Source: Daucus carota subsp. sativus
Lineage: Eukaryota > Streptophyta > Magnoliopsida > Apiales > Apiaceae
Reading direction: 5' to 3'
DNA length: 64,000 nucleotides
Assembly (NCBI RefSeq): GCF_001625215.2
Contig: NC_030385.2
Span: forward strand, 26,343,135-26,407,134
The notes beneath the pieces are model-generated. The model did not search any database and was not told where the DNA came from. It saw nothing but the letters and a program-made list of their open reading frames with translations. A program made the position numbers and the translations under genes. Positions 1 to 64,000 of this stretch are shown here, piece by piece (the first letter of the stretch is position 1; each line of letters opens with the position of its first letter).

Positions 1-1260
1 ATCTGAATCGAATTGCTTGCAGATACTGCTTTTTTCCTTCAAAGATTTTCTTGATCTTGCGTACATAAAAATTTATGCGATGAATTTGAAGGAGTGACCA
101 TTGACCCAGTCTATCATGCTGTTTTGCTTTTGAACTGTTCCTTGGAAAAGTTAGATGGAGTATATAATTGTATTAGTTTAATGCGCTTTGAAAAGTTTTG
201 ATTGATAAAATGCATGATACATCACTACGTACGAATTAAGTATAATATGATATGCTATTGACTTTAAATCCAATCATACCCCTCCATCTTTTTTCCTTCA
301 ATCCTCCCTCGTTTCCTTCTTCCTACCATGCAGTTACTCAGCAAAGTCTTAAAAGTCCATGTCCCATCTCATTTCTTAGTATTTTTTTTTTAACTGTTTG
401 AAACGTATTTTAAAATGCATATAAAGTATAAGTTTATAATCTTATTAAAAAGGTTTTGGTTCGGTATAAAAATTTAAATATTAAACTTTCAATCAGAAGA
501 AATAATTTACAGTATCAAAATATATTTTCTGAGAACTTTAAAATGTGTGCTGAGCCCCACCCCTAATATAAAGAATTGTCGGGGACAGAGGGAGTATGCG
601 GTAGGTTAGCATCGGACGGTTGTATCGGATTCAGGATTTAATTCTTGCCCGGGCTGGAGTTAAAAAAAAGCTCATAGACTCAATGAAAAAGATAAAATCT
701 TGACTCCTGCATTGTGTTAAAATAAGATAATAAGTAAAAGAATAACTAAACAAGTTAAATTGATCCTTACCAAAAAAAGAAGAAGTTAAATTGATAAAAT
801 ATGCTACTCTCTTTTTAGCTAAATAAATATTAATATATGCATTTAATCTTGTTTGGTTACTGTGATTTATTCTTCAAATTCAATATTTAATAAAAAATAA
901 TACAACAAAAAATTATGCTTGCAAAATCAGTTTTTCTACAAAAATTAATTGATTAGCCAACTATTAATTAACCTCTTGCAAGTTGTATAATGTCTAATTC
1001 ATAACAATTGACTAATTATTAATCACTACAAATCAACATATAACTACAAATCACAAATACAATCAATTATCAAACATCATAATTTTACAAATATTTAAAT
1101 CAGTAGAATAATTACTTACATAGTTACATGATAGGCGCTTGATTTTGTTTTGGAGGTTTCTTTTTACGTATTAGGTTTTGGTGATCGGCAGCAGCATGGG
1201 CATGACTTTGGTTCTGTTTCCTGTACTTTAATTTTTTAAGGTGTTTTTTGTATATTGTTT
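1..1260. other. Intergenic, AT-rich, no gene seen
   Basis: No open frame with recognisable protein similarity and no RNA gene was seen on either strand. The stretch is AT-rich with short poly-T and poly-A runs. The first 200 bases could be the 3' flank of a gene outside the window, but nothing in the sequence proves it. Confidence 0.5.
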
Positions 1261-1648
1261 AGAGCATCTCCAATGGTTGGCACTCTTCAAGAGGTGCCAA
1301 TTTTGACACATAACTCAAAATATTATTTTTTTATATTCACACTCTTCCAAATCATTTTTAGCACCCTTCTTTCAAAATAAACTCCAATGGTTGGCACTCA
1401 AGATGCCAACTTTATTAATAGAGAAATAATATTTTATGTATTATTGGGACCACAAATCTATATTTTATGTATTATTGGGACCACAAATGAAGTTGGCACC
1501 CTATTTTATGGGTTGTCAACTTTTGGCACCCAAAAGTGTGTCCATGCCAACTCACTTGGCACCCCAAGATCTCCAACAGGGGTGCTAACGAGAGTGTCGG
1601 TCCATATCATGCCACATGGTATTGGCACCTCCCATTGGAGATGCTTTT
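1261..1648. repeat. MITE with GAGCATCTCCAATGG inverted ends
   Basis: The segment begins with GAGCATCTCCAATGG and ends with its near-perfect reverse complement, CCATTGGAGATGC. It is about 390 bp long and has no coding capacity: the open frame inside it matches nothing. A short internal direct repeat around the words 'accacaaat' lies near 1450-1490. Ends of this type are common in plant miniature inverted-repeat transposable elements. A target duplication of TTTA or TTA flanks it but is too short and AT-rich to be decisive, so the superfamily stays open. Confidence 0.7.
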
Positions 1649-2683
1649 ATGCGTGCAATTGTTTTTGTGGATTGGGCTATAGAAATTGGGTTAGAGTAAG
1701 GTGTGATGGGCTGAATTAAAAAATATAGCAGGGGCTTAATTTTTTTTTCAACCGGACTAACATTATATTACAACTACTAGTTAAATGGACTCTATAAATT
1801 CTCCTAGCCCACTAGAAGATACGCCCCTGATTGTGTCGGGATTTGGTCGATCGATATCATAATTGTTTACTTATTCTAAAATCATTTTTGATATATTTTT
1901 TATTTATTAAAAATACAATTTATATTTATCTGATAATAAAAAAAAAATTAAGTGCCTTGTATTGCTTGACAATACATGATTCTTTTAACTTCGTTGAGTT
2001 TTTTATTTGACAATTTTAGTTTACATATCTTATAAATGAGTATTTATTATAATATTTTTCGAAATGAGTTAGAATCGAATCTGCATGTGCCAAGACAACT
2101 GAGAATACCTCAGTTGGCCATCTAATTGTTCTCTTTTAACTTAATTACTTAATGTAAACAATTTTATGCATATTGCTAAGCCCAAAATTGGCATGAGTCT
2201 GCCAGGTCCACATTGGAATATGAATCAATCAAAGGGCTCAACCACCTCTGTTAACGAAATGAAGATTATTTGCTTTTGAGTTAAAAAGAGAATGACCAAG
2301 TACTCTGGCTCATCACTCGCTAGGCGCTTCACTGATGAGCCTCCATCACTTTGAAGATTTATAAAGATTTAAGGATAGTTTGAGTAAATTTATAATAAGT
2401 GCTTCTTCCTTAAAATAAAGAAAATGAAATAGAAATTAGAAACAAGTTAAGACTTATAAGTGATTAAAATGCTTGGGAAATAAGTAGAAACCCTGAAATA
2501 AAAGTTAGCATTCCTAGATTTTTATAAGTATTTCTTGACTTTTTACACAATCGGTATGAAATAAGTGCTTCTAACTTATAAATCCAGAAGCAGGCTTTTG
2601 AGCCGTCGCCATACAGCCCCTTAAAGACCTGAGCTAGTGATTGATGCAAGCATGAATAGTAAGTCTCGAGGTCGCAATCCTTT
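1649..2683. other. Intergenic, nothing recognised
   Basis: AT-rich sequence with no supported gene or element. A short open frame on the minus strand (2464-2649) resembles no family and lacks coding character. Confidence 0.45.
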
Positions 2684-3236
2684 TAAGAGCATCTCTAATG
2701 GTCCTCTTAATTTTTTTTTCAAAAAATAATATAAAATATGGCTCCTACTAAGTTAATACATTGAATATCGTAACAACTCCAACCAACTCTTTATACTTGC
2801 TCTTTAGTCATATTTTATAATTATTTGAGAGAAATGTTGGGGAGATAATTCGAGAGAAGTGAACAGAAAATTAGAAATAAAAGGAAGTGATTATTTTATT
2901 CAATGAAAATAAGTTAGGAGATGCTCTTTAAAAGAGAGGAGGGGGAGGAAGCTCCTAACTTTCTAGAGCTTCCTCTCTCTCCTTTCTTTTAAAGACCATC
3001 TATGTGCTACTAACTTATTTTTATTGAATAAAATAATCACTTCCTTCTATTTTTATTCACTACTCTCTAATTCTCTCTCCGACTTTTCTCTCAAATAATA
3101 ATAAGATATGAGTAAAGAGCAAGTATAAAAAATATGGTTGAAGTTGTCACGATATTCGATGTATTAACTTACTAGAAGGCACTTATTATATTATTTTTCA
3201 AATAAGGATTTAAGAGCATCATTGGAGATGCTCTTA
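2684..3236. repeat. Fold-back MITE with long arms
   Basis: Two arms of about 250 bases are imperfect reverse complements: the left arm (about 2684-2940) and the right arm (about 2985-3236) share words such as 'ttattcaatgaaaataagtt' in opposite orientation. Both ends carry TTAAGAGCATC / GATGCTCTTAA. The centre (2935-2990) is a purine/pyrimidine-rich loop. A further GGAGATGCTCT end at about 3320-3331 suggests a nested or partial second copy. The ends resemble the element at 1261-1648 (GAGCATCTC), so the two may belong to one group. Confidence 0.75.
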
Positions 3237-3336
3237 AACAGCTACTAAGAGCTCATTGGATATCTAATTTTCATATCCCCTTTAAATGTAGAGTTAGGAG
3301 CTTGTCTGAGGAGTACATCGGAGATGCTCTAAGTCG

Positions 3337-3688
3337 CTATTGCTTGAACTACTCCTTATAATATGAACTAAATAAATATTAGAATTCATTAATCGAATAA
3401 TAACAAATATATAATTCAATAATTAACAATCATTTAAATATGCAAATTATATAATAAGAAATAAAATACTATAAAATACTAGATGCTTTGGTAAATTCAC
3501 AAATCCTAAAAATATGAACATTTAAAACACCTATGAATCTACCAACAAATTGCAGTTATTTATTGTCTAATTAATTAGACAAATTTCTTTTATATAATTA
3601 TATTAATTGATAATCAATTAAAATATGATTTTATAATTTTTCTAATTTAAAAAAATCGCACGCACGTAAATGTGACTATATTTGGGTG
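3337..3688. other. Intergenic, nothing recognised
   Basis: Very AT-rich; no gene or element supported. Confidence 0.45.
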
Positions 3689-4050
3689 TAGGGTCTGTTT
3701 GGTAATGCCGTTAAAAAATGTTGTGTGGTCAGAAAGAGTGCTAGTAAAAAAAGTGTTGTTGTAGAAATCAGATAACTGTTTGGTAATTTTTTTGATATTT
3801 GTTTATTTTAAGTCATAATATAATAAAAATAATTTTTGTAGTGAGGTTTGATAATGAAATTTGTAACAGTTTTTGCAAAAGCTGAAAGCAGCTTTTTCCA
3901 AAAGTATGTGAGGATCTGCTTTTTCTAAAAGCAATTTTTCAGCTAAAAACTGTTGTTCAGAAAAGCTGCTTGTAGAATTATCAAACAGTTTTTCACCTGT
4001 TTTCCAGCAAAAAGCTGCTGTTGCGGTCCAGCAACCCCAAATGATACCTT
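3689..4050. repeat. Probable MITE upstream of first DUF2431 gene
   Basis: The left edge reads GGGTCTGTTTGGTAATG and the right edge, reverse-complemented, AAGGTATCATTTGGGG, the 'TGTTTGG' type end typical of plant PIF/Harbinger-like or hAT-like miniature elements. The interior has repeated 'aaaagctgctttt' words in both orientations, giving fold-back character. It ends only 210 bp before the start codon at 4260, so it probably contributes to that gene's promoter region. Exact ends are uncertain. Confidence 0.5.
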
Positions 4051-4259
4051 AGAGTTTTGCTCTACTAGATTACTGCCAAAAGTAAATTACTAGGCACATA
4101 AAAAGAAAATTTCCCTTAAGAAAAAGGTATTTACATAAAAAGAAGAGCAAGCCAAAAGTATCTTTCTAGTGATCAAAATAATTCAAGAAACGATCAAAAT
4201 TCCCATTTTAAACACTGATTTGGGTCTTTCCTCAACGTCTTCTCCCACACTAGTTTCCA

Positions 4260-7200
4260 ATGGCTGAAGAGGAAAAACTAAAAGCAAAGCAAGTGGATGA
4301 ACAAACTGGCAACGAAGAACAAGAACAAGTTAATGAACTAGAAGAAAAGTGGGTGAAATATTACTCGTCTTTACATGAAATATTGCTTGTGGGTGAAGGA
4401 GATTTCTCATTCTCGGCGTGTTTAGCGCAGTCTTTTGGCTCTGCTTCCAACATTGTTGCTTCTTCTCTTGACTCCTTTGGTATTATGTTTTAAGCCCTTT
4501 TCTTTACCCTTGTGTTTTTTCATAATTTTGGGTTTGGAGGATCTTCTGTACTGTAGTACTTTTAATTATGTTTTTGTATTTGCTTGCACCCCTTTTGCTT
4601 GATATATCATATATGTGCGCGTGTATGATATCGCAGGTGGAAGTTAAAATTATGGTATTAATTGATAGTGTATTTTGCATCTCATGTTTTGTGGTGGGGT
4701 TATGATCAGGACTGATCTATATTGTTTTTCTGTGGGGGTGGGGGTTTGAATCTTTTTATTTGATTTGGTGAGCATATGACCAGCAGTGATAATACAAGTG
4801 ACATACTTTTTGTTTCTTCAAAGGTAAGTTGGGTATTTTTTGATTGTCGTGGTACTTAAGACATGACTCGTGGTACTTAAGACATGACTCCGCTTAGGTT
4901 CGAAACCTCCCCCTCTTTGTTAGTGAGGGGCGAGGAAGAACTATATCCACTAGGATAATATGCTAGAGATTGAAGAGGACTTTGATAAAAAGCACCATTC
5001 CAGTTCAGGAGGATATTTGGTCCCCGAATGTAGTTAGGTTTTCATCAAGAAGTTGACAAGTCCTATTATCAAGCTTTTGTTTTTTGCTTTATAAAGCTTA
5101 CCCACCTTAGCTTCTTGCTAAAACTATTTTGTAAGCCATGTTTTAGCCCCTCCGCTTACTATATTGCTTATGTACAACTCATCTCAATTTGAGCTTTTAA
5201 GTTTTAACCATATTTCTTCATATGATTTCTTTTACTAGATGATGTCATCAAGAAGTACAAGAACGGTGATTCAAACTTATCAATTTTGGAAAAGTTGGGT
5301 GCTTCGCATTTGCATGAAGTCGATGCAACAAAAATGAAGTTTCATAGTGATCTTAAAATGCGTAAGTTCGATAGGATCATATTTAATTTTCCTCATGCAG
5401 GCTTCTACGGAAAGGAAGACAATAGACATCTCATTGGGTAAGTAACAGATCCGCATAGGTGTATGTAATTTCCCATGATTTACAAAGTCATATATTATCA
5501 GCCATCAATGATCAGTCTCTTTTTAGGACTGAAAGGGAAGTATTATGGTTTTATATCTGCATGACGTTCTATGCTGTTAAGTTATGTATAGTTATTATTA
5601 CAAGTCATAAACAAGAAGGTGTATGTGATTTCCCGTGATTAACAAGGTCATATATTATCAGCCGTCAATGATCAGTCTTTTTTTAGAACTGAAAGGGAAT
5701 TATTATGATTTAATATCTGCATGATGTTCTATGCTGTTAAGCTATGTATAGTTATCATTACAAATCATAAACAAGAAGGAAAGACTGTTTTTTACTGCTG
5801 CTGGCAAGATCCTTTTATAATGTGATGGGGATACTCCTGTTTTGAATATGGTGAGAATGGAAATAGTTTTTGCACCATTTGTCCGGGTATATTTAAACAC
5901 AACTTGTCAAATGTTTCATTAGGAGTTAACAGATGGGCTTGCGCAGATATATACTTGATCCTACTTAATTTTTTCCAATTAAGTCAAGTGCTTGAGGCGC
6001 ACATGTAATTATTGATTCTAGTAAAAAGTTCCTCCTTTTTGTAACTTTCCTTTCATCTCCATTTATCCTTCAGGACTATATCATCATGTAATTCTATAGG
6101 AACATTAGTGAAATAAGAAACAAAGCAATATCAGCACTTAGTCATATACTTATATGTTGATGTCTCAGAAAGGGGTAGCTAATTTCTAGTGCAAGTGCTG
6201 GATACAAAAATCGTAAGCAGATGCCAATTTTTTTGTTTTTTTGCCGATTAATTTTGCTTCACCTAATGGAAAGTTCAAGATGACATAAATGTGCTCTGAT
6301 TCATTCTCATTTACAGGCAGCACTTTTATTATTCTAAACATGCAAGTTAAAAGAATTACAGAACTCATATTCTCATTTTATTTGTTTTGACAACTAATTT
6401 TGGAACTGATGGAAGGTTATCTGATATTATCTGCTAGGAAGATTATATTAAGTTCTTGACATGCAAAGTGCCTCTCTTAAACATCAATTTATTTATGAGA
6501 GAAGTTTCATGTTTATGCATCATGAGATTTATTTTTGCAATTCTAAACAACTCCATGTTTAGCAAATTTTATGTGCAAACTGAATTTGTTTTGTAAAGGC
6601 GGGGTACTTTTAATAAATAATATGTTAGTAATGTAGTGTTGGTCCTTTTAAAATTTGCTCCTATTCAGGTGTTGTGTGTTGGATTCATCAATTAAAATTG
6701 TCTGGCACGTGTTTGTCCTGCATAAACTTCTAGCTTTTGTTGCTTTAATGATTTCAATTTATGGTTCTATGAATGTTGTCTTTTGAAATTTTAATTAATT
6801 ACTATTAGTCGTAAATGAAGGATGCACAAGAAGCTTCTTAATGGTTTCTTCCGGAATGCAAGTGGTATGTTACGACCAAATGGTGAAATACATGTGAATC
6901 ACAAAATTTCAGACCCATATTGCCACTGGAATCTGGAGGAACTTGCTAGTGATAATTCTTTGAGACTAATTGAATGTGTTGCTTTTAAGAAGGAAGACTA
7001 CCCTGGTTACGAAAACAAGCGAGTTTCAGGTTTAAAATGTGATGATAAGTTCCTCTTGGGCGAGTGTTCTACCTTTAAATTTAGTTTCTCTCCAAATGCG
7101 AAACAGAACATGAAGAGACTGCAGAAACCTGCAGATTCTCCTAAGTTTGTGCCACAGCGGCCAAACTCTTTTATGTTTAGACACCGTCCATCGGATCTTG

Positions 7201-8027
7201 TTGCATATGCGAGTGGCACTCCAGCATGGAACATAACTTTAGGAAGAATCCCTGAACTTCTTCAAACTCTTGTACATGCTTCTCATCAGCAAGGAAACAT
7301 TCTTCAGCATGGGCAACGTCATGGACTCCTCCAGAATCCTGCGTGTGCTTATCAGCAAGAAAACTATCAAGCAAACAGGCACCCCTCATCGGATCTTGTA
7401 ACATTTGTTACTAAAAATCCAGCATTGAACATACCTTATGGAAGATCTTATTTACCACTTCAAGCTCCTACAAGTGCTTCTCAGCAACAGAACTTTATTG
7501 AACATGTACTACCTCGTGAACTCCGTGCTTCTCAGCAAGGAAACATTCGTGAACATGTACTGCCTCATGAACTCCGTCAAACTCTTATCCGTGCTTCTCA
7601 GCAAGGAAACATTCAGGCTCGTGAATTCCTACAGGCCTCTTTATGTTCTAATCAGCAACCTCATTATCCCACATCCAGGTGCCCTCCATCTGATATTAAT
7701 CTGCAGATGAGCAGCATCCAAGGGAGTAATGGATCGCTGCATGTTGACCTCATATTCTCGAAATGCAAAAGCATCTTCGGTGGGTACTTTGAACAAGTAG
7801 TAAAAGCATTAGGAAGTCCTGATCACAGCTCTAAATTCCTGGAGGAAGCTTTTCAGCTTGGTTATAAAAGGTATATGGCTGGAGATCCGAGAGGAAGTCC
7901 AGGTAATTACAAATATATTCTAGAACAGCTGCGCAAATTTGTTGGCAGAGAATCATGTCTAGTGAGCAGGCCTGTGGCTGTTGAAAATAACCGTGCCAGC
8001 AACAGCAGATTTGGACCATTCATGTGA
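4260..8027 (+). CDS. DUF2431 (BMT5-like Rossmann) protein, copy 1
   Basis: Three exons: 4260-4479, 5239-5437, 6821-8027; the joined frame is 541 residues. Residues 40-200 form the DUF2431 domain, recognisable from HEILLVGEGDFSFS (glycine-rich SAM-binding-type loop), the RIIFNFPHAG motif and a GEIHVNHK motif. This domain is related to yeast Bmt5, which methylates a uridine in 25S rRNA; whether plant members methylate rRNA is not shown here. After a cysteine-containing strand (GECSTFKFSF) comes a long low-complexity extension rich in Q, H and N with repeated 'ASQQGNI' units (about residues 280-430). A small conserved C-terminal block follows, with FLEEAFQLGYKRYMAGDPRG and YILEQLRKF. The start fits the paralogue (both begin MAE). 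The intron 2 acceptor is AAG where the paralogue has TAG. NCBI-style names for relatives include 'heavy metal-associated isoprenylated plant protein 41-like' and 'At4g26485-like'. Confidence 0.88.
4849..4907. repeat. 21-bp tandem duplication with SINE-like B box
   Basis: In intron 1 of the first DUF2431 gene a 21-base word starting GTGGTACTTAAG is present twice in a row (4849-4869, 4870-4890). It is followed by GGTTCGAAACC at 4897-4907, which fits the RNA polymerase III B-box consensus of tRNA-derived SINEs. A clear A box and tail are not visible, so this is at most a SINE fragment. Confidence 0.35.
5459..5778. repeat. Tandem duplication, 2 x 160 bp, in intron 2
   Basis: Two consecutive 160-base copies (5459-5618 and 5619-5778) each start GTGTATGT and end AACAAGAAG. 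They differ by roughly a dozen substitutions. The duplication lies wholly inside intron 2 of the first DUF2431 gene. The second DUF2431 gene has only a single diverged counterpart (about 10250-10450), so the doubling followed the gene duplication or was lost in the other copy. Confidence 0.85.
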
Positions 8028-8741
8028 ACCGTTTTGAACATAACGAACAAACCAGAGTCAAAGTTTCCTCTTCAGTACATGGAGAACTCAACTAGCTTGC
8101 TGATTACTTGTTTTGTTCAGCGATGTTTGATTTTGTTGTCAACTGCTTTTGTGCATCTGTTGTCCAAACTTTAATCGTTCACTCTGTTACAGTAAATCGC
8201 TGTTCAAATATGTATGAAAAGACTACTAACTTCTGGCTTTAACTTGATTGATATTTCTTGACATTTGATCAATCCTCGTCGTAGTTGATGTTGAAGATGA
8301 ATGTCCAGCACAGGAGCATTTTAGAATTCAGTTTTCTATAATTGTGTATCTTGTGTTCTACAGTACAAATTAACAAATGCTGCGGTTTATTCTTGCTTAT
8401 AAACCGTTTTGTTGCTAAACAGAATATATTCCTGCAACGGTGAGACCTAAATGCAGTTGTGTTTCTTGTTTCAATGGCATAAAACGGGAACTACGATTCG
8501 ATTTTATTTTCTTGTCGAATGTCATGATGAATATGGAAAGGTGTAAATGAGCTGATATCCTTGTGAACGGTTCTGCGTTCATCACGAAAAGAGTTCGGTT
8601 CAAGTTGCTTCCGATTTATTACTGAGTCAGCTTGAACACAATGTAATATTATAAATGGATTTGTTAACTAGCCAAAATAAGTCGGTTAATATATTCGTGA
8701 GAATATTATTGGTAGTTTACTAATAAATTTAATATTAATTA
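8028..8741. other. 3' flank of first DUF2431 gene
   Basis: Likely 3' untranslated and downstream sequence. No further gene seen. Confidence 0.4.
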
Positions 8742-8987
8742 CTCTCTTCGTTCCTCTCAATTCTTAACATTGGAGAATAAGGGCGTGGCACTGACTTTAA
8801 TGAGTTTAGAAAACATAGTTCTATAATTCTTTTTAAATTTTTTTTTTCTGAATAAAAATTTAGTGCTTAAATTTTTATTCAGAAAAAGAAAATTTTTAAA
8901 AAATGTTATAGAATTATGTATTATAGGCGCATTAAAGTGTGTGTCAAACAGTGAAAAAGAAATGTTAAAAAATGAGTGGGACATAGT
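8742..8987. repeat. Stowaway-like MITE
   Basis: The left edge TACTCTCTTCGTTCC and right edge GAGTGGGACATAGTA are degenerate versions of the plant CTCCCTCCGTCCC end with a TA target site. The centre is a hairpin of 'tttttctgaataaaaattta' and its complement. It lies between the two DUF2431 genes, about 340 bp before the second start codon. Confidence 0.65.
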
Positions 8988-9323
8988 ATATTTTTCTAAA
9001 AGTTTTTATTGAGCAGTAATAATTAAGTTTGTATATATGTTCATATTTTGATTGTTTATTAAAATATAATTAGTACCATTATTAGCTGGCGTATAATAAT
9101 TAAAAGTATATAATATAATATATCAAATATTTAAAATTATTTGCATTAACAGAGGGAGTAATTTGGTCAAGTGAAAAAGTTGAATCATCGTAAATGATAA
9201 GTGTTTGAAGATAATGAAGCTGTATTTAAAATTGTAAACGGTAATTATAAACCCCATTTTAAAATCTGGCTTGCAATATTTAAGCAACGTCTCCTCTCAC
9301 ACTCCACTAGTTTACATTTTACA

Positions 9324-12300
9324 ATGGCAGAAGCTGAAAAGGCAAGTAAGGTAGATAGACAAAAAGACAATGATCAAGACGAAGAAAAATGGGTAAAATA
9401 TTACTCATCGAATCATGAAATATTACTGGTGGGTGAAGGAGATTTCTCATTCTCAACATGTTTGGCACAAGCTTTTGGCTCTGCTTCCAACATTGTTGCT
9501 TCTTCTCTCGACTCCTATGGTATTTTCATCATTTTATTACACCCCCTCGATCTTTTGTTCACATGGGTGTTTTTATTTTGTAGCAGTAGCATTTTTACTT
9601 TTGTATAGTTGCTTTAATTGTCCTTATGTGTGTCTTGTAAGAAGGAATAATGTTGTTGCTTGTGGGTTTAATTTGTTTTTGTTTTGTGGTGTGGCTTTCA
9701 TTAGGACAGCTCCATATTATTTTTCTATAAATATTTGTTGATTTTCGAATGAGGGTACGTATGAGCTTCAACCCTCAATCGAAAATAAGAATATTCACTG
9801 AGTTTATTACAATGTTAGGGTTTATATTTTATTAGAGGAATTTTTTATTTTTTGTTGCTAGCTCAAACTTTTTGTTACAGCTTTAAATGTTTTTGCCCCT
9901 TGGTGAATAACTCAAACTTCTTTTATTTAATTTCTTCATTGTAGTAGTAGAATAGTAGGTTGTATTTGCTCACTGTTACTTTTTTCTGAATCTAAATGGT
10001 TATTTGTGATATATTTTGTCTACTAGATGATGTGATTAAGAATTATAAGAAGGCTGGATCGAATTTTTCGATCCTGGACAAGCTGGGCGCTTCACGTTTT
10101 CATGGAGTTGATGCGACAAAAATGAAGTTCCATAGTGATCTCAAAATGCGCAAGTTCGATCGGATCATATTTAATTTCCCTCATGCTGGTTTCACTCATA
10201 AAGGTCGTAAACGAAAGGAAGATGATAACTGTCTCATTATGTAAGTAAAAATATGTATGCCCAAGTACATTTGATCTTTTATATACTTATTAGATATCAA
10301 ATGTATAGTCGAACAATCAGTCATTTTGTGGACGGTAAGGGAAGTCATATTTCTATCTACATAGGTATTATAAAAAACACGGACAAATCTTTCCGTAGCA
10401 GTGTTGACAAGATATTTTTTGCTACGTAATCCAGTCATGGAGATGGCAAGTTCTTGCTTATGGTCATAAAAGAACGAAACAAATATATAGACCATTTTGT
10501 TCGGAATGAGTTTAACATAACTTGTCAATGATTAGCAGGAATTCTCAGATGGTTTTGGACTGGTTGCTTGTTAATATAAAGCAAAAATGGAAAGTAATTC
10601 TTATCTGCACATACTTTTACTTTTTTGTACATGCATACTGCGGTGTCTTGGTGCGCCAGGCATCCGTCTTTCTGGGATATTAATATTACACCAATGAAAT
10701 TCTGATGTGGCCTTTGGTTTACATTCCAGTTATAATAGATATAAAAGAATTTTAAGGTCCTGTAGGATGTGGGATTTGAAAGAAATATACAAAAAAGGAG
10801 GAGGATTTGCCTGGAATTCTTGAAATAATGATTAATAATGTGTGCACTAATGATGAAAAGAATGTTGTGTTTCTTAGTAAAACTGAACAGGGTAAGTTCA
10901 CAGAAAGGATGTGTTGTAATTCATTTTCTTTATAAAGGGATATCTGATATGTTATCATATAGAGGGTGAATTGAAGAGTCTCAGATTACCTTATAGGCTC
11001 ATATGCTGTGCTTATTTATTTTGGCAACTACTTTTAACAAACCGACAAAAGGGTACCTGATGTTGTTTATTAGAGGTTCTTCAAATGCAACATAGCTCTT
11101 TGTAACATCAATTTAGCTTCTGGGAGGAGTTTATGTTAAAGCATAATGACATTTAACTTCAAGTCTTAAACGATTTTGTGCTTTGAAATCCTTATGATCA
11201 AGCTAACTTGCTTCTTAACAGATACAACTTACAGATGTGTCTGCTGTTTGTTTGAATACTGGATTGACAATTTCATTTCTTTAATTCTCAGCTGATTGCA
11301 TTAGCACAAATAAGGATTTACAGTGCTTGCATGCAAATATATGTTGTGTATAGCTTTTGTTATAAATGCTTTGTTGATAAACTGTGATACCAGTTATATA
11401 CCATAGATAATGTTATATTGGTGACAACGGTGAGTTGTTGGATTCATCAAGTAGAATTTCCTAGCACATGCCTTTTCTGGTCTTGCACATTGTTTTACTT
11501 TTTGCAGCTTTGATGATTAATCTAATCTATGGTTTTCTTTTGTGATTTATATCAACCACATTTTGTCATGTATGTAGGAAGCACAAGAGGCTTCTTGATG
11601 GATTTTTTAAGAATGCATGTGGTATGTTACGTCCAGATGGTGAAATACACGTGAATCACAAAACCTCATTTCCATATTACCACTGGAATCTGGAGAAACT
11701 TGCTAGTCAAAATTCTTTGAGACTAATTGAGTGTGTTGCTTTCAACAAAGAAGACTACCTAGGTTATGAAAACAAGAGAGGTTCTGGTAAAAGATGTAAT
11801 GACTGCTTCCTCTTGGGCGAGTGTTGTACCTTTAAATTTAGTTTCTTTCAGAATGCAAAGGTGACTAAAGTGAAACGGAATGTGAAAAGATTGCGGAATC
11901 TTAAAAAAGCTCTCAAGTTGCCACAAGAGCCAAGCCCCTGTAATTTTGGACATCACCAGTCAGATCTTGTTCCATTCATGAATGACACCCCAGCACTGAA
12001 TGTACCTTGTGGAAGACCTCGTGAACTTCTTCAGCCTCCTATTTATGCTTATCACCAAGAAAACTATCTCGAACGCAGGCAACCTCATGAACTCTTTTGG
12101 GCACCTATACCTGCTTATCAGCAAATAAACTATCTTGAATTTAGGCAACCTGCACTCCTTCAGGCTCCTTTACATGCTTTTCAGCAAGGAAACTATCTCA
12201 TATTCAGCCCTCCTCCATCTGGTTTCGATCTGCGCATGAGTAGCATCCCTGATTGTATGGAATCACCACATTTTGACCACATATATTGGGAGTGTGCCAG

Positions 12301-12562
12301 GATCTTCAGCCCGTACTTTGAACGTGTTGCAGAATCATTAAAAAATGGTGATCATTATTCGTCTTGTTTTCTTGAGGAGGCTTTGAATGTTGGTTATGAA
12401 ATATATATGGCTGGAGATCCACGAAGAACTTTAAGAGATTATAGGTATATGCTGGAACAGCTTCGCAAATATGTTGTTGGAAGACCAGAAAGGCAAGTGA
12501 GCAGGCAGTTGAGTACAGAATATGACTTTGCCAGCAACAGCAGTAGGCATTTCAGGTCTTAG
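9324..12562 (+). CDS. DUF2431 (BMT5-like Rossmann) protein, copy 2
   Basis: Three exons: 9324-9519, 10027-10240, 11578-12562; 464 residues. Intron positions and phases match copy 1 exactly, so the pair is a tandem duplication. The DUF2431 domain (about residues 32-200) has HEILLVGEGDFSFS, DRIIFNFPHAGF and GEIHVNHK. The following extension (about 235-345) carries a different repeat pattern from copy 1, of the form QQxNYLExRQP, rich in Q, Y and P, and shorter by about 75 residues. The C-terminal block is shared: FLEEALNVGYEIYMAGDPRR and YMLEQLRKYV. The start at 9324 was chosen because MAE aligns with copy 1; the frame is open upstream to 9201 without supporting similarity. The biochemical activity is unknown. 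Confidence 0.88.
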
Positions 12563-13620
12563 TATCGAGCAATCGCAAGACTTGCAGGTAACATAGGAAC
12601 ATAACCATGATCAACAATTCCTTTTTTGGTACAAGGAGCTTGAATCTTAGCTTTTTGGCAATTATGTTTGCTCAATTACTCTATATGTTTTTGGTTTTGG
12701 TATCCAGCAGTCCATTGCATGTTTACATCTGATGTACAAACATTAATCAATCTGTTTATCTACTGCCTTTTCATACATGTATGAAAAGATTATTAGCTTT
12801 TCGACTAGGTGATAAATTTTATTCTCTGAAACTTAAGAAATCAAACATTGCATATATGTATGAGGAGATTATTATCATAGAGTATGAAGGGACCGTTTTC
12901 AAATCCCCATGTTTTCGAAGTATTTGCTAGCAATTCGAACACAAAAATCTGTCTTTATTTAAATATGTGATTACATGGGTTTATAAACTGTAAATTGTGA
13001 CTGTTTGGAAAAATAGTTGGTTAACTTGGAGCAGTTTTCTTTAAAAAAATGATTAACTTGGCGTAGTTGTTTAGAAAGTTTGTTATATCATGGCTATGAG
13101 CATAATTAAACATGTTCAAAATTGTAGAGGGCTTGTTGATTTATCAAAAAAATATTTGAACTAAAGAAGCATATGATATATCCATCGGTATATTCTTTTC
13201 TTATCAAGTTAGCTTTAATTTTGTCGATTGCAGCTGTTACTGTGAAAAGAGTGTTCTACAATAAAATATGTCAAAAAGGATTTCTGTAACTGACTTGCTG
13301 ATGAGTTAATGAATGATTAATATGTGTCATATTCGTAAAAGATGTGACGAATTCAACTGGTATCGAAAATGTTATACAATATTTCAAAAATAAAATACTT
13401 AAAAAATGTTGTAGTAAATTAGTGGAGTAATATTTGTATTTATAATAATAAATTTAAATAATATCTTATCTGTAATCATTTTTAGTAAAGTTAGTTGTCG
13501 AATACAGATTCCAGGTCCGTAGTTGACCAGGTGTGAGCTGCCTCTGTAGGTTCTGATATTTTGTGGGAAGTTCAAAAAAAATTCAAATTTAACGTCACTT
13601 TATTCTTACACTTTTTTAAG
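12563..13620. other. Intergenic, nothing recognised
   Basis: 3' flank of the second DUF2431 gene and AT-rich intergenic DNA. No supported gene. Confidence 0.45.
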
Positions 13621-13874
13621 TACTCCCTCCGTTTCAATTTACATGTCCATCTTGAAGAAAATTTTTTGTTTCAAATTACTTGTCCAATTCAACTTTCAAT
13701 GCAAAATCATATTTCCAAAGTCAATTCAACTCCACATATCTCTTATTTATATTTCCTAGATCAATCTCACTCCACATATTTTGATCATTTAATGCAATTA
13801 ATTTGTGAACAACCACTTTTCTTAAACTGTGTGATTTTTCTAAAGTGGACATCTAATTTGAAACGGAGGGAGTA
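13621..13874. repeat. Stowaway-like MITE with intact ends
   Basis: It starts TACTCCCTCCGTTTC and ends GAAACGGAGGGAGTA, perfect inverted ends of at least 14 bases flanked by TA, the diagnostic Stowaway/Tc1-Mariner target. The interior is non-coding, although one frame stays open across it. Confidence 0.88.
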
Positions 13875-14535
13875 CTTTATTCCATTTTAATACTTCACAA
13901 TCAAATAAGTACTACACAATCAACCGAAACTCATTTAAATTTAAGGAAAGTCCAGGTTACTACAAATAGAAACATCATATCAAATGTGGGTTAGTTATTG
14001 GTAGGTCTAAAACTTCTCAACCAACTTGATTATAACTAAATTATACTATGCTCTCAAAAAAAAAACACTAAATTATACTAGAAATTAATGATATTTGAAT
14101 TTTCTTCGTGAAGAATTAAAAATTTGAATGATACTCGGAAATTTAGTTTTAAAAATCGGTTCACCCGTTAGTGAAAAAGAATATTCGAGCGAAGTCGAAC
14201 GCCCTCAACAATAAGGACATGGATTTTACACAATTAAATTAACATTTCATGACTCCAGAAAGCCTAACTATAATAAATATATCAATTAATTTCATTAAAA
14301 ATGCTCATTTTTCAGATTTTTTTAAATTTCATTTTTAACTCAAATATAAATATTTGGACGAAAAATGAAAGAGTACGCTCATGTACTTAGGAGAATGTAA
14401 TTTACTTGGCACCAACTTATCACCAAAAGTCCAAACCAATAACGCGGAAGATTACGAGATACACTACGACACGTATAGTGTAAAACTAGGATTATACTGG
14501 GAAACTGTACGTAATTCATTTTTATAAATTACGCG

Positions 14536-14579
14536 TGACGCGTCTAGTCTGCCAAGACAGGGACGACACTGTATATAAA
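14536..14579 (+). promoter_or_regulatory. Probable core promoter of first HMA gene
   Basis: A TATA box (TATATAAAT, near 14572) lies about 150 bases before the start codon at 14724. About 25 bases upstream of it is TGACGCGTCTA (14536-14546), preceded by another ACGCGT. This contains the CGCG core known as the binding site of calmodulin-binding CAMTA factors. A closely similar element precedes the second HMA gene, which supports function. Confidence 0.6.
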
Positions 14580-14723
14580 TCCCCTCATTTAACTACCAAC
14601 AGTATCATTTACAAAACCGTTCCCAATTTCTCTAGCTAATCATTTCTTCCACTTCACATATCTAATTTTCTGTTTCTTTCACGTCTTGATAATCATCTCC
14701 CCGTTGTTGATCTACAAGCCATC

Positions 14724-15513
14724 ATGAAGGTAACTAGATTATCTTTATTATTTTTTCTTTCGCATTAATGCGCCTGTGTGGCTTTATATTTTACCTATTT
14801 ATAAATCATTTATTCATTATTAAATAATCAAATAATTAATGGTAATGCAGCAAAGGATCGAGGTGAAGGTAACTATCAAGAACGATAAAGGCCGTTCAAA
14901 AGCTATGCAGATTGTTGCTGGAATAGAGGGTACGTGTAAAATCTTAAATTATGCTAGGCAGTGCAGATCCAATAAATTATTCTAAATTTTACAAAATTAT
15001 AAAAATGTTTCTATAAATTTTGAAAACATTGATTATTTTTGAAAGATTTATTTAATTTCACCGAAATATAAATCCATCCGTCCCTAATGTTAGGTACATG
15101 CTTATTATAACGAGTCAAACAAAGCAGTTGACAAATTTTGTTTTGGAACTAATTAAGCCGGAATAATGTTAATCAGCCGCTTTGTGATTGTTTGAGCAGG
15201 TGTGAGCTCGGTAACGCTAGGAGGAGAAGATAAGAACATACTAATTGTGATCGGAGATGGCGTGGATGCAGTCACCTTGACACAAGCATTGATCAAGAAA
15301 CTCGGAGGCGCCACCTTGGTGAGGGTGGGACCACTTAATGAATACGGTCGATTTGATGATCAAGAAGAAGCTGCAGCATCCATGGTTTATGTTGGTCAAT
15401 CAAATAATTACGGGGACTATAGTTATGGTCAACCAAGATATAGCTACTACAATTCGCCGAGGTATCCTCCTCCTTACTATGATCAATATTATCAGCAGCC
15501 TGATAAGTGGTGA
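14724..15513 (+). CDS. Small HMA-domain protein, copy 1 (no CaaX)
   Basis: Three exons: 14724-14729, 14851-14929, 15200-15513; 132 residues. The first exon codes only Met-Lys. Residues 3-72 form an HMA (ferredoxin-like) fold: QRIEVKVTIKNDKGRSKAMQ, then GVSSVTLGGEDKN and a VDAVTLTQALIKKLGGA helix. The metal-binding CxxC loop is absent (KNDKGRSK in its place), so copper or zinc binding by the usual pair of cysteines is unlikely. The tail is rich in Y, P, Q and N. It belongs with HIPP-like proteins but ends in DKW, without the isoprenylation box seen in copy 2. The sequence type (KVxxKxDKxRSKAM) resembles the HMA clade targeted by fungal effectors and integrated in rice immune receptors Pik-1 and RGA5; this is family knowledge, not evidence of such a role here. 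Confidence 0.85.
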
Positions 15514-17775
15514 TTCAAGCTTTACAAGAGGAGGCCGAATGTATGTTAATTCCTTGATTGTGAATAGGTTTTGTCGCCCAAATCCACCTGTTGTTCCATC
15601 AACTTGTGTCGAGATTTTAATCAAGATTAGTGAGTGCTTGTTTCTTGATACTGCATGTGTAATGTATATCACGATACTTTGGTTTATTGTCTTCACATGA
15701 ATTTTTGCATTCAATTTTTCCCGTAAAGTTATTAAGTTTGACTCTTGTAATAGGAGTAGCATTTTGTTAGATTTCCTGTACACCTGAATGTAACAAAAAT
15801 CTCCATCAATAAAATTCTTCCATCTAAACAAGAAATAATTATTCTCTTAATGTGTGGTCATGTGACAGAAAAACCTTGAACATCAACACGAGTAATATGC
15901 CATTTTAAGTAATTAAACACAACTTCACCCTATCACGGAGTTGCACTGGTGAATCCAACAGTACGAGCTACTGAATGAATCTGCACCATTATTAAGCAAA
16001 ATAAGTTCCAAACTAATTAATGGTGACAAAATGAACATGGCAAGTTGACAGCAAAAGTATATTCATGTCACTATTGACGTTAGATTTTATTACTATGCAA
16101 GTTGTTATATGAATGAAGAGTATGTATACTTTGCCAGTTGGACCAACAATACTAAGCTTAAGTAAACGAAGGCCGAGTTAAAACTGATTAACTCAAGTTA
16201 GGGTCTTAGCTAGAGGCTTGGGCCGGCTGCACCCGAGTTTACGACCTAAACGATGGGATGGAGTATGATAAACAGTTAACCATTTACTCAATTTCTTTTT
16301 ATAAACCACAATCACAGCACACCTTCCATTTTCTTGCAACATAGTTTTGAATTCTTACACTTCCGTAAAAACAAATGGGACAGATCATTTACAGCTAGAA
16401 CTAGAAGTCCTTGATGATCAGACGTTACTTTAGTCTTAATTAATTGGATTGACGGCAGGATACAATATATGTTCAAGGTACTGACTACGTACGAGTGCGC
16501 CCTTGTTGCTGATATATGCTCCAGCAAGTAATAACAAAACCAACTTACTTTTTCTTGGATATCCTAGCTAAGTAACAATTATTTTCCCGGTACTATTTCA
16601 CATGTCTTTTTTAAAATAATTTTTTTCCCCCTCAATTTACTTGTCGCTCTCTATTCTCAGTACAGTTTTTGAATGATTTTTGTTAAGATATTCTTGAAAT
16701 ACAATTTTTTTCATACAATTGGCGATCCAATACAACCTAAAATCATTTTTTTCAAAAAATTGTAGTTGCTTTGATTATATTAGATATTTATTTTAGATGT
16801 ATTTGGTTGCAAATAGAAATTTTTTGCAAAAAAATTCAAAAGATCGTATATTTGCATGTTTTTATTAAAAAATATTTATATCTGCCAAAAAATTTGAAAA
16901 TGAGTATATTTTTCAAGAAAAACCATTTATTTATTACTGAATATTCCAAGGTAATTCCCTATTCAAAGAAAATTTTGTATAAAAAAAAAATATACAGTTC
17001 CTTACAGCATGTCCGGTCATAGAAAACCCTTAGCTAAAATGTGAGTTGACATACCAAAAATAAAAAAATATAATCAACCTCTCAAAAAACTCACACTCCA
17101 ACCATAACTATCTGTTATCTATAATTTTGACCAACCTCCTATGCATGACTATATTTGTCAAAACTCTTCAGGTGTGTAAGAAATCTGTAGGAAGATTGCA
17201 CATCATTTATTACCACATTGAATTGATATATTCTATTTAAGAATCTAAAATATTAATAACATATTATTTTTAAACTATAACATATCATTGAACTACAATG
17301 TCTTACAAGTTAAGTAAATTTTATATAATGTCTTGCAGGTCCAATTTAGCTAACAATTATAATCAACCCATTAGAGATATTGCTTTTCCAATATTGTAAT
17401 AAAATAAAGGATCGCAAATGTTTTTTGGGATAATTAAAGAAATGGTGATTGGTGAACAACAAATTACAAACGGACTAGGTTTAAAGCAGTACTGTCATAC
17501 AATTCGAATATAAAAGGAAATAATTTCAGCATATAGCCATGAGCTTCCATCATTATTTTTCTTTCCGTCAGGAATGAGCTTCTTTTATTGACTTCCGAAT
17601 CCTTCCTATGAAAGAGTGGAGTTTCTGTTCTCTTAATAACTGATGACTACTCTCTCTAAATATATTGATACATAATCCGTCATATTAGTACGTAGTATAA
17701 CATTCACCGCGACGCAATAACGATTTTTATTAGGTATAAGATCTTTATTGATAGAGATTTTTTTGCAAACACCAT
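15514..17775. other. Intergenic between the two HMA genes
   Basis: Includes the 3' flank of HMA copy 1 and AT-rich DNA. Short open frames (for example 16312-16527 on the minus strand and 16771-17022 on the plus strand) match nothing known. No element ends were recognised in this part. Confidence 0.45.
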
Positions 17776-18549
17776 TATTAAAATAGGGCTGTAATTGAGT
17801 TGATACGCTCGATAATCGCTCGGTGTTCGGTTCGAAAAAAGCCCGACTCGAGCTCGGTTCGATTCATAAACGAGTCGATCTTGAGCACAATTTTAAGGTT
17901 CGGTTTATAAACGAGCTGAACTTGAGCACACTAAAGTTCGATTTGATAGTTCGCGAACAAGTTTGAATTATGAGTTCGTGAACATGGTTCGTGAACTTGG
18001 CTCGTGAGCGTAGTTCGTAAACTAGCTCGTGAACATGGTTCGTGAACTCGGCTCGTGGATGTGGGAGTTTGATTAATGGATGATTTATTTATGATTCCTT
18101 AGAGCATAATTAAAATATTTTTAGAATTTTAATTTATTTTTTTAATTAAATTAAATAACAAACAAACTCGTAAATAAATTTATGAGCAGAAGCTAGCTCG
18201 TTAGCAAAGTTTATTAAACAGCTCGTGAACAAAATTAATGAGCGGGGGTGAGCAAAAATTCATGAGACATGTTTGTGAGCGTAAGTTAATGAGCGGTTCG
18301 TGAGCAAAAACTCGTGAGACATGTTCGTGAGCGGTTCGCGTGCAAAAACTCGTGAGACAGCTCGTGAGACATGTTCGTGAGCGGTTCGTGAGCCGTTCGT
18401 GAACATAGTTATTCCTTAATGAGTCGATCCTCAAACAATATTTTTGGCTCGATCCAAGCTCGAGCTCGAGTTCGCTAATTTTTTAACAAACGATACACGA
18501 ACACTCTAGAGTTCGGCTCGGCTCGACTCATTTACACCCCTATTATTAA
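17776..18549. repeat. Non-autonomous DNA element rich in TTCGTGA repeats
   Basis: The left end TAGGGCTGTAATTGAGT and right end, reverse-complemented, TAGGGGTGTAAATGAGT are inverted repeats of a common plant non-autonomous element. The word ATTATTAA occurs at 17776-17783 and 18542-18549 and may be the 8-bp target duplication of a hAT element, though three extra bases sit on the left. Inside, many short copies of 'gttcgtgaac' and 'gctcgtgag' occur in two clusters (17940-18060 and 18180-18410) around an AT-rich spacer. No transposase is encoded. Confidence 0.65.
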
Positions 18550-18841
18550 TCATCAAATTGAGATTAATAAAAATTTATCATTTAACTAAAAAATGATTAT
18601 CGGTTAGAAAATCCCAACAAAATGAAATTCTGCTTAAGCTTGTGGAAATGGAGAAGGTTATTTTGTTAAAGGAAGTAACGCGGAAAAGAATGACACACAA
18701 AAATTATACAGTATATAAGTACGTAGTAGCTAGAAAGTCATGAGAAACTCACGTAATACTTGTTTATACTCTACTATACTCTTTAAATAAAAAAAAAATG
18801 CCTTGGCAAAAAAAAAAAAAAAATAAAAAATAAAAAAAAAA

Positions 18842-18909
18842 TGACGCGCGTCTACTCTTTGAATAATATATTTTCCCGTCTACTCGGACAAGAGAGACTT
18901 GTATAAATA
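18842..18909 (+). promoter_or_regulatory. Probable core promoter of second HMA gene
   Basis: TGACGCGCGTCTA (18842-18854) closely matches the element before the first HMA gene and holds the CAMTA-type CGCG core. A TATA box (TATAAATAA) starts at 18902, about 190 bases before the start codon. A run of A-rich sequence (18788-18841) sits just upstream. Confidence 0.6.
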
Positions 18910-19090
18910 ACCCCCACAGCATTTACTTCCAACACAAACATATACAACACCGTACGGTACCAAGTTTTCCTGATAATCATTTTCTAATCACTGGTTAGCC
19001 GTCCTAGCTAGTTGATTCGGAATCACCATATAATTTACAAACCTTCTTATTTTAAGACTTTGCTACTTCCCGTTAATTCTACAAGCAATC

Positions 19091-19980
19091 ATGCTGGTAA
19101 GATTATTACTAATTTGCTTTGTTTTAGCTAGTGGGGTGCGTATGTTTCTAAGTTTTGTTATAAATAGTGTTCATTAATTATTTGTTTGTCAATTAATTAC
19201 TGATCTTGCAGCAAAGGATTATCGTAAAAGTGGCCATGAAAAAGGACAAAGACAGATCAAAGGCTATGAAGGTTGTCGCAGGAGTTACAGGTACGGTTCA
19301 GTTGAAGCTTTCTGCGCATCTCTTTGGTTTTCTCATAAATATCCAAGTTCAACATTAGCTTTACAAAAATATTACATCTTATCCAAATATTTCACAAAAA
19401 TATTAAAATTTTGAACATATTTGTAAAAATATTGTATCCAACCACATGCAACTATACTCGCAACTAAATGTAATCATACTCGCAACCCCTACCGGGTCTT
19501 TTAATTGAAATTGCCGCATGTATTAAATTCGTAAAAAAAATTAAAATAACGGTAGTTTTGAAAAATTTCCTAAAATTTATTTGTCAACGAGCTGCTAGAT
19601 ATAGCCGTAGCATTAATATTAATAGGGTTTGGTGCTTGTTTCGAATGGCAGGCGTGATCTCAGTAAAGATAGGAGGAGACGACCAAAACACCCTGACAGT
19701 GATCGGAAGCGAAGTCGATGCAGTGAGGCTAGCTCGATCACTGATGAAGAAATTCGGCAGCGCCTCCTTGGTGAAGGTGGAGCAAGTCGTTAAAGTGTAT
19801 CGATTTGATCAAGAACAGTATGCAGCGTCCATGATATATGAAGGTCAACGCGCAGACAACTACAACAACAATTATGGTCAACCAAGCTTCTACAACACAA
19901 CTCCACTGCCACAGTACACTCCCCAGTATCATTATCCATACGAGAAGCCTAATTATGATTCAGGCTGCTCCATCATGTGA
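19091..19980 (+). CDS. Small HMA-domain isoprenylated protein, copy 2
   Basis: Three exons: 19091-19096, 19212-19290, 19652-19980; 137 residues. Exon lengths of the first two exons and all phases equal those of copy 1. The HMA fold spans residues 3-73 (QRIIVKVAMKKDKDRSKAMK, GVISVKIGGDDQN, VDAVRLARSLMKKFGSA) and again lacks CxxC. The tail is rich in Y, N, P and Q. The last four residues are CSIM, a good CaaX box, so farnesylation and membrane attachment are expected, as for HIPP proteins. Function is not established; relatives take part in metal handling, stress responses or plant immunity. Confidence 0.88.
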
Positions 19981-22900
19981 ATCCTGAGAACCAAATGCAT
20001 ATGTACATAATGTATAAATTAAATCCACCTGTTGTTTCGTCAATTGTGTAGAGATTTTAGCTAGGGATATATATATAGTCATCTTTAGTATCTGCGAGAC
20101 CGTGAAATAATGGGACCGTTTGGCTAATTTCTTTATCGGAACGAAAAAATGAAATTCATGGAAAAAGGATTAGCCGGACGGGAATGTAGTGCCTACCTGC
20201 ACATGTTGTGTATGTTTTCTCCAATGTAATTGGTTTTTTAATATAGCATGATGTATGGTTATTTGTGCAGATTTGTTGCGTATGTTAAATTGTTAATTTA
20301 ACAATGAGTGGTGAACATATCGCGGTCAGAGCAAGTGTCAGTGTCACTTTGCTGTATTTGCCGAATGAGCAAGTGAATCAAAACGTAGGTGACATCTTTT
20401 AACAATTTTAATATTTAGATTCTTCCTTCAGTCAAGTTTTAGATATGATGTGTGTTCTTGTTTAAGTTTATTTATTTATTGGATTAATTAATATATCATA
20501 TGTTGCTAGTCAAATACGTACATATTACATGTTTAGTTGTTTATGCAGGTATAATAATGACAGTTTGTACAAAATTCAGATTTTCTAGGTCTTTTAATAA
20601 GTTATCTATATATAGTTTACACAATTATACATGCTCCTAAACATAGTTTTGTTAACAAATGATTTTCGATCCCAAATTTCAATAAATATTTTAATATTAT
20701 ATTTCCCACTATTTACAAAATTTCGTTTTAATAAATTCGGAATTAAGATACTTCTTATTTTGCAATACTATTTATAACAACCATTCTTTCAACATATACA
20801 AAACCAAAGTTTAGAGAAAGTAGAAAAATTGATTGGAGTTATTTAAAAGACAACACGTGGAAGCCTTTCTTCTTCTTTACATTAATATAAATATATCGAT
20901 TGATTTGTCTCACGATCTATTGATGAAAAGTACATTTCCTTAAAATTTTAATCCGACAATTTTTAAACCAATCAAAACAGCATAGAAAACACACCTGGCA
21001 CTAAAATCTTTTGTATTCTATTTAATTTTCTTCTTCGCAATCTTTTGGTAGACTTTCCTTCACAAATCTCCCAAGTGCCATGCATATGCATTTTGAAGAA
21101 CTAATTAAAATAACGAATACCAGTGGCAGATGAATCATGTGTTTATTTATATTTCTAGGCATGCTGGACAAAATCTCCAACTATTACTATGAACCAAAAT
21201 CCTAGACTATTACTGAGAAAAGTATAAATCAGAAGACAATATCTTTTTGAATTGACATTCTGACCCTAAAACTATTTTAAAACATATATCAAATGCAATT
21301 TTTTATAGTAGGGCTGGATTCCGGATCTACGGAAATAGAAACTCGATTAAAATGTAAAATTTGCCGACTATTACACAAGCTCAGATATTAATTCATAGCT
21401 TCATTAATTTGTCTTTTTAGAAAAAAAAGTGTACAATGCTTAAAAGAGTCCTCTATTTTATATACTTGTCCATACACATAACAAGCCCCTGTCAATCCAG
21501 ACATCCATTGTCAAGTTGCGTGAATTTAGTTGCAATGTTTGGGACTGGGGAGTCGTTGACTGAGTAAATAAATAGAGTACCAGTAAAACATTATTGGGTT
21601 AATTATTTTAACTCGGTTTTCTACGTTAGTTGGTCGGATGGAGACGTGTGATGGTTTTGTAAGTTGACTTGCTAATTAAACTTGCTTTGCATGTCAACTA
21701 ATTTTGTACTTGTTGCTTGTATTCATGGACCGAGCCGGAAGTGCTTGTAAACTCCCCAGAGGACTGTGCTGTCTGTCCCTTATTTTTACTTTTTTTTAGC
21801 TAACCACTATGCTTAATTTAATTCATGATAAACAAAAATTGAGTGTATATCATAGCTTTTAAAGAATATTATATTTAATTCATATGTACAGTAGTGAAAG
21901 GCAATTTTTTAATCAAAAGGAAGAGATAAATCATGTAACATGTACTCCTAAGACTTTATTTCAATAGGAACACCATTTTTATTATAAACTCGATCCGAAA
22001 AAAGAATGCGATACTTGAACTAGACAGTGAGCTGCCATGAGAAGAGTACATGTATGACACTCCTTCAAGGGTTTCATGACATTTTTGCTACGGAAGTCGG
22101 ATTTTACTGATAGAACCATTTCCCTCTATTCAGAGCATATCGTAAGAGAATAAAAAGAATCTTACGCCTATATATATATAATTTTGTGTCCAAAGAAGAA
22201 AAGTAACAAGAAAAATAATAAACGAGAAAAGAAAGACAAGCTGAATTGTTTATTTTTATTGATTGATATGATCATGTTTGTATGGTGCACTTGAGCATGG
22301 TGGTTTTACATGATATAGATTGCAACCAAATTGATAAATACAAGTATTGCAACTGACTAGATAACTTGATCATGTTCAATTAATCTAACTATAGTCTATA
22401 CATATCTAATTTTAATAGTTTCTCCTTTGCTATTGGATAAACTAAGCTACTAATTATTGGATAAGTTTAACACCCCCATCAAGTTTTATATGGAAGAGAA
22501 AGGTTTATCACACTGAACTTCGGAAATAATCTCTTAAGAGGATCATCGTCGAGGAATTTGGTGAATATATCAGCGAGTAGCGGTGGCTAAATAAGCAGTT
22601 TCAGACCGCTCAACCGAGACCGAACTATCAATTTATTCGTGAAAGTTCTCGAAGCGAGCTTAAATCGAACCAACACTAACCGTTGAAACTTACACACCAA
22701 ATACAGGTTTATATTTTGAAAACCGAGACCATCTTAGACGGATCGCCGAATCGAGCGAGCCAGCATGAGACTGAATCGAACCATCTGAACCAGCCCGCGA
22801 GTTCTAATTTCAAAATGTATTTGTCTATACAATTTTTATTTTTTTATTATATCGATGCAGTTTGTTCCATTTTTTAGAAGTGAGTGCACTGAAATTATTT

Positions 22901-25380
22901 GTAAAATAAATTTTTAATTAATAAAATTTATACAAGTTATTTCCTTTCTTAATTAAATAACTAAATAATTGGTTAAATTAAATTATAACCATCGTCACAA
23001 GACTCACAACCCGCGGATTCGAAAACTGGTTACGGCTCTGCCCGCTGAGACCAAACTGGCTGATTAGACAGGCCGGTCACGAGCCAGCCTTTCATAACTC
23101 GAGTCATTCTGAGTCTCCGTTTGGACTCCCTGTCTCTCTCCTCTCAGGCTCGCTCTCTCCAGCTAGTTCGGGTAATCGGGTATGAGTCTCTATTTCTCCC
23201 TTGTACATCTCTCGCAAAACCTCCATATTTATTATTTTCTCTCTGTGTTTATATCTGTATGATCAAAATACAAGTTTATAGTACTTTTCTAGATTTATGA
23301 TGTTTGAAATCTGATATGAACTTAGAGAAGCAAGCTGATTCGTAATTCAAATTTCAATTGTAATTATGCTGTTCAACGGAATGATAGAAAGCTAATGACA
23401 ATGATCTCAATAAAACAATGTGTGAAAGCTGTTTCGACTCTTTTTTTTGTTTGGTTTGTACCATAGTTTGTCATGTTGTAAGAATTATAAGTGGCTTAAT
23501 TTATGGTCATTCTGATCCTGCTTCTCACCACGCAAGCTTGCATTAGTAAATTAAAGATTGCGCTATGTTTGTCTGAGTGGTCAAGTAAATCTGTGAAGCC
23601 AATTAGTTGCAGAATTTGCACAAGTATGTACAGAACTTTTTGCTGGTTAAAATACGAGAAATGTCCATCAGGATTCAGGACTGCAAAAGAACCATCTCAC
23701 GATCTGCAATTTCAAGGCTACTCTTTAAGTTAGGGAAAGTTAATTGGTTGCTACAAAACTAAATAAAGAGAGTTATACAGAATGTAAAACAAACCAAAAC
23801 TACGTAATTCAGTGAAGCTGTCTTCGCAAGCAGTGACGGCTCATGGCAATTTTGGAGACGTGATCTTTCTAAACTAGAAGGTAAAACTTTTATAGTGCCT
23901 TTCTACATCAATTTCCATTTATAAGAAGTTAACCTAAGAGCCTTACAAATATGACCAGCTTGTGATAACTATAAAGTACTTGGCCTAATCCTGAACAGGT
24001 CTATAACAGACTGTTACGAATAAACAGACCTGAAAAGAGGGGGAAACGCACTGCTTATGCCAGATTATATGCTGTTACATCATCAAGTGTATCACCTTGG
24101 AATAGACAAAAGGTGCAGATGAGATTAAAAGGTGTATTAACTTGTTACCCATGAAAAAGGTTTGTGTGAAAAAGAATAAGATAGTGTGTATAATATGGAG
24201 ATTTTCCCCAGATACCATTTTCTCAGGGGTACAACGACAACTACAACCTAAGTTATCAGCCCATTCAACTTTGACTAGGCAAGACAGTTTTTCATATCAG
24301 AATCTAAAACAGAAGCTTAATTATCATGACTTGATGATGGTATGAAACTTTTTTCTTAATAGTAAATGAATAAGCATGCTTCTTAGTCTTACCAGTATCC
24401 TATTTTGTTAAGGTTAAAAGGATCCTAAAGTTTGTTAGGCTTTCGATAATGTAAGTTTATTAATGATTTCATTAATAAAATTTATAGTAAATGGATATTT
24501 TTATCTAAATACATTACAGAAACCGCACCTTTAAATTCCAAAATATAACAAATTTTAGCAGCAGCGAGCAATATAAATTCTGAGAGAAAAGTCTGTAAAA
24601 TTACAGCAGAGAAGTGCTGGAGTTAAACAACCGGTGTGTTCTCTCTCTTTTTTTCTTGATTATTCAAATTTACCGCCTTGGAATCTTTAATTGATCTTGT
24701 TGTAGGATTATGGTTCTGGTGAAGGTCTATTTGCTTTAATTTGGGTTTGTTGATCTGGGAGTATAACGAGGTCGAGTTATGTTGGTTGAACGTTGAATTA
24801 TGGTTATGATTGTTTGGAATTAGGTTTCAGATTAGGGGTAGGCATGATTGTTAAGTGGTGATTGTTTCTTCGCTCAAAGTTTCCTTTCGGCTTGAACATA
24901 TATATTGTACATGCACCATTGTGAATTAATCGGACTGGCCTGTAAGATATATATTGGGAAGAGTCCATTACATGGTCTTTATCAGAAGAACATATACTTA
25001 ATGGACACTCAGTCATTCACAAACATAATTGTGAGTACTTTCTTGCGGCTCTGACTCCCATGTTTTTAGTTCAAGTGTCTCGTGAGTCGCGCTAAGGGAT
25101 GAACTTTAGGATTATAAAAATTATATGAACTATAAAGAGTTATCTTTGAATTGCGATTTGGTACATGTCATCCTGCACTTGATTACTTCTTCAGTATTTC
25201 TTTCATAAAGAACTTATTTCATATTGTGTTTTCATGAACAATCTATTGTACTATCATTTTTTTTAGCATCCTATCTTGTTAATCTATACAGTACCAGGCG
25301 GAAGATGATTTTTTGATTCCTGCTTTGCTTTTAACATTTACCTCTGCTGTAGCCTGTAGAAGTAGCTGACAATAATATCA
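19981..25380. other. Long intergenic region, no coding gene recognised
   Basis: About 5.4 kb without a supported coding gene. Around 22570-23110 a GC-richer, repetitive segment with words such as 'ccgagaccgaac' and 'gagccagc' may be an unidentified repeat. From about 23110 a CT-rich stretch, a possible TATA-less promoter with downstream GT, could start a non-coding or untranslated leader. The region 24540-25380 immediately before SDHAF1 probably holds its promoter and 5' leader, possibly with a leader intron. No tRNA or rRNA was seen. Confidence 0.4.
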
Positions 25381-25671
25381 ATGGGTGCCTCCAGTAGACC
25401 GAAGTTGTCAGGGTTACAAAAGCAAGTGCTTGCTCTTTATAGGGAATTTTTGCGAGCAGCTCGGGCTAAATCAACTGAAGATCGAAAACAGATTGAATTA
25501 ATTGTTTCTGAACAGTTTCGTCGCAATTTAACCCAAGTAGATCGCAAAAATTTTCTTTATATTGAACACTTACTTCGTCGTGGGAAGCACCAACTTGATC
25601 AGCTCAAAAACCCAGCTACTATTGGACTATCATCCTTGAATGTAAAAGTTTCGGATGTCAAGCACAGCTAA
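25381..25671 (+). CDS. SDHAF1: Succinate dehydrogenase assembly factor 1 (LYR motif)
   Basis: Single coding exon, 96 residues. It begins MGASSRPKLSGLQKQVLALY, with the LYR tripeptide at residues 19-21 followed by the family helices (FLRAARAK, IVSEQFRRN, DRKNFLYIEHLLRRGKHQLD). Members are small mitochondrial matrix proteins that help insert iron-sulfur clusters into the SDHB subunit of complex II. Length and sequence agree with plant SDHAF1 (At2g39725 type, named from memory). No cleavable presequence is obvious, as is usual for LYR proteins. The ATG is the first in frame after a region with stops. Part of its 3' flank (about 25700-25791) is found again 2.2 kb downstream. Confidence 0.93.
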   Translation: MGASSRPKLSGLQKQVLALYREFLRAARAKSTEDRKQIELIVSEQFRRNLTQVDRKNFLYIEHLLRRGKHQLDQLKNPATIGLSSLNVKVSDVKHS

Positions 25672-26508
25672 GTTACGAACAGGGTTAGAAAATTGAATAA
25701 CATTTCTATGGGAAGCTCAGATATGCTTGCATTGATGAGGGACTGTATATACACTTTTCCTTGTTCAGAGGTATCTCACAAGTTTTTGAATGAATTCTTA
25801 TATATGATTATTTATTTTATACTGATTTTTTTTGGCTTTATCATGCACGAACCACTAATTCCGATGATTTAAAACCACTCTCACAGTCTCACTATAACAT
25901 GTTTACGACACTTCTAGCAGATCAACTTGACTGAAATAATGTTGATTACAAAACATTTTTTGTTTACACTTTAATTAAAATCAACTTGCTATTCTACAAC
26001 ATGTTATGTAATACATTGTACTTTAAATATTCGTCGGCGGAAAGGAAAATGAGATCAGAGAAAGTGATAGACAGTAGACTATATACTTAAAAAAAACATA
26101 AAATGTTTATTATTCTTGATTGTATAATAACTTAAAAGATGATCAAAATATTTTATCTGTGTCGATTGTCATTTGATTTAATAAAAAATTATATATTTCT
26201 AATATTAATAACTTATAAACCGATCAGCTAGCTTCAAGCATTCGCAATGTTTGTATTTAATTCTTAGATTTATTATTTATCAAGTATAAAATAAAAAAAA
26301 TATTTAAATATCGGTCAGAAGATATATATATTTCGATAAAAATGTTTAAATATATTTTAATAATGATAAAAAAATTACCGGAATATGTTATAAATAAGGA
26401 GACACTTAGGTACAAATATCTAATTACCGAAATTTTAATGTTATAGAATTTTAATATGTAAGTCACACGTTACGCTTATAAAGTTTAAATTAGAGGTATC
26501 CAAGGTCC

Positions 26509-26824
26509 TACTCCCTCCGTCCCACTCATTTCTATACAGTTTCCTTTTTGGGATGTCCCATCATTTCTATACATTCCAAATATAGTAACTTTTTATAATA
26601 TAAAACACTACTACAACCACTACATTCTTCCACTATCTCCATTCTATAATAATATAAACACTATTACACCCACTATTTTCCCCCACTATCTCAAATCTAT
26701 CATTAAATATAAATAGGTCCCACCACTTTACTCACTTTTCATCTCAATTTACTCACTTTTTACATTTTTTCTTGGTCTCCGTGTCCAAACCAAACGTATA
26801 TAATCTACCGGGACGGAGGGAGTA
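26509..26824. repeat. Stowaway-like MITE
   Basis: It starts TACTCCCTCCGTCCC and ends GGGACGGAGGGAGTA, perfect inverted ends with TA at both sides. About 315 bp, non-coding. Confidence 0.88.
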
Positions 26825-27145
26825 TATACTATGCTAAGTTGCTAACAGCAAAAGAACAATAACGGGCATGCTACTATGCTAGACATAAAATCACGAAACC
26901 AATAGGAGGGTTGGCGATAGAAGATAGTGCGTAGATCACCAACCCACTAACTATTTCTAACTACGTTTTCACGCACTTGCTCAAACAACAGCCATGTTAA
27001 AATTATAGGAAACAAATTCAAAGGATATGTTTGGATGCAAGGGAAGAAAAGTTTAGATTGTCAAAAGTTGCACAGTTCACTCTTAGTTACAATTTTTAGA
27101 GGAATGAGTATAAAATTATTTTTATATTTATATCAACTACAACCA

Positions 27146-27439
27146 GCTGCCATCAGGGACGGCCTTTCGGTAAAGCGACCAAGGCGAACGCCTAAGGCAC
27201 ACTATCCCCGGGCACCAAAAAATTATGCATATGTAATATATAAGGATAAATGTATGTATTTATATATTTACATGCATTTAAATTGATTCTATGGTTAATC
27301 TTAAAATAATGTTTTTGATTATATCATTGTATATAAATTTGAATGTATGTGAAATTTTCTTACGATCTTGAAAAATAGGAGCATCATTTTTAAAATCGTC
27401 TAGGGCACCCAAATCTTTAGGGCCGGCCCTGGCTGCCAT
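27146..27439. repeat. hAT-like non-autonomous element with 8-bp target duplication
   Basis: The element (27154-27431) starts CAGGGACGGCC and ends GGGCCGGCCCTG, inverted ends of a common plant hAT family. It is flanked on both sides by the identical 8-mer GCTGCCAT (27146-27153, 27432-27439), the length expected for hAT. At 278 bp it has no transposase. Confidence 0.9.
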
Positions 27440-27640
27440 AATTTTACTATAAGTAAATTTTCATAAACGAAATTCCGAAAGTCATAATTTATTTATTTTT
27501 AGCAAAACGTTGGTGCAATACATTTATTATAATGAAATTTGTCATATAATTCATAAAACGATGTACACCAGTCTTTACTCTTATGTAGACTATAATGCTA
27601 CTGTCCTTAGCTGGAACTTGCAACAAGCTAAGTTTAATCT

Positions 27641-28225
27641 ATTTTAAATGCCATGAAATGACAAGAATATAGGGAAATAGATAAAACTTATACTTACGAG
27701 AGAAATATATGTCGGACGTTTAAGTTTTTTCCGGAACATAGGACCGACGTTCATTATAGAGGCCGTCGATAGTTACTATAAAATGAAAATATAAATATAT
27801 GTTAGACGGATTTTATTTTCCAAAAATAAGTATCATTATGCTTCATTCCTGATTTCTCAAACAAATATTATTGAAAAAAGCACACATTTCTATGCGAAGC
27901 TCAGATATGCTAGCATTGAGGGATTGTATATAGGTGGTGTTTGGCTACGGCTTTTAAGCCGACTTCTGGGCTTATAAGTTAGAAACACTTATTTCGTACT
28001 GTTTGTGTAATAAGTCAAGAAGCACTTATAAAAAGTTAGGAATGCTAGCTTTTGTTTCAGGACTTCTGCTTATTTGCCAAACATTTTAATCACTTATAAG
28101 TCTTGTCTGGCTTCTAACTTCTACTCCACTTATTTATTTTAAGCAAGAAGCACTTATTTTAAGCTCAGCCAAACGGCCCCATACTCTTTTCCTTGTTCAG
28201 AGGTATCTCACAGGTTTTTGAATGT
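27641..28225. repeat. Duplicated segment copy I, including a copy of the SDHAF1 3' flank
   Basis: From about 27641 to 27890 this segment matches copy II (28222-28261 joined to 29051-29247). From 27884 onward it instead matches the SDHAF1 3' flank at 25700-25791, with the word 'gaagctcagatatgc' and, after an interrupting element, 'ttttccttgttcagaggtat'. The segment thus records a local transfer of gene-flank sequence. Confidence 0.8.
27933..28180. repeat. PIF/Harbinger- or hAT-type MITE with visible empty site
   Basis: The ends GGTGGTGTTTGGCT and AGCCAAACGGCCCC are inverted; the interior is full of 'cttataagt' words in both orientations. It interrupts the copy of the SDHAF1 3' flank: the uninterrupted original reads 'tgtatatacac' at 25744-25754. 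The junction fits a 3-bp duplication (ATA). Confidence 0.82.
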
Positions 28226-28261
28226 CATGAAATGACAAGAATACAGGGAAATATATAAAGA

Positions 28262-28772
28262 GAAATTCTTGATGGTACACTCCTTGAATTGGTTTTTTTC
28301 AATGGTACTATCGCATTTTTGATTTCTACCAGTGGTACCCTCGTATTTTTAATTTACTCTCTATGGTACACTCGTGTACTTTTGATCTACTCTCTATTGA
28401 TTTCATACTGTAAAACAAATTGTCTATTTGAAATCCTTGCGAAAAGTTACATAAAATAAACCCTTAAATCATGTAAAACTGATTCAAAATGAGTGAGATA
28501 TTAATGACAAAGTTTGGTTATGAAGTTTTAATATATCTAACTCATTTTGACTCTGTTTTACATGATTTAAGAGTCTATTTTATGTAACTTTTCGCAAGGA
28601 TTTCAAATATACAATTTGTTTTACAGTTTGAAATCAGTAGAGAGTAAATTAAAAATACACGAGGTTACCATAGAGAGTAAATTAAAAGTACGAGTGTATC
28701 ATCGGTAGAAGTCAAAAATGCGATGCTACCATTGAGAAAAGCCAATTCTATGAGTGTACCATCAAGAATTTC
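28262..28772. repeat. Long fold-back element (about 230-bp arms)
   Basis: It starts GAAATTCTTGATGGTACAC and ends with the reverse complement. The arms continue pairing for roughly 230 bases each, for example 'ccttgcgaaaagttac' on the left against 'gtaacttttcgcaagg' on the right, around a short AT-rich centre near 28500. No coding capacity. Long inverted arms suggest a Mutator-like non-autonomous element, but a clear 9-bp target duplication is not visible. It sits inside copy II of the duplicated segment. Confidence 0.85.
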
Positions 28773-28788
28773 CCATAAATAAATATTA

Positions 28789-29051
28789 TACTCCCTCCGG
28801 CCTTAAATATTTTTCTTATTTGTGTTTATCACTTTTGCCAACACACATTTTTTATCATTAATATCTTTAATTTTGTATTATGATTCAATATAAAAACTTC
28901 ACTGTATTAAAATACTCATGAATACGAATCCAACAAGATCACTCATGACTATATTTAGTCTTATAAATTAAACGTAAATTAGTAATTTGTCTTATGTTAG
29001 GAACAGTGATGACATATGAAATGAGAAACGTTTAAAAAACCAGAGGAAGTA
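28789..29051. repeat. Stowaway-like MITE in copy II
   Basis: The left end TACTCCCTCCGGCC and right end CCAGAGGAAGTA carry degenerate Stowaway ends with TA on each side. The uninterrupted site is visible in copy I at 27689-27693 ('ttatactta'), which confirms the TA insertion site. Confidence 0.75.
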
Positions 29052-29247
29052 CTTACGAGAGAAATATATGTTGGGACGTTTAAGTTTTTTCCAGAACTTA
29101 GGACCGACGTTTATTATAGACGCTGTCCATAGTTACTATAAAATGAAAATATAAATATATGTTCGACGGATTTTATTTTTCAAAAATAAGTATCATTATG
29201 CTTCATTCCTGGTTTCTCAAACAAATATTATTAAAAAAAGCACACAC
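29051..29247. repeat. Duplicated segment copy II, main part
   Basis: It matches 27692-27890 with few differences, including 'acttacgagagaaatatatg' and 'catagttactataaaatg'-type words. It ends at the CACAC target site of the LTR element. Confidence 0.85.
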
Positions 29248-29620
29248 TGTTGGAACCAAGATTCTGCCGGATGTCGAGGCCTAGATGCGACCTGAAATAG
29301 AGAAGAATGCGAGGGATTGTCCCCCCGATTCACCTCCGGCGTGAGAATAAGTCAGTGGTTCAAGGTGAGGATTAATGGAAACTGCAAGTGTTTGTGTGTG
29401 TAGAAATCAAGTGAATCATTATCTCATATTACCGGGGTATTTGAAGGGGGTGATTTCCGTGTTGTAACGTCTTCCCCTGATGTGGTAGGAGAGTAATGGG
29501 GTTTTAATGCGACATGATCCCCGCCTCTGACCGTTACAATGGTGGCGCTGGAGTAGTTTAAATGATGGGCTGGACCTCTTGGACCTTAACAAATTGGGCT
29601 GAAGGGTCTGTCCTCCAACA
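29248..29620 (-). repeat. Left LTR (3' LTR of the element)
   Basis: 373 bp, TG...CA ended. It lacks the 7-base insertion and carries an extra GT in a GT run compared with the right LTR, which accounts exactly for the 373 versus 378 length difference. Confidence 0.93.
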
Positions 29621-30407
29621 TGTCCCCAGGCTTCGGTCGGGTCTGTGCGTGGCCGAAGTCTGAGTAGTCTCGCCGACCGACGAGAAGAGATGTCAGATTG
29701 TAAGGCCGTGGAGTTGGGTCTTGGCAACCGAAGGTCTATAGAGAATAGCTCCCGAAGCCCGATCAATCCCGAGGCATCATCGACCTGCGGGGGAGGTCGA
29801 GTCTTATCGCTCCGAGTGGTCGATTCTGGCCACTAATGGCCTAACTAGCGATGTCCCAGAGATGACGAAGAGCCCGGGACCTCGTTCTTTCATCTTCCTG
29901 GCGGGTCGCTTGGTATATACTAGCCAGTCATCACGGCATGGCTGTGAGCCGATCGGTTATCTTCCCTTGTTGTCAATCGGGAGAATGATTTCAAAGTCCG
30001 GTTGCATCGGACGGAAGTTCTTCGGGCATACCGAAGGGTGAATAGAGGCCGGTCAAGACGATACTCAAGGCTAGAAACCAGGGGGTCGCTATCGAGAACG
30101 ACGCGACGGTCATTCTAGCTCGTGAGGTCGGTTATGACCATAGACTTCTTCTGTCGAAGGCACGGGCGACTTGCTAGGCCGTCCGAAAGTAGCCCCTGCT
30201 TCTGAACTTTTATATTATTGATGTGCCTTCGGGCATCGAGCATCTTTGATTGTGTTCGGGCCCCATTTTTAGGGTATTATTTTATGCATCTTTGGCTTAA
30301 ATGTATGTTGCCTTAGCGTATTTTACCCTCAATGCTTTTTGGGTATTCATAACCTCAGCATGGTGCGTGTTTGGCTATTTTTTTATTTGCCTCGGGCGTA
30401 ATCCTGA

Positions 30408-31227
30408 TGTATGTCTTCAACCGACCAGTCTCAATACATGTGTTTATAGTATGTCTTCGACCGACTGGTCTCGATACGCGTTTTTGGTATGTGCGTCTTC
30501 AGCCGATGAGGCTTCGGCACACGTTTTTGAATGTGTGCCTTCAGCCGATGAGGCTTCGGCACACGTTTTGTTTTAACTTTTAATGTACGTATTTAGCCGT
30601 TGAGGCTTCGGTACATGTATATCAATTTGAATTTGTGTACGCTTTTAGCGGATTTCGCTTCGGTACATGACTATTCCTATCTTTTATGTACGTCTTTAGC
30701 CGATGAGGCTTCGGTGCATGACTGTCGTTCTCAAGTATTTGGAGGGTAACTTAACACAAGAGGTCTGATCGGGTGTATGTCTTCGACCATAACGTCTCGA
30801 TACATGCTTTTAATTGTGATGTACGTCTTCGACCGAAGCGTCTCGATACATCTCTTTCAATTGTGATGCGTGTCTTTGACCGAAGCGTCTCGACACATGT
30901 CTTTTAATTGTGATGTGTGTCTTTGACCGAAGCGTCTCAACACATGTCTTTTTAATTGTGATGTGTGTCTTTGACCGAAGCGTCTCAACACATGTCTTTT
31001 AATTGTGATGTGTGTCTTTGACCGAAGCGTCTCCACACATGTCTTTTTAATTGTGATGTGTGTCTTTGACCGAAGCATCTCGACACATGTCTTTTAATTG
31101 TGATGTGTGTCTTTGACTGAAGCGTCTCGACACATGTTAGATAGGCGGCGATGACCCGTTCGGCCAATTGGCTCGTTATTCAATTTTCATCCTTGTATGT
31201 CTTTAGCAGTTTTTCGCTTCGATACAA
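30408..31227. repeat. Array of about 16 two-stem hairpin units
   Basis: About 16 related units of 30-32 bases, first spaced irregularly (30408-30804) and then in a 47-48-bp tandem (about 30819-31137). The last unit is at 31194-31227. Each unit has the layout outer stem (TGTAC type), spacer (GTCTTT type), inner stem (AGCC type), loop of 4-5, inner stem complement (GGCT), three bases (TCG), outer stem complement (GTACA). The stems vary together: outer TGTAC/GTACA, TGTAT/ATACA, TGTGC/GCACA, TGTGT/ACACA; inner AGCC/GGCT, GACC/GGTC, AGCG/CGCT, GAC/GTC. In element orientation the array lies between gag and the 3' LTR. No known function. Confidence 0.85.
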
Positions 31228-31477
31228 GGGCACCTTGTCGATTCCCCCAATATTTGGGGGATTGTTTTTATCTTAATAATATAGATGTTCGATCGGCCTA
31301 TCGCGCCCATTATAGATAAAAACAAGCATGCAAATATTTAATTCGATCTTCGGCGGACTCATATCTTTAATCGGGTTGCCCCCAGATATGGGTTCGGTTC
31401 GAAGTTAACTGTAAATGTACTAAGCGCTAGTGTACTCAAATAAATCAAGCATATACCGGGAACTATAATGGTCGTTC

Positions 31478-32578
31478 CTACGGTTCATGGCTGCCCACGG
31501 TTTCTATCTTTCTACGAATACTTTCACCACGCAGATAGATATCATCCAAGGATTTGGGCGGTATATCGTAAAGAGAAGACCGGAGCTTTTTACCTTTAAC
31601 TGGGTCTAAGCCCGCCGTTAGGAATCCTGCAGCTTTGACTTTGTTTAAGTTGGTGATCATCCCTGCCTCCTCCTTGAACCGGGCCAGATAATCCCCTAAC
31701 TCCTCGTTCGGCCTCTGCCTGCAATGGATGAGTGCTTCGGTATCTTTCACCCTTCGGCATAGATGGGAATAGTGCCTCAAAAATTTCTTCTTCAACTGAT
31801 CGTACGAGCTGACCGACCTGGGCCTTAGGGACCGATACCACATTGTCGCCGATCCCTTTAGATAGGTCATAAACATTTTGCATAACATAATATCACAGTG
31901 GCTCATACCCGTCATGAGGGACTCGTACTTGTCACAGTGGTCGATCGGGTTTTCCTGGCCATCGAATTCGGTCATCTTCGGGAACTGCCTCCCTGGTGGT
32001 GGTCGGAACTGCTCGATCTTCTCGACTACAACCGGCTCGTGAGTTAACTTTTTGTCTCCGAACATAGCTTTCTCCATCCGGCGTAGTCGGTCTTTCGTGT
32101 GGGGACCCTCTTCGGCCTCCTCAGAATCCGACGGGGTTACATGTCGGTGTCTCGAACTTCGAGGACGCGACTCAGAGTCCGAAGACCCGTCTTGGTCTTC
32201 CCGGTTCCTCTTCTTGGGTTGCCCTTCTCCTTCGGTCATAACGATCACATTTTCGGCTTCGAGGGCCTCCCTGAGGACTCTCTCTTGCAACTCGATCTCC
32301 TCTCTCTGCAGCCGGAGGGCTTTCAGCCTCAATTCACCGGCCTCCTTTTTCTTGGCTAGTCGGGCTGTCCCTTGCTCGTTCTCCTTCGACGTCTGGGCCT
32401 TGACGGCATGTTCCTCTCTCCACTTTAACAGCATCTGTTGTTGCTCTTTAGGGGTCGGCAAGAGGCCTTCAGGGCTGCTGTCGAAGTTCAGGGCTACAGG
32501 TGTGATGGGAGGTCGTTGGTTTCCGGTGAGATGAGTGTTATTTGGGTTGGGTGGTGTTTGATCACTGTTGTTTGTCAT
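31478..32578 (-). CDS. gag: Retrotransposon Gag protein, 366 residues
   Basis: Intact frame starting only about 50 bases after the primer-binding site. Residues 1-180 are charged and low-complexity, including a coiled-coil-like segment (about 50-110: KWREEHAVKAQ, LRLQREEIELQERVLREALE). Residues 195-350 form the retrotransposon capsid domain, recognised from FDGQENPIDHCDKYESLMTG, LKGSATMWYRSL and FKEEAGMITNLNK. There is no CCHC zinc knuckle. The frame ends with a plain stop and nothing follows it in the way of pol. The capsid type is that of plant Ty3/Gypsy elements. The open frame in a young element suggests the protein is, or was recently, made. Confidence 0.9.
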   Translation of the reverse strand: MTNNSDQTPPNPNNTHLTGNQRPPITPVALNFDSSPEGLLPTPKEQQQMLLKWREEHAVKAQTSKENEQGTARLAKKKEAGELRLKALRLQREEIELQERVLREALEAENVIVMTEGEGQPKKRNREDQDGSSDSESRPRSSRHRHVTPSDSEEAEEGPHTKDRLRRMEKAMFGDKKLTHEPVVVEKIEQFRPPPGRQFPKMTEFDGQENPIDHCDKYESLMTGMSHCDIMLCKMFMTYLKGSATMWYRSLRPRSVSSYDQLKKKFLRHYSHLCRRVKDTEALIHCRQRPNEELGDYLARFKEEAGMITNLNKVKAAGFLTAGLDPVKGKKLRSSLYDIPPKSLDDIYLRGESIRRKIETVGSHEP

Positions 32579-32610
32579 CGTCTCAGATTACACAAAGCTT
32601 GCTCTTGCAG

Positions 32611-32629
32611 GTCCCCACAGTCGGCGCCA
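32611..32629 (-). other. Primer-binding site, tRNA-Asp-like
   Basis: Read on the minus strand, just inside the right LTR after one spacer base: TGGCGCCG followed by a diverged part and GGGGA. TGGCGCCGTTGCCGGGGA would be the complement of the tRNA-Asp 3' end, so the first eight bases and the GGGGA agree. Confidence 0.75.
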
Positions 32630-32630
32630 A

Positions 32631-33008
32631 TGTTGGAACCAAGATTCTGCCGGATGCCGAGGCCTAGATGCGACCTGAAATAGAGAAGAATGCGAGGGAT
32701 TGTCCCCCCGATTCACCTTCGGTGTGAGAATAAGTCAGTGGTTCATGGTGAGGATTAATGGAAACTGCAAGTGTTTGTGTGTAGAAATCAAGTGAATCAT
32801 TATCTCATATTACCGGGGTATTTGAAGGGGGTGATTTCCGTGTTGTAACGTCTCCCCCTGATGTGGTAGGAGAGTAATGGGGTTTTAATGCGACGTGATC
32901 CCCGCCTCCGACCGTTACAATGGTGGCGCTGGAGACTGGAGTAGTTTAAATGATGGGCTGGACCTCTTGGGCCTTAACAAATTGGGCTGAAGGGTCTATC
33001 CTCCAACA
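32631..33008 (-). repeat. Right LTR (5' LTR of the element)
   Basis: 378 bp, TG...CA ended, followed by the CACAC target duplication at 33009-33013. Confidence 0.93.
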
Positions 33009-33013
33009 CACAC

Positions 33014-34560
33014 TTGCTTAAAAAAAAAAAAAACACACACTAGACTACTAGATCCTTAAATATTTCTAAAATTCCCCACCTCAAAAGCGATACAGCAACA
33101 GCAGCAGGTAATTACACTGTGGTATGTTTGAATATTGATGGGCACAAATTGAATGTGCAGAGAGGTTTAGTTAAAGATTGCTTGCATTATTGGAATCCTT
33201 TGAAAAGATTCTGATGAAAGATTGTTGGATGTCCTGTGGGCTGTGTCCCTGTCCTACCAAACACATAATTACATAGCTTTCTTGTCAACTTGTATTTCAT
33301 TTCGTCCAATCGAATTACTACATTCTACTCAACTTATTTGTAGCCCTCAAGATTCCCATATTTTACTACACCTTTGCGCTTCACCTTTGATTGCCCTTTT
33401 GTTTAATATTTTAGCATCATAAAATTAATCTCTTTGCATTATTATATGAGCAACTTGCAAACATAGTATTATCGGAAATGTACTGAGATTACGTATGCTT
33501 CAGATTACACCCCCTCTGCTGGACAACGTTGTTTGATCACTGATGAGCGTTAGTTCATACCCAAAAAACAAAAGGAAATTTATAATTTGATAAAATATTA
33601 CTCCCTCGTGTTTACGTTTAGAACCGAAGACTCGGCACATATATTAAAACTCTTAATTTCATATTATCTTGTATATCTTTTTCTTCTGAATAAAATTTAA
33701 TATTTAACTTTTATTCAAAACAAAATTTTCAATAACAAACTATAAAATAAAATTTTACAAAAATTTTAAAATACGTGTCTAAGTGACTTCACTTCATTTT
33801 TCCGGAGTATGAGAACTAAAAGCAATTCTTAGCTTTGTTTTGAAAGGTTAGTCAGAAATCTCCCTAGTCCCCCGACTATAACAGTCAATCCCACGAATTT
33901 CCATCAAATTCTTTCTAGTCCCCTGATTATAACAGACTAGCGAATGAAAAATTGTATAAAAGTTTTAAGGAGAAAGAATAAAGTATGAGATAATTGTGAC
34001 AAAATATGAATGTAGTTAATTTTTTTGTGAGAAAGATTGTGAAGAAACATGATGTTGAAATGGAATGAGCATTTCTACCAAAAGATGTGGGTTAGAGTTA
34101 TAGTTAAAATAATAAGGTTGGAATGATCGAAGGAATGACAATTATATACATTTTCTTTGATCAACACCATTTTAGAGTACAAACTTCATTTCATTCTCCC
34201 TCCGTTCCATTCACCTAAGATTTCTTTTTCCATTTTCTTGAAATTTCCTAAAGAAAGAACATATTACATATATACTTTGCTTCAAAGGATCCAAAATGGT
34301 TCCTTTCCAATAACACACATAACACAACACTTATACCTCAAGCAAAGTGCAAGTTAACACAAAACTTGAGCTCAGCAACAATCTTTATCATTTACTAAAT
34401 CCTCCCCTGCAAACTTCGCCATCATGTCTAATTTTTTTAAAATTATTGCGTGAAAGAAGCATTCAAGAAACTGATCACCCTCAGAAATTAATCATCTAGA
34501 TTCCTGCATCAAGATTCTAATCTTGTTTATGAGACAGAGAGACATAAGAAAGCTGTGTGA
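33014..34560. other. Intergenic, with weak Stowaway-like traces
   Basis: No gene recognised. A degenerate Stowaway-like element may span about 33599-33811 (left TACTCCCTCG, right CCGGAGTA). A lone CTCCCTCCGTTCC end occurs at 34197 without a partner. The last few hundred bases are the probable promoter and leader of the BTB gene. Confidence 0.4.
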
Positions 34561-34571
34561 AGAGGTGGTTT

Positions 34572-34684
34572 ATGAAGAGGAATAGGAGGCAGAAGAATTA
34601 TAAAGCTGGGAAAGCAAGGGGATCAGTTGGGATTGTTTGATTGCATCAATGAAATTACATCCATGCTGGCTTTTACTAGGATGA
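34572..34684 (+). promoter_or_regulatory. Two upstream open reading frames before the BTB start
   Basis: If the transcript begins upstream of 34572, its leader contains an ATG at 34572 with a 22-codon frame ending at 34640. A second ATG at 34649 has an 11-codon frame whose TGA (34682-34684) overlaps the main ATG (34681-34683). Such frames often lower translation of the main protein. The transcript start is not known. Confidence 0.45.
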
Positions 34685-36564
34685 CGGACTCTTCTTCTGC
34701 TTACCGTGTGGAAACCACGTCCAGACTTGCTCAATGGAGGATCGACAATTTGGCCTCTTGTACTTATCGCAAATCAGATCCTTTCAAGATCGGCAAGTGG
34801 AATTGGTTAGTTTTTTTTTGTTAGTTTGTACTGTTTGGATAGCTCAAGTGGTTAAGAGTTTATTATCTAATCAGCTCTGTGTGTTTTAATTAAAATGAAG
34901 GCATTTAGCTGTGGAAAAGAGCAGGAGTTTGTTGATTAAGTTGTACCCAGAGGTATCAAGTTTAGCAAAAAGTAATCCTCCAGTTGCATCTTTCATCATT
35001 CGAGTCGTGTCTTCACTAGGAAATCGGACCACCTTGGCTCATCCAGGTATATTTTCTTAAAACCAACCTTTCTTCACTAGCAAAGTTTTAATTTCCAGAG
35101 CAAACAAGCATGGAAAGACAAAACTGACCCCGTGCATACACAATAACAACAAAAGAAAAAGAACAATGTGAGAGTAATTTCGTCTTTTCATGTCTTGTCA
35201 GCTCTGGATATAAAAGTTTGCTCTGGATATAACATTTCCCTTTTTTATTTCTATGTTCGTTAATTCAAGAATTGCATAGTTATGTGACAATTCACGGATC
35301 TGTGGATGTGGTCCTTAAAAAAATTGGTTTTTGTTTTTTTCTAAATATCCTAGTTCCCATATTCTCCGGGACAGACAAAATTTTGCTTAAATAGTTAATC
35401 TTAAGACACTTGACTAGAGGTTTGTCAGAACAGAATTTTTACTAGCTAGAATCAGAACCCCGTACAGCCCGAGTTTACGGCTGACATATGTGTACTGCAA
35501 ATCTGAATAACATGTGTATTGATTTGATCGATATGTTTAAGTTTGAGTCCACTGGGAAAATATAAGATCTTGCCTATGCTGTTGTTTTCTTCGGGCTACT
35601 CGTCTCCAAATTTTCTTATCACGCTATATTTGCAGTGATTACTGATAGGCAAATCAAGAACAACGAAGATTTTGTTTGGGCACTTGAGGTTCCTTTGACA
35701 GGGAAATTCATCATCGATGTTGAATTCCTTGATTTGAAGACTGCCTCCCCAAATGTAAGCATCCCTTTTTTCAAAATTTTGTGAAATCTGTCAAGATTTG
35801 GGACTACTTCATATTCTATCAGTGGATTAGATTGTAGAAGTGATCTCGGAGACACAGTCATCGCTGTAATTGTCATTATTTAGATCTGCAGATGGTAAAT
35901 AAGTCTTTTTTTCAGAGTATTACCATAGTTTCTCATTACTCTTGGTTTGCATGTATTACAGGGTGAGGAACTTTGCTCCATCTGGGCTGAAGGAGAAACA
36001 CAAAGAGAATCAAATGCAACAGCTGTGACAGCACTCGGGCGCATGTTATCTGAGAGCATACACACGGATATTGTAATCAATGCTTCTGACGGAAGCATAG
36101 GAGCTCATCGTGCAGTTCTAGCTGCAAGGTCACCAGTATTCCGCAGCATGTTCTCTCATGACCTTAAAGAGAAAGAGCTGTCCACCGTAAACATCTCTGA
36201 CATGTCAAGTGAAGTTTGTTATGTTTTCCTCAGTTACATCTATGGGAACATACAGAACGAGGTATTTCTAACTCACCGGCTGGCACTCCTCCAGGCAGCT
36301 GATAAGTACGATGTCTCTGATTTGAAAGAGGCATGCCATGATAGCCTACTTGAAGATATCGATGCCAAGAATGTACTGGATCGCCTTGAACATGCTTTTC
36401 TGTATCAATTGCCAAAACTGAAGAGCAGCTGCATGCAGTATCTTGTGAAGTTTGGCAAAATATATGATCTTCGGGACGATTTGAATACCTTTCTGCAGTC
36501 GGCGGATAGGGATCTCATATTTGATATCTTTCATGAAGTTCTTGCAACATGGAAAGGCTTCTGA
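34681..36564 (+). CDS. BTB/POZ protein with N-terminal TRAF-like domain (At1g55760 type)
   Basis: Four exons: 34681-34805, 34901-35046, 35636-35754, 35962-36564; 330 residues. The N-terminal part (VETTSRLAQWRIDN, KSDPFKIGKWNWHLAVEKS, FIIDVEFLDLK) is a TRAF/MATH-like fold. Residues about 155-260 are the BTB/POZ domain (MLSESIHTDIVINASDGSIG, AHRAVLAARSPVFRSMFSHD, LSYIYGNIQ), followed by a BACK-like helical region ending HEVLATWKGF. Family members are substrate adaptors for Cullin-3 ubiquitin ligases. Length and sequence fit the plant protein At1g55760, with the related At1g21780 a more distant match. The start MTDSSS was chosen by family agreement; another in-frame ATG lies six codons upstream at 34663. 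Confidence 0.93.
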
Positions 36565-37194
36565 AGCAATAGTGAACAAATATGCATCTGTTCAGTACAT
36601 GATTGTTTGTACAAAATTTGTTGCCTTGAAATTCAAGCATTCTTTTGCTGAAATGAAATTGTTTGCCTAAATGTACAGTACAAATTCACAGCAAAATCTA
36701 ACAATGTTGTTGCTAGGCTCTACAAGCTAGAGTATTTATTACCATTTTAGTCTGTATTTATACCAAGTTACTGATATATATAGACTGATTCACTGAAATT
36801 ACATTACTTCAACCTTATTTGGCTTCTGTTTGAGAGTAAGGATGTGTGATTTAGAAATTGTAATCTAATATAGATTTATGGACAAAAGGGATAAAAATTA
36901 AAGACATTGGCCTGAACAAGTCTTAAAGTATAATCTATGTAGACAAACATACCCTTGTCATACAGAGTCTATCATGCTACGCGTTCGACAATGTAAAATA
37001 ATGAAAGAAAGATGGCGGATTGGCAGCCTAGTGCATAAGTGAAGCATCTAATGTATCTTCATATAAATCTTTAACATCTTTCAACTGCAATTTCTCATTC
37101 AAAATCAAGCATTTTGCGTTAATCAGCGCCTTAGTGTACACTATCTTTGTTGCAAGAATAAAATGTTGTGTAAACATAAGATTAATGGACGCTG
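36565..37194. other. Shared 3' flanks of convergent BTB and DDI1 genes
   Basis: The BTB gene (plus) and DDI1 (minus) converge here with 630 bp between their stop codons, so this stretch should hold both 3' untranslated regions. No other gene seen. Confidence 0.55.
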
Positions 37195-40100
37195 TCAGCC
37201 CCCAAAAAGATATCCTGCTGCCTGCTCTTCGTTGCCATCAAAGAATTTTAGAGCTTGTACCACAGCTTCTCTTCCAAACCCAAGTTCAACTAGCTTGGTA
37301 ACTTTAGCTTCAAACTCAGAGCCCTGCATCCAGAGAGAGTTTTTTGTAATATAGCGGAAACAGATTAGCGATCGACCGGAATCGCAGCAACTAAAAGTAT
37401 ATAAACTGTTAAACAAATCATCGAGGTGTACCATTATCAAATTTTTAGAAAGTCTAGGCTGCTTATGATGATGATAGATACAAACCAACACCGTAGGCTT
37501 ATGCACACATGAGTATGTTTGCTTCACAGGATTTTGTTGACAGATAAAATGAATCGCTCTCATTTTACACCACAAGAGACTATTAATTCCGTTGTGGCTA
37601 TGATCAAAATCTTTATATAAACTCATAAACCAGTTTTATATCACTTTCTAGTTCGTCTGATGAGAACTTGCCCATAAGACCTTCAATCCCGCATATAATT
37701 AGAACTGAAAATCTGATGGAAACTAGTCCCTTGTCCTAAATTAAAGTCGTAGCTCTTTAAACAAAGATATACATCAAATAGTCAGAGCTCTTAAAACTAA
37801 CATGACCATAATGTATTAAAGGACTAGTGTAATTATACCAGCAAACATTAATATACAAAAAAAATCCAGCGCACAATAGATTCAAGACTACCAGAAATTG
37901 ATAGTTACCTGGGTGGCACTTCCACTGCCAGCTCCTGCAGGTGAAGGAAAGCATTGACAAGTATGTTAATACTTTAAAATATGATCAATGCAGGATATGG
38001 TATATACTTTATATCAGCCATGATTTATATATCTCGGCCTTAGAATAGTGTAATACAATCATGGTGCATGACACCAAACTTTTAAGGGTCTGAAGTAATT
38101 ACCAGAAGATTGTCCCCCTGTTGGCACAGCACTCTTCTCAGTGGCCCCAGATGTAACCTGAAGTTGAGAAAGACATATTATATGCAATCCACATGCAAAA
38201 AGATGTGTGGTAAGAGTGCGATGCGGCACATGCAGCAAATCTGCTTCTGAATGCCTATTCCCATATTCAAACATGCATCTCTTACAAAAAAAAAAAGAGA
38301 TCACAGTTCCCAAGCTGACATTTAAATTGTGTCAACTGTCAACATATCTGACAGTACACCATTTATGTAGATAACCAGAAAAAAAAATCTTCTAAGACCA
38401 CCAGTCAATAGCATAAGAATTTTAACAGAAATTTAATGACTAATGAGAACCCGCAGAATGGACTGCAAGAGGTCTACATAACAGCAAAGTGTCATGCTAA
38501 ATAATAAAGGTAGTCCTACCTGGGCTCCTGAGCTGGATGCTTCCTGGGCAAATCTCTCTTCATCCAGATACCGGGGTGGAATATCTTTCTCTAATGAGGT
38601 CAAGGACGGAAAACAAGTCACCTTTTTGAAGAGTACCACACTACCTTAACAAGTGTACATACATAAAGATAAAATTCACCTTGCAAAAATGGTACTGCAA
38701 CCTCTCCACCGCCAATTCTTAGGACATTGTCCTTCAAATCAATCATACACTGCATGCAATGGCTAATTGAATGATTTCATAACTTTGTGAGAAAAAACAA
38801 TCATTAGAGCTTCAAAGAACAAAAAGATACCTGGTGCTTACGGAGCATATCCAGACCAAAGAGGAATTCCATGTTTGGAGCATCCAGTACCAAGAACGAA
38901 CAAGGGTAGAATATACTCCCAATCTATCAGATTTAATATACAAAGTACAAACATAAGCATTTTCCATTTTCTTTTTTATGTTTCGGAATAAATAAAGAGT
39001 TAAAGTAATTTGCTTATAAAAACAAATAAAAGCTGCATTGGACAAAACTAGTAAAATTATTTGTTATATAGGATATGATATTCAATAATAAATAATTGGT
39101 TCGGTCTTTTACTTACATAAGGTACGTAAATTAGTAGATATATAAGATGAGTTGTTTCTTATTCAATTGGCAGTAGACCAGTATTATAAAGTACATATAC
39201 ATAAGACTAAGGGCCTGTTTGGCCGTGTTTATTTTGCTCGGCTTCTGACTTGCAAGTATAAGTCAAAATCAGCTTATTTGTACTGTTTGTGTAACAAATT
39301 TTCAAGTTAACTTTTAACTTGTAACTTGGAATCTGAGAAGCTGAAAATCTTAACTCCTTTTACTGACTTATCTTGATTTTGAAATTTAATTCTAAGAATA
39401 TATATGACTGGTTTAAAAGATATATTGTAATATTTTATTATTATTACTAATTTACTTATAAGCAATAATTAACTTCTTTATGTTGAGGCAAATGGCCCCT
39501 AAGAGTCTGCTTGGGGATGCTTCCAGAAAACCCCATTTTAACCAAGTAAAAAAAACTGTGTTTATGTAATAAGCATATAAGTACTTGTATAGTTATGAAA
39601 AGAATCAGCTTAAAGTCACAAGTTAATAAAAGGTACTCTTTTATTAACTTTATTAAGTTTATTCAATGGGTCTATGTTGTGTGTGTATATATGTATACAC
39701 ACCTTCTCCCTCACCAAACCCGATCGATAAAAACCTAAAAATTTGAAAAATCTCCTGACATGCAAGGAAGTATAAACAAAAAAGAAACCAAGGACTTATT
39801 TGGTGCTTAAAAAATTCAGGAAGCTGAAATTTGACATGGAGTTTTAAATGGAAGAAAGAATTGGTGGCTTAAGGATATATTTCAGACGGTGGTATTACAA
39901 TATGTAAATTACTATGGAAGTAGTAAATTATTGGAGCAAGCAGATGTGGTGGTTTATTGAAACAAATCAAAGACATAAAACCAGTATATATAAATCTAAG
40001 AGAGTTTATTACATTCTTGGATTTCATCAGTTTGACCCACTGGGTTCTACTGTAGAGGGATGATTATTTTTCAAATTGATATGCAGTCTAACAACATAGA

Positions 40101-43100
40101 CTATGAATCTAGTTATACAACATAGATTTCGTAATGAATTGCAGCACGTGCCCAGCAGGTTTTTCTAATAGCACTTGTTGTTTTGAAGCCTCCAAAACTC
40201 GTATCTCCACCCTAGTGGTATTTACAAACACTAACATTTTCAGGAACCTGGGAATATAAGTTTGGTTATGATTTATGTGTCATCCAGAAAAGAAGTATGC
40301 TCCTACAGGGGTTTCAAAGGCTCACATCTCAAGTTTATAAATTATCAAACGCAATGGGAGACCCAATGACTTTCAAGTTTATAACTCTGCCAGTAATTTC
40401 AAAAATAGAAGTTTGGATAAGTCCCTTGACTTTCAGACCCTATTAAAACTGTACCATGTAACTGATGGTTTACTCATTGCGCCCCCAGGAAATTAAAATG
40501 GATCCTGTAAACTATAATTATGTTGCCTGCTAAACATCCAGTGAGTAGAAGAGGCATAAATTTACAGCTTTAGAAAATAGAAACAGAATAATCTAGAAAA
40601 GAACTAGCGAATCACAGTAAATATAGATGTGATAAGAAGATATCGAAGGATGTGTAAAAGTTACAGAAAGGATAATTCAGGTTAATGGGTTAAGTAACTG
40701 TATTAACATTTGTTCCGGAGGGAACAAATGTCACAAATGTCTGATGGGATGCATATATATATGTGTAATTGTCATATTACAAATTTACCCATTTATATTA
40801 AAATTAATTTGAAAAAACAAAACATCATTAGACAGATTCTAACGGAGACAGGGCGGAGCCCCTTTCTTGCTTTGAAAACATTTTGTCAGCCACACGATTG
40901 ATGACTTTCAAAAGTTGCAACAATGTGCAAAATTATTATAGTACAAGCCACCAAAGTGCAAGTAAGTCTAAATATTTTTGATATCAACTTCCACATGTAC
41001 AACTTCAGATTGTTATTTTTGATGTTCTACTCTTACTAACTCACAAGTCATTTATTAATAATTATAAACAAATAGATATTTAAATTTATAATTGTTAATG
41101 TATCCAATTAAGCAACTTTGAGTCATAATTAACTTTTTTTAGTGTACCCAGATGGGTAATAATATTCTTTTCAATGGGAGCTTTGCATGCAAGTCATATT
41201 TCTATATACCTGTTAAAATACTGATTACTACCATTCAGAAGATAGGAGAAAGAGAGACTGAGAATGAGGTGAAGGGCAACCAAAAGTGTGACATGAAAGT
41301 CAAATTCTACAAAGCATGGTCTTACCATTGGGCTTTAACGAAGGTGCATGTACATGTTAGAAGCAGAGTCAGTAACTGAGGATGTTTTAGTGGCTTGTGC
41401 TCACAACGAGTCGGAATTGGGTAGAATACCACATGTTCTTTGAAAGGAGAGGGCAGTCATTGCTATCGAGTCAAACCTGTCACTCCTAATTTGGTGCTAA
41501 GTAAGTGAAACTAGAATGTGGTAATTTGGCCACGCTGGTAGCTAAACATCGGAACTGATGAAGGTGGTTGAGGATTGGCACGCAAACATCAGTACTGGTG
41601 AAGAGGGTGGAGAGTATATCAGGAACGTGTGTGATGAGCAAATAAAGCTAGTCATAAAGGTCAAACCTTGACGAGAACCTTACACATGAGTTCCTAGATA
41701 GGCAGTACTACGGTAGTTGATTTTCATATAAGGTTGCCAGTTTGAGCATGTGAGGGCGTTTCAGGATGAAATTGGTATTCGAGGCCGCATAGCATTCTGT
41801 TTTACTCGTGTTTCTTTTTCATAGTGATTTTGCATGCTATTTTATATGTTATTAGTGTCTAATCCTCTTTTGTTTTTAGATATATCGTTTCTCAAGTCAT
41901 ATAATCTTCTGTATCTGTGACATTATTATTGTTTTGTCTTGTTCAAGCCAGGGTCTTTGCGGAAACAAACTCTTGTTTTTGGAACAAGTTGAGGTAAGGA
42001 CCTGACTCCATGAGCGGGATATTCAGAGCATGTTGGCTTAATTTGTATGTTCTTGCTGTGAAAAATCATCTTTTTCGATACATCTGTATGGGAAGAGTTT
42101 TGCGATCCCTGACCCTACACCTAGTCCAGCATCAGCAACTATATATGTAGGTCTGTCCTAAATCATAAGCAACATGAAGATTACTATAGAAGTGAAGAAT
42201 GGGTTGCACATGAGACGAGAACAAGAAGTCTTCTTAAAACCCAATCTAATAACACAAACGCAAGTTTTAACATGTAATACACACTTAAACTAGTGAAAAC
42301 AAGGGATGATAACTGAATGCTACAATAGAGTAAGATAAACATTTAGGGGCCGTTTGGTTTGACTGATGGAAACCGAAAAGAATTTAGAAAGGGAAAGGAA
42401 CAGAAAGGAAAGGATTGGTACTGAATTGTATTACCTGTTTGGTTTCGATCGGAAACGGAATGAAAAATTATATGATTATCTTTATATTTGATTTTTCAGA
42501 GATTAAATAATATCAAAAGACTCAAATATATTTATGTTTATAGTAATATAATTTATTTATATTTTTCATATTTTTGTACAATTTATTATTTAAAAATGTC
42601 ATTAATGTTTTAAATAGCTTGACTTATAAATTATATCACAATTATTTTTAATATATAAATACTAAATTAAATTTTTTTTAATACATTTTAAATATTAGTT
42701 ATAATTTTAATGAATTAAGAAATAAATTATAAATGAAAATGAAAATAAATAATCAAAGGGAAAGGAAATACCTAGTGGGGGGTGGGGAATGGGGTTTAGA
42801 GGATATTGGCTAAACCCAAAACTGAAAAGAGGGAAAGAGAATGATACTTTTTACAAAACAAACACCAACTAAGGGAATCAGCCATCATGTTTCCCTTTCC
42901 CTTTCTTAACTACCCCCAACCAAACGGCCCCTTATATGTTTTTAGACTAAAACACCAAACAAAAAAATAGCATTTGAAGAACTGTCTCATATAAGGAAGA
43001 ATGCTTAGGGGATCATTATCTCAAGCTTAATATTTGGTTAAGGATACTAGGGGCATTACCTTGATAGGAGCAACATGTATCCGACCAAGAATTTCTGACT

Positions 43101-46100
43101 GACCAACTCCATGAGCTATGCCCTTGAAACGAGGATCCAAAAGCCTCAACAATCTGAAATAGTACAGGACAAAAAACAATTTATGGACCTGTGATGTAAA
43201 TCATACACATACAGGCAAAAAGATCAATATCAATATGACAATAGCAAATCAAATGACTACTTTTACTTGTCAAAAAGGTTGTCAATATATACTTACTATT
43301 ATTATTACTAGAAGTACATGCTGTTGCATGCAACATAATGACAACCCACTAGGATGATAATAGATACATGTGGCCGGTCCGATTAGCTAACTTGCCCTAT
43401 ATGCTATAAAATTATTGAAACTGGTTCAGGTCCAAACAAAATGATCTCAAATTTAATATGATCCGAGAACAACATAATAGTTATAGAGATACATCTTAGT
43501 TTTTAACTTCAATCAATTAGGTTTCTCCCCCGAACTCCTTTAGACAAAACATAATAGGTAATTTTCAGAGCTCTGTAAGATGAACATAATATGCATGTGA
43601 ATATACTGCTACATGCTAGCTAGTAACTACATCCTGGCTTTCAGAATATGGTGAAAAATAAAGTAAAGATGTAGGACCTGCTTTTTTATTTTCAGACTAC
43701 AAATTCTAATTAACTTGGTCTGTTGGTCAAATAATAACTTAAAGATTAAGACTAGTAAGTTGGACTTCAAAAAAAATAAGGTTGAAAAGATAATTTTAAT
43801 TGAGAAAAAAATCTATAGCACATGTGCCATATGTGACTTCTATTTTTGAGTGACTTCAATATTATCAATTGAACATACACGTATACAATAACTTGTTAGC
43901 TAAAACTACTAATAATAAAGTCGTATTACAATTATAGTAACAATTAACTATTTGCAAGGTACATCACACGGCCCCACAATCATTCATTCAAAATCTCATA
44001 CCCACAGCGCTCGGCACAGCTTTTGGATATAATAGTCGACTGAGCTCCACTATCAACAAATGCCTGAAACAATATGTAATTATTAGTTTTGATCACCAAA
44101 ATAAGAGAATGTGACATTTTGTAGTTAATTTGAACTTGGACATGTCGACAAGATGAAAATTTGACAAAGTAACAGATAAACAATAAACCCTTTTACAGTT
44201 CATCATTTTACCCCCAATTGAAACTAAAAATTAAAGAGACAAACTTATATTTGAACATCACTACCTTTAAAGGGACGCCATTGACTTCCATGTCAACGTA
44301 CAACATGACCTGAAAGTTAATATTAAAATCAAGTACATATATTCAAGTGCATTAATTACTGTGCTTACAAGAGCTACCAAACTCACATACCACTCTTCCA
44401 AAAGCTTCAGGATTGTGTTCTATAGCAGCTTCCCAGTTCTCATCAATACTTTTCTGTAGATGAAATATCTAGTTTTTACATGACTTTTAAGAACAGATAG
44501 AATTGAACACATGATAAGACTATTCTCATTAAGTTGTGTGTATACCGGTCTTTGAAATAACTTTGATGAATAAAGACTACTTATTTGAAACATCTTCGTC
44601 ATTAATTAGGAGCAGTAAATTATAAATATTGACTATTTATAAAAAAAAAACATTAGTCGTAAAGTTGGGAAGCAGGAAAGTGTATAACAAATATTAGCAA
44701 GGAACATTAAACAACATATTTGTGTAGCACGTATTATGATGTGAAAATCCCTAATTTTTTCTAACACACGCCATGTAATTTCTGATGAACTGTTCCATGA
44801 AATTTCCAATGAACTTTAGCAAAATAACAATCCAGGTGTACATATGTGTATGATATAAATATCTCAAATCTCGGATCATATAATATCCCCAAGATGATGC
44901 AGATACTTTACATAACTCCAAACAAATATACAAACCTGGCGAATTGCAGCTTCAATTTTCTTCTGAGCTTCCACATCAAAAGGATCTGCATACAGCAATG
45001 CCTACAAAACATAATGACCCCTCAATGCGTTTTGCAGAGAATGTGTACTACATGTCAACTGGACATCAATATAGCATAAACTTTGTATTCTCTTTGTACA
45101 ATAATTCATTGTCTTTCAAGTTACGTACTAATTCCTCGTCTTGTTGACGCCGCATTTCAGATTTATGACGATTACGCTCCCTTAGAAGCTGTTGTAGCTT
45201 ATTGAGATCATTCCCAAGAATAGCTTGAGCTAACTGTGGATCAGTCTGAGAGGCAAAAAAGAAAGAAAAAAAAAAGGAGTTAAAGAAATAATAAAACTAG
45301 GACCAGAGAGATATTAGCTTGAGCTAATGGTGGATCAACATGGTTAAAATTTGTGATTTCGGATAAAGTGACAATATATCCAACTGCGAAAAAACAAGGT
45401 GAAGAAAAGGATAGTTACAGTGAATTTGCGGTGAAAAAATTCACTACTATAATTTCTTTTATTGCTAACCAAATGGAACATGTATGTAGTAAAAAACCAC
45501 AAGCATGTCTTTTTTATTTTCCTTATTTGTCAGAAGAAACCACAAGCATGTCTAGTTATGCACGTTATTAAGGAAAACAGAAGGATGATTCTATGAGATA
45601 ATGTATAGAACATGAGAAAAAGAAACTTTCTGTTCAATATTCTCATTTACTTTAAAAGACCAATGTACAAAAAATACTACTGTAATTCACTAATATAATG
45701 CGAACCCAAGATCCTGACTTTATCTTCTACCTGAAACAATTGTGACATCAAGTTGGAATCGCCGCGAATATGCTGCTGGAATGCTGCAGGATTCACTGCA
45801 GATCCATCCTGGTTAAAGCTCAGCTCATTGGCTGATGGACTGAAATATTAAGTCAAACCAATAAGAATTCTAAATAAGAAATGTGCATTCCTGAAATTAA
45901 GAAAATTAAGAGCAATCAGGGCCAACGGGAAGGAGGATTTGTAGTCGGGAAAGTGTGCAGTCCACAGAAGAGGAATACAAGGGGGTTTAATATGAAAGGT
46001 TAGAGAACAATATTTCATCACTTAAAAATTGTTTCACTGCCACAAACTTCAACCTCTTGGCTAGTGCATATTGTTTAAAATTTTGTTTCAAAAGTAATAG

Positions 46101-47015
46101 ATATAAGCCTATCTTTTGGCCAGTGCATTGTGCTTAAAAGATTGTTTCAAAAGCATGAAAGTTAAGCCCATCCTAAATTTCAAGTTTTCACCTTTTAACT
46201 CCCTCTTCTACTTCCTCAACATGCCTATGTAGATGCTCGAAGGTTAAACGATTCTTTATATATGTCACTGTAAATTTTGACAAAGACCTAAACCAAACTA
46301 ACTTTTCCCTGAACTAATCCGCTGATCTCGTCCGCTCTCCCTCGCCAAGAAACTGCCTACAGGTACATTATCATTAAAGAGCATACCTTTCTGTCTCATA
46401 GGGGCACCCATTTAGTCTTATGACAAATCAAATTTATATTTGATAAAAGCCTACGCATTTGTCACAACTCGAAACTTAACTCAAAGAGGCACTTAGATAA
46501 TAAAGCCCACATTTATAACAGATTCTTTACATAATATCGAAAGAATAAAACTGGAATTCACCGGAAGAAGATAGTGAGCCACATATTGCATATACTATTA
46601 CCTAGGAGTTGATGAACCAGAAACCATCATAACCAAATCACCATCACTCAATCCAAGAACACTCAACTTTTCACCATTCCTCATCTCCTTCCCATTGTAC
46701 AACAACTGTTGTTGCTGCAATGCCACTTGTGTCTGCTTACATTAAAAACAAACAAAAATCAAAAATACCCACCAAACATAAACGTCTAAAACACACAAAA
46801 ATAGCCAATAAGCCAAATCTGACCTCAACTTCAAGAAGGGCTTTCAAGTTTTCCACCTGTTTCAACAAATTGGCAGTTTTTAATCAGTGAATTAAACAAG
46901 AAGCACATAAAGATTGGATTTTTAACAAAAGGGTTGAAGAGAAAAATACAGATTCATCACGATCGACGTCTAAAGTGATGATTTGCTCATCAGCAGTCAT
47001 TATAGTTATCTTCAT
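37195..47015 (-). CDS. DDI1: DDI1, ubiquitin shuttle with retropepsin-like domain
   Basis: Sixteen exons on the minus strand, from 5': 46950-47015, 46824-46856, 46602-46732, 45731-45839, 45129-45245, 44936-45001, 44391-44453, 44265-44309, 44002-44063, 43060-43153, 38831-38923, 38680-38749, 38520-38590, 38103-38157, 37909-37934, 37195-37323. The sum is 1230 bases, 409 residues, with all phases consistent. The ubiquitin-like domain is residues 1-72 (MKITIMTADEQIITLDVD). The retroviral-protease-like domain is about 190-315, with catalytic Asp214 in AFVDSGAQST, the following GVGQSEILGRIHVAPIK, and FLFGLDMLRKHQ. The C-terminal UBA domain is about 368-409 (KVTKLVELGFGREAVVQALK). DDI1 brings ubiquitylated proteins to the proteasome and may cleave some of them. 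Intron 10 is 4.1 kb and holds two MITEs. Arabidopsis DDI1 (At3g13235) is close to this length. Confidence 0.95.
39211..39499. repeat. PIF/Harbinger-like MITE in DDI1 intron 10
   Basis: It starts GGGCCTGTTTGGCC and ends GGCAAATGGCCCC, and is flanked by TAA on both sides (39208-39210, 39500-39502), the 3-bp target typical of Tourist/PIF-Harbinger elements. 289 bp, non-coding. Confidence 0.82.
42346..42931. repeat. PIF/Harbinger-like MITE in DDI1 intron 10
   Basis: It starts GGGGCCGTTTGGTT and ends AACCAAACGGCCCC, perfect 14-base inverted ends, with TTA directly outside on both sides (42343-42345, 42932-42934). 586 bp. The centre is AT-rich, and sub-terminal 'gggaaaggaa' words recur in the opposite orientation near the right end. 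Confidence 0.88.
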
Positions 47016-48365
47016 CTCTTGTTCTTTTCAAGTAAAGATAAACAGAGATGTGGGTTTATATAAAGCTAAGAAACTGATATTCTTTTCTTCTTCCCAAAGC
47101 CTTTGTCTTCAATTGTTGACCTTTTATGAGTACAGTAAATACATGGGTGTATACATACAGACTACTGGACGTCTGTTTTTTCTCTGAATTAATTTTCCTT
47201 CTGTGTTTTATAAAACTCAATTTCTACGCTTACTAAAATTTTCAAATATCAATATGCTTATCTTTATCATTATCATTATTTTCTCTATAATTTCTATTTA
47301 TAATATTATTTATTCAATTTAATGTGTAACAACTCCTGAGAGGGGAACAATAGCTGGAAATCAATTTTAAGAGTTTTAGATTATCGAAGATGTTCTAATC
47401 TTATTAATTTTAATAATATGGAAAACATAATAATTATCAATAGATATAGAAAAAATCTTAAGCACACGGGTACCGCCCAAACAAATTTAAGTATGTAAGC
47501 CCAAAAAAATTTAGTATATAAACAACTAGTGATGAAGTCGGGCTTTGTAGTGCTAGTATGTTATTTTCTAAAACAAATGAATATTATATCATATTATATT
47601 GATTAATTAATATAATATATTACACTTATATAAATAAATATAATGAGGTATTTATTTATATCAATTTACACTTATTAATTCAAAATTATTGTAAAGGGTA
47701 TTGGCTCACTCTCGCTTATTTTCTTTCACAAGTAATCAATGGGTTATGGGAAAATGTGATGAGAGTCAACTCCTTTTGGTTGCTTTCTTTCTTAGGGACT
47801 TTAATAAGATTTGAGAATTTATATTTATGTTGATTTTAGATTTTGTTGGAGTTGTTAATTTGTTATGTAGTTTCAGACTTTATTATCCATCATCATATTT
47901 GTTCTGCTAATTTATTACATTCATGATAAATTAAATTTGTTTAATTGTTTAATCATATATAAAAGTGGCAAGGGCGGAGCCAGGAAAATTATCCTACCTG
48001 GGTTACTGAATAAATTGCCGACCATAATACAAAAAAGTTGCTTACTAATTATAGGTTGTAGCGTCATAAACCAGCACCCTTAAACCAGCAAATCAACATT
48101 TACAGACCAAACAAAATACTACGACTACAAACTTCGAAGACATGAACAAATCAAGTTTTTAATGTGTGCTATGTTTTCTTAGTCCAAGGAAGTTGATCAC
48201 GGGTGATCTATTCTATTCCCAAAACTTTTAGCGGGCTGGGCTAATAACTAATTTATGGGCTAGGTAATAGAATTTTTTTAATTTTTTTGATTTTTACCTG
48301 GGCTAGAGCCCAACCCAGCCTTAGCTATGGCTCCGTCAGTGAAAAGTGGGGTGTTATAGCACTAT
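47016..48365. other. DDI1 promoter side and intergenic DNA
   Basis: Upstream of DDI1, AT-rich. No gene seen. A GC-richer patch at about 47960-48340 ('aagggcggagccagg' to 'ggctccgtcag') may be the remnant of another element next to the gag relic. Confidence 0.4.
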
Positions 48366-49760
48366 TGTCAAAGAAATGTGGGATACCATCCAAACCGCGT
48401 GTGAGGGTGCTGGGCAAGCAGGAGACATGTGTTTGTCCAACAATATGAATATTTTCATTTCAAGTTTGGAAAATCTTTAAATGATAATTTTAGTAGATTC
48501 CAAAACTGCTAAATGTTTTGAAGTTGTATGGTATAGTGTATCTCGTAAGATTCAAATTTCAAGTTTCTAAAATCTCTGTCAAAATAGTGAAAGCCTGTGA
48601 TGGTAGCTCGGAAAACCCACAATTTTAATGAGTGTGCCTTGAAAAAACTTTATGATGTGTTTAAGACCCATGAGCTTGAGATACAACACTATAAGGGAAT
48701 GAAGAAAGGTACAAGAAAACAGAAGAGTGTGACTTTGGTTTCTAGAAAAGATGTAGAACGGAGGAAGGCACTTAAAACTGTGACCGCTAAATCTGTACCA
48801 AGCATAAATGTTTGTGAAAGTGGAGCATAAGGTGAAAAGCAAGCTGATTTAAGAGGATGGAGCGTCTTATAAACAAGATGAGTTTGATAACATTGATGAA
48901 CATCTAGCCTTTTTGTCTAGGAAGTTTTCCAAACTTAAATTCAAGAGAAGATCTCCGGTTGCCATACCATTTAGAAGAAGCAGTGAACCAAAATCATTAA
49001 ACCTGATTGGCAGATCAAAATTTAAATCTTACAACTATGATCTAGCTAGTCATTTCTCAAATGAATGCAGACAACTTAAAGCTGAAAGGAATAACAGAAC
49101 AACTGAAAACGTGGACTGTAAAACGAAATATCTTGATCTCCTAAAATAGAAGGAACGAGAATTCAAATGGACAACTGATGGAGATGATCCGATGATGATG
49201 ATCTATTTGTTAACCTTGCTCTAATGATAAAGGGAGAGCAAACTAAAACTGGCCCTGTTATCTGTGGATATCATTAACACTTTTGAACTCTCTTAAGATT
49301 GAATGCAAGTAAATAAGTGATGACATGTATAGTAAGATATACAATTTTGGGATTTCTCTCAAATCATGAAGCAGAAAAAAAATGTTAGAATCAAAAGTGC
49401 TAATAATTTGCTGGTTGGGAGATATGATAAATTTGAATCTGATTTACTTTATATTGAGAAAATCAAAAAAAGATTCCAACACAACAAGAGAAGAAATGGT
49501 GACTAATCTTAAAATAAAAGAAATTTTCAAAAAGTAATTGAGAAGTAGGACAAAAGTTAATAGCGAAACGAAGAGAATCCAAAAATATTGATGATAGCAT
49601 GAATACGACTCAAATCTTGAAAAAAAGAGTAAGCAAACTTGGATCAAGTTAAAGATAATTTTCAATTAGAAAACTGCTGTGGAAGAAACTGACGATTAAC
49701 GATAGTGATAGACCGTTTACGGACAAATAATCAACGAATGCTAGTTATACGTCGAAGAAC
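48366..49760 (+). pseudogene. Decayed Copia-type gag relic
   Basis: Translated pieces in the plus orientation fit, in order, a plant Ty1/Copia-type gag polyprotein. They are KEMWDTIQTACEGAGQA (about 48372), then NFNECALKKLYDVFKTHELE (48620-48680), then SRKFSKLKFKRR (48916), then a zinc-knuckle position reading YNYDLASHFSNECR (49030-49075), then KYLDLLK (49130) and DDLFVNLALM (about 49199). The knuckle should read CxxCxxxGHxxxxC; the first two cysteines and the glycine are lost. Several stops and frame changes separate the pieces. No reverse transcriptase or LTR is seen nearby, so only the 5' part of an old insertion survives. Confidence 0.75.
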
Positions 49761-50348
49761 TAGACATCCGTTGATAAAAAAAACTAAAGAAGCTTATTGA
49801 AAATCTGGTCCCATCAACATAATTTCAAGTATTCCTGATTCGATAAATCCAATTGCATTTTTGAAATTTATGATGTATTGTCAACTAATTTTATTTTTCA
49901 GCAAACATATATAAATAAAGGTCTAAAAACTGAAAATGGATAATAAATATTTTCAATATTCCTTCGAAAAAGAAAATTTCAATGTGATAAATAATTTTCA
50001 ATAAGTATTTTACGAATTGATGACATGGATAATTAAAATCATTTCTATTCATTAATACCCATTTAACCCATGTATTTAGTGAAAACAAGGAAAACCCACA
50101 CTACTGCAGTACTCTTGTTATTCAGCTCTGCAAAAAACCTTGATTCATCTGTATCTATATACTACTCCTAGAGACGGGACTTGAGTATTCCTGTCTGAAA
50201 TAAACGAAAGCGGCAGAGTTTCCACAGCCTCGGCCCATACACATACATCATATGTACAGATTATACCTACAATCCCTAATTTTACCTTAAATTCACATTC
50301 AATTATACCTAACATCAGACACAAGCATATTATAGGCATCATCCAATC

Positions 50349-53300
50349 ATGTCGGAGAGGCAAGTCATCAAGCGCGCCAAGTACAAATCATCTATCAAAG
50401 ATCCTGGCACTCCTGGTGTTTTAACCATGGTAAATATTGTTATTTATTGTTAAATTAGTTTTTTAGTTAATTGAAGCAATGCAGTATTGAATTAAGTAGT
50501 TTTTGTTTTGTTTTGGTTGTTGCTGCTATGCAGAAGAGGGAGCGGTTTGTGTTTATGCCGAGTGATCCGAGGTCTTTGATGAAGCTCAATGTCGAGTTTC
50601 GATTTATTATAGGTATAATCTCTGCGAGTAATGTTGGGTTCTAGTTATAGTTTATCAATATAGTTTGTGTATTGAATTAAATTGGCGGGGAGGAGGATAT
50701 CTGTATATTATGATCCTGGCTTTTCAAAGTTGCATTCTGGAACATAAAACTTGCGGAGAGGAGGATTTTTTTTTTTTTTTTTTTTAAGAAACGTGTTTGA
50801 TTATGGCCCTTCTTTAGACTATAAGCTTGAGATAATAACTTTGTTATTTTTTTCTGTGCCATCAAGTTCTCGGCGTGCTTACATCGTTTACATTGTGGAT
50901 ATCCAGGACATAAGTTCAGCAAGGAGGCTCCAAATAAGAAGGCTCTTCTTAATCTTACGCAAGACAAGGTAAATTCTATTGGATAATTAGAAAGGCCGTT
51001 TTGTTTTCGATGTTGTGGCTCCATCATTTTTAGCCAGAGGGTTTATTCCTTCACGTTGTAGAACTCTTGATCCAACATGTGATGCAACTTAAATAATACC
51101 CTTTCTATATAAATTGATTGAAGCATTAATTATGTAAACCTTAATTTTTGCTAGGGTGAAAGTTACATTTTTGAGTTTGACAGTTTCCCTGACCGTGATG
51201 CTTGCCGGGATTTTGTTGGTAAGTTCATTCTCACCTTCTACATATAGTTGTCTCCTTCCTGTTTTGAATGCATAATTTGCTTTATGATCGTCCACTCACC
51301 CTCAACTTTTGATTCTATGTTACCGTCTCTGTACCATTAGCTTTTAAATAATTTAAATTTGGAATTTATTTCTGTACACATATTGTCAATCTTTTCCCCT
51401 GCGTTAGCCTTGAAGCATTCTTCTTACAAGTGCATATCATACTGGATTAACTGGATTATATGAATATTGATTCTCCTTGAGCAGCCATGGCTATTGCACC
51501 TCCTGCTAATGCTGGTAAAGCTTCTTCTGACAAACCCTCTGTTCCGCCCAGCAGTGAGCAACTTAGCACAGCAGAAATGGATCGCAGGATTAAGCTTTTG
51601 CAGGTGGATAGGTACATCTATGAAACAACAATTGCACAGCTATTCTGGGTTAAAATGAACTGCCACCAAACTAGATTTACATTTAATTTATCCACTGCAG
51701 AAAGATTGTTAACATGCTGATATCAGATATCTAAAAATATGCCCTTTCAGATATCTAAAAAGATGCCACACGATTCAGGTTTATATTATTGCTCATTTAA
51801 TTTTTTCAGTAAAATCTACAGTATGTATTATGCATTTTGTTTTTGTGCATTAGAGTGTTTTAACTAATTGACTAGAAATCAAGGAAAAAATTTCGGAATT
51901 TGAAGGGGTGATTGAAAATTTATATTTAAAGATTAACATTTTTCTTTCAAGTCCATGAAGATCTAAATATCAGGCTGTGCAACTCATGCCTAATTCTATT
52001 ATCTATAAATAAAATGCGTTTCTTCCCTCCTCTTTATGGATTTGTTTTTTCAGTGAGTTGCAGAAACTTCACAAGGAATTTGTAATGGGTGGAGTGTTAA
52101 CAGAGGCTGAATTTTGGGCAACAAGAAAGGTTAGATATTGCTATAACCCATAGTTACCCGGTTCGCGGTACGGTCTATGGATCTGCGAACTGGTTCGCTC
52201 GTACCGGAACACGGGTCGAAGTCGACCCGGATCGGCCGGGATCGCGTTCCAGTTCGTCATTTCCGGCGAACCGCGGATGCTTACTCCGACGACCGTAAAA
52301 TGAGGAAGAAAGATAGAAAATCGATTTGGGCTGTATTGTTTTGATGATCTGTGATATACATATATATGTTTGTGTATATTTGTTTGCTTAAACTCATGAA
52401 GAAGATGAAGTGTGAAGAAGATGAGAGACGTGCATGTGAAACTGTGCAAAGGTGTATGTGTGCAGCTGTATTAGTGAATAAGTGATAGACAGCTGTATCT
52501 TTTTCTTTACTTTATTCTTTTTTCATTTTCTTTTATTTTGATACTAGTCACGTGACGCTCAAAATTCAACAGATGTGCAAAGCTCAACATCTGTTCACAT
52601 TTAATTTTATCATTTTTTTCTAGTTTCAAAAACGAATATTGTAATTATTTCAATTTTAATATAATATAATATTGAAAATCGAAAAACTAAACTGTTATAC
52701 TAATTAATATAAAAAAGTAAAGCAAATTCACATATTTATAATTTTTTTCCTTCATTATATATATACATTAACGGGATCCTTATATCGACCCGCGTACCCG
52801 ATTCACTACTCAGCGTACCCAATTCACTCAAACTAACGTTCCACGTATCCGAACTCGTACCGCGTACCGGATCGATCCACGATCCGTGCAACACTGCTAT
52901 AACCTATAGAGCAATTTACCAGGATGTCAATTTTTTTGTATGGTCTTATTGGACCCTCATGAATTCTAGCCCCCCATACAAATTGATTAGTTGAAATTAT
53001 TTAGCTAGTTAGATGTACTTCTGCTGAGAAGCCGTAACAAACATTTTTCATTTGCAGAAGTCATTGGACGAGAAAATCAGTAGCAAATCTAAGCAAAGGG
53101 TGGGGTTAAAGAGTGACATGATATTCAATGTGAAACCATCATCCGATGGCCAGGTAATCTATAGAATTTCAATCTGATTATGTTCTTGTATTTTGCGACA
53201 TACATGTCTTTTTGCAGGCATGATGTGTCTGTCTTTACTCTTATGTTCCATTCATATAGTATAATAGTATTTGAAACACTACATTTGAGATTGGTGAACC

Positions 53301-56300
53301 ATTTGGATTCCTACAAAATGCAATTCAATCTTATTGACTATGCATCTTAATATCACATCAATTTTTACAGTAGTTAGTTTTTTGTTCTCTATAAACTTGC
53401 GAACAATCTAACTTCTAATGTTTATTATTGTTCCAGTCGAACAGGGTTAAATATAGCTTGACACCAGAAATTATTCATCAGGTGGGCCTTACTTATTTCT
53501 TTGACAAGTTGAGACCATATTGTATTTTCTTATAGGCTCGACATTTTGGACACAGATTCATTCCTAATGCTTTATTTCATATCGTCTACCAGATTTTTGC
53601 TGAAAAACCTGCTGTACGACGCGCCTATCTAAACCTAGTACCCAAGAAGGTAAAATAATTATAACTGTCCGATTGCTTAGTTCTGTCGATAGTATAAATT
53701 AAGATCATTACATCTTTTTTGCTCGTAATAAAATATAAATCCGTCCTTTACATCTAAGATGACAGAAACGGACTTCTGGATGAAATACTGGAGGGCTGAA
53801 TACCTTCACAGTACCAAAAATATTGTTGCTGCTGCGGCTGAGGCTGCAGAAGATGAGGAACTTGCTGTTTTCCTCAAGCAAGATGACATATTGGCAAGTG
53901 AAGCTCGGCGAAAGGTGCTCTCATGTTATAAGATTGGATCTTATATATTTCCTATATTTTGATTATTACATTTTTTCATTTTCTGCAAAAATGATTGTAA
54001 GAATAGTCAACCACTGCAATAACTCCCCTCTCTCCCTCCTTTTCACCTCATCCACAAAAGGTTGACCATTTTATGCGTTTCACTGCTGTGCAGATCAGAC
54101 GGGTTGATCCGACATTAGACATGGAAGCTGATGAAGGGGATGATTACACACACCTCCCGGTACATTGGATGACATTTCACATCACATTTTGTTATTCTAT
54201 AAATGTGAAGGCTGTTTTAAATATTTTTTGGCCATAATTCATGTTTGCCTACTAAATCATATAAAGCTGCTTTCGGTGGCTTGCTAATAATGTCCTTTTT
54301 GATGATATCTAAAAAAGTTGAGGGCATGCTGGTTTTGTCTCTACAATGTAGAGTATTACTTTTGTGATAATCTTTTAAACTCACATGCACACTTCTTTTG
54401 TTCTATAATGCTATATGGAAGGTAGGTACTTGATCTATCTTTTTTGCACCAGGTCTTGTGCCTAATGACGGATTGTCCATGAGTTCTGTTTGAATTTCCA
54501 TGTGTAGCTTTATATTGGCAAATTAAGTCCACGGTTACTAATAGCGGTGTACATGCAGGATCATGGGCTATCTCGTGATGTTTCGAAGGACTTGACGGAC
54601 TCGCAATATGATCTGTATAAAAGATCATTTCTGCAAGACCTTAATAGACACGCTGCAGTTGTTCTTGAAGGAAGATCTGTAGGTGATAATCTAAATAATT
54701 AACCCCCTTTTTTTTTATTTTAAATTTTAGCAATTTTGTAATGTATTTAATCTTAAAAGAAAGGTGTTCTTCTCTGGGTTCACTAGACGAGACTCGTGCT
54801 CAGTAGTGGTTTGTTAGTCGGTACTTGATTGAATGATTGTTATAGGCTTTTTGTGCATTGAGCAAATAGTGACATGAAAAAGAGTGCAATTCTCCTTGGC
54901 ACTTTGCTAGAAGGAACCACATGTGCAGCAACTTGATAGTATAAGGGCCTAAAGGGTATCGAGACGGGAGGAAATTACTTTATAAGATGGAATCTCATAG
55001 TATAAGTGAAGAGGAAAGGGGCAGAGGTTTCTCTCAAATTCTTCCCCTTTTCTTTTTTGATTTGAGTTGTGTGGTGGGAGTTGGAGGTAGGGAGGTAGTG
55101 AGGTACGGGTTGGGGCTGATTCTCTCGATAATCTTTATAATTAGGAGATGCTACTATTTTAAGATAAGTATGGGTACAAGTATAAAATCATTGAACCAGT
55201 TATTGGGGGTGTCATGACCATTCATAGAATTATTCATTCTGGATCATTAGCTAATACTAAACCTTGTTTCTATATCATGTAGTCCCTCCGTCCCAGCCAA
55301 TAGTATACATTGGGGGACGGGGACGTGGCACGGATTTTAATACCTTAATAAAGTATAGTTCTGCAACTTATTTTTAAGATTTTCTTTTTCTATATAAAAA
55401 TATAACATTTATATTTTTATACAAAAAAAGAAAATTTTATAAATAAGTTATAGAACTATATTTTATAAGAGACTTAAAATGCGTGCCGAGCAGTGAAAAA
55501 GAAACATATACAATTGAATGGGACAGAGGAAGTAGACACATATATATAATACAATCACCATGTTCCCTCTCTACAGGTTAATATTCATTTTTAATGAACA
55601 CATAACTATGATTAAAGACATAATTCTTTTGATTTTTAGAATATCACATCCCTTAAAAGCCATATGATGATATATAATTTAGATTGCAGGCCAGAGTTTG
55701 TTATATCAGGTCCCATTGTTACTCCAAACATTCTGATAATGCCATGTTTGAAGAGTCTACAATCGACTAGGCTCTGTTATCTTGTTTTCTATACAAATAT
55801 GACTTGAGTAATTGTTGTGGTTGCTATGTGCTAATAAATGTAAGGCTAAAACCTATAACCATTTTGTATGATCTATCTGTACCTTTTACTGTTAGATGTG
55901 GAGTTGGGAGATACAAGGTCTGTTGCTGAAGCACTTACCAGGTTAAAAGAAGGTTAGCATAGTTCGATCTTGCTTGCTCTGTGGTTTCTGCTCATCTGAC
56001 AACTTCTTTATGCAAGATTATATTCAGATTTATATTATATTAATTACTGACACAAAGCGCTTTTTGTGCAGTTGAGTCGGCTAATGAAGCATCGAACACC
56101 CATGTGGAGCAAGGGCGCTCTGATCTGATATCTAGGATGGCTGAGTTAGAGGATCTTCAGGGACCTCGTGACCATCCAGTTGCCCCGCTTAGTATCAAGG
56201 TTAGATTTTTTGAAAACAGGATCCGCTTGGAATGCTAAAAGGGTGATTTATATTCGAAAATTTGTATCAGGATCCTCGTGACTACTTTGATTCTCAACAA

Positions 56301-58569
56301 GCCAATGCAATTAAAACTTTGGGGGAGTCCCAATCTGGATCAAAGCATAAAAAAAGTATCCTTAATGCTCACGAGGCATATGGTTCCTTAAGAAAGTCAA
56401 TATCTGAAATAAAAGATCTAGGTTTGACTGATCCTATAATTAAATCAGAAGTTGCTATGAAGGTAATATTTTTACCTTTAACTCATCTATGCTGTTTATT
56501 CTGGAAGAACATAATCACACAATTTATGGTATAGGTTTTTAGTGAATTGACCCTGCGTATTTCAAATACCAAGTATCATCATGGAAAGGATCCACATGAG
56601 AGTATTTTGGATGGGTTGCCTAACGCGACCAAAGAAGAAATTTTGCATGTGAGTGGTATAGCTTTCATTATTCAATCTATTACTATAACCTTGGGTGCAT
56701 ACGATATGACACAAGACTTACAGATATTTTGTCTGTGTCTCTTAGTTTTGGTTCTCAGTGTCCTTGTTCACCATCATATATAATTTGAACTGAGGTATAG
56801 ATTTTTCTCTCAGCAATGGACATCAATTCAAGAATTGCTGAAGCATTTCTGGTCATCATATCCCATTACGACTACTTATCTCCATATCAAGGTGATTTCT
56901 GATCGTGCCTATGCAGTTTCTCTAGCCTGAATGTTTTGTTTACAGCTGGTAGTATACTTTTGAATGCATCATAAAGATACATAAGTGTTTAAACTGAACG
57001 AAAATTATCAGATACTCAAGTACGGGAGTGACTAGTGATATCACTGATACATACATGCATGCATGCGCGCGCGTGCACACACACATGTATATATCTATTT
57101 TGAAGTCAGGAATGAGTAATAATATATTTTGGCCAGTAATGTCTCCTATCATATTGTCTTCGAGCCAATACATTTTGTTCAAGTTATTCGAATATTCTCT
57201 TCTAATTGATCCAACCCTATTTACTTTGTAATACTGAACTGCTAATTTGTTTTAGCTAAAGTCAGTCCGAAAAAATCAAGCACCACAGTAGTTGGGAAAT
57301 ATCTAGTTTTCATTGAGTCTTATTTGGTGAGTAGGTTTGGCCAGTTGTAGGACTAGTAAGGCCAGAATGGGGTAGAAAGTAGGGGATATGACCTCTCCCT
57401 GCACACTGCAGAGAATCAGTAGACATGCTAATTTGTTCCAGTGTGTTTTTTCCATGAATGCATTTAGATTGTTGTCTTGTAAGACCCTTTTTCCAAGAAT
57501 TAAATATTTTTCAGTAAAGTTCATTTGATTCTACTATTGCAGGTTAACAAAGTGAAGGATGCAATGTCCAAAATTTATCAGAAGCTGCAGGTGCTTTTTG
57601 GTCCAATTGTTAGTTGTCACAAATTTTCACTAATAAAATTTACCTGTATTGATTCTGCTATTGTTGGATCATATATGTTTTTGGTCAAAATTTAGAAAAA
57701 TAAATATGCCTCCTTGTTCTGTCCGTTTTACCAGTCTTATGTGGCGTCTTGTTTAGTCAATTTTGTGGATGAAGATACCTCAACTTTAAAGTTACTGAAG
57801 TGAACATGGATCACATTTAGCCATGAGTTTCTTTTGCTACCTTTATAGACTATTCATATAGTTACAACTAGTACATAAAAACTTGCTTCGATACTTTCAG
57901 TTTACAGCAAATTGCTTTATCCAGATGTTCATTTCTGGGATTTTTCGTGTGCATACAGTTTATTGATCTTTGCAAATAGTATTTGGGGTTACTGTAGGCC
58001 AAATCATTATCTTAGTTGTATATATTGTGGATATCTCAACCGCCAAGCCCATCTTTTAATTGTTCACAAACTAAATTAAAATTTTCCATAGTCAAAGACT
58101 GAACAATTACTCATTAGAGTTCTGGCATAGTTGCTAAGAAATTGTGTGACAATTTGTGTTGGTTGACAGAGTTTTCTCTTACTAACCTCAAACACATCAA
58201 CCCCCCGTCTGAATTGTATTGCAGTATGTTAGATTGCTTTCTAAGTTTCAGGCTAATCTGTTATATATCTTATTTATATGTGATGTTTACATCTGATCCA
58301 ACTTCAGGAGATCAAGAGCTCAGTGCGACAGGATTTTCGCCATCCAGTATCACTCCTCGTTCAACCAATGACTCAGGTATAATTCTAAGGTCTAAGATAT
58401 TTTGTAGTAATTTCTTTTGCATCTTTTCAAGCCTTGATTGATATGGCCAAACAAGTAATGTAAATTGTTCATGCTGGTGCAGGCTTTAGATGCTGCATTT
58501 GCACATTACGAAGTAGACTTTCAAAAGAGATCTACAAAGAGTGTCGAGAGACCAAATGGTTTTGTCTAG
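50349..58569 (+). CDS. TFB1: TFIIH subunit 1 (TFB1 / p62)
   Basis: Twenty exons: 50349-50429, 50534-50612, 50907-50968, 51155-51218, 51485-51611, 52054-52129, 53058-53153, 53437-53481, 53593-53649, 53759-53914, 54094-54159, 54559-54682, 55896-55952, 56072-56199, 56271-56462, 56535-56648, 56814-56891, 57543-57590, 58308-58376, 58483-58569. The sum is 1806 bases, 601 residues. The N-terminal PH-like domain is about 1-105 ([36 protein letters not shown]). Two BSD domains follow, about 120-175 ([17 protein letters not shown]) and 196-260 ([20 protein letters not shown]). The C-terminal half is helical ([20 protein letters not shown]). TFB1 is a core subunit of TFIIH, needed for RNA polymerase II initiation and nucleotide excision repair. 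Arabidopsis TFB1-1 is At1g55750. Introns 6 and 12 hold transposons. Confidence 0.95.
52139..52909. repeat. Insertion in TFB1 intron 6 flanked by long direct repeats
   Basis: A 15-base word TGCTATAACCCATAG (52139-52153) recurs with one change at 52895-52909. Between them is a 741-bp segment unlike its surroundings: its ends are GC-rich and full of 'gtaccg' and 'cgatcc' words in both orientations, while the middle is AT-rich. This looks like a transposon insertion. A duplication of 9-11 bases or more would suggest a Mutator-like element; 15 is long, and part of it may belong to the element. Confidence 0.7.
55280..55534. repeat. Stowaway-like MITE in TFB1 intron 12
   Basis: Left TAGTCCCTCCGTCCC and right GGGACAGAGGAAGTA are near-inverted ends with TA. 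It has the same interior style (a '...tttttctatataaaaatat...' hairpin) as those at 8742 and 61104. Confidence 0.8.
57049..57100. repeat. Simple-sequence repeat, alternating purine-pyrimidine
   Basis: Intron 17 of TFB1 holds a mixed run of CATG, CG and CA units ending in ATATAT, about 50 bases of alternating purine and pyrimidine, which can favour Z-DNA. Confidence 0.7.
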
Positions 58570-59854
58570 GAATATTTGTGCTTTAGCAAAGAGATGGAAT
58601 GTTGAACAAGAAATTACTTGTTTACTTTAATTTTGAAATATGTTTTGTTCGATATAGATTTATTATTTTTTAGTTAATTCGAGGATTTCTCTTGTACCGG
58701 AAATTTGAGTTACCATAGTATTTTTTTCAACGAGGCACTTGTATATGCATGTACTTTGTCCTGGGAAGCCTCAGGGAAAAAAAGTGATTAATAGTACGGC
58801 TCCTCGATCTTTATTATTACTGAGTAAGAAAAAGTCAAGTCAATTGACAGAACCCTAAAATGAATTTAATAGCATGTTTTTTCATTTCAAAATTTTCTTT
58901 CCTATTTTGAGTTTGAGGTATTATCGGTATATTTGAATGTTTGGATTTAAAATGAAACTTATTTCTTGAGAGTGAGACTGAATCTAAAGAAATCCAAATG
59001 AAGAAAATTTTTCAATTTATAATCGGACATATAAGATAATCAGAGATATTTAGATCATGAAACTAGACATCTATTGGTCAGATTCTAAGTTCGACTTTGA
59101 CTAAACTCAATTTACCATGTTCGACTCTGACTCACTTAGACATCTATTATTGGTCAGGTTCTAAGTTCGACTTTGACTAAACTCAATTTACTATTTTCGA
59201 CTCTAACTCACTTCAAGATTGTCCGAAAATAATACTAAAGATATAAGTTATATTAGTCAAAAAATTGAAAATCTGATATTCGTTAATAATAAAATATTCG
59301 CTCATAAGACAACAAAATATATTTATACATAAATAAATTAAATCTAATAAAAAATCTTTTGACAGAAACCCAACTAATATTTAAAAATATAAATAAATAA
59401 TTTATGTATATATGATGGCCATCCATAAAAGTAATAATTACTTCTTAAAAATATAATATTTTATTCAAACTTAGTGTTCATCATGCCGATATTGACCATA
59501 TATGTTAAATGTACAATTTATTTATACATTATTTTGAAAATGATGATATTTTTTAATCACATACAACATAAATATTTATATAATTAAAAATAAATTATAA
59601 ATCTGTAATTCTAATATAATTATTCGATAAAATTTGCAATCATCACTCACGCACAGATTTATTAATTTCCAAATAGGTATTGATGAGGCATTTAGTAATA
59701 ATAAAAAAATAATAGAATTGAAAAGGAAAAGACCAATTTAGGTCCCTCATCATCTTCTCCACCTGTTGAGTTGAGCAGTACAGAATATACAACACAATAC
59801 ACTCCCACTCTCTGCAAACAACTCCACTTCTGGATCTCAACTCAATTACAAATT
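58570..59854. other. Intergenic between TFB1 and VCS
   Basis: 3' flank of TFB1 then very AT-rich DNA and the promoter of VCS. Apart from the tandem repeat at 59065 nothing is recognised. Confidence 0.5.
59065..59212. repeat. Tandem duplication, 2 x about 73 bp
   Basis: Two adjacent copies begin AGACATCTATT (59065 and 59138) and share 'ggttctaagttcgacttt'-type sequence, differing by a few bases. They lie about 700 bp upstream of the VCS start codon. Confidence 0.8.
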
Positions 59855-59856
59855 CA

Positions 59857-59889
<33 letters not shown>
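59857..59889 (+). promoter_or_regulatory. CT-repeat leader directly before VCS start
   Basis: About 30 bases of CT repeat end one base before the start ATG at 59891. Pyrimidine-rich leaders are common in plant housekeeping transcripts. It is likely transcribed, but the start site is not known. Confidence 0.55.
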
Positions 59890-59890
59890 A

Positions 59891-62800
59891 ATGTCTTCAC
59901 CTATAAACCCTAACCAACAACACCCCCAACCAACAGGCCCTCTCCCCCAATTCTTCAACCCTATCCAAAACCCTAACCCTAATCTAACCTCCTCACCACC
60001 CGTCGCCGCCTCTTATCCACCGCCCTCCGGCCCCTACGCTTATCCCCCGCCACAACAACAACAATTCCACCACCAACGCTCAATTCCTCACTCTCCGCCT
60101 CCTCTCCTACCGCCTCAGCAGCCTTTCCCCAACTCCAACCACGGCGCCCGCCTCATGGCCCTACTTACCAATCCTAATTCCGAAGCACCAATGCCACCTC
60201 AGCTCCAACCGACTTCCTCCGGCGGTTCCGATATTTCGATGACTCAGAACTTGCCTCCTTTACAGGTGGTGGCGAATGCGAGTAATGTGAATGTTAATAA
60301 TATTGTTAATAATGTAGGTGGATTGGTGCATTCGAGTCCGGTGATGAGAATGCAGAGTAGTAAGTTACCCAAAGGGAGGCACTTGGCTGGTGATCATGTT
60401 GTTTATGATATTGATGTTAGGTTGATGGGAGAGATGCAGCCTCAGCTTGAAGTTACGCCCATTACGAAGTATGGTTCGGATCCTGGCCTTGTTGTTGGAA
60501 GGCAAATTGCGGTCAATAAGAGTTATATTTGTTATGGATTGAAATTGGGGGCTATTCGTGTGCTTAACATTAATACTGCGTTGAGGTCGTTGCTAAAAGG
60601 TCTCTCTCAGGTTAGTTTCTAGTACCTATTGTGGTCAATATCTTGATGCAACTGGTAATGTGTCTATAATATATTGTTTCGCTGGAGTACTTTTTGATTA
60701 CATGTTTGAATCAAAGTGCTTCTTGTAGATGTGATAAGTTGCTAATCAGCAAATGGGTGCACTACTTTCACAACTTTCCTTTTTGCATATATAATTTAGT
60801 AATATGATGTTAAGTTACGAACTCTTGAAAGTGTTATGAGAATTTTTTATTTTTTTGACCAATAGTATCTTTAGCACTCTTCCTCTTTCAAAATTTCATA
60901 GGAGTGCTTCACTAGAGCCTAGGATCATGTCTAATCATCAACTTTAGGCGTCCACTGTCCAAATTTAATATTTTATAGTTATTAGGGTTAGTGGGGGTGA
61001 ACTAGAGACTTTCACTCTTAACTCACAAGCTCTTAGCTCTCCTAACTTCAAAAGGTGTTAGGAGGAGGATTTAAACAATTTGGGTTTCTCCATTTCTAAT
61101 TGATACTCCCCCTGTCCCTCCAGGTTGTTTACCTTTAGGATGTCCCTCCAGATTGTTACATTCAGGATAGAGGGGTTGACACGCATTTTAAGGCTCTTAT
61201 TATGTATAGTTTCATAAATATTTTTTTTTTTAAAAAAACTTAATGTTTAAAATTATATTCAAAAAAAGAAAAAAAATATGAAACTATTTTATATACACCT
61301 TAAAATCTGTGCCAGGCAGTGAAAAATAATTGTAAGGAAATGAGAGGGATGGAGGGAGTACCTTATTGCAGGTACATCAGTTGTAGTGAAGAATATCACG
61401 GGGGTTGCTTAATTTTCCCTTTCATACTGTTATCTAATTAGAACAGTTAAAAATTAGTGGCAGTGTTTAAAAATAGATGTTACTGTTAAGTACAGTTGGT
61501 CCAGCAGTTTAGGCCATTATAATATATTTATGTGCTAGATATGAATATATGATGTTTCCTTATTCCAACTACATATCTGCCTGTTAACCTTGATATAAGT
61601 TCCACTCCTTGAAAATTGAAAGTATCTTCTGCTCTAAAATGCTATTTTACTTTTACCTCACTCAGAGGGTCACAGACATGGCTTTCTTTGCTGAAGATGT
61701 TCACCTGCTGGCTAGGTATATCTCTGATATGTCTTCCTTCCTTTGTCACTTTGTAATTTCTGAGCTACGCTGACATGCTTTTGTGCAGTGCAAGTGTAGA
61801 TGGACGTGTATATATATGGAAAATAATAGAAGGTCCAGGTGAGGAAGAGAAATCACAAATTACAGGAAACTTAATTATGGCTATTCAGATTGTAGGAGAA
61901 GGGGATTCTGTTCATCCCCGGATTTGCTGGCACTGCCATAAGCAGGTAAACTTTTTGATATTAAAAAAGGTCTGATGGGTCACTTTGACATGTCTGCTAA
62001 TATTTATGTTGATTGAGAAAATGAATCTTTTGGCAGTTTAAGTTTTGCCAAATATAGGTCTCTCAAAATTTAAAACTTCTCTTTATTTTTAATTTTCAGG
62101 AAGTTCTCGTAGTTGGGATTGGAAGAAGTGTTCTGCGGATTGATACTACTAAGGTTGGGAAAGGTGAAGTATTTTCAGCGGATGATCCTCTAAGATGCCA
62201 TGTTGACAAGATGATAGACGGGGTCCAGTTTGTTGGTAACCATGATGGAGAAGTTACTGATTTGTCAATGTGCCAATGGATGACTACCCGATTAGTTTCT
62301 GCTTCTTTGGATGGCACTGTATGTTTTACTCCTGGGTTTGTACCATGCTTATTGTATTTGGTCGTGGTATTACAGTGACCATTTGAAATTCATCTTCTGT
62401 TGTAACTAAAGAAATAAATGGATCCAGAATGAATTTATTAATTTTTTATTGGCAGTGAATATGAGCATATGTATATGCGCGCGCGCGCGTGTGTGTATAT
62501 ATTCACCCATTGTTACATTCTACTAAATATGAACCAGTCTCTTGTTATGATTTCCGTCCTTATACTTAATCTGTGAGCATTCTAAATTAATAGATTGTGT
62601 TTACTAATCCTGCAGATAAAAGTTTGGGAAGACCGCAAGTCACAGCCTATTGCAATACTGAGGCCTCACAATGGGTTACCTGTTAATTCAGCCACATTTC
62701 TAACTTCCCCTCACCGCCCAGATCACATTGTACTTATTACTGGGGTATGTATAATAACTTAGATCTATTTTAATATTTTACAAAGTAGGAGAGGAAACTA

Positions 62801-64000
62801 CTAAAGTGATACACATGGTTATGTGTAGGATCCTATACCCCGCCTCAAAATTCTTTCTGTCCCGCATTTCCCCAGGGTAGTTTAAATTTTAGGATACCTG
62901 TATCATGTATTCTTTAGCTGTTGCATAAGCATGATCCAAGAAAATTTTCTATAAGCTTTATTATCTGATGATTTAATATATGCTTCTCTCAGTCCTAATC
63001 TTTTCTTGATGCGCATTCCAATATAATTTTTGGTTCACAGGGTCCACTTAATCGTGAAGTAAAAATTTGGACTTCAACTAGTGAAGAAGGATGGCTGCTT
63101 CCTAGTGACACTTATTCGTGGCAGTGCACCCAGACTTTAGAATTGAGGAGCTCTGCTGCACATAATACTGAAGCTGCGTTCTTTAATCAAGTTCTGGCTT
63201 TGTCACAAGCAGGTCTTCTGTTACTAGCAAATGCCAAGAAGAATGCTATATATGCAGTCCACTTGGAATATGGTCTCAATCCAGCTGCAACCCGCATGGA
63301 TTATATTGCAGAGTTTACTGTTACAATGCCAATTTTGAGCTTCACTGGGACGAATGATTTGTTACCACAATCTGAGCAGATAGTGCAGATTTATTGTGTC
63401 CAGACACAAGCCATTCAACAATATGCACTGGACTTGTCTCAATGTTTACCACCCCCATTGGAGAATGTGCTTGAGAGGTCAGATTCTAGTGTGTCACGGG
63501 GTGTAACTAGTACTGAGGGTTTGACTACTTTTGAGCCGAGTGTAAGTAAACCAGTCGAAACCCTTTCTACTAGTTCACAACCTGGCCAAGCTATACATGA
63601 AATTAGCTCAGAGAGTGTGACATCCACAATAAGAAATCTCGTAAGCTCCTCGGAGGTAGCCAATTTACACGAAGTTTCAATATGTAGTACAGAATCCAGA
63701 CCCCATCCTTTGTCAGTGGTGAATAGTGATAATAATATAGCATCAATTTCATCATCGCCACCACCACCACTTCCTCTAAGTCCTAAGTTGTCGCCTAAGC
63801 TCTCTGGTTTGAGAAGTCCATCGAGCAGCTTTGTGCCAGGGTCGCAGCCTAATGACTTCAGCATGGATCAGAATAGTAATGAATATACAATCGACAGACA
63901 AATGGACGCACATCAATTGAATGCTTCGGATTCCATTGTCGATGATGATCCCAAAGGAGATGGGAAGAATATTCCCCAAGAGGATATGTCAAATGTGCTC
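59891..64000 (+). CDS. VCS: VARICOSE / enhancer of mRNA-decapping 4 (partial, 5' part)
   Basis: Six exons seen: 59891-60610, 61666-61715, 61789-61945, 62100-62318, 62616-62744, 63041 to beyond 64000. This gives 745 residues of a protein usually about 1,300 long. Residues 1-130 are rich in P, Q, N and S. Then comes [20 protein letters not shown] and a WD40 propeller with repeats ending [23 protein letters not shown] and NREVKIWTS. After about residue 550 the serine-rich linker begins, including a [15 protein letters not shown] stretch. VCS is the scaffold of the cytoplasmic decapping complex with DCP1 and DCP2 and is needed for mRNA decay. The frame is open upstream of 59891 but has no ATG, so this start is preferred. 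The Arabidopsis counterpart is At3g13300, with a neighbour VCR. Confidence 0.95.
61104..61360. repeat. Stowaway-like MITE in VCS intron 1
   Basis: Left TACTCCCCCTGTCCC and right GGGATGGAGGGAGTA with TA on each side; about 255 bp; non-coding. Confidence 0.85.
62473..62502. repeat. CG/TG dinucleotide repeat in VCS intron 4
   Basis: A run of CG units then TG units followed by TATATA, alternating purine-pyrimidine, about 30 bases. Confidence 0.7.

Follow-up and report, generated by a model that had tools for sequence, protein, structure and literature searches.

In the window, that is, the whole 64-kb stretch of carrot DNA that was analysed, we found a complete LTR retrotransposon of 3.76 kb on the minus strand (29248..33008), delimited by its LTR pair, its ends and its flanks. 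The 5' LTR (32631..33008, minus strand) and the 3' LTR (29248..29620, minus strand) are ~95% identical. CACAC is found on either flank (29243-29247 and 33009-33013), although as a target-site duplication this is less certain because the flanks are CA-rich. Adjoining the 5' LTR is a stretch beginning with TGGCGCC (32612..32630, minus strand) which we take to be the candidate primer binding site. The gag ORF of 366 aa (31478..32578) contains a Retrotrans_gag domain (E=1e-12) and lies on the minus strand, which makes this the sense strand of the element. TR-GAG elements are defined by two LTRs with a target-site duplication and by gag as the only retroelement protein, without pol. The window element has the two LTRs with a probable duplication; the Pfam scan covered the gag ORF, and in a DNA comparison with six relatives pol remained unmatched. 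The element is hence gag-only, as a first, sequence-only reading of this DNA had stated. The best gag match is 99% identical and comes from Daucus carota (38 proteins), other named matches being from Heracleum and Apium; gag scans of viral and prokaryotic contigs gave no relatives. Four of the eight gag relatives read (P0004, P0011, P0015 and P0022) contain C-x2-H-x4-H-x4-C, a segment that in our own reading is zinc-knuckle-like; it is present in several relatives, and the window gag stops short of it. Near the retrotransposon we also noted a foldback-like large inverted repeat (28262-28772) with 240-nt arms, 90% complementary, around a 31-nt spacer. A 173-nt direct repeat with 94% identity (27714-27886 and 29074-29246) flanks the foldback and ends at the retrotransposon insertion.

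Between gag and the 3' LTR, again as had been read from the sequence, lies an array of 16 two-stem hairpins (30407..31227, minus strand). All of the about 16 units of the sequence-only reading were located where it had put them. Their layout holds as well, with a unit length of 33-35 nt, and not 30-32 bases, once a sixth outer pair is counted. In sense order, hairpin 1 (31193..31227) has the inner stem AGC/GCT and a GA/GA core. Hairpins 2-9 (30773..31135) have the inner stem GAC/GTC, in one case GAT/GTC, with the GA/GA core in all eight; hairpins 10-12 (30583..30719) and 13-14 (30489..30564) have AGC/GCT, and hairpins 15-16 (30407..30479) have GAC/GTC and GAC/GTT, each with the GA/GA core. Within hairpins 10-12 this core is found at 30687, and the units at 30636 and 30584 have AG and TA on the bulged strand in its place; within hairpins 13-14 it is found in unit 30490, and in unit 30532 GG takes its place and the outer stem runs without interruption. 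Mostly A/U-rich linkers join the units. The 16 units are not independent of each other because eight of them (30774-31104) are 47/48-base tandem copies. In units 30820, 30867, 31057 and 30408 a G.U pair of the sense RNA corresponds to C.A on the plus strand, and the G-T pair that had been reported at 30687 turned out to be a C.A mismatch in the sense RNA of the element. An Rfam scan of 29200-33100 gave no family at the curated score and, below this threshold, two matches (E=2.8 and 2.9) at chance level. A protein search with a reading frame of the array gave no match, and MFE folds of the whole array mixed neighbouring units and were uninformative on register. A hammerhead or retrozyme motif was considered and set aside, since its core is absent by eye.

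Read as sense RNA, the unit runs from outer stem through C, GA, inner stem, loop, inner stem, (A/G)AA, GA and C back to the outer stem. The two stems are separated by an asymmetric internal loop of 3+6 nt, with a three-nucleotide bulge beside tandem G.A and A.G pairs, which is the layout of a standard kink-turn. In the nomenclature given in the available part of PMC5061560, the inner stem is the C helix and (A/G)AA the three-nucleotide bulge, and 3b and 3n are followed by the outer stem as NC helix. The exact GA/GA core is present in 13 of the 16 window units and lacking in three; all 16 have C at position 3b, and at 3n 12 have C, three have T and one has G. A kink-turn descriptor with free stems gave 11 matches in the array on the minus strand and none on the plus strand, with an average of 0.006 in Markov shuffles; in the rest of the 64-kb window it matched twice on the minus and once on the plus strand. 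The sequence-only reading had contained neither the kink-turn core nor the sense strand nor the gag-pol relatives described below. It had seen the conserved feature in the stems, which are indeed kept, but the asymmetric internal loop between them is conserved too. From the sequence of the units we infer that they kink in the RNA.

We then asked for further copies in the carrot genome (441 Mb, 11 contigs), where a DNA search gave 49 matches. A covariance model of the 16 units was run on 22 of the 30 loci of the DNA search with 1.5-kb flanks, the other loci adjoining or overlapping these. With a cutoff of E=0.5 it gave 212 matches spread over 22 loci, the window array included, and the matches within a locus were all on the same strand, except for one at E=0.45. 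Another set of 90 hairpin matches was obtained in 20 wider stretches, which are partly the same places as the 22 loci. An exact-match pattern in which most core positions were fixed occurs at 77 places genome-wide, against none for the reversed control. Two specific hairpin patterns were not found in viral contigs, one was not found in genome contigs, and plasmids gave no match. A loose hairpin pattern matched at least 120 stretches in viral contigs; these were taken as chance matches and were not used.

Nine of the loci, including that of the window, are gag-only copies (L121-L129) with 12-21 hairpins each, and the window gag, complete or fragmented, is found in them at 91-100% identity (pieces in L127 also at 71-94%). 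Another locus (L133) has three hairpins and no gag in its stretch. Among the 112 of 1786 candidates that were scored, at least 37 further long gag matches (at least 322 aa of the query) are 79-84% identical, and at least 14 of them sit in open frames no shorter than 1816 aa. Fourteen loci contain the end of a Retand-type pol, and in these we found 3-8 hairpins on the pol strand, ~0.3-0.7 kb past the pol stop. In every stretch where both were seen, the hairpins are on the strand of gag or pol. Six of the 20 wider stretches (L152, L154, L158, L159, L167 and L169) matched none of the gag and pol queries, although the end of pol is present in L167. The sequence-only reading had proposed that the fold was kept, and the same kind of hairpin after pol in related gag-pol elements agrees with this. 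One of these relatives, L168, has RT, RNase H and integrase domains. It was the one locus scanned for the antisense ORF between pol and 3' LTR, and such an ORF was found (5415-6290, minus strand) with a Transposase_28 domain (TRP28, PF04195, E=9.5e-8); an antisense TRP28 ORF is called characteristic of Retand elements in the available part of PMC11963269. In the gag-pol relatives the antisense ORFs end beside the array. In L153, an internally shortened gag/integrase relative, the LTRs (398-779 and 6953-7334) are 100% identical, so the family must have moved recently.

The window element matches six relatives (L151, L153, L154, L155, L162 and L168) in the hairpin-bearing 3' non-coding part and in the final 0.4 kb; it further matches LTR-gag in L153 and part of gag in L162. 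With the same six relatives there is no DNA match over pol or over the antisense-ORF block. Because the hairpin part matches and these two do not, the array appears to have survived between two lost blocks, and we infer from this comparison that the gag-only element arose when a member of the gag-pol family lost pol and the antisense-ORF block, which lie on either side of the array, and that it amplified the array. No array turned up in eight distant relatives (gag identity 30-33%), where 1.8-kb stretches at estimated positions after pol were searched, nor in two partial closer relatives (58-74% gag identity) in which the position of the stretch is uncertain; judging from these ten stretches it seems not to be needed by the wider lineage.

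Units were compared in four alignments: the 16 window units in 35 columns (A1, contained in L121); the best 150 of the 212 matches, of which 68 are distinct (A2, the 62 weaker matches lying outside the pair count); 53 matches at E up to 0.01 from 12 more divergent loci, 36 of them distinct (A3); and the 90 matches of the 20 wider stretches, 55 of them distinct (A4, which shares most places with A3). From A1, A2 and A4 we obtained 90 distinct units by dropping rows gapped in the 27 stem and core columns and by excluding the apical loops. In these, 1n and L3 are A in all 90, 2n is G and 2b is A in 87, 3b is C in 86, L2 is A in 82, 1b is G in 73 and 3n is C in 71. The apical loops are of 49 different kinds among 111 distinct full units; the kink-turn core holds while the apical loops vary. 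The full GA/AG core is found in 221 of 254 rows (overlapping sets) and in 69 of the 90 distinct units, the remaining 21 being without the exact core. According to the available part of PMC5061560, C at 3b or G at 3n confers folding in Mg2+ unless 3b and 3n form a Watson-Crick pair. Core and rule together hold for 59 of the 90 distinct units and for 199 of the 254 rows. Since 3b is C in all 16 window units, the rule predicts most of them to fold without protein. The likeness to standard kink-turns of the HmKt-7 type includes the three-nucleotide bulge, the G.A and A.G pairs and C at 3b, and in the GAC-type units also C.G at -1b,-1n, as in HmKt-7 and U4. The core also contains the guanines read by proteins of the L7Ae family (G1b and G2n). 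Because 3b is C, A2b lies within GAC, the bulged strand of a typical unit reading AGAC, and is a possible m6A target; m6A at the conserved kink-turn adenine 1n blocks binding of 15.5k, as reported in the available part of PMC5579392.

What might such a row of kink-turns do? That related full-length elements have a shorter row at the matching place suggests that the hairpins mark the RNA for recognition by a protein. We propose that the array is a conserved cis-acting tandem kink-turn element of the sense (genomic) RNA which recruits protein in a multivalent manner for packaging or RNP assembly, a reading to which we give about an even chance. Several kink-turns in a row that conform to the rule would offer several similar protein sites per RNA. 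Gag, or a host protein of the L7Ae family, is the candidate binder that might dock on this row, and the bound protein would help to select the genomic RNA; by analogy, the function would probably lie in packaging or RNP assembly. A non-autonomous element with more units could then obtain a larger share of the proteins of its helper. Going further, it is conceivable, if unlikely, that an arms race is at work in which the row is a handle for Gag or for a hijacked L7Ae-family protein, and in which the gag-only hyperparasite multiplied this handle several-fold to outcompete its helper for packaging. The window element resembles TR-GAG non-autonomous elements in having LTRs and gag alone without pol. 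Unlike them it bears a hairpin array which it has in common with a gag-pol family and which is longer here than there.

Kink-turns have precedents in retroelement RNA. A kink-turn has been modelled in the packaging region of HIV-1, where mutants breaking it impair packaging (PMC3690526, available part), and an A-minor kink-turn is described in the encapsidation signal of MoMLV (PMC5758548, available part). As in these cases, the motif proposed here belongs to the RNA of an LTR retroelement and would be linked to packaging. The retroviral kink-turns, however, lie near the 5' end, the available parts of these sources do not speak of tandem arrays, and we claim no homology. Recognition by Gag or a protein of the L7Ae type is favoured because kink-turns have been reported in retroviral packaging regions and because the L7Ae family comprises the archetypal binders. 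The kink-turns listed in the available part of PMC5061560 are those of rRNA, snoRNA, U4, SRP, RNase P and riboswitches, without mention of rows in mobile elements, whereas the carrot kink-turns are predicted from sequence and stand in rows within a mobile element. By title and abstract we found no tandem kink-turn array in a retrotransposon in the literature, most subscription papers being outside this coverage. As a motif common to a gag-pol family and its gag-only relative, the array is a directly testable candidate signal: it is compact, repeated and conforms to the folding rule. It bears on two matters, the tagging of RNA for packaging by plant LTR retrotransposons and the parasitism of non-autonomous elements on their partners.

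Packaging signals of retroelements are mostly found at the 5' end, which speaks against a packaging role. It is possible, although on balance we consider it unlikely, that the kink-turn element serves not packaging but nuclear export, nucleolar routing, stability or translation of the unspliced RNA by way of host L7Ae-family proteins. The array sits between the coding region and the 3' LTR, and it is before the 3' LTR that retroviral transport elements are found. Among these, the constitutive transport elements are structured and contain repeated internal loops, as the carrot array does; they differ from it in their loops, their host factor and their sequence. The guanines G1b and G2n are in place in the core, and the L7Ae-family proteins that read them are the archetypal kink-turn binders (PMC5061560, available part). 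On the other hand, C at 3b with 3n other than G predicts folding that is independent of protein, unlike that of the U4 kink-turns.

The array might also have no function, being a hypervariable 3' region with neutral turnover of tandem repeats, the unit of which is an imperfect palindrome by chance. Retand elements are indeed described as having variable tandem arrays after pol in a hypervariable 3' region (PMC11963269, available part). The carrot arrays resemble them in their position after pol, in their tandem units, in the variable number of units and, in one relative (L168), in the antisense PF04195/TRP28 ORF. The number of units varies between loci, as neutral turnover would predict, and the phylogeny-aware covariation reported below is not significant. 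Nevertheless, the hairpins have stayed alike where the linkers have become random: seven linkers between old units have an identity of 0.41, compared with 0.39 in shuffles, and nine old hairpins one of 0.70. Among 13 gag-pol copies (without L153), the mean distance is 0.142 for hairpin 1, 0.026 for hairpin 2, 0.098 for hairpin 3 and 0.169 for the last hairpin, values that misaligned paralogous units would raise. It is 0.192 and 0.203 for the linkers, 0.266 after the array, 0.076 for pol coding sequence and 0.174 for the non-coding stretch after pol. Most hairpins diverge less than linkers and flanks. Hairpins 2 and 3 are clearly kept, hairpin 2 being less diverged than even the coding sequence of pol; for hairpin 1 and the last hairpin, the distance is not clearly below that of the non-coding sequence following pol. 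In both comparisons, of old units and of orthologous copies, the earlier suggestion that the fold was kept is supported. The core is near-invariant with variable loops, and in the gag-only element the array is present between two stretches that have no counterpart there, so that we regard neutral turnover as improbable. In contrast to the Retand description, the carrot units are hairpins with a kink-turn core that are kept while linkers drift; the main text of PMC11963269, in its available part, has no mention of hairpin, stem-loop or secondary structure. Some of the tandem arrays that Retand elements carry after pol may be accounted for by kink-turn hairpins.

The sequence-only reading had rested on the observation that both sides of a stem differ together. 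In A1 standard pairs make up 95.6% of the 135 cells, two-sided changes occur in 24 and the covariation score is 0.510, and none of 500 shuffles matches any of these three values. Sliding the partner by 1-3 columns lowers the pairing to at most 50.4%. Five of the nine pairs changed on both sides, which is unexceptional (84 of 500 shuffles as high), and so is the number of pair types (500 of 500). The larger alignments give similar values, in counts that lean towards structure because the covariance model was trained on that structure. In A2, 97.1% are paired with 91 two-sided cells (no shuffle of 500 as high) and five pairs with two-sided change (175 of 500). A3 is paired to 95.3%, seven of its nine pairs having changed on both sides (no shuffle of 500). 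In A4, 94.1% are paired with 37 two-sided cells (none of 500) and seven pairs with two-sided change (13 of 500). In all four alignments the two-sided cells outnumber those of every shuffle, but few of them are independent paired changes on the tree. A covariation test of the kind that had been proposed did not support the earlier claim as worded: an R-scape-like null that keeps the tree of the 90 distinct units gives no significant pair (best E=0.25, second 1.6). The two top-scoring of 351 column pairs are true base pairs, and four of the nine true pairs are in the top ten. A single old split between inner-stem types seems to account for much of the covariation signal. One-sided changes, which the earlier reading had set against two-sided ones as its yardstick, prevail among events inferred on the tree of the 90 distinct units (70 against 3 double changes on the same branch); among the distinct sequences of A2 they do not (26 one-sided and 18 unpaired cells against 91 two-sided ones). 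Changes inferred on the tree from Watson-Crick pairs to G.U (22) and to A.C (18.5) are nearly equal, as expected for decaying copies.

Hairpins invite template switching. Where this takes place inside a hairpin as it is reverse transcribed or replicated, the resulting quasi-palindrome correction would yield two-sided changes without selection on the RNA and without any bearing on fitness. The uninterrupted stem of unit 30532 is what this process would leave. Yet correction should symmetrise the internal loop, and it is the asymmetric 3+6-nt core that is the best kept part, which makes this explanation quite improbable.

The assignment to the sense strand was examined by a scan with stems only and the core left free at 30 loci, the sense strand of each locus being taken as the strand with more matches. 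GA/GA was found in 157 of 181 hairpins on the majority strand as compared with 1 of 38 on the other; the background was two matches in 18 kb of control loci and four in the 60 kb of the window that lie outside the element. The asymmetry between G.U and A.C (41 against 26 cells, p=0.09) is a weak strand indicator. That the relevant strand is instead an antisense transcript, as the hairpin region of an antisense-ORF mRNA or as a source of small RNA, is the least probable explanation and a very improbable one: the plus strand of the array folds better than shuffles too (z -5.6, against -4.0 on the minus strand, 20 shuffles each) and antisense ORFs of the relatives end beside the array, but the tandem G.A core belongs to the sense strand in both searches (11 against 0, 157/181 against 1/38) and the gag-only element has no DNA match to the antisense-ORF block.

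Upstream of the array lies a conserved hairpin (31360..31390, minus strand) with CATATCT/AGATATG arms around GGGGGCAACCC, which is present in gag-only and gag-pol copies, L160 and L166 included, and has a mean distance of 0.072 among the 13 gag-pol copies. It is followed by an inverted repeat (31249..31338, minus strand) with 25-nt arms (31249-31273 and 31314-31338) and a counterpart in the gag-pol relatives, and, directly before the array, by the near-palindrome CCCCCAA-N3-TTGGGGG (31244..31260). The hairpin around GGGGCAACC, the long inverted repeat and the near-palindrome are common to gag-only and gag-pol elements, and the mean distances of these pre-array structures among gag-pol copies are 0.072-0.084. 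It is possible that the array belongs to a larger RNA module at the 3' end.

Two minor observations concern the relatives. After the hairpins of L155, L168 and L153 there are repeated GCCCGAAGGC units near the 3' end of the antisense ORFs; on the other strand these are GCCTTCGGGC, a hairpin of the UUCG type. L167 contains direct repeats (516-1632 and 4256-5372) of 99.6% identity, and L158 contains similar repeats of 68-72%; their spacing of ~3.7-3.9 kb suggests tandemly placed pieces of an element.
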